33,937 bases of DNA. Origin: Candidatus Faecalibacterium intestinigallinarum (GTDB lineage: Bacteria; Bacillota; Clostridia; Oscillospirales; Ruminococcaceae). The notes under the pieces were generated by a model, which saw only the letters and a list, made by a program, of their open reading frames with translations, was not told the DNA's origin and ran no database searches. The stretch is from positions 1 through 33,937 of the forward strand of contig DXHQ01000080.1 of NCBI GenBank assembly GCA_019113345.1. Reading direction: 5' to 3'. Below are positions 1 through 33,937 of the stretch, piece by piece. Positions within the stretch are counted from its first letter, which is position 1; each line of letters begins with the position of its first letter. The position numbers and the translations under genes are program-made.

Positions 1-138
1 CAGGACGCCGAGAGTTTCGTCTGCATGGAGCCCTGGAACGGCTGGGCCAACAGCGTCAACGAGGAGGGCAAGCACGAAGTGCTCGAACCCGACGAGGCCA
101 TGACCAGCACCTGGAGCATCACGATCGACAAGGTCTGA
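1..138 (+). CDS. Aldose 1-epimerase-like protein, C-terminal fragment
   Basis: The reading frame is open from the window edge and ends with TGA at 136-138, giving the last 45 residues of a protein. The fragment contains EPWNGWANS followed about 20 residues later by a Trp-Ser-Ile-Thr-Ile strand. This resembles the end of aldose-1-epimerase (galactose mutarotase) family proteins, where a Glu-Pro-Trp segment precedes a final beta strand of the beta-sandwich. Such enzymes interconvert the alpha and beta anomers of hexoses in the cytoplasm. Only the tail is visible, so the family call is moderate and no substrate can be given. The gene is followed at once by a hairpin that can terminate it. Confidence 0.55.
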   Translation, partial: QDAESFVCMEPWNGWANSVNEEGKHEVLEPDEAMTSTWSITIDKV

Positions 139-164
139 GAGGACCTTGCAATTCTGACAGCATA

Positions 165-202
165 AAATCGCCCGCCGCGTGTTTCCACGCAGCGGGCGAT
201 TT
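165..202. terminator. Bidirectional terminator between the epimerase fragment and the toxin gene
   Basis: The 11-bp arms AAATCGCCCGC (165-175) and GCGGGCGATTT (192-202) are perfectly complementary. The A and T ends supply a short U-run on either strand. It lies between two convergent genes ending at 138 and 210. Confidence 0.8.
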
Positions 203-209
203 CTGTTTG

Positions 210-797
210 TTACGTTTCAGGGGGATGATAAGTACCAGCCAAAAGCGACCGTATGCTTTCTTCGGACCAGAAAGCATTGGGGAAGATGGCGGTTTGGTCA
301 TTGCGAATGGAAACAATCAGATCAGGCCCGCCTTCATTTCGTTCGGCGCTGTTGTCAAAAATAAGCACGCGCTGGCATAAAGGAATGACCTGCGGCAGAA
401 GGGCAAGCGATTTCCAATAGCGAGGAATAATTTTTTCTTCCGCTACAAAGTTTCCGCCCGCAGCAATGCGGGATGCGACGCGGGCTGCATTGATGTGTGG
501 GTCGTTGGTGAGGACGTAAATCAGTGTGATTTCGTATCCAACTCGGAAGGCGCTTTGAATGACGTCAAAGCTGAAAGGGGAGGACAGAACGGTTTCCATG
601 GTAAAGCTCATCCGCTGCTGAATGCAGTAGTTTCGTGCGGCGGCTGCGCTCTGCGCAGCAGTCAAAGCGTCGCAACGCAATTCTTCCTGGATTTTGTCGG
701 CGTTGATATAAACGCCGGTGACAGGAATCGTTTGCGTGATACTGGATTTACCGGAGCCGTTGGGACCGGCAAATACCAGAAGCTGAGGAGCTGCCAT
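210..797 (-). CDS. Zeta-type toxin (P-loop kinase), 195 aa
   Basis: The protein has a Walker A loop GPNGSGKSS at residues 11-19, then NADKI near residue 32 and METVLSS near residue 67. Further on are an Arg-rich helix with GGNFV and a later RYWKSL segment. This order is that of zeta toxin / AAA-type small kinases, whose studied members phosphorylate UDP-N-acetylglucosamine and block cell-wall synthesis. That activity is family knowledge, not shown here. The start ATG (795-797) follows a GGA-type ribosome site about 8 nt upstream. It lies 19 bp downstream of a RelB/DinJ-type antitoxin gene and shares its promoter. Base composition is visibly richer in A+T than the flanking uronate genes, which suggests recent acquisition. 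The usual epsilon antitoxin is absent. Confidence 0.85.
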   Translation of the reverse strand: MAAPQLLVFAGPNGSGKSSITQTIPVTGVYINADKIQEELRCDALTAAQSAAAARNYCIQQRMSFTMETVLSSPFSFDVIQSAFRVGYEITLIYVLTNDPHINAARVASRIAAGGNFVAEEKIIPRYWKSLALLPQVIPLCQRVLIFDNSAERNEGGPDLIVSIRNDQTAIFPNAFWSEESIRSLLAGTYHPPET

Positions 798-816
798 ATC
801 ATCTGTCCTTTCCTTG

Positions 817-1110
817 TTATTTTGTCATTTTGGGAACACCTGTTTGCGGGTCGATATAGAGAGAGGGAGGCAGAACAGGTACACTGTTTCCCTCCCGGAC
901 GCCCAATTTGGCAAGCTCGGTGAGGTCGCTGTCTGTCATGGAGTGGACGTTATAGTGGACGGCCTTCACCTCAAAAGGGAAGCCCTGTTCGGCGACAAAG
1001 CGCTTGAGGAAAATACCAATGGCAGAACTCAGCGAAATGCCGATGCTTTCGGCAACGGAATCGGCGCGTACTTTCAGGTCGTCATCAATTCTGGCAGATA
1101 CGGTGGCCAT
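817..1110 (-). CDS. RelB/DinJ-family antitoxin, 97 aa
   Basis: The N-terminal half reads MATVSARIDDDLK, then a helix, then GISLSSAIGIFLKRFV and GFPFEV. This is the ribbon-helix-helix pattern of RelB/DinJ antitoxins, which bind DNA as dimers and neutralise a toxin with their C-terminal part. The start is the ATG at 1108-1110, because a near-perfect ribosome site (AAGGAGGT on the minus strand, 1118-1125) sits 7 nt upstream. The in-frame GTG at 1117-1119 lies inside that site. The toxin gene follows after 19 bp. A consensus promoter lies upstream, with an inverted repeat over the predicted transcription start, fitting autoregulation. The pairing of this antitoxin type with a zeta-type kinase instead of RelE/YafQ is unusual. 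Confidence 0.88.
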   Translation of the reverse strand: MATVSARIDDDLKVRADSVAESIGISLSSAIGIFLKRFVAEQGFPFEVKAVHYNVHSMTDSDLTELAKLGVREGNSVPVLPPSLYIDPQTGVPKMTK

Positions 1111-1178
1111 GGTGTGCACCTCCTTACGGGCAGCCGGGATGTGGCCGGCGCAGATGATATGGATAGAAAAACTTATAC

Positions 1179-1196
1179 ATTACGGCTTTCTGTAAT
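1179..1196. promoter_or_regulatory. Candidate antitoxin operator
   Basis: The inverted repeat ATTAC-N8-GTAAT lies directly downstream of the -10 box and covers the expected transcription start. Ribbon-helix-helix antitoxins usually bind such sites to repress their own operon. The arms are only 5 bp, so chance is possible. Confidence 0.35.
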
Positions 1197-1197
1197 T

Positions 1198-1226
1198 ATT
1201 ATATATACTTTTGTGTGTGTTGTCAA
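1198..1226 (-). promoter_or_regulatory. Consensus promoter of the toxin-antitoxin operon
   Basis: On the minus strand TTGACA (1221-1226) and TATAAT (1198-1203) are both perfect and separated by exactly 17 bp. It is the best sigma-A type match in the window and reads towards the antitoxin gene. Confidence 0.9.
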
Positions 1227-1255
1227 TACAAACAGACACGAAATGCAAGAATAAT

Positions 1256-1319
1256 CCCCTGCACGGAAAGTGCAGGGGAAGATTGAAAAGTTTTTGCGCC
1301 GCTTTTTTCAAAAAGCGGC
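1256..1319 (-). terminator. Tandem terminator hairpins after the first SDR gene
   Basis: On the minus strand a hairpin with 10-bp arms (1298-1307 with 1310-1319, GC-rich base and A/T apex) comes first. A second hairpin with 9-bp arms, CCCCTGCAC and GTGCAGGGG (1256-1264 with 1270-1278), is followed by a T-rich stretch. Together they can end transcription of the SDR gene. Confidence 0.65.
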
Positions 1320-1329
1320 AGAAAGCCGT

Positions 1330-2130
1330 TTAGGCCGGCTGGTGGCCCAGGTAGGCCAGGATGCCGCCGTCGGCGTAGAGGATCTGCCCGTTGACGAAGT
1401 CGGAGGCGTGGGAGGCCAGGAAGACGCAGGGGCCCACCATGTCCTCGGCTTCGCCCCAGCGGCCGGCCGGGGTCTTGGAGATGATAAAGGCGTCGAAGGG
1501 GCTGCGGCTGCCGTCAGGCTGGCGCTCGCGCAGGGGCGCGGTCTGCGGGGTGGCGATGTAGCCGGGGCCCATGCCGTTGCACTGGATGTTGTACTGGCCG
1601 AACTCGGAGGCGATGTTCTTGGTCAGCATCTTGAGGCCGCCCTTGGCCGCCGCGTAGCCCGAGACGGTTTCGCGGCCCAGCTCGCTCATCATGGAGCAGA
1701 TGTTGATGATCTTGCCCGCCCGCTTTTCGATCATGGCGGGCAGCACCGCCTTGGAGCAGTTGAAGGCGCCCACCACGTGGACCTTGATGACACGCTCGAA
1801 GTCCTCGCTGCTGGTCTCCAGCATCGGCTTGCGCTGGATGATGCCGGCGTTGTTGACCAGGATGTCCACCGGGCCCACCTCGGCGGCGATCTTGTCCACC
1901 ATCGCGCTGACGGCGTCCCAGTCGGTGACGTCGGCCACATAGCCGTGGGCCTCGATGCCGGCGGCCTGGTAGGCCGCCATGCCCTTTTCATAGCTGGACT
2001 GCGACGAGCAGTTGAAGCAGATGGTGGCGCCGCAGCGGGCCATCCCCTCGGCGATGGAGAAACCGATGCCGTGCGCGCCGCCGGTGATGAGCGCGACCTT
2101 GCCGCTCAGGTCAAATGCAGAGAGTTCCAT
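1330..2130 (-). CDS. SDR-family dehydrogenase, gluconate 5-dehydrogenase/KduD-like (copy 1)
   Basis: A 266-residue short-chain dehydrogenase. The cofactor loop is TGGAHGIG (16-23), NNAG is at 93-96, and the catalytic set is Ser146, Tyr159, Lys163. The C-terminal half strongly resembles family members annotated as gluconate 5-dehydrogenase. Beside kduI and kdgK, the more likely task is KduD-like: NAD(P)H-dependent reduction of 2,5-diketo-3-deoxygluconate to KDG. The start is the ATG at 2128-2130, behind a GGAAGGAG site; an upstream in-frame start has no such support. A second, very similar gene sits at 12452. This copy has Cys41 where the other has Asp at the end of the second beta strand, a position that often sets NAD versus NADP preference. 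A terminator-like hairpin separates it from kduI. Confidence 0.85.
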   Translation of the reverse strand: MELSAFDLSGKVALITGGAHGIGFSIAEGMARCGATICFNCSSQSSYEKGMAAYQAAGIEAHGYVADVTDWDAVSAMVDKIAAEVGPVDILVNNAGIIQRKPMLETSSEDFERVIKVHVVGAFNCSKAVLPAMIEKRAGKIINICSMMSELGRETVSGYAAAKGGLKMLTKNIASEFGQYNIQCNGMGPGYIATPQTAPLRERQPDGSRSPFDAFIISKTPAGRWGEAEDMVGPCVFLASHASDFVNGQILYADGGILAYLGHQPA

Positions 2131-2190
2131 GGGGTTGCTCCTTCCTTTCCTGTTGTATCCTTCGATGTATCCTAGATAAAACCTTAACAA

Positions 2191-2228
2191 AAGGCCCCGC
2201 ACCCGGCGTGCACCGGATGCGGGGCTTT
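2191..2228 (-). terminator. Terminator-like hairpin after kduI
   Basis: The arms at 2191-2206 and 2213-2228 are complementary over 16 positions apart from two wobble-type pairs, with a 6-nt loop. The CCTT end gives a short U-run on the minus strand. It lies between kduI and the SDR gene, so it may only partly stop read-through. Confidence 0.6.
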
Positions 2229-2266
2229 GTGACCCCGGTCATCCCGGAGTGTGATTTGATTTTGCT

Positions 2267-3115
2267 TTACCGCAGGTCGGTGGTGGCGATGTTGTCCATG
2301 TCGTCAAACTCCATGTTCTCGCCGCCCATGGCCCAGATAAAGGTGTAGTTCGAGGTGCCCACGCCGCTGTGGATGCTCCAGGAGGGGCTGATGACGGCAT
2401 CCTCGTTGTGCATCACGATGTGACGGGTCTGGGTGGGCTCGCCGCACATATGGAAGACCACCTGCCCCTCGGGCAGCTCGAAATAGGTGTAGATCTCCAT
2501 CCGGCGCTCGTGGGTGTGGCTGGGCATGGTGTTCCAGTTGGAGCCGGGCTCCAGCTCGGTCATGCCCATGCTCAGCTGGCAGGTCTTGAGCACGTCGGGG
2601 TGGATGAACTGATTGATGGTGCGCTTGTTGCAGGTCTCGACGCTGCCCAGCGGCCGGTGATTGGCGTCCGCCATCTTGATCAGGCGGGTCTCGTAGGCAC
2701 AGTGAGCCGGAGCCGACACCATGTAGAACTTGGCGGGGTGGGCGGGGTCAGCCGATGCAAAGGTGACCTCCTTGGTGCCCTGGGTGATGTACAGGCAGTC
2801 CTTGTAGCCCAGCTCATACTTGACGCCGTCGGCGACCACGATGCCGGTGGAATCCTTGCCGATGTTGAACATGCCGATCTCGCGGCGCTCGAGGAAATAG
2901 TGGGTGCCGAAGTTGGCCCAGATGTCGATGCCCTTGTCGATGGGCACCACCTCGTTCACCGGCATACAGCCCAGGGTGACCATCCGGTCGACGTGGCTGT
3001 AGACGGCCACCACTTCGTCGGCCTTGTACAGGCCGGTGATGAGCATCTCATCCCGCATCTCCTCGGTGGTATAGCGCTTGAAGTCCTTCTGGTTGCAGGA
3101 ATAACGGATATCCAT
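2267..3115 (-). CDS. kduI: 5-dehydro-4-deoxy-D-glucuronate isomerase
   Basis: A 282-residue cupin-fold protein that matches KduI along its length. KduI converts 5-keto-4-deoxyuronate, formed from unsaturated galacturonate, into 2,5-diketo-3-deoxygluconate in the cytoplasm. The metal ligands are visible: His200 and His202 in SHTHERRMEIY, Glu207, and His249 in SIHSGVG, spaced as in characterised KduI. The start ATG (3113-3115) follows a GGGAGG site. It lies 29 bp downstream of kdgK with no hairpin between, so the two are probably cotranscribed. Its substrate would come from the GH105-type hydrolase and from unsaturated oligouronides. The next enzyme needed is KduD; the downstream SDR gene is the natural candidate. 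Confidence 0.96.
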   Translation of the reverse strand: MDIRYSCNQKDFKRYTTEEMRDEMLITGLYKADEVVAVYSHVDRMVTLGCMPVNEVVPIDKGIDIWANFGTHYFLERREIGMFNIGKDSTGIVVADGVKYELGYKDCLYITQGTKEVTFASADPAHPAKFYMVSAPAHCAYETRLIKMADANHRPLGSVETCNKRTINQFIHPDVLKTCQLSMGMTELEPGSNWNTMPSHTHERRMEIYTYFELPEGQVVFHMCGEPTQTRHIVMHNEDAVISPSWSIHSGVGTSNYTFIWAMGGENMEFDDMDNIATTDLR

Positions 3116-3144
3116 TCGATAACGCCTCCCCGTGCAGCCGGCGC

Positions 3145-4170
3145 TTAGCGCTGGATGCGGCCGGAGCCGTCGCCGCCGGCCAGCTTCTCGACCTCGGAGA
3201 CGCTGACCATGTTGTAGTCGCCCTCGATGGAGTGCTTCAGAGCGGAAGCGGCCACCGCGAACTCGACGGCATCCTGGGTGCTCTTGCCGTTCAGCAGGGC
3301 GTAGATCAGGCCGCCGCCGAAGCTGTCGCCGCCGCCGACGCGGTCGATGATGCGCAGCTCATACTTCTTGGAGAAGCAGTACTCGTTGGAAGCGGCGTCG
3401 TACAGCATGGCGCTCCAGCCGTTGTCGGAAGCGCTGTGGCTCTCGCGCAGGGTGATGGCCACCTTCTCGAAGTTGAACTTGTCGGCCAGCTGCTTGGCAA
3501 CGCTCTTGTAGCCCTCGTGGTTCAGGGTGCCGCCGTAGATATCGGTGGCCTCGGCCTCGATGCCGAAGACGTCCTTGGCGTCCTCCTCGTTGGAGATGCA
3601 GACGTCGACGTACTGGCACAGATCGGTCATGGCGGCGCGGGCCTGCTCACGGGTCCACAGCTTGCCGCGGTAGTTCAGGTCGCAGCTGATCTTGACGCCG
3701 TGGGCCTTGGCAGCCTTGCAGGCCTGACGGCAGATCTCGACGACGTTCTCGCCCAGAGCCGGGGTGATGCCGGTGAAGTGGAACCAGTCGACGCCCTCGA
3801 AGATCTTCTCCCAGTCGAAGTCGGAGGGCTGAGCCAGCTGGATGGCGCTGTTGGCGCGGTCATAGATGCAGACCGAGCCGCGCTGGGAAGCGCCCTTTTC
3901 GTTGTAGTAGATGCCCACACGGTCGCCGCCGCGGACGATCATGCTGGTGTCGACGCCGTAGCGGCGCAGGCTGTTGACGGCGCACTGGCCGATGGCATGA
4001 GCGGGGAGCTTGGTGACGAAGGCGGCGTCCACGCCGTAGTTGGCCAGCGAGACAGCGACGTTCGCTTCACCGCCGCCGAAGGTGAACTCGAGGTTGCTTG
4101 CCTGGACAAAGCGCTCGTAGTTGTACGGCTGCAGACGGACCATCAGTTCGCCAAAGGTAACGACTTTCAT
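3145..4170 (-). CDS. kdgK: 2-dehydro-3-deoxygluconokinase (PfkB family)
   Basis: A 341-residue PfkB-type sugar kinase. The N-terminal signature FGGGEANVAVSLA is at 31-43, and the C-terminal signature DRVGGGDSFGGGLIYAL begins near residue 276 with Asp282 as the expected catalytic base. KdgK phosphorylates KDG with ATP to KDPG, the point where the galacturonate, glucuronate and unsaturated-uronate branches have merged. The start is the ATG at 4168-4170, preceded by GAAGGAG; an in-frame GTG 18 bp further up overlaps that site and is rejected. It sits between the aldolase gene and kduI, which supports KDG rather than fructose as substrate. The gene is separated from the aldolase by a terminator-like hairpin. 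Confidence 0.93.
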   Translation of the reverse strand: MKVVTFGELMVRLQPYNYERFVQASNLEFTFGGGEANVAVSLANYGVDAAFVTKLPAHAIGQCAVNSLRRYGVDTSMIVRGGDRVGIYYNEKGASQRGSVCIYDRANSAIQLAQPSDFDWEKIFEGVDWFHFTGITPALGENVVEICRQACKAAKAHGVKISCDLNYRGKLWTREQARAAMTDLCQYVDVCISNEEDAKDVFGIEAEATDIYGGTLNHEGYKSVAKQLADKFNFEKVAITLRESHSASDNGWSAMLYDAASNEYCFSKKYELRIIDRVGGGDSFGGGLIYALLNGKSTQDAVEFAVAASALKHSIEGDYNMVSVSEVEKLAGGDGSGRIQR

Positions 4171-4220
4171 TGTAGTGTTCTCCTTCACTGTTTGTTTTCT
4201 GTGTGGGTAGCGTGTTCAAA

Positions 4221-4251
4221 ATACCCCGCCGCAGCAAGCCCGCGGCGGGAT
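4221..4251 (-). terminator. Terminator-like hairpin between eda and kdgK
   Basis: On the minus strand ATCCCGCCGC pairs with GCGGCGGGGTAT around a 9-nt loop and is followed by TTTTG. No good promoter was found between it and kdgK, so it may attenuate rather than stop transcription into kdgK. Confidence 0.7.
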
Positions 4252-4275
4252 ACCGCTGCAAAAGAAAGGGGGGGA

Positions 4276-5244
4276 TCAGACCTTGACCAGGTGGATGGCA
4301 AAGCCGGCGATCTCGTCCGCCATGTAGCAGGCGATGGTCTTGCCGTTCTTGACGTTCTTGGAGTCGAGGTCGAACTTGACGCCGCGGCGGCTGAGGTGGT
4401 AGATGGCGCGGTCGACGTTGTTGCAGCCGATGGCGATGTGGCCATGGGTGCCGCGGCCGGGCTTCTTCATGATCTCGAACTCCTTGTTGCCGACAAAGAT
4501 GCTGGAGTTGCCGGGGGCGACCTTCATGTTCAGCAGGGCGGCCAGGGCGTTGGCAGTGGCGGAAGCCTCCTCCTCGTTGGCGCTGTTGATGCCGACGTGG
4601 ACCAGCTTGAGGCCCAGCATGGTGTCGACGGCCTCCTTGCACATGGCGGTGATCTTGGCCCAGTCGCCGGCCTTGATCACGTCGCTCTTGCACATCCAGG
4701 TGCCGCCCACGGCAAAGATCTGGTCATAGCCCAGGTAGTCGTTGACGTTCTTGGCGTTGACGCCGCCGGTGCACATCCACTTGGCGGTCTTGAGGGCGCC
4801 GCCGATGTTCTTCAGCATCCCGACGCCGCCGTTGGCCTCGGCGGGGAAGAACTTCAGGGCCTCGCAGCCCATGTTCATGGCCTGCTGCATCTCGCCGGCG
4901 GTGGCGGTGCCGGGCATGGCCAGGCAGCCCTTGTCGATGACGTACTGGGTGACGTTGGGGTCAAAGCCGGGGGCCACGATGAAGGAAGCGCCCGCATCGA
5001 TGGCGCGGTCGACCTGGTCCTTGGTCAGGACGGTGCCGGCGCCCAGCAGCATATCGGGCATCTCCTTGTGGATCAGCCGGATGCACTCTTCGGCGCAGGC
5101 GGTGCGGAAGGTGACCTCAGCGGCAGGCAGGCCGCCGTCGGACAGCGCCTTGCACAGGGGCAGGGCCTCCTCCACGCTGTTGAAAGCGATGACGGGGATA
5201 ATGCCGATCTCGTACACACGCTCCAGGACAGGATTCGTAAACAT
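4276..5244 (-). CDS. eda: KDPG/KHG aldolase fused to a C-terminal VOC (glyoxalase-like) domain
   Basis: Residues 1 to about 208 are a class I KDPG/KHG aldolase: Glu43 in AEVTFRT, GAGTVLT at 68-74, PGTATAGEM at 111-119, and the Schiff-base Lys131 in EALKFFPAE. It splits KDPG into pyruvate and glyceraldehyde-3-phosphate. A typical Eda ends near residue 210, but this protein has 322 residues. The extra part starts with LKLVHVGIN and contains FEIMKKPGRGTHGHIAIG, resembling a vicinal-oxygen-chelate / glyoxalase-type domain. The role of that domain is unknown; a metal-dependent or ligand-sensing function would be speculation. The start ATG (5242-5244) follows AAAAGGAG. The gene leads the eda-kdgK-kduI-SDR series and has its own promoter with putative operators. 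Confidence 0.92.
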   Translation of the reverse strand: MFTNPVLERVYEIGIIPVIAFNSVEEALPLCKALSDGGLPAAEVTFRTACAEECIRLIHKEMPDMLLGAGTVLTKDQVDRAIDAGASFIVAPGFDPNVTQYVIDKGCLAMPGTATAGEMQQAMNMGCEALKFFPAEANGGVGMLKNIGGALKTAKWMCTGGVNAKNVNDYLGYDQIFAVGGTWMCKSDVIKAGDWAKITAMCKEAVDTMLGLKLVHVGINSANEEEASATANALAALLNMKVAPGNSSIFVGNKEFEIMKKPGRGTHGHIAIGCNNVDRAIYHLSRRGVKFDLDSKNVKNGKTIACYMADEIAGFAIHLVKV

Positions 5245-5330
5245 AACGCATTTCTCCTTTTCTTACTGGCTTGCGCAGTATGACCACAGCCATGGGCATG
5301 GCTTGTCCAGGCACACTGTTGTATGCTACT

Positions 5331-5359
5331 AGTATAAACCAAGCCGGGCCATTTGGTAA
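5331..5359 (-). promoter_or_regulatory. Probable eda promoter with overlapping candidate operator
   Basis: On the minus strand a -35 of TTACCA (5354-5359) and a -10 of TATACT (5331-5336) are 17 bp apart. The plus-strand core GTAATAC (5356-5362) overlaps the -35 and equals the core of the palindrome in front of the GntR gene at 8160. Confidence 0.6.
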
Positions 5360-5371
5360 TACTCACAAAGC

Positions 5372-5400
5372 ACAAGATTTGCAGGGATATCTTGTATACA
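5372..5400. promoter_or_regulatory. Inverted repeat upstream of the eda promoter
   Basis: ACAAGAT (5372-5378) and ATCTTGT (5389-5395) form perfect 7-bp arms with a 10-bp spacer, ending 12 bp upstream of the -35. It overlaps the palindrome TGTATACA (5393-5400). The half-site ATACAAGAT recurs 12 bp upstream of the -35 of the second SDR gene (12319-12327), suggesting a common regulator. Confidence 0.45.
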
Positions 5401-5428
5401 TTGCATAAAATCGCTTCGGGAGGGGCTG

Positions 5429-6340
5429 TTACAGGCCGGTCAGGCCCAGCCGTTCAAACAACTCGGCCACGCCGTCGTGGTTGCAGTCCCGCTCGGAGAC
5501 GATATCAGCCAAAGATTGGATGGAGGGCATCCCGTTGGCCATGACGGCGGCGACGCCGGCGGCCTCCAGCATTTTGCGGTCGTTCTCGCTGTCGCCGACG
5601 GCCAGCACCGCCTGCTGCGGGATGCCCAGATGTTCGGCCAGGGCCAGCAGGGCCGACCCCTTGTTGACGCCGGCGGCGGTGGCCTCGACGTTGTCGGGGG
5701 AGCCCTGGGTGGCCTCCACCCCGGGGATGGCGGCCAGCAGGGGCAGAACCTCTTCCGCCTGCTCCCGGGAGCCGAAGAACATACAGAACTTTTCGATCCC
5801 GCCGGCGTGGGCCTCAAAGTAGGGGTGCAGGTCGGGCAGGATGGTAAAGCGGCCGTCGTCGGCCTGCTTGGCCTCGGTGGACAGCAGCCGCTGCATCCGC
5901 GCCCTGGTCCAGGCCAGGCCGGCGGGGGTCTTGAAGGTCCGCCCGTCGGCGAAGTAGTTCAGCTCGCCCTCGTACCGGTCCAGCAGGGCGTAGACGGCCC
6001 GGGCCGTTTCGGCCGGCAGGGTGTGCCGGTAAAGGCAGACCGGCTCGGCCACCGGCTCGGGCCCCGGCTCGCCGTAGCGGCTGCGGACGGCGGCCATCGG
6101 GTCGGGTCCGAGGTCCCAGACCGCCGCGCCGTTGGAGGTGAGGGCGTACCGCACCCCCGGGATGGCGGCCGCCACCCGCGGCAGGGAAGAAAGCCCCCGC
6201 CCGGTGGCGGGCAGAACCACCACCCCCCGGCGGATGGCCGCGGTGAGCGCTTCCATGGTGTGCGGGGTGATCCTGCTGGCGCGGTCCAGCAGGGTGCCGT
6301 CCAGATCGAGGGCGGCCAGTCGGATGTCGGGTGCTGTCAT
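5429..6340 (-). CDS. Cof-type HAD-superfamily phosphatase (first of a pair)
   Basis: A 303-residue HAD hydrolase of the Cof/IIB type. Motif I is LDLDGTLLD (residues 11-19, nucleophile Asp12), a Thr/Gly-rich motif II region reads PATGRG, and motif III/IV is GDSENDRKML near residue 254. The central cap domain is of the Cof kind. Such enzymes dephosphorylate small sugar phosphates or cofactors; the substrate cannot be told from sequence. Its ATG overlaps the TGA of the upstream HAD gene in an ATGA junction, with an AAGGAGG site, so the two are translationally coupled. It ends 184 bp before eda, which has its own promoter. Confidence 0.88.
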   Translation of the reverse strand: MTAPDIRLAALDLDGTLLDRASRITPHTMEALTAAIRRGVVVLPATGRGLSSLPRVAAAIPGVRYALTSNGAAVWDLGPDPMAAVRSRYGEPGPEPVAEPVCLYRHTLPAETARAVYALLDRYEGELNYFADGRTFKTPAGLAWTRARMQRLLSTEAKQADDGRFTILPDLHPYFEAHAGGIEKFCMFFGSREQAEEVLPLLAAIPGVEATQGSPDNVEATAAGVNKGSALLALAEHLGIPQQAVLAVGDSENDRKMLEAAGVAAVMANGMPSIQSLADIVSERDCNHDGVAELFERLGLTGL

Positions 6341-7176
6341 AGAGCCTCCTTGCCAAGCACGAACTTTTCCACCGCCAGGGCCACCCCGTCCTCGTTGTTG
6401 GAGGCGGTGACAAATTTGGCGGCAGCCTTCACCTCGGGGAAGGCGTTGGCCATCGCCACGCCCAGGCCGGCGGCTTGGATCATGGCGGTGTCGTTGCCGC
6501 CGTCCCCGCAGGCCATCAGGGCGCCGGTGGGCAGGCCCAGCTGCTCGGCCAGGGCCAGCAGCCCGGCGCCCTTGTCCACCCCGGCGGCGTTGATCTCCAT
6601 ATTCAGGGGCAGGCTGGACACCACGTCCACCCCCAGCGCCGCCACCTCGGCCCAGGCCTTCTGCCGCTCGGCCTCCTCCAGAAAGAAGATGGTCAGCTTT
6701 TCGATACCGCGCTCCTGCGCGGCGATGAACTCCCGCAGGTCGGGCAGGACGGTGCGGGTGCGCAGGACGTAATCCCGCAGGTTTTCGGGCACAAAGCGGT
6801 AAGCCGCGGCCCGGTTGGCCTCGGTGGTGTAGCCTTTGCCGTCCTGGAACAGGTCGGTCACGCAGTCGTACCGGGCCAGGATGTCAAAGGCGGCCAGGGC
6901 CTTTTCCCGGGGCAGATACAGCTCCCGGACGGCGCGGCCGGCGGCAAGGTCCATCATCCGGGCGCCGTTGGAGGTGATGGCATAGCGGACCCCCGGCAGG
7001 GCGAGCAGTTCAGCCGGCAGGCCGGCGGCCGTCCGCCCGGTAGCGGGCACGATCTCCACCCCGCGCGCCGCGGCCGCGGTCAGGGCGGCGGCGGTGCGGG
7101 GGGTGAGCTGCTTGCGGTCGTTGAGGACGGTGCCGTCCAGATCGACCGCAATGAGACGAATGGGTGAAGTATACAT
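6337..7176 (-). CDS. Cof-type HAD-superfamily phosphatase (second of a pair)
   Basis: A 279-residue paralogue of the adjoining HAD gene. VDLDGTVLNDR near residue 10 carries the nucleophile Asp, PATGRT follows, and CGDGGNDTAMI is the metal-binding motif. The start chosen is ATG 7174-7176, giving MYTSPIRLIAVDLDG; a longer in-frame version would begin inside the divergent promoter region with a non-family N-terminus. The ribosome site is weak (GAGG, 8 nt away), whereas the downstream gene has a strong one. The 5' leader contains a GC hairpin with arms CCCGCCCG and CGGGCGGG (7220-7239). Substrate unknown; the tandem pair may act on different phosphates. Confidence 0.88.
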   Translation of the reverse strand: MYTSPIRLIAVDLDGTVLNDRKQLTPRTAAALTAAAARGVEIVPATGRTAAGLPAELLALPGVRYAITSNGARMMDLAAGRAVRELYLPREKALAAFDILARYDCVTDLFQDGKGYTTEANRAAAYRFVPENLRDYVLRTRTVLPDLREFIAAQERGIEKLTIFFLEEAERQKAWAEVAALGVDVVSSLPLNMEINAAGVDKGAGLLALAEQLGLPTGALMACGDGGNDTAMIQAAGLGVAMANAFPEVKAAAKFVTASNNEDGVALAVEKFVLGKEAL

Positions 7177-7249
7177 CACAAAACCTCGAACTGTCAAGTT
7201 TGACACAGGCGAAACGAACCCGCCCGGCGCGCGGGCGGGGCTCCCCTCT

Positions 7250-7278
7250 ATTTTACTGGAGTTTTCCCGTTTGCGCAA
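7250..7278 (-). promoter_or_regulatory. Promoter of the HAD phosphatase pair
   Basis: On the minus strand TTGCGC (7273-7278) and TAAAAT (7250-7255) are 17 bp apart. The -35 is half of the palindrome TTGCGCAA that also serves the divergent promoter. Confidence 0.65.
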
Positions 7279-7299
7279 GGGCGCGGGATGTGATACAAT
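7271..7299 (+). promoter_or_regulatory. Promoter of the PAP2-like gene
   Basis: TTGCGC (7271-7276) and TACAAT (7294-7299) have a 17-bp spacer. The -35 overlaps the oppositely directed -35 of the HAD operon by six of eight bases. Confidence 0.65.
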
Positions 7300-7382
7300 A
7301 CTACCCGCGGCGACAAAATATTCTCCGCCGCCCAAGTCTGTCAAAAACACGAAAACCGAAGGTAAAATAAAAGGAGCACGCC

Positions 7383-8024
7383 ATGCTGAAGATCCTGAAG
7401 AGCCGGCCCCATCTCTGGTTCCAGCTCTACTGGGTGATCTATCTGGTCTGGTTCTTCACCCTGGACTGGACCATCACCGACCCCACCTATATCATCCACC
7501 ATCCCCTCGACGACCTGATCCTCTTCAACGAGTGGTTCATCTTCCCGTATTGCAGCTGGTTTTTCCTGCTGGCGGGGGTGACGGGCCTGCTGTGGTGGTA
7601 CGACACCGCCTCTTATGACAAGCTCTGCCTGATGATGTTCTCGGGCATGACCTTCTGCCTCATCCTCTACATGATCCTGCCCAACGGGGTGGACCTGCGC
7701 CCCACCGTGGAGCAGGTGGGCCGGGACAACATCGCCATGGATATCATGCAGCTGATCTGGAAGGCGGATGCCTCCAACAACGTCTGTCCCTCCATCCACT
7801 GCCAGAGCTCGGGCTGCATGGCCCTGGCCTTTGCCAGGAGCAAACTGGCCCAGGGCCGCCCCTGGCTGAAGGTGCTGGCCTTCGGCTGGGCGGGGCTGAT
7901 CTGCGCTTCGACCGTTTTTACCAAGCAGCACTCGGTCGTCGACATCGTCTGCGGGCTGGCGCTGGTTGCGGTCTGGTACTGGCCGCTGTACGGCCGAAAG
8001 CGGACCGGGCAGCCCGCCTTGTAG
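7383..8024 (+). CDS. PAP2-family membrane phosphatase-like protein
   Basis: A 213-residue integral membrane protein with about five to six hydrophobic segments. The C-terminal half has the PAP2 pattern: PSIH at 136-139 (motif 2 His139), then STVFTKQHSVVDI with His183 and Asp187 as motif 3. Motif 1 (Lys/Arg-rich) is degenerate, around LPNGVDLRP. The pattern resembles inositol-phosphoceramide-synthase-like and undecaprenyl/lipid phosphatase members. It may remove or exchange a phosphate group on a lipid at the membrane, but the substrate is not deducible. The start has AAGGAG 6 nt upstream. It is transcribed away from the HAD pair through a shared promoter region. Confidence 0.8.
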   Translation: MLKILKSRPHLWFQLYWVIYLVWFFTLDWTITDPTYIIHHPLDDLILFNEWFIFPYCSWFFLLAGVTGLLWWYDTASYDKLCLMMFSGMTFCLILYMILPNGVDLRPTVEQVGRDNIAMDIMQLIWKADASNNVCPSIHCQSSGCMALAFARSKLAQGRPWLKVLAFGWAGLICASTVFTKQHSVVDIVCGLALVAVWYWPLYGRKRTGQPAL

Positions 8025-8078
8025 GAACGAGTGGCGGAAGTGTAGAAAATTCCGCATGAAATTTGAACAAAAGGCCCA

Positions 8079-8107
8079 TTGACGCGGGTGGAATATCAGT
8101 TTACAAT
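8079..8107 (+). promoter_or_regulatory. Promoter of the GntR regulator gene
   Basis: TTGACG (8079-8084) and TACAAT (8102-8107) are separated by 17 bp. The spacing and hexamers are close to consensus. Confidence 0.8.
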
Positions 8108-8121
8108 GGTAGATGAAAAAA

Positions 8122-8136
8122 CCCTGTAATACAGGG
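8122..8136. promoter_or_regulatory. Candidate GntR autoregulatory operator
   Basis: The perfect palindrome CCCTGT-AAT-ACAGGG lies about 15 bp downstream of the -10. Its core GTAATAC fits the GT-N(2-3)-AC pattern of FadR-subfamily regulators, so the encoded protein may repress its own gene. It could also form a small RNA hairpin. Confidence 0.55.
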
Positions 8137-8159
8137 CGGACAGAAAGGAGACACGCCGT

Positions 8160-8837
8160 ATGGCAGCACCTGCAAGCGCGCGTGAGGCGGCGTACCAGAC
8201 CCTCTGGGGCCGGATCGTCACCATGGAGCTCAGACCCGGCGATCCGCTCAACGACCGGCAGCTGGCCGAAGAGATGGGGATCAGCCGCACCCCCGTGCGG
8301 GAAGCCCTCATCATGCTGAACATCGCCCACATGGTCACCATCAAGCCGCAGAGCGGCACCTATGTGGCCCCCATCGACCTGAAGCTGATGCGGATGGAGC
8401 AGTTTGCCCGCTTTACGCTGGAAAAGGAAATGCTGTCCCATGTCTGCAGGCACTGCCGGCCCGAGCAGATAGCGGCCTACCGCACCAACATCAAGGAGTA
8501 TGTGGCGGCGGGCGAGGGCCCCAACAGCCCCCTCAAGACCAGCCATATGCTCGAGATCGACAACCGCTTCCACCGGCTGGCCTTCGAGTTCTGCGGGATG
8601 GAGGAGCATTTTGACCATATGCTGTCCACCTTCAAGCACATCGAGCGGCTGCGGATGTTCAGCCTGATGCTGGAGGAGAACTTCTCGGTGCCCGGACAGC
8701 ACGGCAGGATCGTGGACGCCATCGAAGCCGGCAGCACCGAGGCGCTGGAGCGCGCCCTGCGCGAGCACCTGACCCGCTATAAAGTCTCGGTGGAGGCGGC
8801 CCGCAAGGTCCATCCGGACTTTTTCACCGAAGGGTAA
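8160..8837 (+). CDS. GntR-family (FadR/FCD) transcriptional regulator of uronate genes
   Basis: A 225-residue regulator. Residues about 10-70 are a winged helix with the GntR signature LRPGDPLNDRQLAEEMGISR and TPVREAL. The rest is an all-helical FCD ligand domain with a plausible metal set Asp134, His138, His181 and His203. Members next to uxuA typically sense a uronate or an aldonate intermediate such as fructuronate or mannonate; that is inferred from position. The ATG at 8160 has AAAGGAG 9 nt upstream. It is followed by its own terminator and then by the uxuA promoter. A palindrome in its leader and similar cores in the eda and uxuA promoters suggest the regulon. Confidence 0.92.
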   Translation: MAAPASAREAAYQTLWGRIVTMELRPGDPLNDRQLAEEMGISRTPVREALIMLNIAHMVTIKPQSGTYVAPIDLKLMRMEQFARFTLEKEMLSHVCRHCRPEQIAAYRTNIKEYVAAGEGPNSPLKTSHMLEIDNRFHRLAFEFCGMEEHFDHMLSTFKHIERLRMFSLMLEENFSVPGQHGRIVDAIEAGSTEALERALREHLTRYKVSVEAARKVHPDFFTEG

Positions 8838-8880
8838 GTTGTGCACATCTTTGACACGTTTTTGGTAAAAACAGAAAAAT

Positions 8881-8919
8881 AAACCGTGAGAACCTGTAAA
8901 TTTTTCTCACGGTTTTTTT
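8881..8919 (+). terminator. Terminator of the GntR gene
   Basis: AAACCGTGAGAA (8881-8892) pairs with TTCTCACGGTTT (8904-8915) and is followed by further Ts to 8919: a 12-bp stem and U-run. Confidence 0.92.
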
Positions 8920-8971
8920 CATTTGGGAACAATACACAAAAATCTGACCCAAAGAATGGATAGATTACCAC

Positions 8972-9000
8972 TTGCCAAATCCGGATTGATATACTAGAAT
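8972..9000 (+). promoter_or_regulatory. Promoter of uxuA
   Basis: TTGCCA (8972-8977) and TAGAAT (8995-9000) are 17 bp apart. ATTACCA just upstream (8965-8971 region) resembles the ATTACCA at the eda -35, a possible half-operator. Confidence 0.7.
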
Positions 9001-9073
9001 AAGAACAACAGGATGCCGCTCTGCGCCCGGCGCGGGGCGGCCGCGTAAATTCAGCACAAAGGAGAGAAAGACT

Positions 9074-10165
9074 ATGCCAATGCAAATGGGTTTCCGCTGG
9101 TATGGCGAAGGCAACGACAAGATCACCCTGGCCGACATCAAGCAGATCCCCGGCGTCACCAGCATCGTCTGGGCCCTGCACAACAAGATGCCCGGCGAGA
9201 TCTGGGAGGTCGATGAGATCGCCGAGGTGCAAAAGCAGCTGGAGCCGTACGGCTTCAACATGGACGTGGTCGAATCGGTCAACGTCCACGACGACATCAA
9301 GATCGGCCTGCCCACCAGAGATCAGTACATCGCCAACTACATCCAGACCATCCGCAACCTGTCCAAGTTCGGCGTGAAGGTGATCTGCTACAACTTCATG
9401 CCCATCTTTGACTGGACCCGCACCGACCTGTTCCACCCGGTGGGCGACGGCTCGACCGCTCTGTACTACCAGAAGGACATGATCCAGAGCGACTACAAGG
9501 CGATGGCCGACTACATCATGAGCTTCACCGAGAAGTACAACATGACCTTCCCCGGCTGGGAGCCGGAGCGGATGGCCAAGCTCGACGAGCTGTTCAAGGC
9601 CTACGCCCCCGTCACCAAGGAAAAGCTGTGGGAGAACCTGAAGTACTTCCTCGAAGCGCTGATGCCGGTCTGTCATGAGTGCGACATCAAGATGGCCATC
9701 CATATGGACGATCCCCCCTGGGACATCTTCGGCCTGCCCCGCCTGCTGACCAGCGCCGAGAACATCGACCGCTTCCTGTCCATGGTGGACGATCCCTACA
9801 ACTGCCTGACCCTGTGCTCCGGCAGCCTGAACGCCGACCCCAACAACAACGTGGCCGACATCATCTACAAGCACTGCGACCGCATCGCGTTCGCCCACAT
9901 CCGCAACGTCAAGCACTTCCCCAACGGCGACTTCTCCGAGGCCAGCCACCGCGACTGCGACGGCGACACCGGCATTCTGGACATCATCAAAGCCTACCAC
10001 GACTGCCACTTCGAGGGCTACATCCGCCCCGACCACGGCCGTCACCTGTGGGGCGAGGGCCCCGGCACCGTCCGCCCCGGCTACGGCCTGTATGACCGTG
10101 CCCTCGGCATCATGTATATGTGGGGCATCTGGGATATGCTGGACAAGCTGGACGGGAACGGCTGA
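9074..10165 (+). CDS. uxuA: Mannonate dehydratase
   Basis: A 363-residue protein of the UxuA family, matching from MGFRWYGEGNDKITLADIKQ to the C-terminal HGRHLWGEGPGTVRPGYGLYDRALG segment. It removes water from D-mannonate to give KDG, in a metal-dependent TIM-barrel. Conserved marks include HMDDPPW near residue 212, LCSGSL near 255, and RPDHGRH near 316. The start ATG follows GGAGAG at a good distance. It is first in a plus-strand series: uxuA, uxuB-like reductase, SDR. With those partners it links D-fructuronate to KDG, which kdgK and eda on the other strand consume. No uxaC isomerase lies in the window. Confidence 0.97.
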   Translation: MPMQMGFRWYGEGNDKITLADIKQIPGVTSIVWALHNKMPGEIWEVDEIAEVQKQLEPYGFNMDVVESVNVHDDIKIGLPTRDQYIANYIQTIRNLSKFGVKVICYNFMPIFDWTRTDLFHPVGDGSTALYYQKDMIQSDYKAMADYIMSFTEKYNMTFPGWEPERMAKLDELFKAYAPVTKEKLWENLKYFLEALMPVCHECDIKMAIHMDDPPWDIFGLPRLLTSAENIDRFLSMVDDPYNCLTLCSGSLNADPNNNVADIIYKHCDRIAFAHIRNVKHFPNGDFSEASHRDCDGDTGILDIIKAYHDCHFEGYIRPDHGRHLWGEGPGTVRPGYGLYDRALGIMYMWGIWDMLDKLDGNG

Positions 10166-10172
10166 CGCCGTT

Positions 10173-10354
10173 CTCCAGGGTGGACCAATTTCTGCGCGCA
10201 GCCGCGCGGCAGAAATTCTTCCCCCCTGGTATCCCCCTTTTGGACAAAATTTGGTGCAGAGTCGCGCACGCGCCGCAAAAGCGGCTTGTACACTCCCTGC
10301 GCCAAATTTCCCTGTTGGTGTCCGTCCCGTCCGCACATGTCAGCCGGGACGGAC
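10173..10354 (+). repeat. Structured intergenic element, copy 1
   Basis: A ~182-bp block that aligns along its length with 12076-12251. It holds three hairpins. H1 pairs AATTTCTG with CAGAAATT (10187-10217), with an inner CGCGC/GCGCG. H2 pairs AAATTTGGTGCA (10247-10258) with TGCGCCAAATTT (10298-10309), enclosing GCCGC-AAAA-GCGGC (10272-10285). H3 pairs GTCCGTCCCG (10320-10329) with CGGGACGGAC (10345-10354). It has no coding gene and fills the gap between uxuA and the uxuB-like gene. It could be a cis-acting RNA, a small-RNA gene or a non-autonomous mobile repeat. Confidence 0.8.
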
Positions 10355-10366
10355 AGATTTTGCATG

Positions 10367-10384
10367 AATCTCCCATGTGAGATT
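10367..10384. promoter_or_regulatory. Inverted repeat before the uxuB-like gene
   Basis: AATCTC (10367-10372) and GAGATT (10379-10384) form perfect 6-bp arms around 6 bp. It lies just before the ribosome site, so it could be an operator or a small leader hairpin. Confidence 0.3.
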
Positions 10385-10405
10385 GGAAAGGGAGCGTATT
10401 TCCAC

Positions 10406-11992
10406 ATGAAACTGACTGACATTGAACACGGCCCGATCAGCCCCGTCTGGGCGGAAAAGGGCTATCAGCTGCCCAAGTTCGACCGCGAGGCCGTCAAGGC
10501 CAAGACCGCGGCCGAGCCCACCTGGGTCCACTTCGGCGCGGGCAACATCTTCCGCGCTTTCCCGGCGGCCATCCTGCAGCAGGTGCTGGACTCGGGCAAG
10601 TATGACCGCGGCGTCATCGTGGCCGAGAGCTTTGACTACGAGATCATCGACAAGGCTTACCGCCCCTACGACAACCTCAGCCTGCTGGTCTGCCTGCAGT
10701 CCACCGGCACCATCGAGAAGAAGGTCATCGCCTCGGTCACCGAGAGCCTGAAGGCCGATCCTCAATTCGCCGAGGACTGGGCCCGCCTGGTCGAGATCTT
10801 CCAGGCCCCCAGCCTCGAGATGGTCTCCTTCACCATCACCGAGAAGGGCTACGGCTTCAGCCCCGCCGACCTCGAGCGCGGCTTCGGCGCACAGTTCGCC
10901 ATGGGCAAGATCACCGCCCTGCTGTATGAGCGGTTCAAGGCCGGCGCCATGCCCCTGACCCTGCAGAGCATGGACAACTGCTCCCACAACGGCGACAAGG
11001 TCAAGGCCGGCGTCTTTGCCTACGCCGAAAAGTGGGCCGAGATGGGCCTCGTCCCCGCCGCCTTCGTCGAGTACGTCAAGGATGAGAGCAAGATCTCCTA
11101 TCCCTGGAGCATGATCGACAAGATCACCCCGCGCCCCGACGCCAAGGTCCAGAAGATGCTGGAAGAGGACGGCTTCGAGGACAACTACACCATCATCACC
11201 GAGCGCCACACCTTCACCGCGCCCTTTGTCAACGCCGAGGAGACCGAGTACCTGGTCATCGAGGATAAGTACACGGGTGGCCGGCCCCCGCTGGAGCTGG
11301 GCGGCGTCATGTACGCCGACCGCGAGACGGTGGACAAGGTCGAGAAGATGAAGGTCTGCACCTGCCTCAACCCGCTGCACACCGCCATGTCCATCTACGG
11401 CTGCCTGCTGGGCTACACCCTCATCAGCGCCGAGATGGCCGACGAGGACATCCGCGGCCTGATCACCAAGATGGGCTACATCGAGGCCATGCCGGTGGTG
11501 GTCGATCCCGGCGTGCTGAAACCGGCCGACTTCATCGACGCGGTGCTCAACCGCCGCCTGCCCAACCCCTTCATGCCCGACGCGCCCCAGCGCATCGCCA
11601 CCGACACTTCCCAGAAGCTGTCCATCCGCTTTGGCGAGACCATCAAGGCCTACAAGGAGCGCGGCCTGGATATGAACGACCTCGTCCTGATCCCGCTGGT
11701 TCTGGCCGGCTACGCCCGCTACATCAAGGGCATCGACGACGAGGGCAAGGCTTTCGAGCCCTCTCCCGATCCGCTGCTGGCTGAGCTGAGCGCCATCGTG
11801 GCTCCCCTCGAAGTCAAGGAAGGCCCGCAGGACTTCAGCTGCCTGAAGGCTCTCTACACCCGCAAGGACGTCTTTGGCGTCGACCTGTACGAGGTCGGCC
11901 TGGGCGAAAAGATCGAGGGCATGGCAGCCGAGCTGTACGCCGGCCCCGGCGCTGTCCGCAAGACCCTGCACAAGTACGTTTCCGCCCGCTGA
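10406..11992 (+). CDS. uxuB: Mannitol dehydrogenase-family oxidoreductase, probable D-fructuronate (mannonate) reductase
   Basis: A 528-residue member of the polyol/uronate long-chain dehydrogenase family. VHFGAGNIFRAF near residue 43 is the dinucleotide-binding start. SMDNCSHNGDKVK near residue 190 and CLNPLHTAMSIYG near residue 320 are the family's Asn/Lys/His-containing active-site segments. Next to uxuA the best fit is UxuB, reducing D-fructuronate to D-mannonate with NADH; a UxaB-like tagaturonate reductase is the alternative. It is about 40 residues longer than typical UxuB. The start is ATG 10406 (MKLTDIE), with AAAGGGAG 11 nt upstream; an open frame continues upstream through the structured element but lacks a ribosome site. 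A strong terminator follows. Confidence 0.88.
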   Translation: MKLTDIEHGPISPVWAEKGYQLPKFDREAVKAKTAAEPTWVHFGAGNIFRAFPAAILQQVLDSGKYDRGVIVAESFDYEIIDKAYRPYDNLSLLVCLQSTGTIEKKVIASVTESLKADPQFAEDWARLVEIFQAPSLEMVSFTITEKGYGFSPADLERGFGAQFAMGKITALLYERFKAGAMPLTLQSMDNCSHNGDKVKAGVFAYAEKWAEMGLVPAAFVEYVKDESKISYPWSMIDKITPRPDAKVQKMLEEDGFEDNYTIITERHTFTAPFVNAEETEYLVIEDKYTGGRPPLELGGVMYADRETVDKVEKMKVCTCLNPLHTAMSIYGCLLGYTLISAEMADEDIRGLITKMGYIEAMPVVVDPGVLKPADFIDAVLNRRLPNPFMPDAPQRIATDTSQKLSIRFGETIKAYKERGLDMNDLVLIPLVLAGYARYIKGIDDEGKAFEPSPDPLLAELSAIVAPLEVKEGPQDFSCLKALYTRKDVFGVDLYEVGLGEKIEGMAAELYAGPGAVRKTLHKYVSAR

Positions 11993-12016
11993 CCGTTAAG
12001 CTGAAAAGCGATCCCC

Positions 12017-12059
12017 GCCCCGCGCTGCGTTTGCTTTGCCGCAGCGCGGGGCTTTTTTT
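12017..12059 (+). terminator. Terminator of the uxuB-like gene
   Basis: A 13-bp perfect stem (12017-12029 with 12040-12052, GCCCCGCGCTGCG and its complement) is followed by seven Ts. Confidence 0.95.
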
Positions 12060-12075
12060 AGCGTACTTTCAGTCG

Positions 12076-12251
12076 CTCCAAGGGGGACCCATTTCTGCGC
12101 GCATCCGCGCGACAGAAATTCTTCCCCCCTGGTATCCCCCCGGGGACAAAATTTTTCAGCGAACCGCGCACTCGTCGCTGGCTCGCACACTCCCGCCGAA
12201 AAATTTCCCTGGCGGTGTCCCGCCCGTCCGTACATGCCGGCCGGGCAGGAC
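12076..12251 (+). repeat. Structured intergenic element, copy 2
   Basis: Second copy of the element at 10173-10354, in the same orientation. H1 is ATTTCTG/CAGAAAT (12091-12119). H2 pairs AAATTTTTCAGCG (12149-12161) with CGCCGAAAAATTT (12194-12206). H3 pairs GTCCCGCCC with GGGCAGGAC (12219-12251 region). In H2 the two G-C pairs of copy 1 are replaced by two A-T pairs, and in H3 a T-A pair is replaced by G-C, so pairing is kept while bases change. The copy lies between the uxuB terminator and the promoter of the next gene, so it is not in that gene's leader. The rest of this 459-bp gap holds only the terminator and promoter. Confidence 0.8.
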
Positions 12252-12339
12252 GGATTGAAAAAGGCGTGCGGATTTATGGTCTGTTCTTGCTCTTTTTATA
12301 GCAGATTATGTACTTGGGATACAAGATGCCGCCCGCGCC

Positions 12340-12368
12340 TTGACATCGGGGCGGCCGGGCGGTATCAT
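12340..12368 (+). promoter_or_regulatory. Promoter of the second SDR gene
   Basis: TTGACA (12340-12345) and TATCAT (12363-12368) are separated by 17 bp. ATACAAGAT (12319-12327) lies 12 bp upstream of the -35, at the same distance as the related repeat in front of eda. Confidence 0.8.
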
Positions 12369-12451
12369 TAAATCAACGAGCGGCGCACTCCCTGCGCCGC
12401 AAACCAGACCGGCGCAGCCCCGGCTGCGCTGTGACAGGAGGTATACAAACA

Positions 12452-13261
12452 ATGTCTGTCTGTACTGCAAAATCCTTTGATCTGACCGGCAAGATCGCCC
12501 TCATCACCGGCGCTTCTTACGGCATCGGCTTCGCCATCGCCACCGCCATGGCCAACTGCGGCGCCACCATCGTCTTTAACGACATCAAGCAGGAGCTGGT
12601 CGATAAGGGCATGGCCGCCTACAAGGAAGCCGGCATCGACGCCCACGGCTACGTCTGCGACGTCACCAACGAGGAGGCCGTCAACGCCTTCATCAAGCAG
12701 GTCACCGAGGAAGTCGGCCACATCAACATCCTGGTCAACAACGCCGGCATCATCAAGCGCATCCCCATGTGCGAGATGACCGCCGCCCAGTTCCGCCAGG
12801 TCATCGATGTCGACCTGAACGCCCCCTTCATCGTCTCCAAGGCCGTCATCCCCGACATGATCGAGCAGGGCGGCGGCAAGATCATCAACATCTGCTCTAT
12901 GATGAGCGAGCTGGGCCGCGAGACCGTCTCGGCCTACGCCGCAGCCAAGGGCGGCCTGAAGATGCTGACCAAGAACATCGCCTCCGAGTACGGCGCTTAC
13001 AACATCCAGTGCAACGGCATCGGCCCCGGCTACATCGCCACCCCGCAGACCGCGCCCCTGCGCGAGATCCAGCCCGACGGCAGCCGTCATCCCTTCGACC
13101 AGTTCATCATCGCCAAGACCCCGGCCGGCCGCTGGGGCGAGGCTTCCGACCTGGGCGGCCCGGCCGTCTTCCTGGCTTCGGAGGCTTCCGACTTTGTCAA
13201 CGGCCACATCCTGTACGTTGACGGCGGCATCCTGGCCTACATCGGCAAGCAGCCCCAGTAA
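12452..13261 (+). CDS. SDR-family dehydrogenase, gluconate 5-dehydrogenase/KduD-like (copy 2)
   Basis: A 269-residue paralogue of the SDR at 1330-2130; long stretches of the C-terminal half are the same or nearly so. Cofactor loop TGASYGIG is at 19-26, catalytic residues are Ser149, Tyr162 and Lys166, and Asp44 after the second beta strand suggests NAD preference. It would reduce a keto-deoxy-aldonate or 5-ketogluconate. Its place after uxuA-uxuB argues for a role in uronate or aldonate use. The start is ATG 12452, 9 nt after CAGGAGGT; an upstream GTG overlaps the site. GTATAC (12441-12446) sits within the ribosome site. It has its own promoter and a convergent-overlapping terminator. Confidence 0.88.
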   Translation: MSVCTAKSFDLTGKIALITGASYGIGFAIATAMANCGATIVFNDIKQELVDKGMAAYKEAGIDAHGYVCDVTNEEAVNAFIKQVTEEVGHINILVNNAGIIKRIPMCEMTAAQFRQVIDVDLNAPFIVSKAVIPDMIEQGGGKIINICSMMSELGRETVSAYAAAKGGLKMLTKNIASEYGAYNIQCNGIGPGYIATPQTAPLREIQPDGSRHPFDQFIIAKTPAGRWGEASDLGGPAVFLASEASDFVNGHILYVDGGILAYIGKQPQ

Positions 13262-13339
13262 CCTGCTTTGCTGACCTGCTGTTTTGAAAAAGCAGGCAAA
13301 AGGCTTTGCCCCCTGCCGGGGAAAGAATCCAAAGAGAGA

Positions 13340-13383
13340 CTGCTCCTTCGTCCGCGTCATGCGGGCGGAGGGGCAGTTTTTTT
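13340..13383 (+). terminator. Terminator of the second SDR gene, overlapping the end of the symporter gene
   Basis: A 16-position stem (13340-13355 with 13361-13376, including three G-U pairs) is followed by seven Ts. Its 3' part lies within the last codons of the convergent symporter gene. A weaker A/T-tipped hairpin lies at about 13276-13297. Confidence 0.88.
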
Positions 13384-14742
13384 GCGGCTCCTGAGATAGC
13401 GCCGGGTCTCTTCCGCCACCTCGCCCGACAGGGCGAAGAGGCCGATCAGGTTGGGCAGCATCATCAGGCCGTTGAAGGTGTCGGCCAGGGCCCACACGGC
13501 GGCAAAGCCGGCGGTGCACCCCGGCAGGATCAGGGCCAGAAAGGCCAGCCGGTAGGCCCAGAGGGTGTCCGGGCCGAAGAGATAGCACCAGCACTCGGCG
13601 CCGTACTGGCTCCAGCCCAGCACCGACGACCAGGCAAACAGGAGCATCGCCGCCGCCGCAAAGCCCGGCCCGAGCGGGCCCATCGCGGTGGAAAAGGCCG
13701 CACCGGCCATCTCGGGGGGCGGGACGCTGCCGTCCAGCCCGGCGGTCAGGATGGCCAGGGCAGTCATGGTGCAGACCAGAAAGGTGGAGACAAAGACCTG
13801 AAAGATCCCCCACATCCCCTGCCGGGCGGGCTCCCGGGTGGAGGCCGCGCCGCTGGCGATGGCCGACGAGCCCAGCCCCGCCTCGCTGGAAAAGCTGCCG
13901 CGCATAAACCCCCAGCGGACGGCCGCGGCCGCGCCGCAGCCCACCACGCCGCCCCCGGCCGCCCGCAGGCCGAATGCGCCCCGCAGGATGCTGTCCAGGG
14001 CCGCCGGCAGGGCAGACGCATGGGTCAGGATGACGAGGGCCGTCCCGGCCAGGTAAAACGCCGCCATCAGGGGCACCAGCCTGCCGGCGGCCGAGGCCAC
14101 CCCTTTCATCCCGCGCAGCAGGACCAGGGCGGTGACGGCGGTCAGAGCCGTCCCCGTCAGGGCAGGGGAGAGGCCAAAGGCCCCCTCCAGGCTGCCGGCA
14201 ATGGCGTTCACCTGGGTGAGGTTGCCGATGCCGAAGGAGGCCAGCAGGCAGAACAGGGCGAAAGCCCCCGCCAGAGCCCGCCCCAGGGCGCGGCCATGGG
14301 GCTTTGCCCCCAGACCGGCCGCAAGATAGTACATCGGGCCGCCGTGCCAGCTGTCGCCCCAAAAGCGCCGGTATCGCAGGCCCAGCAGGTTTTCGGCGTA
14401 GGCGGTCATCATGCCGAACAGGGCCATCACCCACATCCAGAAGACGGCCCCCGGCCCGCCGCTTGCAAGGGCCGCGCCCACCCCGACCACGCTGCCGGTG
14501 CCGATGGTGGCCCCCAGGGCGGTGCAGAGGCTCTCGAGCGGGCTGATGCTGCCCGCCTCCTCCTGCGCGAGGTCGGGGCTGCGCCGCAGGATGGCCCCCA
14601 GCGTCTGCCCCAGCCAGAGGGGCAGGCGGGTCAGCTGAAAAAAGCCGGTTCGCACCGTCAGCCAGACCCCGGCCGCGGCCAGCAGCCCCACCCCCGGCGC
14701 GCCCCAGAGCGCCGCGTTCACCGTATCCAGCAGCTGCATCAT
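13357..14742 (-). CDS. Sodium:alanine/glycine symporter (AGCS family)
   Basis: A 461-residue membrane transporter with about ten to eleven hydrophobic segments. Family marks include LCTALGATIGTGSVVGVG near residue 75, then PGAVFWMWVMALFGM and TAYAENLLGLRYR, and SSEAGLGSSAIASGAA near residue 285. AGCS proteins import alanine or glycine with Na+. The start is one of two adjacent ATGs (14740-14742 or 14737-14739), behind GGGGGG at 7 nt; a TTG slightly upstream is in frame but abuts the preceding terminator. The terminator of the upstream ECF gene lies only about 20 bp before the start, and no clear promoter is visible between. The final residues are coded inside the terminator of the convergent SDR gene. 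Confidence 0.92.
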   Translation of the reverse strand: MMQLLDTVNAALWGAPGVGLLAAAGVWLTVRTGFFQLTRLPLWLGQTLGAILRRSPDLAQEEAGSISPLESLCTALGATIGTGSVVGVGAALASGGPGAVFWMWVMALFGMMTAYAENLLGLRYRRFWGDSWHGGPMYYLAAGLGAKPHGRALGRALAGAFALFCLLASFGIGNLTQVNAIAGSLEGAFGLSPALTGTALTAVTALVLLRGMKGVASAAGRLVPLMAAFYLAGTALVILTHASALPAALDSILRGAFGLRAAGGGVVGCGAAAAVRWGFMRGSFSSEAGLGSSAIASGAASTREPARQGMWGIFQVFVSTFLVCTMTALAILTAGLDGSVPPPEMAGAAFSTAMGPLGPGFAAAAMLLFAWSSVLGWSQYGAECWCYLFGPDTLWAYRLAFLALILPGCTAGFAAVWALADTFNGLMMLPNLIGLFALSGEVAEETRRYLRSRKKTAPPPA

Positions 14743-14761
14743 CCCAAATCCCCCCGGACGC

Positions 14762-14803
14762 AAAAAAACAGGAGCCTTGCCGCCTTGGCAGGGCTCCTGT
14801 TAT
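14762..14803 (-). terminator. Terminator of the ECF S-component gene
   Basis: On the minus strand AACAGGAGCC pairs with GGCTCCTGTT (14767-14776 with 14792-14801), with extra inner pairing, and runs into seven Ts. It sits directly upstream of the symporter start. Confidence 0.88.
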
Positions 14804-14825
14804 CTTTATGCGGGGAGAAAAGCGG

Positions 14826-15506
14826 TTATGCCTGTTTGGTCTGGTGGCCGTTCGTCCGGGCCTTCGGGTGCAGCAGCCCGGCCCGGTCGAGGGCGGGGCG
14901 GACGGCAAGGTACAGCAGCACCGCGCAGGCGGTCGAGACCAGGCTGTTGACCAGGGTGACCCCGCCGGCGATGCCGGCCAGGGCCTGCGCCGCCGAGTAA
15001 TCCTGCCCGAAGATGTAGACATTGCGGAAATAGCCCAGCAGCGGGTCGGTCAGGACGTTGACCAGCAGGCCCGACCCCGCCGAGACGGCCACCCGCACCG
15101 TATAGGACAGGCGGCGGGCAGGGTCGGCGCTGTCGATCTTGCACAGGCGGTGGGCGGTCAGCCCGCAGACCACGCCGATGATGAACTTGAGGACAAAGGT
15201 GGTGACGGCGTAGCCGGGGTCTCCGGCCAGAACGTCGGCCAGGGCCAGCCCGATGGCTCCCGCCAGCCCGCCCGAGACGCCGTCCATCAGCAGGGCGGCC
15301 AGGGCGGTGAAGGTGTTGCCCAGATGAAACGACGACCCGCCGTAGAACGGCACCCGGAAAAAAAGGTAGGCCGCAAAGCTCAGCGCCGCCATGACGCCGG
15401 TCAGAGCCAGCTCGTGCGGGGTGAAGGTGCGCTTGTACAGCGCGCTTGCAAACAGAATGACGATGACGACGGCTGCCAGAAGCAGCCACATCGCAGTGGA
15501 TGACAT
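14826..15506 (-). CDS. ECF transporter substrate-capture (S) component
   Basis: A 226-residue protein with about six hydrophobic segments. The pattern MAALSFAAYLFFRVPFYGGSSFHLGN is followed by GVSGGLAGAIGLALADVLAGDPGYAVTTFVLKFIIGVVCG, typical of ECF S components. It would bind a vitamin-like substrate and work with a shared EcfA/A'/T module encoded elsewhere. It diverges from a MocR/PdxR-type regulator gene, which favours a vitamin B6 substrate (PdxU-like); this rests on context only. The start ATG (15504-15506) follows GGGAGGG. A -10 of TATAAT lies upstream, facing the regulator's promoter. Confidence 0.85.
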   Translation of the reverse strand: MSSTAMWLLLAAVVIVILFASALYKRTFTPHELALTGVMAALSFAAYLFFRVPFYGGSSFHLGNTFTALAALLMDGVSGGLAGAIGLALADVLAGDPGYAVTTFVLKFIIGVVCGLTAHRLCKIDSADPARRLSYTVRVAVSAGSGLLVNVLTDPLLGYFRNVYIFGQDYSAAQALAGIAGGVTLVNSLVSTACAVLLYLAVRPALDRAGLLHPKARTNGHQTKQA

Positions 15507-15543
15507 GGCGATCCCTCCCGGTTGACAGATTCTGCCCGCCCTC

Positions 15544-15572
15544 TTGACATTTTGGGTCCCGGCGGGTATGCT
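15544..15572 (+). promoter_or_regulatory. Promoter of the MocR-type gene
   Basis: TTGACA (15544-15549) and TATGCT (15567-15572) have a 17-bp spacer. Confidence 0.7.
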
Positions 15573-15575
15573 CCT

Positions 15576-15603
15576 ATTATAGCGAAAACTGATGCCATGA
15601 AAA
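15576..15603 (-). promoter_or_regulatory. Promoter of the ECF S-component gene
   Basis: On the minus strand a perfect TATAAT (15576-15581) follows a weak TTTTCA (15598-15603) at 16 bp. It is face to face with the MocR promoter. GGGTAT (15564-15569) and ATACCC (15603-15608) form an inverted pair spanning both -10 boxes, a plausible regulator site. Confidence 0.5.
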
Positions 15604-15655
15604 TACCCAGAACAGAACTTTTTTATGGGGTCAGTTCAAAAAGGAGGGAACGCTC

Positions 15656-17110
15656 ATGCTGCATTTGACCGCCGCGCTGGACCCGGCTTCCGGCGTGCCG
15701 CTCTACGAACAGCTCTACCGCAGCATCGCCGCCGAGATCAGCGCCGGGACGCTGCCGGCCGGCGCCCGGATGCCCGGCAAGCGCAGCCTGGCCGAAGAGC
15801 TGTCGGTCTCGGTCAACACGGTGGACGGGGCATACCAGATGCTGGCCGCCGAGGGGTATCTGGCCAGCCGGCCCCGCAGCGGCTTTTATGTACAGGAATA
15901 CCCGGCCCGCCCGGCCCCCGGCAAAGAGGCGGGGGCGCCGCCGGCCCTGTCCGCCCCCCCGCCGCCCGCCGGCCCGCCGGTCCGGTACGACCTTTCGACC
16001 AGCGGGGTGGACACAAGGCTTTTCCCGGCGCGGACCTGGGCACGGCTGCAGAAGGAGCTGCTCTACACCTCGCCCGGGCTGCTTTCCCGCGGCGACCCGC
16101 GGGGGGAGCCCGAGCTGCGGCAGGCGCTGGCCGGCTATCTGGAAGAATACCGCGGGGTCCGCTGCGGGCCGGAACAGATCGTGGTGGGGGCGGGCATCGA
16201 ATACCTGCTCAGCCTGCTGGCCCCGCTGCTGCCGGGCCCGGCGGCGGTGGAAAACCCCGGCTACCCCCGGGCGCGGCAGGTGCTGGAAAACAGCGGCCGG
16301 CCCTGCCGGTTTGTCCCGGTGGACGAGGGCGGGCTGTCGGTGGCGGCGCTGGCGGCGTCGGACGCGGCGGTCTGCTACGTCACCCCCAGCCACCAGTTCC
16401 CCACCGGGGCGACCATGCCGGCCCCCCGCCGGGCCGAGCTGCTGGGCTGGGCGGCTCAGCGCCCGGGCGGGCGCTACATCATCGAGGACGACTACGATTC
16501 CGAGTTCCGCTTTGACACCCGGCCCCTGCCCAGCCTGCAGGGGATGGCCGGGGCGGCCGGTCCGGTCATCTACCTGTCGACGGTGGCCCGCAGCCTTGCG
16601 CCCGGCATCCGCATCGCCTATATGGTCCTGCCGGCCCCGCTGCTCCCGGCCTGGCAGCGACGGTACAGCCTCTATTCGGGGACGGTGGGCCGCTTTGAGC
16701 AGCAGACCCTGGCCCGCTTTATCCGGGAGGGGTACTTTACCCGGCACCTGGCCCGCAGCCGGGTGGCCTACAAGGCGCGGCGCACCGCCCTGGCCGGGGC
16801 GCTGGAACAGGCGTTCGGCCCGGCGGCCGCCCTCTCGGGACTGCACACCGGCCTGCATCTGCTGCTGCGCCTGCGGGGAGAAAACGTTCCCCCCGACACC
16901 GTCCTGGCGGCGGCGGCCCGGCAGGCCGGCATCCGGCTGTCGGCCCTCAGCAGCTACTACATGGACGATTCCGCCTCCTGCCCGCCGGGCACACTGGTGC
17001 TGGGGTACGGCGCGCTGGACGACGCGCTCTGCGCCCCGCTGGCCGCTGCCCTCTCGGAGACATTGAAGAAGGCCTGCACCGCCTCGTCCGCCCCTTCGTC
17101 CGGGAGATAG
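15656..17110 (+). CDS. MocR/PdxR-type regulator (GntR helix-turn-helix plus aminotransferase-like domain) with Arg in place of the PLP lysine
   Basis: A 484-residue protein. Residues about 10-80 form a GntR winged helix (GVPLYEQLYRSI, RMPGKRSLAEELSVSVNTV). A Pro/Ala-rich linker at about 84-108 leads to a fold-type I aminotransferase domain with PGYPRAR, TPSHQFPTG and IIEDDYDSEFRF. In this family the PLP Schiff-base lysine lies in a motif like GTFSKSLAPGLR. Here the segment reads LSTVARSLAPGIRIAY, with CGC (Arg312) at the lysine position. The other cofactor contacts look normal. PdxR-like members sense PLP and control vitamin B6 genes; this one diverges from an ECF S component. Without the lysine it may not form an internal aldimine. 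Its last 154 bp overlap the convergent LCP-like gene. Confidence 0.9.
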   Translation: MLHLTAALDPASGVPLYEQLYRSIAAEISAGTLPAGARMPGKRSLAEELSVSVNTVDGAYQMLAAEGYLASRPRSGFYVQEYPARPAPGKEAGAPPALSAPPPPAGPPVRYDLSTSGVDTRLFPARTWARLQKELLYTSPGLLSRGDPRGEPELRQALAGYLEEYRGVRCGPEQIVVGAGIEYLLSLLAPLLPGPAAVENPGYPRARQVLENSGRPCRFVPVDEGGLSVAALAASDAAVCYVTPSHQFPTGATMPAPRRAELLGWAAQRPGGRYIIEDDYDSEFRFDTRPLPSLQGMAGAAGPVIYLSTVARSLAPGIRIAYMVLPAPLLPAWQRRYSLYSGTVGRFEQQTLARFIREGYFTRHLARSRVAYKARRTALAGALEQAFGPAAALSGLHTGLHLLLRLRGENVPPDTVLAAAARQAGIRLSALSSYYMDDSASCPPGTLVLGYGALDDALCAPLAAALSETLKKACTASSAPSSGR

Positions 17111-17919
17111 AAGCCGCTGCGCCGGTCATAGCGGCCGGGCAGGACGGCGCTTTCCACCGCCGCGCCGCCGTTGGCCAGGAATTCGAGGGTGTCCTCGAGG
17201 GTCAGCAGGTCGGGGGCGGTCAGGTCGGTGAGGAGAGCGCCGCTCTCGCTCCGCAGCGTCTCGGGCAGGGCGGCGGGCAGGAGGTCGAGGTTCTGCCGGA
17301 AGAAGGCGTCCCAGACCGCCGCCCGGGCGGCGGCCGCCGTTTCGGGCGCGAGGGCGGCGTCCAGCTCCCGCAGAAAGGCGTGGGCCGAGGCGGCGTCCCA
17401 GTCCCCGACGCCCGACTGTTCAAAGCGGGCCAGCTCGGCGGGGGAGAGCGCCCCCGAAAACCCCACCCGCCAGCTGCCGTATCCGGCACAGAGGGCGTCC
17501 AGCGTTTCGGGGCTGGCGGCCAGGTAGTGGGCGTCCTCGGGCAGGTCGAAGACTGCGCCGAGCCCCTGCAGGCAGCGGGCGGGGCCCGCCGCCGCGTAGC
17601 AGTCGGCGAGGGACGCCTCCCCGTCGCTGAAGGGGACGGCCAGCTGGCCCGGCACCGCCAGCAGATGGATGCAGTTCTGGCCGGCGTTCAGGTAGAGCAG
17701 GACGAAAGCCGGCTCCTCGCCGGCGACGCAGGCCAGCAGGGTCAGGTGATGTTCCTCCCGGGGCATCCGCACCGGCACCCCGCTCTGCTGTTCGGACGCC
17801 CGCACCCGTCCCGCCGCCTGCCGCTGCGCGAGGACCGCCGTCCCCGCCACCAGCGGCAGCAGGACCAGCAGGCTGACCCACAGGGCCGTCCAGAAACTTT
17901 TCCAGCCTTTGGTCTCCAT
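16957..17919 (-). CDS. Membrane-anchored LCP (LytR-CpsA-Psr)-like protein, divergent
   Basis: A 320-residue protein with a short cytoplasmic start, one membrane segment (about residues 8-30) and an external domain. The stretch around FVLLYLNAGQNCIHLLAVP, then SLADCYAAAGPARCLQGLG and LDALCAGYG, has the layout of an LCP domain: an Ile-Pro strand, the YxxGG-type helix and the LVDALGG-type segment. LCP enzymes attach glycopolymers to peptidoglycan. The Arg-Asp usually following Ile-Pro is missing here (VPGQ), so enzyme activity is doubtful. Start ATG 17917-17919 with GGGAGG upstream; longer versions have no family support. The last ~33 residues are a low-complexity Ala/Ser tail overlapping the MocR gene on the other strand. 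Confidence 0.6.
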   Translation of the reverse strand: METKGWKSFWTALWVSLLVLLPLVAGTAVLAQRQAAGRVRASEQQSGVPVRMPREEHHLTLLACVAGEEPAFVLLYLNAGQNCIHLLAVPGQLAVPFSDGEASLADCYAAAGPARCLQGLGAVFDLPEDAHYLAASPETLDALCAGYGSWRVGFSGALSPAELARFEQSGVGDWDAASAHAFLRELDAALAPETAAAARAAVWDAFFRQNLDLLPAALPETLRSESGALLTDLTAPDLLTLEDTLEFLANGGAAVESAVLPGRYDRRSGFYLPDEGADEAVQAFFNVSERAAASGAQSASSSAPYPSTSVPGGQEAESSM

Positions 17920-17990
17920 CAAAACGCCTCCCTTGCGGATAGAGTATGCGCCGCCGGGGCAGACTGTATGCACAAAGGAGGCGATCGCCC

Positions 17991-18197
17991 ATGACCGACA
18001 AGACCACCCGCGGGCAGCCCCAGCGCAAGCCCGCCGCCCGCCTGCCCGAACCGGAGGACTTCTGGCTGGAACTGGGCCCCCCGTCCGCCTACTACGGCAC
18101 CGACGCCTATGAAACCGCCCGGCGGGAAGGGGACGCATCCCCCGACGCCGAGCGCCTGGGCTGGACCGGCGCCGAACCCGGCCGGAAAGACCGATAA
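17991..18197 (+). CDS. Small hypothetical protein, 68 aa
   Basis: The family is not recognised. The ATG at 17991 has AAAGGAGGCGATC upstream, a strong ribosome site, and the frame ends with TAA at 18195-18197. The product is hydrophilic and rich in Pro, Arg, Glu and Asp, with a central FWLELGPPSAYYGTDAYE segment; it looks largely disordered and has no signal or membrane segment. It lies divergent from the LCP-like gene (71 bp apart) and 31 bp before the tRNA promoter. The ribosome site is the main reason to believe it. Confidence 0.55.
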   Translation: MTDKTTRGQPQRKPAARLPEPEDFWLELGPPSAYYGTDAYETARREGDASPDAERLGWTGAEPGRKDR

Positions 18198-18228
18198 AAC
18201 CCGCCCCGCAGAAATTTGAAAAAAGTGC

Positions 18229-18256
18229 TTGACAATCCGCCGCGATGTGGTATAAT
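18229..18256 (+). promoter_or_regulatory. tRNA-Leu promoter
   Basis: TTGACA (18229-18234) and TATAAT (18251-18256) are both perfect, with a 16-bp spacer, ending 46 bp before the tRNA. Confidence 0.9.
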
Positions 18257-18302
18257 AACACACGTCCCAGCCAGCACGGCCAGGACGCAAAAAACCAGAT
18301 AA

Positions 18303-18389
18303 GCGGATATGGCGGAATTGGCAGACGCGTTAGATTCAGGTTCTAATCGGGGCAACTCGGTGGAGGTTCAAGTCCTCTTATCCGCACCA
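18303..18389 (+). tRNA. tRNA-Leu (anticodon CAG)
   Basis: The acceptor arms GCGGATA (18303-18309) and TATCCGC (18379-18385) pair fully, followed by A and an encoded CCA. The anticodon arm TTAGA/TCTAA encloses the loop TTCAGGT, giving anticodon CAG, which reads CTG, a leucine codon abundant in this GC-rich window. The long variable arm is class II, as expected for tRNA-Leu. GGTTCAAGTCC is the T arm and loop. Confidence 0.97.
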
Positions 18390-18397
18390 CAAGCACA

Positions 18398-18440
18398 AAA
18401 TCCGAACCTTTTTCCAATAGGAGAAGGGTTCGGATTTTTC
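18398..18440 (+). terminator. Terminator after tRNA-Leu
   Basis: AAATCCGAACC (18398-18408) pairs with GGTTCGGATTT (18427-18437), with further pairing inside, and a T-rich tail follows. Confidence 0.9.
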
Positions 18441-18542
18441 GTTTTCTTCGGGGAGCTGAATCACGGGACTGTTTTCTGCCCGTGGCCGTGCCAAAAGGCC
18501 GGGAGAAAGGGGACGAAACAGCCCTCGAAAGACCTTATTACA

Positions 18543-18586
18543 AAAAAGCAGAGCGCTGCCCGTTCAATGGCGACGCCCTGCTTTTT
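18543..18586. terminator. Possible second hairpin terminator
   Basis: AAAAAGCAG (18543-18551) and CTGCTTTTT (18578-18586) are complementary around a 26-nt loop. The 18441-18542 stretch before it shows no gene. Confidence 0.45.
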
Positions 18587-18599
18587 ATTTCACCCAAGC

Positions 18600-18634
18600 A
18601 AAAACCCCGCAGGGGCAGCGAACACCCTGCGGGG
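18600..18634 (-). terminator. Terminator of the GH105-like gene
   Basis: CCCCGCAGGG (18605-18614) and CCCTGCGGGG (18625-18634) form a 10-bp stem; on the minus strand five Ts follow. Confidence 0.9.
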
Positions 18635-18675
18635 AAAGGAAGAGAAAGCAAAACGCTTTTCGGGAAAAGTTCGGT

Positions 18676-19761
18676 TTACAGCCCGGCGTCCTCCAGGCGC
18701 TGCATGGCGGCGCACATCAGCAGGAAGGCGCCCACGCCGTGCAGGTCGTTGACCGAGCAGGGGCGGCCGCAGTAAAAGTCGTAGGTGCCGACGCCGGTGC
18801 CGACGCAGACGCCGCCGATCTGGATGTCACCGTCCTGCCAGGTCAGGCTGCGGATGACGCCTTCGTAGGCGGCGTGGGCCTTGGCGGCGTACTCCCTGGG
18901 CAGCATCCCCAGCAGGACCGCACGCGCCAGCGCCGCCGCGAACAGGCAGGTGCAGGAGTTCTCGGGCCAGTTGGCCGGGTCGTCGGGCTTGTTGACCACC
19001 TGGTACCAGCGGCCGTCCGCGCCCTGGTAGCGGCAGATGCTGCGCAGCAGCTCGGGCACAAGGGCGCACAGCTCGTCGTAGCCCTCGTCCGAGGGGGAAA
19101 GCTGCTCCAGGTCGTCCAGGACGGCCACCGGCACCCAGCCGAGGGACCGGCCCCAGAACTCGGGCGCAAGGCCGGTGGCGGGGTCGCACCAGCCGGCGCT
19201 GCGGCTCTCGTCCCAGGCGTGGAACCACAGGCCGGTCTGCGGGTCGCGGGTGTGCTGGCGCATCAGCAGCACATGGCGGATCACTGTCTGGCGCAGTTCG
19301 GGCCGCTCATAGCGGCGGCCGTACTCGGCCAGGAAGGGCCCGACCATGTACAGCCCGTCCAGCCACATCTGGCCGGTCAGCTTGACCTTGTGGTAAAAGC
19401 CGCCGCACTGGCACCGCGGCACGTCGGGCACCTGGGCGTAGACCGACTGGATGGCCTTTTCGTAGCGCGCCTCGCCCGTCTCGTCCAGCACCGGGTAGAG
19501 CAGGATGCCGGGCTGGATGTCGTCGAGGTCAGCGTGGTCGTACTTCAGGATGCGGCCCTCTTCGTCGATGACCGCGTCCAGCCAGTCCTTCGCGTACTGG
19601 AAATAGCGTTCTTCGCCGGTCAGCTGCCAGGTCTTGAGGACGCCGGAGAGGAACACCCCCTGGTGGTAATGGAAATGTCCCCTGGGGGGCAGGTCGGCGG
19701 CGGCGAACTTCCGCATCATGGTGTCACAGGCGGCGCGGGCGTAGTCTACAGGCGTTCTCAT
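18676..19761 (-). CDS. Unsaturated rhamnogalacturonyl hydrolase (GH105/GH88-like)
   Basis: A 361-residue (alpha/alpha)6-barrel hydrolase resembling YteR/YesR. Marks are DDIQPG at 80-85, GGFYHKVKLTGQMWLDGLYMV around 120-140 with Asp135, and GRSLGWVPVAVLDDL further on. The family uses an Asp to hydrate the double bond of unsaturated galacturonate and release it from rhamnose, giving rhamnose plus 5-keto-4-deoxyuronate, the substrate of kduI. There is no signal peptide, so it acts inside the cell on imported disaccharides. The start is ATG 19759-19761, with AAAGGAG upstream; an upstream in-frame start covers the promoter. It diverges from the YesN-like gene, whose product probably activates it. 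Confidence 0.93.
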   Translation of the reverse strand: MRTPVDYARAACDTMMRKFAAADLPPRGHFHYHQGVFLSGVLKTWQLTGEERYFQYAKDWLDAVIDEEGRILKYDHADLDDIQPGILLYPVLDETGEARYEKAIQSVYAQVPDVPRCQCGGFYHKVKLTGQMWLDGLYMVGPFLAEYGRRYERPELRQTVIRHVLLMRQHTRDPQTGLWFHAWDESRSAGWCDPATGLAPEFWGRSLGWVPVAVLDDLEQLSPSDEGYDELCALVPELLRSICRYQGADGRWYQVVNKPDDPANWPENSCTCLFAAALARAVLLGMLPREYAAKAHAAYEGVIRSLTWQDGDIQIGGVCVGTGVGTYDFYCGRPCSVNDLHGVGAFLLMCAAMQRLEDAGL

Positions 19762-19810
19762 GGGGTGCAGCTCCTTTGTGTTGTGAGGGGTGATGGGCTT
19801 TTGTGCCCCC

Positions 19811-19840
19811 ATTATACCGGCCGCGGGCGGGCATTGTACA
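19811..19840 (-). promoter_or_regulatory. Promoter of the GH105-like gene
   Basis: On the minus strand TATAAT (19811-19816) is perfect, with a weak TGTACA -35 (19835-19840) at 18 bp, as expected of an activator-dependent promoter. CACAAAG (19853-19859, plus strand) lies just upstream and recurs at 24663-24669. Confidence 0.6.
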
Positions 19841-19902
19841 TATAAATCATTGCACAAAGTATCAAAATTTATGGTTTCCGCCCGAAGATAGCCTCCGGCG
19901 GC

Positions 19903-19932
19903 TTGTATCCCATCCGCATGCTATGTTACTAT
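19903..19932 (+). promoter_or_regulatory. Possible promoter of the YesN-like gene
   Basis: TTGTAT (19903-19908) and TACTAT (19927-19932) have an 18-bp spacer. The match is moderate. Confidence 0.4.
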
Positions 19933-19974
19933 AGCAGTATCATCGTGACAGTGCTGCGGTATGGGAGGATGTTT

Positions 19975-21474
19975 ATGTATCGGGTATTGCTCGTGGACGA
20001 CGAAGAGAGCGTCCTGAAAGTGCTGAAGACCAGCATCGACTGGCTGGCCCTCGGGGTCGACACCCCGGTGACCGCCGCGGACGGGGTGCAGGCGCTGGAG
20101 GCGATGGAGCGCAGCCCCTTCCACCTGCTGATCGCCGACATCAAGATGCCGCGGATGGGCGGCCTCGAGCTGATCCGCCGGGTGCGGCAGCTCTACCCGG
20201 AGACCCGCTGCATCCTGCTGACGGCTTACAGCGAGTTCGACTACGCCAAGGAGGCCATACGCCTCGGGGTGGAAAATTACCTGCTCAAGCCGGTGCAGAA
20301 GGAAGAGCTGGAGAGCACCGTCCAGAATGCGATGGCCAACCTCTACAGCCACCGCGGCAACGGCGGCAACCTGCTGTATGAGAACATCCTCCACCGCTGG
20401 CTGGCGGGGGCCATCTCGGGCGAGGAGCTGAGCGAGCGGGCCGGCGTGCTGGGGCTGAACCTGTTTTTGCCCCAGTACTGCGCGGTGGGCATCCTCAAGC
20501 GCCGGCAGGACAGCAGCACCGCCCTGTTCCGCTCGGCCTGCCTCGAGCAGCTGGGCCGCCAGTACGAGGTCTACCACTGCTGGAACGAGCGCGGCATCTT
20601 TGTGCTGATCCTGGGCGGGCGGCTGCTGGGCCGGATGGAGCTGGAACACCAGCTGCGCGCCCTGGCCGGGCAGCTGGACGCCGCCGGCCATGCGCTGGTG
20701 GCGGTGGGCAGCGCCGTCACCGACCCGCAGGCGCTGCACCTGAGCTACTCGATGGTCTGTGATATGGCCGAGCTGGCCGACCCTGCCCAGCCCGACGTCA
20801 TCCTCAGCCTGCAGGCGGATACCCACTCCCTGGACGCCGATTCCCTCATCGAGGACCTGCGCAGCTTCTGCTACGGCGCGCCCGGCGCCAAGGACAGCCA
20901 TGCCCTCGCGTCCCAGCTGTACTGGAGCGTGCCCTATAAGGACGCCGCCAGCTGCCTGCAGCACCTGCTGTATGCGTACCTGCGTGTCAAAAGCGGCGAG
21001 TTCCCCGGCAGCGAGAATGTGCAGGAACAGCTGCCCGAACACTTCATGTCCCGGCTGAGCGCGGCCTCCGGGGACGAGGCGGCCCATCTGCTGGGCGTGG
21101 CCCTCGACTGGATGCACGCCGACTTCGACAAGCGGCTGGACGCCCTCAGCCCCATTGTGCGGCTGGCCATACGCTACATCCACGACAGCGTCCGCACCGG
21201 CGACGGCGGCTCCATCAAGGAGTTCAGCGCCAAAAGCGGGGTCAACCCCGCGTATCTGGGCCACCTGTTCAAGGAGGAGACCGGCAACTTCTTCAACAGC
21301 TACCTGACCCAGTGCCGCATCAACCGCTCGGTGGTGCTGCTGCAAAAGCCGGGCAGCAAGATCAAGGACGTGGCCAGCCAGGTGGGCTTTGCCTCCACCA
21401 GCTATTTCGTCCGCTGTTTCCGGGAGAGCAAGGGCGTATCCCCCGCCCGCTTCCGGCTGGGAAGGGAGGATTGA
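19975..21474 (+). CDS. Response regulator with AraC-type DNA-binding domain (YesN-like)
   Basis: A 499-residue regulator. Residues 1-125 are a receiver domain: acidic DDEE at 8-11, phospho-acceptor Asp55 in IADIKMP, LLTAYSEF, and the conserved Lys in LLKPVQ. A middle region of about 270 residues has no clear motif. The last ~100 residues are an AraC helix-turn-helix pair (IKEFSAKSGVNPAYLGHLFKEETG, then IKDVASQVGFASTSYFVRCFRESKGVSP). Phosphorylation by the adjoining sensor kinase would activate pectin-use promoters nearby. The start is ATG 19975, 6 nt after GGGAGG. The kinase gene begins 4 bp after its stop. Confidence 0.95.
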   Translation: MYRVLLVDDEESVLKVLKTSIDWLALGVDTPVTAADGVQALEAMERSPFHLLIADIKMPRMGGLELIRRVRQLYPETRCILLTAYSEFDYAKEAIRLGVENYLLKPVQKEELESTVQNAMANLYSHRGNGGNLLYENILHRWLAGAISGEELSERAGVLGLNLFLPQYCAVGILKRRQDSSTALFRSACLEQLGRQYEVYHCWNERGIFVLILGGRLLGRMELEHQLRALAGQLDAAGHALVAVGSAVTDPQALHLSYSMVCDMAELADPAQPDVILSLQADTHSLDADSLIEDLRSFCYGAPGAKDSHALASQLYWSVPYKDAASCLQHLLYAYLRVKSGEFPGSENVQEQLPEHFMSRLSAASGDEAAHLLGVALDWMHADFDKRLDALSPIVRLAIRYIHDSVRTGDGGSIKEFSAKSGVNPAYLGHLFKEETGNFFNSYLTQCRINRSVVLLQKPGSKIKDVASQVGFASTSYFVRCFRESKGVSPARFRLGRED

Positions 21475-21478
21475 ACCC

Positions 21479-23263
21479 TTGCAGCACAAAAGACTCTCGG
21501 CGCAGTTCGGCCTGCGCTGGATGATGGCGGCCCTGCTGGCCCTCACCTGCGCCATTGGGGCGCTCGCCTGCCGCTATGCCTACCAGCAGCGCCGCAGCGC
21601 CCTTTTGCAGGAGCTGGACCTGCGCTTGCAGCGTGTCGCCACCGAGTACGAAAACCTGGTGGACGACTTCTGGTCGCTTTATATCTCGGTGTTCTCCCAC
21701 CGGGATGATATGTTCTTTTTCTACAACTATTACTCCGAGCCTTCGGCTGAGCCCCTCGGCTCGGAGGACAGGGTGGAGCTGCGGCGCATCCTGACCGAGA
21801 TGGCCCTGCGGGACGGCGCGGTCCAGTGGATCGCGGTCTACGCGCCGCTGCGCGCGGTGAACTACCTCTACTTCACGGCGGACGGGGCCATGATCGAGCT
21901 GCCGGCCGACTTTGCCTACCAAAACGAACTGGATATCAAGACCGAACGCATGGAAATCTACCCCGTCAAGCGGGTGACCACAAGCGAAAACTCCTACTTC
22001 GGGCTGGCCATCGCCGGGGGTGTGCCCAGCTTTGGCAATTTGGAGGGCTCGGTGCTGGCCAGCTACAACATCAATAACCTCGTGCAGCTCTGCCAGATCG
22101 AAAGCCAGTTCGACAGCCTGCAGTTCGACATCGCCGCCGAAGGCAAGAGCATCTTTTCCTCCGGGCAGTCGGTCCGGCTGTGGGGGGAGGGGGCGCAGCC
22201 CGGCGCAAGCGGGGTGCAACACAGCGCGGACGGGCAGCGCTGGTACGTCAGCACCTCCGAGATCGTCCCCCACGGGGCGCGGATCAGCTATTCCGTCGCT
22301 TGGGACGAGCTGGTCTGGAAGGCCAGCGCGCCCGCCCGCACGATCCTGTTTTCGCTGCTGTTCTTCTGGGTCATCGCGGCGGTGCTGTTCTATCAGTTCA
22401 TGGTCAAACGCATCCAGCGCGAGATCGAGGTGATCCGCGGCGGCCTGGCCCGCCTGGGCGGCAACGAGCTGGACTACCGCCTGCCGATGGATTTCCGCCA
22501 GCCCGAGCTGGGGGTCATCGCCGGATCCATCAACCAGATGGCCGCCGACCTGCAGCAGATGATCGCCCGCGTCTACGACTACGAGCTGCGCCGCAAGGAG
22601 GCCGAACTGCAGGAGCTGCAGGCCAAGTTCAACCCCCATTTCCTCTACAATACGCTGGAGATCTTCCGCGCCCGCTGCTATGAGAACGGCGACGAGGAGA
22701 CGGCCGAGCTGATCGCCCAGACCGCCGCCAACTTCCGCGGGCTGATCGGCTCGCGCAACTTCATCCCCATGCAGGAGGAGCTCAGCGCCAGCAAGCGCTA
22801 CATCGCCCTGGGCCGCGCCCGCCACGACGACGGGGTGGAGGTGCAGTACGACATCGACACCGAGGTGCTGCAATACGGCATCATCCGCAACGTGTTCCAG
22901 CCGCTAATCGAAAATTACTTCGAGCACGGCTACGACAGCGGCAACGCCGAGGAAAACTTCATCCACATCCGGGGGCGCCTGGCGGCAGACGGGCTGATCC
23001 TCTTTGAGGTCGAGGACAACGGCTACGGGATGGACCCGGCCCGGATGGCCCAGATGAACGAACGGCTGCAGGCCCCCATCCGCACCGAGCAGGAGAGCTA
23101 CGGCCTGAAAAACCTGCATCAGCGGCTGCGGCTGTTTTACGGCGAGCCCTGCGGCCTGACCCTCTGCCCCCGCGCCGAAGGCCGCGGCCTGCGCATCGAA
23201 GTGCGGGTCAGACAGATGAAGTGCGAGGACGCCGCGCAGCCATCCGCCCCGCCGGCCCCCTGA
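21479..23263 (+). CDS. Sensor histidine kinase (YesM-like), TTG start
   Basis: A ~594-residue kinase. A first membrane segment lies near residues 14-32, an external sensor region of about 250 residues follows, and a second membrane segment is near 288-308. Then come a HAMP-like linker, the His_kinase motif AKFNPHFLYNTL with His387, and an ATPase domain with PLIENYFEHG, EDNGYGM and GLKNLHQRL. It would sense pectic sugars outside the cell or via the binding protein. No ATG is suitable: TTG at 21479 lies 9 nt after GAAGGGAGG, which itself lies in the end of the regulator gene. The order regulator then kinase, with a 4-bp gap, implies coupled translation. A terminator follows. Confidence 0.93.
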   Translation: MQHKRLSAQFGLRWMMAALLALTCAIGALACRYAYQQRRSALLQELDLRLQRVATEYENLVDDFWSLYISVFSHRDDMFFFYNYYSEPSAEPLGSEDRVELRRILTEMALRDGAVQWIAVYAPLRAVNYLYFTADGAMIELPADFAYQNELDIKTERMEIYPVKRVTTSENSYFGLAIAGGVPSFGNLEGSVLASYNINNLVQLCQIESQFDSLQFDIAAEGKSIFSSGQSVRLWGEGAQPGASGVQHSADGQRWYVSTSEIVPHGARISYSVAWDELVWKASAPARTILFSLLFFWVIAAVLFYQFMVKRIQREIEVIRGGLARLGGNELDYRLPMDFRQPELGVIAGSINQMAADLQQMIARVYDYELRRKEAELQELQAKFNPHFLYNTLEIFRARCYENGDEETAELIAQTAANFRGLIGSRNFIPMQEELSASKRYIALGRARHDDGVEVQYDIDTEVLQYGIIRNVFQPLIENYFEHGYDSGNAEENFIHIRGRLAADGLILFEVEDNGYGMDPARMAQMNERLQAPIRTEQESYGLKNLHQRLRLFYGEPCGLTLCPRAEGRGLRIEVRVRQMKCEDAAQPSAPPAP

Positions 23264-23270
23264 TACAGAC

Positions 23271-23315
23271 AAAGGCCGCCGCCCGCTTTCTGCAACGGGC
23301 GGCGGCCTTCTTTTG
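23271..23315. terminator. Bidirectional terminator between the kinase and GH28 genes
   Basis: GGCCGCCGCCCG (23274-23285) pairs perfectly with CGGGCGGCGGCC (23296-23307), flanked by AAA and TTCTTTT. Confidence 0.92.
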
Positions 23316-23320
23316 TCCGA

Positions 23321-24589
23321 TCACAGCCGCGTGACTGAGACGTTTTTCTGGGTGACGTTCTGCACGCAGCCGGGCAGTTCGAGCCCCTCGCTTGCGCGCA
23401 CACAGACTTCCTCCAGCGTCAGCCCATCGAAGTGATAATCGCGGCCGCCGCCGGGCATATCGAAGCAGGTGCCGCAGGTAAAGTCGCAGCGGCGCAGCGC
23501 GACCTGTTCGGCCCGCGACACCGGGATATCCGCGCGGCCTTTGGCATCGAAGAACTGGGTCCAGCCCGAGACGTTGAAAAAGTGGTCCACCGTCCCTTTC
23601 GCGTTCTCCACCGCTACATATTCGTAGAGCTGCGGGGTGTCGGGGCGCATCTTGAACCAGAGGAAATTGAGCGAGGCGTCCACCGTCACCCGCCGCAGCA
23701 GGACGTTGCGGCTGTGCACACACTCGCTGCCGAAGGTCAGGCAGCCGTGGCAGAAGCCGTAGGAGCAGTCCTCGATCAGGATGCGCTCGTTTGCGCCATT
23801 TTCGGGCAGGGTGTCGGCCCAGGGGCCCTTGCCGCCCTTGAGCACCACCGCGTCGTCGTTGACCTCGAAGCGGCAGCCCTTGATCAGCACGTCGGTGCAG
23901 ACGTCCAGGTCGATGGCGTCGGTGCTGGGGGCCTTGACCGGCTCGGCCGGGGAAAAGACCCGGCAGTTCAGATACCGCACATGGTCGCACTTGTACAGGT
24001 GGTTGGTCCAGAAATGGCTGTTCTGCATCCGCACCCCCGCCACCAGCACGTTGGAGCAGTGCGAGAGATAGACCAGCCGGGGCCGCTGCTCATCTTTGTT
24101 GGTGCAGGCGGGGTTCCACTGACGGCGCAGCCAGAAGGCCCGCCAGGCGCGCAGCCCGTTGCCGTCGATGGCGCCGGGCCCGCAGATGGTAAAGCCGTCC
24201 AGCCCGTCCGCGTTGATCAGCGCGGCGAAGTAGGGGCAACTCTCGCCCTCGATGCGGGTGGGCAGCAGGGGATAGTCGGCGATGTCGTCGCTGCCCCGCA
24301 GCATGGCTCCCTCGCCGAGGTACAGGCTGACCCCCTGCTTGAAAAAGAGGGAGCCGGTCAGATAGACGCCGGCCGGCACCACCATCACGCCGCCCCCTTC
24401 GGCGGCGATGCGGTCGATGAGGGCCTGCAGCTCGGCGGTGTGCAGCCGGCCGTCGTCCAGCACGCCGTAGTCGGTCACCCGGTAGGGGCGGCCCAGCTGC
24501 TCCAGAGTGGGGACGGAATCATCATAGAACCAGGGGCCGATGGGCGTCCCGTCGGGGAAATGTTCGCGCATCTGTACAGGGCGTTGCAT
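23321..24589 (-). CDS. GH28 polygalacturonase-like enzyme, cytoplasmic
   Basis: A 422-residue right-handed beta-helix protein of the GH28 type. The start has the TDYGVLDDG pattern. The active-site set is present in altered form: STDAIDLD (222-229, Asp224), NDDAVVLKGG (244-253, Asp245 and Asp246), CHG (280-282, His281) instead of GHG, and FKM (312-314) instead of RIK. GH28 enzymes invert and hydrolyse alpha-galacturonide bonds in homogalacturonan or rhamnogalacturonan. No signal peptide is seen, so it would trim imported oligomers from one end. The start ATG 24587-24589 follows AAAGGATG. The gene diverges from the ABC importer operon. Confidence 0.9.
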   Translation of the reverse strand: MQRPVQMREHFPDGTPIGPWFYDDSVPTLEQLGRPYRVTDYGVLDDGRLHTAELQALIDRIAAEGGGVMVVPAGVYLTGSLFFKQGVSLYLGEGAMLRGSDDIADYPLLPTRIEGESCPYFAALINADGLDGFTICGPGAIDGNGLRAWRAFWLRRQWNPACTNKDEQRPRLVYLSHCSNVLVAGVRMQNSHFWTNHLYKCDHVRYLNCRVFSPAEPVKAPSTDAIDLDVCTDVLIKGCRFEVNDDAVVLKGGKGPWADTLPENGANERILIEDCSYGFCHGCLTFGSECVHSRNVLLRRVTVDASLNFLWFKMRPDTPQLYEYVAVENAKGTVDHFFNVSGWTQFFDAKGRADIPVSRAEQVALRRCDFTCGTCFDMPGGGRDYHFDGLTLEEVCVRASEGLELPGCVQNVTQKNVSVTRL

Positions 24590-24622
24590 AAAAAGCTCAT
24601 CCTTTCTGTTTTGGCTGCCGCC

Positions 24623-24628
24623 AGTATA
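24623..24628 (-). promoter_or_regulatory. -10 box of the GH28 gene
   Basis: TATACT on the minus strand, with no good -35 at 17 bp, fits an activator-dependent promoter. Upstream are the palindromes TGTGTTCACA (24657-24666 region) and TGTAATTATTTACA (24671-24684). Confidence 0.45.
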
Positions 24629-24660
24629 CCACGCGCCGGCGGCAAAATCACCCGCCTGTG

Positions 24661-24732
24661 TTCACAAAGCTGTAATTATTTACACAATCCGGGATTTTTT
24701 CTATATACACAAAAACCATCGTCGAATACAAT
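24661..24732 (+). promoter_or_regulatory. Promoter and candidate activator sites of the ABC importer operon
   Basis: TATACA (24704-24709) and TACAAT (24727-24732) have a 17-bp spacer. Three CACAA direct repeats (24663-24667, 24683-24687, 24708-24712) lie upstream or over it, the first two 20 bp apart, about two helical turns, as is common for AraC-type regulators. Confidence 0.45.
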
Positions 24733-24806
24733 AAGAACTGTAAAGATTGCTGGCGCCGCACCGCAAACCACCCCCTCTGTGAACGTGAAAAAGGAGCTGA
24801 CGATTT

Positions 24807-25748
24807 ATGAGCCATGAAGCGACCGCCAGGCTGCGGTCCCACATTCGGAGCAAAAAGTGGGAATCGTATAAGCTGTTCCTGCTGGCGCTGCCCGTCATCA
24901 TTTATATCTTTGTATTCAAGTATATGCCGCTGTGGGGCTGGTCCTACGCCTTCTTCTCCTACCGGCCGGGCCTGTCGCTGGCGCAGTGCGACTTTGTGGG
25001 CCTGCAAAACTTCGAGAACCTGTTCGGCAACGCCGTCATGCGCCAGAACCTGTTCCGGGTGCTGCGCAACACCTTCGGCATCCAGATCCTCAACTATGTC
25101 CTGATGCCGGTGCCCATGCTGTTTGCCATCTTCCTCAGCGAGATCAAGAGCAAGCGCTTCCAGAAGGTGATCCAGACCGTCACCACCCTGCCACACTTTA
25201 TCAGCTGGGTCATCATGTTCTCGCTGGCGTCCAGCATTTTCGGCTCGTCGGGCCTGATCAATTCGATGATCCACGATATGGGCTTTGAGGCCACCATCAA
25301 CATCCTGACCACCGACGACCACGTCTGGATCACCCAGGCCCTGCTCAATCTGTGGAAGTCAATGGGCTGGAACGCCATCGTCTACTTCGCCGCCATCACC
25401 GGCCTGGACCAGCAGGTGTACGAAGCCGCCGAGATCGACGGCGCCAACCGCTGGCAGAAGATCAGCAAAATCACCATCCCCCTGCTGATGCCCACCTTCT
25501 TCGTTTTGCTGGTCATCAACATCGGCAACTTCCTCAACTCGGGCATCGACCAGTTCCTGGCCTTCAGCAACGCGCTGAACATGAGCCAGATCGAGGTGCT
25601 GGACCTCTACGTCTACAACCTCGGCATCGGCAGCGGCCAGATCTCGTTCAGCGTCGCGGTCGGCATCATGAAGTCGGTGGTCGCCGTCATCCTCTTCGCG
25701 TCGGCGAACTTCGCCTCCAAGAAGATCCGCGGCACCAGCGTATTCTAA
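24807..25748 (+). CDS. Sugar ABC transporter permease (LplB/YteP type)
   Basis: A 313-residue inner-membrane permease with six predicted membrane segments, the first at about residues 22-44 (YKLFLLALPVIIYIFVFKY). The EAA loop that contacts the ATPase is YEAAEIDGANRWQKISKITI at about 208-227. This family (CUT1, LplB/YteP) imports pectic and other plant-derived oligosaccharides. The start ATG 24807 follows AAGGAG. It is the first gene of a permease-permease-binding protein operon in which no ATPase is encoded; CUT1 systems often share one MsmX-type ATPase encoded elsewhere. The position beside GH28 and YesN/YesM genes points to rhamnogalacturonan or oligogalacturonide. Confidence 0.95.
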   Translation: MSHEATARLRSHIRSKKWESYKLFLLALPVIIYIFVFKYMPLWGWSYAFFSYRPGLSLAQCDFVGLQNFENLFGNAVMRQNLFRVLRNTFGIQILNYVLMPVPMLFAIFLSEIKSKRFQKVIQTVTTLPHFISWVIMFSLASSIFGSSGLINSMIHDMGFEATINILTTDDHVWITQALLNLWKSMGWNAIVYFAAITGLDQQVYEAAEIDGANRWQKISKITIPLLMPTFFVLLVINIGNFLNSGIDQFLAFSNALNMSQIEVLDLYVYNLGIGSGQISFSVAVGIMKSVVAVILFASANFASKKIRGTSVF

Positions 25749-25767
25749 GCAGGAAGGAGCATCAGCC

Positions 25768-26688
25768 ATGACCGGTATTCTCAAACATAAGCCAGACGCC
25801 GGCGAGACCCGCCACATCAAGATGACGCCGGAGGACAAAGTCTACAACATCATCTTTACCATCGTCTTTGCCCTCGTCGGCCTGATCTGCGTCTACCCCT
25901 TCTATTACCTTATCATCTGCACCATCAGCGAGCAGCAGGCCGTCAGCCTGAACCAGGTCTTCCTGCTGCCCACCGGCATCAATTTCGACAACTACATCGA
26001 GATCTTCCAGGTGCAGGGCCTGGCCCAGGCGGCCTTCATCTCGGTGGCGCGCACCGTCATCACCACCGCCATCAGCCTGGTCTTTACCTCCTACGGCGCG
26101 TACATCTTCACCAAGCAGAATATGTGGGGCCACAAGATATGGTACCGCTTCGTCGTTGTGACCATGTACTTCTCGGCCGGCATGATCCCCATCTACATGA
26201 ACAACCGCCTGCTGGGCCTGACCAATACCTTCTGGATCTATGTGGTGCCCCTGTGCCTGTCGGTCTACAACATGGTGCTGGTCAAGACCTCCATCGAGTC
26301 CATGAGCCCCGAACTGGAAGAATCCGCCTACCTGGACGGCGCGGGCTATCTGACCCGCTTCTTCCGCATCGTGCTGCCCTTGCAGGGGCCCATCCTGGCC
26401 ACCGTCTCGCTGTTCACCGCCGTCAACCAGTGGAACGACTTCTTCACCACCCAGATGTACGTCACCAACACCAAGCTCTACACCCTGCAGTTTTTGCTGT
26501 ATGAGCTGCTGAACCAGGTCACCGCCGCGGCGGACCAGATCGCCAACGAAAACCCCTACGCCACCATCACCCCGGTGGGCATCCGCCTGACCCTGACCGC
26601 CATCGTCACCATCCCCATCATCTGCGTCTACCCCTTTGTCCAGAAGTTCTACGTCAAGGGCATCATGGTGGGCGCGGTCAAGGGCTAA
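25768..26688 (+). CDS. Sugar ABC transporter permease (LplC/YtcP type)
   Basis: A 306-residue partner permease with six membrane segments, the first at about residues 25-48. The EAA loop is LEESAYLDGAGYLTRFFRIVLP at about 185-206 (first part LEESAYLDGAG). Its C-terminus VKGIMVGAVKG is the usual end of this family. It starts 19 bp after the first permease with AGGAAGGAGC upstream, so the two are cotranscribed and would form the heterodimeric channel. The solute-binding protein follows after 56 bp. Confidence 0.95.
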   Translation: MTGILKHKPDAGETRHIKMTPEDKVYNIIFTIVFALVGLICVYPFYYLIICTISEQQAVSLNQVFLLPTGINFDNYIEIFQVQGLAQAAFISVARTVITTAISLVFTSYGAYIFTKQNMWGHKIWYRFVVVTMYFSAGMIPIYMNNRLLGLTNTFWIYVVPLCLSVYNMVLVKTSIESMSPELEESAYLDGAGYLTRFFRIVLPLQGPILATVSLFTAVNQWNDFFTTQMYVTNTKLYTLQFLLYELLNQVTAAADQIANENPYATITPVGIRLTLTAIVTIPIICVYPFVQKFYVKGIMVGAVKG

Positions 26689-26744
26689 AGCCTCCCTGTT
26701 TTGAACGCCACACGATATAAAACCAGCAAGAAAGGAAATCTACC

Positions 26745-28490
26745 ATGAAAAAGATCTCTCGCCGTTCATTCATGCAGCTTGTGGGCGCGGCCTCGGCCGC
26801 CGGTGCGCTGGCCGCCTGCGGCGGCGGCTCGGACGCCTCCTCCACCGCCGGCTCCGCCGCGGGCGGGGCCAGCAATGCCGGCGCTGCCGGCGGCACCCCC
26901 ACCATCACCTTCTACCCCAGCGCGGCCAACGTCTCCTCGGGCACGGTGGGCGGCTACAAGGGCGAATACTTCGCCTCCCGCGGCTTCAACCTCGAGGTCT
27001 GGGCCTACTCGGACGAGCGCACCAACGCCATCCTCGCCTCCGGCGACCTGCCCGACGTCATGTTCATCCCCGAGGACAGCCTCGACGTGATGATCCAGGG
27101 CGGTATGCTGCTGAACCTGGACGACTACATGGACAAGCTGCCCCACCTGCAGGCCTTTGAGGCTTCGGCCACCGCGCTGAACTATGTCCGCGCCTATAAG
27201 AGCGCCGGTACGAACGGCGTTTACGGCATCCCCACCTCCATCGGCGACAACTACAATAAGTTCCTCTACCAGGACTCGACCGAGCGCAACGCCGTCAAGC
27301 TGCGCTGGGACGTCTACGAGCAGATTGGCGCGCCCGCCATCAACAGCATGGACGACCTGCTGGACGTGATGGAACAGATGATGGCCGCCAAACCCACCGA
27401 GGACGACGGCACCCCGAACTTTGGCACCGTGCTGAACAGCGGCTCGGACACCAGCTACTGGGCCTGCATGGTCATGTGGTACCGGATGCAGGGCTATAAG
27501 GAGGACCAGCTGGGCTACCTGCTGGAGATGGATATGGTCAACGGCACCGTCTCCTCCATCCTCTCCAAGGACAGCATGTACTACAAGGGCCTGCAGTGGT
27601 ACAACGAGGCCTACCGCCGCGGCCTTGTGGACCCCGACAGCATCAGCAACGACCGCGCCACCCAGAAGGTCAAGGTGGACAGCGGCTACGCCATGATCCC
27701 TTCGGGCTACCTGCCCGGCTGGGCCCCCAAGTACCAGCCCTACCTCGTGCCCGGCACCAAGGTGTACTACAACGCCTCCCGCCCCTACGGCGACTCGGCC
27801 TATATGATCGGCATCAACGCCAAGACCCAGAATCTGGACGCCTGCCTGGCCTACCTGGATATGCTGAGCGACCCCGACGCCTATCTGGTGGTCAACTCGG
27901 GCCCGGACGGCGAGTTCTGGGCCTCGGACAGTGAGGGCAACGCCTTCCTGACCGAAGAGGGCCTGGCCTGGCTGGAGGGCGGCAACGCCTCCGTCGTGGA
28001 CTTTGAGATGTCCACCGGCGAGAAGATCGAGTACTGGAACACCCCCTGGATCATCTGGAACGGCACCCTGTCCAGCTACGGCGACGGCGAGGGCGAAAAG
28101 CGCTGCTGCTACACCTCCGCCTGGAAGGAGCTGAACGAGATCAGCACCAACAACGACCTGTACCACCAGTGGCAGGACACCGTCGGCTACGAGACCTGGG
28201 CCGACTGGCTGGAGGCCGAGGGCGCCTTTGCCGACAGCAGCGACCTGGACTACATCTCCAGCTTCACCTCTCTGCCCGACGACATGATGCAGCTGACCAT
28301 CGACGCCATCCGCGACAAGGTGGTCAACGCCAGCTGGCGGATGGTCTATGCCGAGGATCAGGCCACCTTCGACGCCGAGTGGGACCAGATGATCGCCGAC
28401 TGCGAGGGCCTGGATGCCCAGAGCGTTATCGACTGGCGTCTGGCCGATATCCAGAACGCTTTGTCCATCCGCGATTCCCTCCAGGCATAA
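26745..28490 (+). CDS. Extracellular solute-binding lipoprotein of the importer (LplA/YtcQ type)
   Basis: A 581-residue secreted binding protein. Residues 1-25 are a lipoprotein signal ending in LAAC with lipidated Cys25, and begin with a twin-arginine-like SRRSFM (5-10). A Gly/Ser/Ala-rich linker (26-45) precedes the substrate-binding part. Features such as VYGIPTSIGDNYNKFLYQD and the large size match the LplA/YtcQ group. It would capture pectic oligosaccharides at the cell surface and hand them to the two permeases. Ribosome site AAAGGAA, ATG 26745. A hairpin follows before the GH106-like gene. Confidence 0.94.
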   Translation: MKKISRRSFMQLVGAASAAGALAACGGGSDASSTAGSAAGGASNAGAAGGTPTITFYPSAANVSSGTVGGYKGEYFASRGFNLEVWAYSDERTNAILASGDLPDVMFIPEDSLDVMIQGGMLLNLDDYMDKLPHLQAFEASATALNYVRAYKSAGTNGVYGIPTSIGDNYNKFLYQDSTERNAVKLRWDVYEQIGAPAINSMDDLLDVMEQMMAAKPTEDDGTPNFGTVLNSGSDTSYWACMVMWYRMQGYKEDQLGYLLEMDMVNGTVSSILSKDSMYYKGLQWYNEAYRRGLVDPDSISNDRATQKVKVDSGYAMIPSGYLPGWAPKYQPYLVPGTKVYYNASRPYGDSAYMIGINAKTQNLDACLAYLDMLSDPDAYLVVNSGPDGEFWASDSEGNAFLTEEGLAWLEGGNASVVDFEMSTGEKIEYWNTPWIIWNGTLSSYGDGEGEKRCCYTSAWKELNEISTNNDLYHQWQDTVGYETWADWLEAEGAFADSSDLDYISSFTSLPDDMMQLTIDAIRDKVVNASWRMVYAEDQATFDAEWDQMIADCEGLDAQSVIDWRLADIQNALSIRDSLQA

Positions 28491-28522
28491 ACCTGGCGCA
28501 AAATTTTCTCCTTCCCCATTCC

Positions 28523-28562
28523 GGCAGGCGCTTCTGTTTCAGGCAGGGGCGCCTGCCCTTTT
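28523..28562 (+). terminator. Terminator-like hairpin after the binding-protein gene
   Basis: GGCAGGCGC (28523-28531) pairs with GCGCCTGCC (28549-28557), followed by CTTTT. In mid-operon position it may reduce rather than stop read-through, which would give more binding protein than enzyme. Confidence 0.65.
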
Positions 28563-28589
28563 GATCGAACGGCCTGAAAGGAGGACCGG

Positions 28590-30683
28590 ATGGAACTTGT
28601 GCGACTTTTGGACCAGCCGGGGCGGGAATACACCCCCTTCCCCTTCTGGTTTTTGAACGATACCCTCACCGACGCCGAACTCTGCCGCCAGCTGGAGGAC
28701 TTTGCGGCCCACGGGGTTTACGGGGTGGTGCTGCATCCCCGCATCGGCCTGCCGCCGGAGATGGGCTACCTCTCGGACAGCTTTTTCCACGCCATCGAGA
28801 CGGCGGTGCGCGCGGCCGAGCGGCTGGGGATGCGCGTCATCCTCTACGACGAAGGGATGTACCCCTCCGGCTCGGCCTGCGGGCAGGTGGTAGCGGCCAA
28901 CCCCGCCTATGCGTCCCGCGGCATCGACCTGGTGCAAAACCCCGAGCCGGAAGACACCGTCCTTGCCCGCACGCCGGCGGGAGTGCTCGTCTCCCGCTTC
29001 AGCCGCGGCACCATCCGGGGCATCCACTTCGGCGAGGACGACGGGGAGCCGAACGCGCCTCCCAGCGCCGACCTGCTCAACCCCGACGCGATGGATCTCT
29101 TCGTCCACCTGACCCACGACGCCTATTACGCGCGCCTCGCGCCCTGGTTTGGGCGGACCATCATCGGCTTTTTCACCGACGAGCCCAGCGTCCTGGGCCG
29201 CAACCCCCGCACCCCCTTTGCCTGGACGCCGGGCCTTGAGGACGAATTCACCGCCGCCGGGGGCGACCTCGCCGGGCTGACTGCCCTCTTTTCCGGGGAG
29301 GAGAACGCCTCCACCCGGCTGTACCAGAAGCTGATCCTCGACAAGGAGGGCGACGTCTATTACCGCCGCCTGTCCGCCTGGTGCGCCGGGCACGGCGTCG
29401 CGCTGGTGGGCCACCCTCACCGCAGTGACGACATCGAAGTGGAGCGCTGGTTCCAGATCCCGGGGCAGGACCTGGCCCTGCGCTGGGTCGCGCCCGAAAA
29501 GCAGGACGCCGGCATCGACGCCATGATGGGCCACTGCAGCGCCGACGCCGCCCTGCTGATGGGCTGCCGCCGCAACGCCAACGAGTGCTTCGGGGCCTGC
29601 AACCGGGACGGCAACCCCTGGCAGCTGTCCGGCGGGGACATCAAGTGGTATCTCGACTGGCTGGCGGTGCGCGGGGTCAACCTCTTTATCCCGCACGCCT
29701 TCTATTACAGCATCGAGGGCCCCCGCAAGCAGGAGCGCCCGCCCGATGTGGGGCCCCACAGCATCTGGTGGGGGCGCTACCGCCTCTGGTCGGACTATAT
29801 GCGGCGGCTGTCCGCCCTGTTGACCGACGCCGAGGTCCTGGTCCGGGTGGCGCTGCCCTGCCGCAACCGGGACCTGCACCCCGAGATCGCCGCCGGCCTC
29901 GAACAGGCGCAGACCAGCTGCTGCTGCCTGCCCGAGAGCGTCTGGCCCGACTGTTACAGCAAGGACGGCAGGCTGTACTGCCGGGGCCTGGTCTTTGACG
30001 CGGTGGCGGGGGACGAGCGCTTCTTCCCCGAGCTGCCGCACCTGGGCGGCGCGGCCTTTGACGAGGCGGCCCCGCCCGACTGCCGCTGCGACCCGCCCCA
30101 GCCCAAGCTGCGGGTGCGGCATTTCCGCCGCTGCGGGGCGGAGTGCTGGCTCCTTGTCAACGAAGGGGAAGCGCCCATCCGGGCGCGGATCGCCTTCCCC
30201 GGGGCGGCGCGGCTCGGCGGCTACGACCTGTGGGCGGGCCGGGCCTTCCGCCTGTGCGAAGGGGACACCGCCGCCCTCGAGCTGCCCCGGCGGGGCAGCC
30301 TGCTGGTGTTTGCCTGCGGCGCGGACGACTGGGCCGCACTGCCCCCCATGCCGGCCGCCGTGCTGCTGCCGGAGGCGGACTTCCGTCTGACGGCGGAAGA
30401 CCCCGACGCCGTGCAGAAGATCTACGAGGCGGACTACACTGTTTCTGACGCGCAGCTTGCGGCCGGCAGCCTGCGCCTGCCCGTCCAGGCCGAGGAAATG
30501 TGCGAGCTGCGCGTCAACGGCCGCGACGCCGGGGCGGTCTTCTGGTCCCCGTGCAGCTTTGAGCTGAAAGGGTTGCTGCACCCCGGCGTCAACCGGCTGC
30601 GGCTGACCGTCACCGGAAGCCTGGCCAACCGCTACGGGCTGCGGCCCGTGCCCTACGGCCTGGGCGTCGCCGAAACCTTGTGA
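28590..30683 (+). CDS. GH106-like glycoside hydrolase, putative alpha-L-rhamnosidase
   Basis: A 697-residue protein without signal peptide. The N-terminal part, PFPFWFLNDTLTDAEL then HPRIGLP and VILYDEGMYPSG, resembles the TIM-barrel of GH106-type proteins and related glycosidase-like families. FFTDEPS near residue 193 could carry a catalytic Glu. The C-terminal ~150 residues look like beta-sandwich modules, one with NGRDAGAVFWSPCSFEL typical of a galactose-binding-like fold. GH106 enzymes release alpha-L-rhamnose from rhamnogalacturonan or flavonoids. In this operon a role on imported rhamnogalacturonan pieces is likely, complementing the GH105 enzyme. The start ATG 28590 has AAAGGAGG. Family assignment is from motif pattern only. 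Confidence 0.7.
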   Translation: MELVRLLDQPGREYTPFPFWFLNDTLTDAELCRQLEDFAAHGVYGVVLHPRIGLPPEMGYLSDSFFHAIETAVRAAERLGMRVILYDEGMYPSGSACGQVVAANPAYASRGIDLVQNPEPEDTVLARTPAGVLVSRFSRGTIRGIHFGEDDGEPNAPPSADLLNPDAMDLFVHLTHDAYYARLAPWFGRTIIGFFTDEPSVLGRNPRTPFAWTPGLEDEFTAAGGDLAGLTALFSGEENASTRLYQKLILDKEGDVYYRRLSAWCAGHGVALVGHPHRSDDIEVERWFQIPGQDLALRWVAPEKQDAGIDAMMGHCSADAALLMGCRRNANECFGACNRDGNPWQLSGGDIKWYLDWLAVRGVNLFIPHAFYYSIEGPRKQERPPDVGPHSIWWGRYRLWSDYMRRLSALLTDAEVLVRVALPCRNRDLHPEIAAGLEQAQTSCCCLPESVWPDCYSKDGRLYCRGLVFDAVAGDERFFPELPHLGGAAFDEAAPPDCRCDPPQPKLRVRHFRRCGAECWLLVNEGEAPIRARIAFPGAARLGGYDLWAGRAFRLCEGDTAALELPRRGSLLVFACGADDWAALPPMPAAVLLPEADFRLTAEDPDAVQKIYEADYTVSDAQLAAGSLRLPVQAEEMCELRVNGRDAGAVFWSPCSFELKGLLHPGVNRLRLTVTGSLANRYGLRPVPYGLGVAETL

Positions 30684-30713
30684 GCGCCGGGAGCCCGGCA
30701 GGAAGGAGAGAGC

Positions 30714-31505
30714 ATGAGCATCCTGAGCGACCTTTTCAAGCGGGAGGACCGGCTTGGCCCCGGCGTCGCCCCCGACGAGCCCCGCAAAAAGGGGCTGCGC
30801 CGCCTGTGGGAGGTCTGCACCCGGGACCTCGGCAGCTTCTTCTGGGCGGGGCTGCTGGCCCTTGCCGGGCTGGCGGCGTGGTACTTCCTGACGGTTTTTG
30901 CCCTGCTGAGCCGCTCGCTGGCGCTGGTGGCGGCGGCCGGGGCGGCGGGCGGCCTTGCCGCCGCACCGGAGCTCTGCGCCCTGACCGACCTGATCCTGCG
31001 GGGGCTGCGGGACGAGCCCTTTTACTTCTGGCGCGCCTGGCGCAAAGCCTGGCGGAGCAGCCTGCCCGCCTGCCTTGCGCCGGGCGCGGCGCTGGGGGCC
31101 GCCGCCGCGCTGGACGTCTTTGCGGCGCAGCTCGCCTTGGAAGGGAGCGCCGCCGGCGGGACGCTCTGGGGCGTCATCCTGGGCATGGCGCTGCTGGCGG
31201 GCTTTGCGCCCTACCTCTGCGCGCAGATGGTCCTGTTTGAGCAGCCCCTCGGCCGCAGCTTGAAGAACAGCCTGCTGCTCTTCCTCGCCGGGCTGCCCCG
31301 CAGCCTCGGCGCGGCGGCCATCCTGCTGGGCTACGCGGCGGCCATCGCGCTGTTTGCGCCGCTGGCTTACCTCCTACTGATCCTGGGCAACGTCTGGCTG
31401 CCCCTGGCCGCCGCCCTGCTGGCGGTCTACCGGCCGATGGAGCAGGCCCTCGACCTCGAAAAGCAGGTCCGGGCCGTGCAGGAGGAGCGCCGGGGCAGGC
31501 AGTGA
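30714..31505 (+). CDS. YesL-like (DUF624-type) integral membrane protein
   Basis: A 263-residue membrane protein with about six hydrophobic segments and charged ends; a central FYFWRAWRKAWRSS segment resembles the basic loop of YesL/DUF624 proteins. Members are nearly always encoded with YesM/YesN and LplABC genes, and their function is not known. The N-terminus (SILSDLFKREDRLG) is not a perfect family match. It begins 30 bp after the GH106-like gene with AGGAAGGAGAG and is the last gene of the operon before a strong terminator. Confidence 0.65.
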   Translation: MSILSDLFKREDRLGPGVAPDEPRKKGLRRLWEVCTRDLGSFFWAGLLALAGLAAWYFLTVFALLSRSLALVAAAGAAGGLAAAPELCALTDLILRGLRDEPFYFWRAWRKAWRSSLPACLAPGAALGAAAALDVFAAQLALEGSAAGGTLWGVILGMALLAGFAPYLCAQMVLFEQPLGRSLKNSLLLFLAGLPRSLGAAAILLGYAAAIALFAPLAYLLLILGNVWLPLAAALLAVYRPMEQALDLEKQVRAVQEERRGRQ

Positions 31506-31591
31506 CGGATCGCCTCCGAGGACAAAAAGAAAGACGCACCCCACAGGGCGCGCCTCGTCTGAAAAAAGTCGTTGACGGTTGTTATATAGAG

Positions 31592-31625
31592 CAGGGCGTT
31601 CCCCGGCGGGAGCGCCCTGTTTTTC
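31592..31625 (+). terminator. Terminator of the importer/GH106 operon
   Basis: CAGGGCG (31592-31598) and CGCCCTG (31613-31619) with additional pairing, followed by TTTTTC. The remaining gap (31626-31760) shows no gene. Confidence 0.88.
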
Positions 31626-31760
31626 TTTGGCTGTGAGTCTGGCCTGTTCCGCCTGCCAGGCGGGGCGGGTTTTGGAAAAATACTGCGAAAGAAATAAAAC
31701 GACAATGCGATTTATTTTTGTTGCTGTAGGCGGGAGGGCGCGTGGGGCGGAAAATTTTCA

Positions 31761-33632
31761 CTAGCGGGAACGTCCTCTCATTGTGCTGCATCGTGCTGCA
31801 TCTCCTTTGGCCTGCTGCGTCTGGCGCAGCAGCTGCATGAACTCCTCGCCGGTGATGGTCTCCTTCTCGTAGAGGTAGTCGGACAGCTTGTCCAGGGCGG
31901 CGCGGTTTTCTTCCAGCAGGCGGCGGGCCTTGGCGTGCTGGGCGCGCACCAGCTCCACCACCTCGCGGTCGATCCGCTGCTGGGTCTCGGCCGAGCAGGC
32001 CAGCGAGGCGTCCCCGCCCAGGTACTGGTTGGTGACCGTCTCAAAGGCCACCATGTCAAAGTCGTCGCTCATGCCGTAGCGGGCGATTATGGCCCGGGCG
32101 AGCTTGGTCGCCTGCTCGATGTCGTTGGCCGCGCCGGTGGTGATCTGCCCAAAGACCACCTCCTCGGCCGCGCGGCCGCCGGTCAGGGTGGCGATCTTGT
32201 TTTCCAGCTCCTGGCGGGTCAGCAGGTTCTTGTCGGCGGTGTCCACCTGCATGGTGTAGCCCAGCGCCCCCGAGGTGCGGGGGATGATGGTGATCTTCTG
32301 CACCGGGGCCGAGTCGGTCTGCAGGGCCGCCACCAGGGCGTGGCCGATCTCGTGGCAGGCCACCACCCGCTTTTCCTGGTCGGAGAGGATGGCGTTCTTT
32401 TTCTGGTAGCCGGCCAGGACCACCTCGATGCTCTCCTCAAGGTCCGCCTCGGTGACGACGCTGCGCCCCGCCCGCACCGCCCGCAAGGCGGCTTCGTTGA
32501 TGATGTTGGCCAGCTCGGCGCCCGAGGTGCCGGCCGCCATCCGGGCGATGGTGTGGAAGTCGACGTCGGGGGCCGTCTTGATCTTGCGGGCGTGCACCTG
32601 CAAAATGGCCTCCCGGCCGGCCAGGTCGGGCAGCTCCACCGGCACCCGCCGGTCAAACCGGCCCGGTCGGGTCAGGGCGGGGTCAAGGGATTCGGGGCGG
32701 TTGGTGGCCGCCAGGATGATGACGCCGTTGTTGCTCTCAAAGCCGTCCATCTCGGTCAACAGCTGGTTGAGGGTCTGCTCCCGCTCGTCGTTGCCGCCCA
32801 TGCCGGAGCCGGCCGAGCGCTTTTGGCCGATGGCGTCGATCTCGTCGATAAAGACGATGCAGGGCGCTTTTTCCTTGGCCTGCCGGAACAGGTCGCGCAC
32901 CTTGGACGCGCCCATGCCCACAAACATCTCGACGAACTCAGACCCCGACATCGAGAAGAAGGGCACGTTCGCCTCGCCGGCGACGGCCTTGGCCAGCATG
33001 GTCTTGCCGGTGCCCGGAGGGCCGACCAGCAACACGCCTTTTGGCATCGAAGCGCCGACGTCGGTGTACTTTTTGGGGTTGTGCAGGTAGTCGACGATCT
33101 CGGCCAGGTTCTCTTTGGCCTCGTCCTCGCCGGCGACGTCCGAAAAGCGGATGCCGTTCGAGGACTGGACGTAGACCCGGGCGTTGGATTTGCCCATCCC
33201 GAAGGACAGGCTGTTCTTGCCGCCCATCTGCTCCATCAGCTTGCGGCTCATGTACTGCCCCAGCCCGATGAAGATGGCCAGCGGCAGCACAAAGAAGAGC
33301 AGGAAGCTCAAAATGGGCGATCCCTCGTCGCTGACGCTGCCGAAGGCCGCGCCCGCGTCGTGCAGCCGCTCGGCCAGGGTGGGGTCGTACATGGCGCCGG
33401 TCTGGTAGAGGTGGGCGTTGTCCTTATCGGTGAAGGTAATCTCGTCGCCCGAAATCTCCACCACGCCGATGTTCTCCTCCTCGATCATATCCATAAAGGT
33501 GCCGTAGTCCACCTCGTCGATCCGTGGCCGCATCAGCAAGGGCGAGACGATCAGGTTGAGCAGGGCCAGCACGGCCAGCACCAGGACGTAATAGAAGATC
33601 AGAGGTCTTTTGGGGGGTTTGACTTCCTTCAT
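31761..33632 (-). CDS. ftsH: ATP-dependent zinc metalloprotease FtsH
   Basis: A 623-residue membrane protease. Membrane segments are near residues 11-34 and 107-126, with the small external domain between. The AAA module has Walker A GPPGTGKT (204-211), Walker B FIDEID (261-266), and a second region of homology with [10 protein letters not shown] and RPGRFDRR. The zinc site is HEIGH (427-431), the third ligand probably the Asp in [12 protein letters not shown]. It degrades misfolded membrane and regulatory proteins. The start ATG 33630-33632 has GAGGAGG upstream. It faces the importer operon tail to tail and is unrelated to pectin use. The leader holds overlapping palindromes. Confidence 0.98.
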
Positions 33633-33662
33633 AGCGGTCTCCTCCTCGGTTTGTTTCGGGAT

Positions 33663-33683
33663 GCGTACTGTACGCTATCGTAC
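33663..33683. promoter_or_regulatory. Overlapping palindromes in the ftsH leader
   Basis: GCGTAC-T-GTACGC (33663-33675) is a perfect palindrome overlapping GTACG-CTAT-CGTAC (33670-33683). They lie about 30-50 bp before the ftsH start and may be a repressor site. TATACT on the minus strand (33701-33706) is a possible -10. Confidence 0.4.
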
Positions 33684-33750
33684 AATTCACTTACGCCCCC
33701 AGTATACCCCCGACATACGGCACCGGCGTGACCAAATTGTTAAGTTTGTG

Positions 33751-33804
33751 AAAACTCCAAAACCTCCGAAAACTCCAAACCCTCCGAAAACGCCGAAAAC
33801 TCCA
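33751..33804. repeat. Tandem 9-bp repeat, six copies
   Basis: Six consecutive 9-mers begin AAAACTCCA, AAACCTCCG, AAAACTCCA, AACCCTCCG, AAAACGCCG, AAAACTCCA. They form three near-identical 18-bp pairs. No gene is supported here. Confidence 0.85.
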
Positions 33805-33863
33805 ATCTTATACACCCCTTCCGGCCCGGAGGGGGTGTAACTTTTTGGAGAAATTGGAGTTTT
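33796..33863. other. Nested hairpin next to the 9-bp repeat
   Basis: AAAACTCCAAT (33796-33806, the last repeat unit) pairs with ATTGGAGTTTT (33853-33863). Inside it TACACCCC (33811-33818) pairs with GGGGTGTA (33832-33839). The inner stem plus T-rich flank may serve as a terminator on the plus strand. Confidence 0.6.
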
Positions 33864-33884
33864 TGGCAGGTCTCAGTGTAAGGC

Positions 33885-33913
33885 TTGTCCTTTTTGGCAG
33901 ATTGTGGTATGCT
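33885..33913 (+). promoter_or_regulatory. Probable promoter for a gene beyond the window
   Basis: TTGTCC (33885-33890) and TATGCT (33908-33913) have a 17-bp spacer and point out of the window, divergent from ftsH. TTTTTGGCAG occurs twice nearby (33860-33869 region and 33891-33900). Confidence 0.5.
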
Positions 33914-33937
33914 ATCTGTGAGAGTGCTGTCGGCAAG

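Follow-up and report, generated by a model that had tools for sequence, protein, structure and literature searches.

BOX elements of Streptococcus pneumoniae are small intergenic non-coding repeats with stable folds, over-represented between convergent genes, according to the parts of the two sources drawn on here (PMC3049150, PMC10969869). Terminal inverted repeats and target duplication are reported for BOX in the same parts (PMC3049150, PMC10969869), and pneumococcal repeats are described as inserting into one another (in part of PMC10969869). SPRITE, from the same species, is a terminator-like repeat near gene 3' ends, and the relevant part of PMC3049150 suggests that it has been co-opted as a terminator. 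In Porphyromonas gingivalis, the BrickBuilt MITE is intergenic and has no Rfam match; as that source describes it in part, 10/19 instances have rho-independent terminators (and/or polyadenylation sites) predicted at their flanks (PMC4596501). The element described below shares general traits with BOX, SPRITE and BrickBuilt, in that order: small size and stable folds between genes, a terminator-like end behind genes, and no match in Rfam.

The window analyzed here is the whole stretch of 33,937 nucleotides from Candidatus Faecalibacterium intestinigallinarum (assembly GCA_019113345.1, contig DXHQ01000080.1, forward strand). It contains two similar hairpin-rich blocks, one on each side of a uxuB-like gene (Table 1). 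Both blocks are very probably copies of a non-autonomous mobile repeat of the BOX/SPRITE kind, a chain of DNA hairpins that nests in terminators and is accompanied by a target duplication as long as one hairpin.

The two copies in the window

The stretches 10173-10359 and 12076-12256 align over their full length in the same orientation, with 92% identity over the first 65 nt and 79% over the last 77 nt. Shuffled sequences fold much less well than either copy (z -6.65 for copy 1, -5.91 for copy 2). A first-pass annotation made from the sequence had described two non-coding blocks aligning end to end with three hairpins at matching places, and the alignment and folds bear this out. It had also held that the differences between the copies keep pairing. 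The changes from GG/CC to TT/AA in HP2 and from T-A to G-C in HP3 are present, but the rule is not general: HP3 of copy 2 has one C-A mismatch at the place of a G-C pair in copy 1. HP2 of copy 2 is weak when folded alone (z -1.41 with RNA parameters, -1.64 with DNA parameters).

Copy 2 is placed between the uxuB terminator and the promoter-like site that belongs to the short-chain dehydrogenase gene. A terminator scan returned 4 sites vs 1.9 +/- 1.5 in shuffles; neither HP3 scored on the plus strand, and one minus-strand site falls inside HP2 of copy 1. Both window copies are without a flanking duplication.

Table 1. Features of the two copies and their neighborhood, in window positions.
Feature	Position	Strand	Evidence and remarks
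uxuA-like gene (D-mannonate dehydratase)	9074..10165	+	Pfam UxuA 2.1e-147; upstream of copy 1
Copy 1, hairpin at the HP0 position	10156..10173	+	Perfect 7-bp palindrome GAACGGC-TGAC-GCCGTTC across the uxuA stop codon; alone -7.1 kcal/mol, z -5.06 (DNA parameters)
Copy 1, whole core	10173..10359	+	Between uxuA and uxuB; covariance-model match 192.6 bits; absent in 22/22 relatives with both flanks in one locus
Copy 1, HP1	10175..10229	+	Fold, covariation
Copy 1, HP2	10247..10309	+	Fold, covariation
Copy 1, HP3	10320..10354	+	Followed by AGATTTTGC, no clean T-run; no plus-strand score in the terminator scan
uxuB-like gene (mannitol dehydrogenase family)	10406..11992	+	Between the copies; Pfam on the longer ORF 10286-11992, gene call
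uxuB terminator	12017..12059	+	Hairpin 12017-12052 plus T7, directly 5' of copy 2; an inner stem scored by the terminator scan
Copy 2, decayed HP0 (AGCG ... CGCT)	12060..12077	+	Sequence, set against AGCGTGTCG...CGACACGCT of other copies
Copy 2, whole core	12076..12256	+	Covariance-model match 191.4 bits; site lacks the element in 5/5 relatives
Copy 2, HP1	12078..12132	+	Fold
Copy 2, HP2	12149..12206	+	Alignment, fold; weak alone
Copy 2, HP3	12217..12251	+	Followed by GGATTGAAAAAGG, no T-run
Promoter-like site TTGACA-17-TATCAT of the next gene	12340..12368	+	Downstream of copy 2
Short-chain dehydrogenase gene	12452..13261	+	Downstream of copy 2

Family size and distribution

A search of the source genome with copy 1 gave 75 candidates; 40 were scored, and all 40 match at 75-100% identity. 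A covariance model was built from 30 copies, with E <= 1e-12 as the family threshold. At this threshold, the source genome has 64 matches, G004 has 73, G016 has 60, G021 has 23 and G014 has 17. Sparser carriers are G013 (13), G024 (10), G001 (7), G011 (3), G002 (2) and G019 (1). Carriers thus make up 11 of the 31 Faecalibacterium genomes, and the other 20 have no match. An order-wide search of 394 genomes under stricter filters found matches in three, all Faecalibacterium (1 of 168 genera).

An exact-pattern search of named genomes gave 96 stretches, 94 of them in Faecalibacterium: Candidatus F. gallistercoris, Candidatus F. faecigallinarum, strains An121 and An122, and uncultured MAGs. A chicken source is suggested by several of these names, and An121 and An122 are poultry isolates. 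The remaining two stretches lie on short contigs binned as Pullilachnospira and Gemmiger; the Pullilachnospira contig, 97.8% identical to G021 over 446 nt, is probably misbinned. A search of phages and plasmids with copy 2 gave no match. Several contigs of the source genome end inside an element copy.

The first-pass view that no named RNA family fits agrees with Rfam 15, which has no family at either copy at gathering score; at E <= 5 there are sub-threshold matches only, none convincing at the copies. No paper on intergenic, palindromic or interspersed repeats or MITEs of Faecalibacterium was found, as judged by title, and a description elsewhere is possible.

Organization of the element

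The core is about 180 nt long, or about 215 nt with its ends, and its parts follow the order HP0-HP1-HP2-HP3-TTTTTTGACAGTCTG. HP0, which starts many copies, reads AGCGTGTCG...CGACACGCT. The arms of HP1 are CCAGGGGGAACCCATTTCTG...CAGAAATTCCTTCCCCCTGG. HP2 is bounded by AAATTT...AAATTT and has a conserved inner part, and HP3 is GTCCC...GGGAC with the loop CGCACATGTCG, often followed by TTTTTTGACAGTCTG. The ends AGCGTGTC (5') and AGACTGTC (3') form a weak inverted pair, identical at 6/8 positions as judged by inspection. The alignment is GC-rich; MITEs are typically AT-rich, as the cited parts of two sources have it (PMC10969869, PMC4596501).

A T-run stands behind HP3 in 90 of 123 distinct elements by a crude rule. 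Such rules were not uniform: AGATTTT of copy 1 counts as a T-run in the placement table described below and does not in the 123-element count. To account for the elements that lack a T-run, the element tree requires at least 7 changes on branches with good support. As a separate observation, TTTTTTGACAGTCTG also occurs after ordinary terminators that have no element (L302, L307).

The element also accepts additional modules. A second repeat of 116 nt has matches in 21/31 genus genomes, some of them without the main element. Of 17 stretches picked for a split or weak model match, 15 have extra sequence, this repeat included, separating HP1 from HP2. The source-genome copy C92:3797 has inserts at two places, and a relative (L255) has a plain element at that site.

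Empty sites and duplicated terminators

The uxuA-uxuB gap is 239 nt in the window. In all 22 relatives that have both flanks in one locus (30 relatives searched), it is 10-56 nt by the same measure and contains no element. The site of copy 2 is likewise without an element in 5/5 relatives with both flanks. Elsewhere, 51 orthologous pairs were found and 20 inspected: these include empty sites, sites with remnants (L209, L197) and sites occupied in both species; the source-genome copy C69:7471 and L242 share one insertion. The sister genomes compared are other species, and no insertion event was caught in them.

Flanks long enough for comparison were available for 114 copies. Direct repeats beyond the 99% quantile of mismatched controls flank 19 of them, against about 1 expected. 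These duplications are 18-42 nt long and look like terminator hairpins. They occur in 12/58 copies with HP0 and 7/56 without it, and in 4/47 copies of the source genome. Inverted flanking repeats exceed the control in 8 copies, as expected of palindromes. The other 95 of the 114 copies have no flanking duplication above control, which may reflect decay or a second route of insertion.

In the clearest cases, a whole terminator hairpin is duplicated, one on each side of the element, and the T-run of the target stays with the downstream hairpin. Where HP0 is present (12 duplications), 0-3 nt separate it from the end of the upstream hairpin; in 9 of these 12, the downstream hairpin begins 7-12 nt after the last aligned T. 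The loci L059 and L181 are on two contigs of G011, 94% alike over 478 nt, and may represent one event. At two empty sites, relatives have a single hairpin: the L036 site of G014 corresponds in G001 (L180 and L204, which are the same record) to an empty site with one terminator hairpin. At the site of C101:20401, a single hairpin occupies the empty site in 4/5 relatives (G016, G004, G013, G014), and the fifth, G021 (L295), has a longer spacer with an apparent HP3 remnant. The empty sites and target duplications favor the mobile repeat among the options that the first-pass annotation had left.

Ordinary terminators or spacers could also have been made alike by gene conversion between intergenic regions, without any transposition. 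The copies do look mosaic, and modules have been gained within an element at a fixed site (C92:3797 vs L255). Gene conversion is nevertheless very unlikely as the source of the family, given sharp empty sites that lack any element, recurring outer boundaries and duplicated target hairpins.

Position and orientation relative to genes

Copies lie downstream of genes in a single orientation, and often they directly follow a rho-independent terminator. Placement was tabulated for 65 copies (the 64 matches and one weaker), using a home-made gene caller seeded with three window genes. No copy (0/65) overlaps a called coding gene by > 25 nt. An upstream gene was called for 60 of these copies and for the other 5 none; it is co-directional in 52 of the 60 (binomial p 5e-9). 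By Rfam, three of the 8 exceptions follow a co-directional RNA unit (the RNase P RNA gene in one case, two tRNAs in another, a T-box leader in the third), which raises the figure to 55/60, and for five of the 60 no co-directional upstream unit was found. Copies C75:6245 and C106:41 may belong to a single locus broken up by contig ends. Orientation of the downstream gene is mixed (30 and 32), and the distance from the stop codon to the element is <= 20 nt in 25/50.

A T-run after HP3 is less frequent in tight intercistronic gaps. It is present in 19/22 copies between convergent genes vs 3/9 in tight intercistronic gaps (Fisher p 0.007, on small numbers); for all convergent vs all tandem contexts, p is 0.10. 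The copy behind the T-box leader has no T-run.

DNA palindrome or folded RNA

The structure of the element is conserved. In the 30 copies of the model, both-sided changes are found at 24/54 pairs. The paired fraction of cells is 97.6%, vs 87.1 +/- 0.5% for shuffles and 31-48% when the structure is slid. A larger set of 123 distinct elements was obtained from 311 profile matches (128 after an end filter, 126 after removal of identical cores, 123 after a length filter). Its 6536 lettered cells comprise 6348 Watson-Crick pairs, 41 G-U, 77 A-C and 70 others. On the element tree, 265 double Watson-Crick changes were inferred, together with 31 changes to G-U, 59 to A-C and 50 to other mismatches. 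The figure of 265 is probably an overcount, given the mosaic look of the copies and a weak tree, in which 68 of the 120 inner branches are open.

Selection on a plus-strand RNA fold should favor G-U pairs. Since G-U is rarer than A-C, DNA palindromes explain the pairing better than an RNA fold does. In 27 tRNAs from the same set of loci, G-U makes up 46 of 587 standard pairs, or 7.8%, vs 0.6% in the element; ARAGORN brackets probably admit standard pairs only, so that only the G-U fraction can be fairly compared in this way. The hairpins differ in this respect: G-U vs A-C counts are 17 vs 5 in HP1, 17 vs 40 in HP2 and 7 vs 32 in HP3, and HP1 alone leans RNA-like. The first-pass annotation had read the paired changes as a sign that structure is selected. 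Conservation of structure holds; selection for an RNA structure is unsupported by these counts, which favor palindromic DNA over a plus-strand RNA fold as the conserved object. The transcribed hairpins may have effects as well.

These counts also bear on a different account, in which the blocks are a functional RNA element at transcript ends (a 3'-UTR or intercistronic stabilizer, a processing site or a small RNA) maintained by selection on its RNA fold. Strong folds and covariation would suit it, as would the fixed orientation after co-directional genes, the presence or absence of the T-run by context, the T-run-less copy behind a T-box leader and the excess of G-U in HP1. The overall shortage of G-U argues the other way, and so do the same operon without the element in all 22 relatives and the 20 genus genomes without a match. 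An RNA element of this type is unlikely.

Candidate mobilizing enzymes

In the draft genomes compared, several of whose carriers are incomplete, the Y1 transposase PF01797 is present in 2/11 carriers (G013, G019) vs 9/20 non-carriers and absent from G000, G004 and G016, which have 60-73 copies. Dispersed intergenic palindromes near 3' ends resemble REPs, which would suit a family of the REP/BIME type with a REP-associated Y1 transposase as its mobilizer. This distribution of the enzyme, together with long target duplications that are unlike Y1 chemistry as generally understood, makes such an origin extremely unlikely.

The reverse transcriptase domain RVT_1 is found in 3/11 carriers vs 10/20 non-carriers and is also absent from G000, G004 and G016. 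It would be expected if the element were a retroelement derivative targeting terminator hairpins in the manner of group IIC introns, which are known to insert behind terminators. There is no Rfam intron match at the copies, and group II introns are not expected to give target duplications; with the distribution of RVT_1, this leaves a group IIC-like origin scarcely credible. IS110 (5/11 carriers, the source genome included, vs 5/20 non-carriers) does not track the element either.

No autonomous copy was seen at the 11 sites inspected out of 29 with the 3'-end pattern (six genomes; 420 nt upstream, judged by reading the sequence). What stands at these 11 is the element itself, complete, partial or with modules, besides two ordinary terminators and a solo HP3 in inverted orientation. 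Across the three enzyme families and the 11 inspected sites, no autonomous partner or transposase was identified.

Proposed mechanism and significance

For the mobile repeat, HP3 with its T-run resembles a terminator, and insertion should therefore leave transcript ends nearly unchanged. Copies without a T-run, commoner in tight intercistronic gaps, should be read through. The near-perfect Watson-Crick palindromes would be maintained at the DNA level, probably by the needs of a trans-acting enzyme or by repair in which one arm templates the other. A terminator extruded as a cruciform and cut in a staggered manner across its base, with one nick per side, would yield a target duplication as long as the hairpin.

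Taken together, these steps would define a mobile class that targets DNA shape and not sequence. The target cruciform would be cut at both bases, so that the duplication is exactly one hairpin; arm-templated repair would hold the hairpins perfect; a terminator of its own would make insertion silent, with a read-through form in operons; and the element would in turn be a landing site for a second hairpin repeat. This complete scheme is put forward tentatively, as a possibility that could well prove wrong in one or more of its parts.

If this reading is right, gene terminators serve a bacterial repeat family as safe places to land, and insertion duplicates the terminator, an unusual kind of target duplication that is defined by structure. 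It would also follow that strong covariation, the usual proof of a functional RNA, can stem from DNA palindromes, and that counting G-U vs A-C is of help in telling one from the other. At up to 73 matches per genome, the elements would touch many transcript ends.

Comparison with known systems

Measured against MITEs, the element is small and intergenic (a core of about 180 nt, with 64 matches in the 2.2 Mb of the source genome and 0/65 copies in called coding genes), and its target duplication, seen in 19/114 copies, is unusually long and defined by structure. REP/BIME sequences with RAYT, ERIC and Correia elements are likewise dispersed intergenic palindromes that can enter transcripts (ERIC and Correia are mentioned in the consulted part of PMC3049150). 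Unlike in REP/BIME, the Y1 transposase does not track the element. Group IIC introns also target rho-independent terminators in one orientation; unlike them, the element has no ribozyme match, its distribution is not tracked by reverse transcriptase and a target duplication is present. BrickBuilt differs in being built round a 23-nt repeat, and its duplications, given for three of four copies in the part of PMC4596501 that treats them, vary in length and sequence and are not whole hairpins.

SPRITE, as the section of PMC3049150 on it has it, is AT-rich and consists of a single duplex of 18 bp and a long T-rich tract, with no established target duplication; here there are three or four hairpins, GC-rich, and duplication is seen. 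BOX has the modular plan boxA-boxB-boxC in the corresponding part of PMC3049150, and the element has HP1, optional modules and then HP2-HP3, a likeness compared by architecture only. One extra module here is a repeat with its own copies elsewhere, in contrast to BOX. Unlike BOX as described in the parts cited, orientation follows the upstream gene and the duplicated target is a whole terminator hairpin. The element works like the BOX and SPRITE families, as judged by general features.

Sequences within and apart from the main element

A second hairpin repeat of about 116 nt, running from GGTTGCGGT to CGCAGTCC (example at L111:1453-1568), is located within the main element at locus L111, among loci L040-L055, and in the comparison of L255 with the source-genome copy C92:3797. 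Matches to it occur in 21 of the 31 Faecalibacterium genomes, including some in which the main element is absent. The 3′ end sequence TTTTTTGACAGTCTG is also found apart from full elements, behind two ordinary terminators with no element and behind one solo inverted HP3 (L302 and L307 of genome G021; L326 of G004). These occurrences are possible deletion footprints.

RNA genes and leaders

The C40 copy immediately follows the terminator-like end of the T-box leader. At the RNase P RNA site of the C101 copy, a single hairpin is present in four of five relatives. In an Rfam search of the window, the tRNA gene is the sole match at gathering score.

Coordinates of RNA-associated copies and the tRNA gene
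Feature	Location	Context	Remark
Main-element copy, source contig C40	L100:1211-1691	Between T-box leader and its gene	No T-run
Main-element copy, source contig C101	L013:1089-1720	Behind RNase P RNA gene	Terminator hairpin duplicated
tRNA gene	Window 18303-18386		Rfam match at gathering score

Variation among copies and taxonomic assignment

Several copies, judged by eye, carry a different short palindrome in place of the standard HP0 (C17:19765, C55:434, C70:8754, C73:1931, C101:14160 and C103:3237 of the source genome; window 10156-10173), in some cases with a stop codon within the loop. At L244, from another species and orthologous to source-genome C88:9261, the main element lies in reverse orientation.

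Locus L191 (DVON01000080.1), binned as Pullilachnospira, matches Faecalibacterium genome G021 at 97.8% over 446 nt; the contig's label is probably a binning error.
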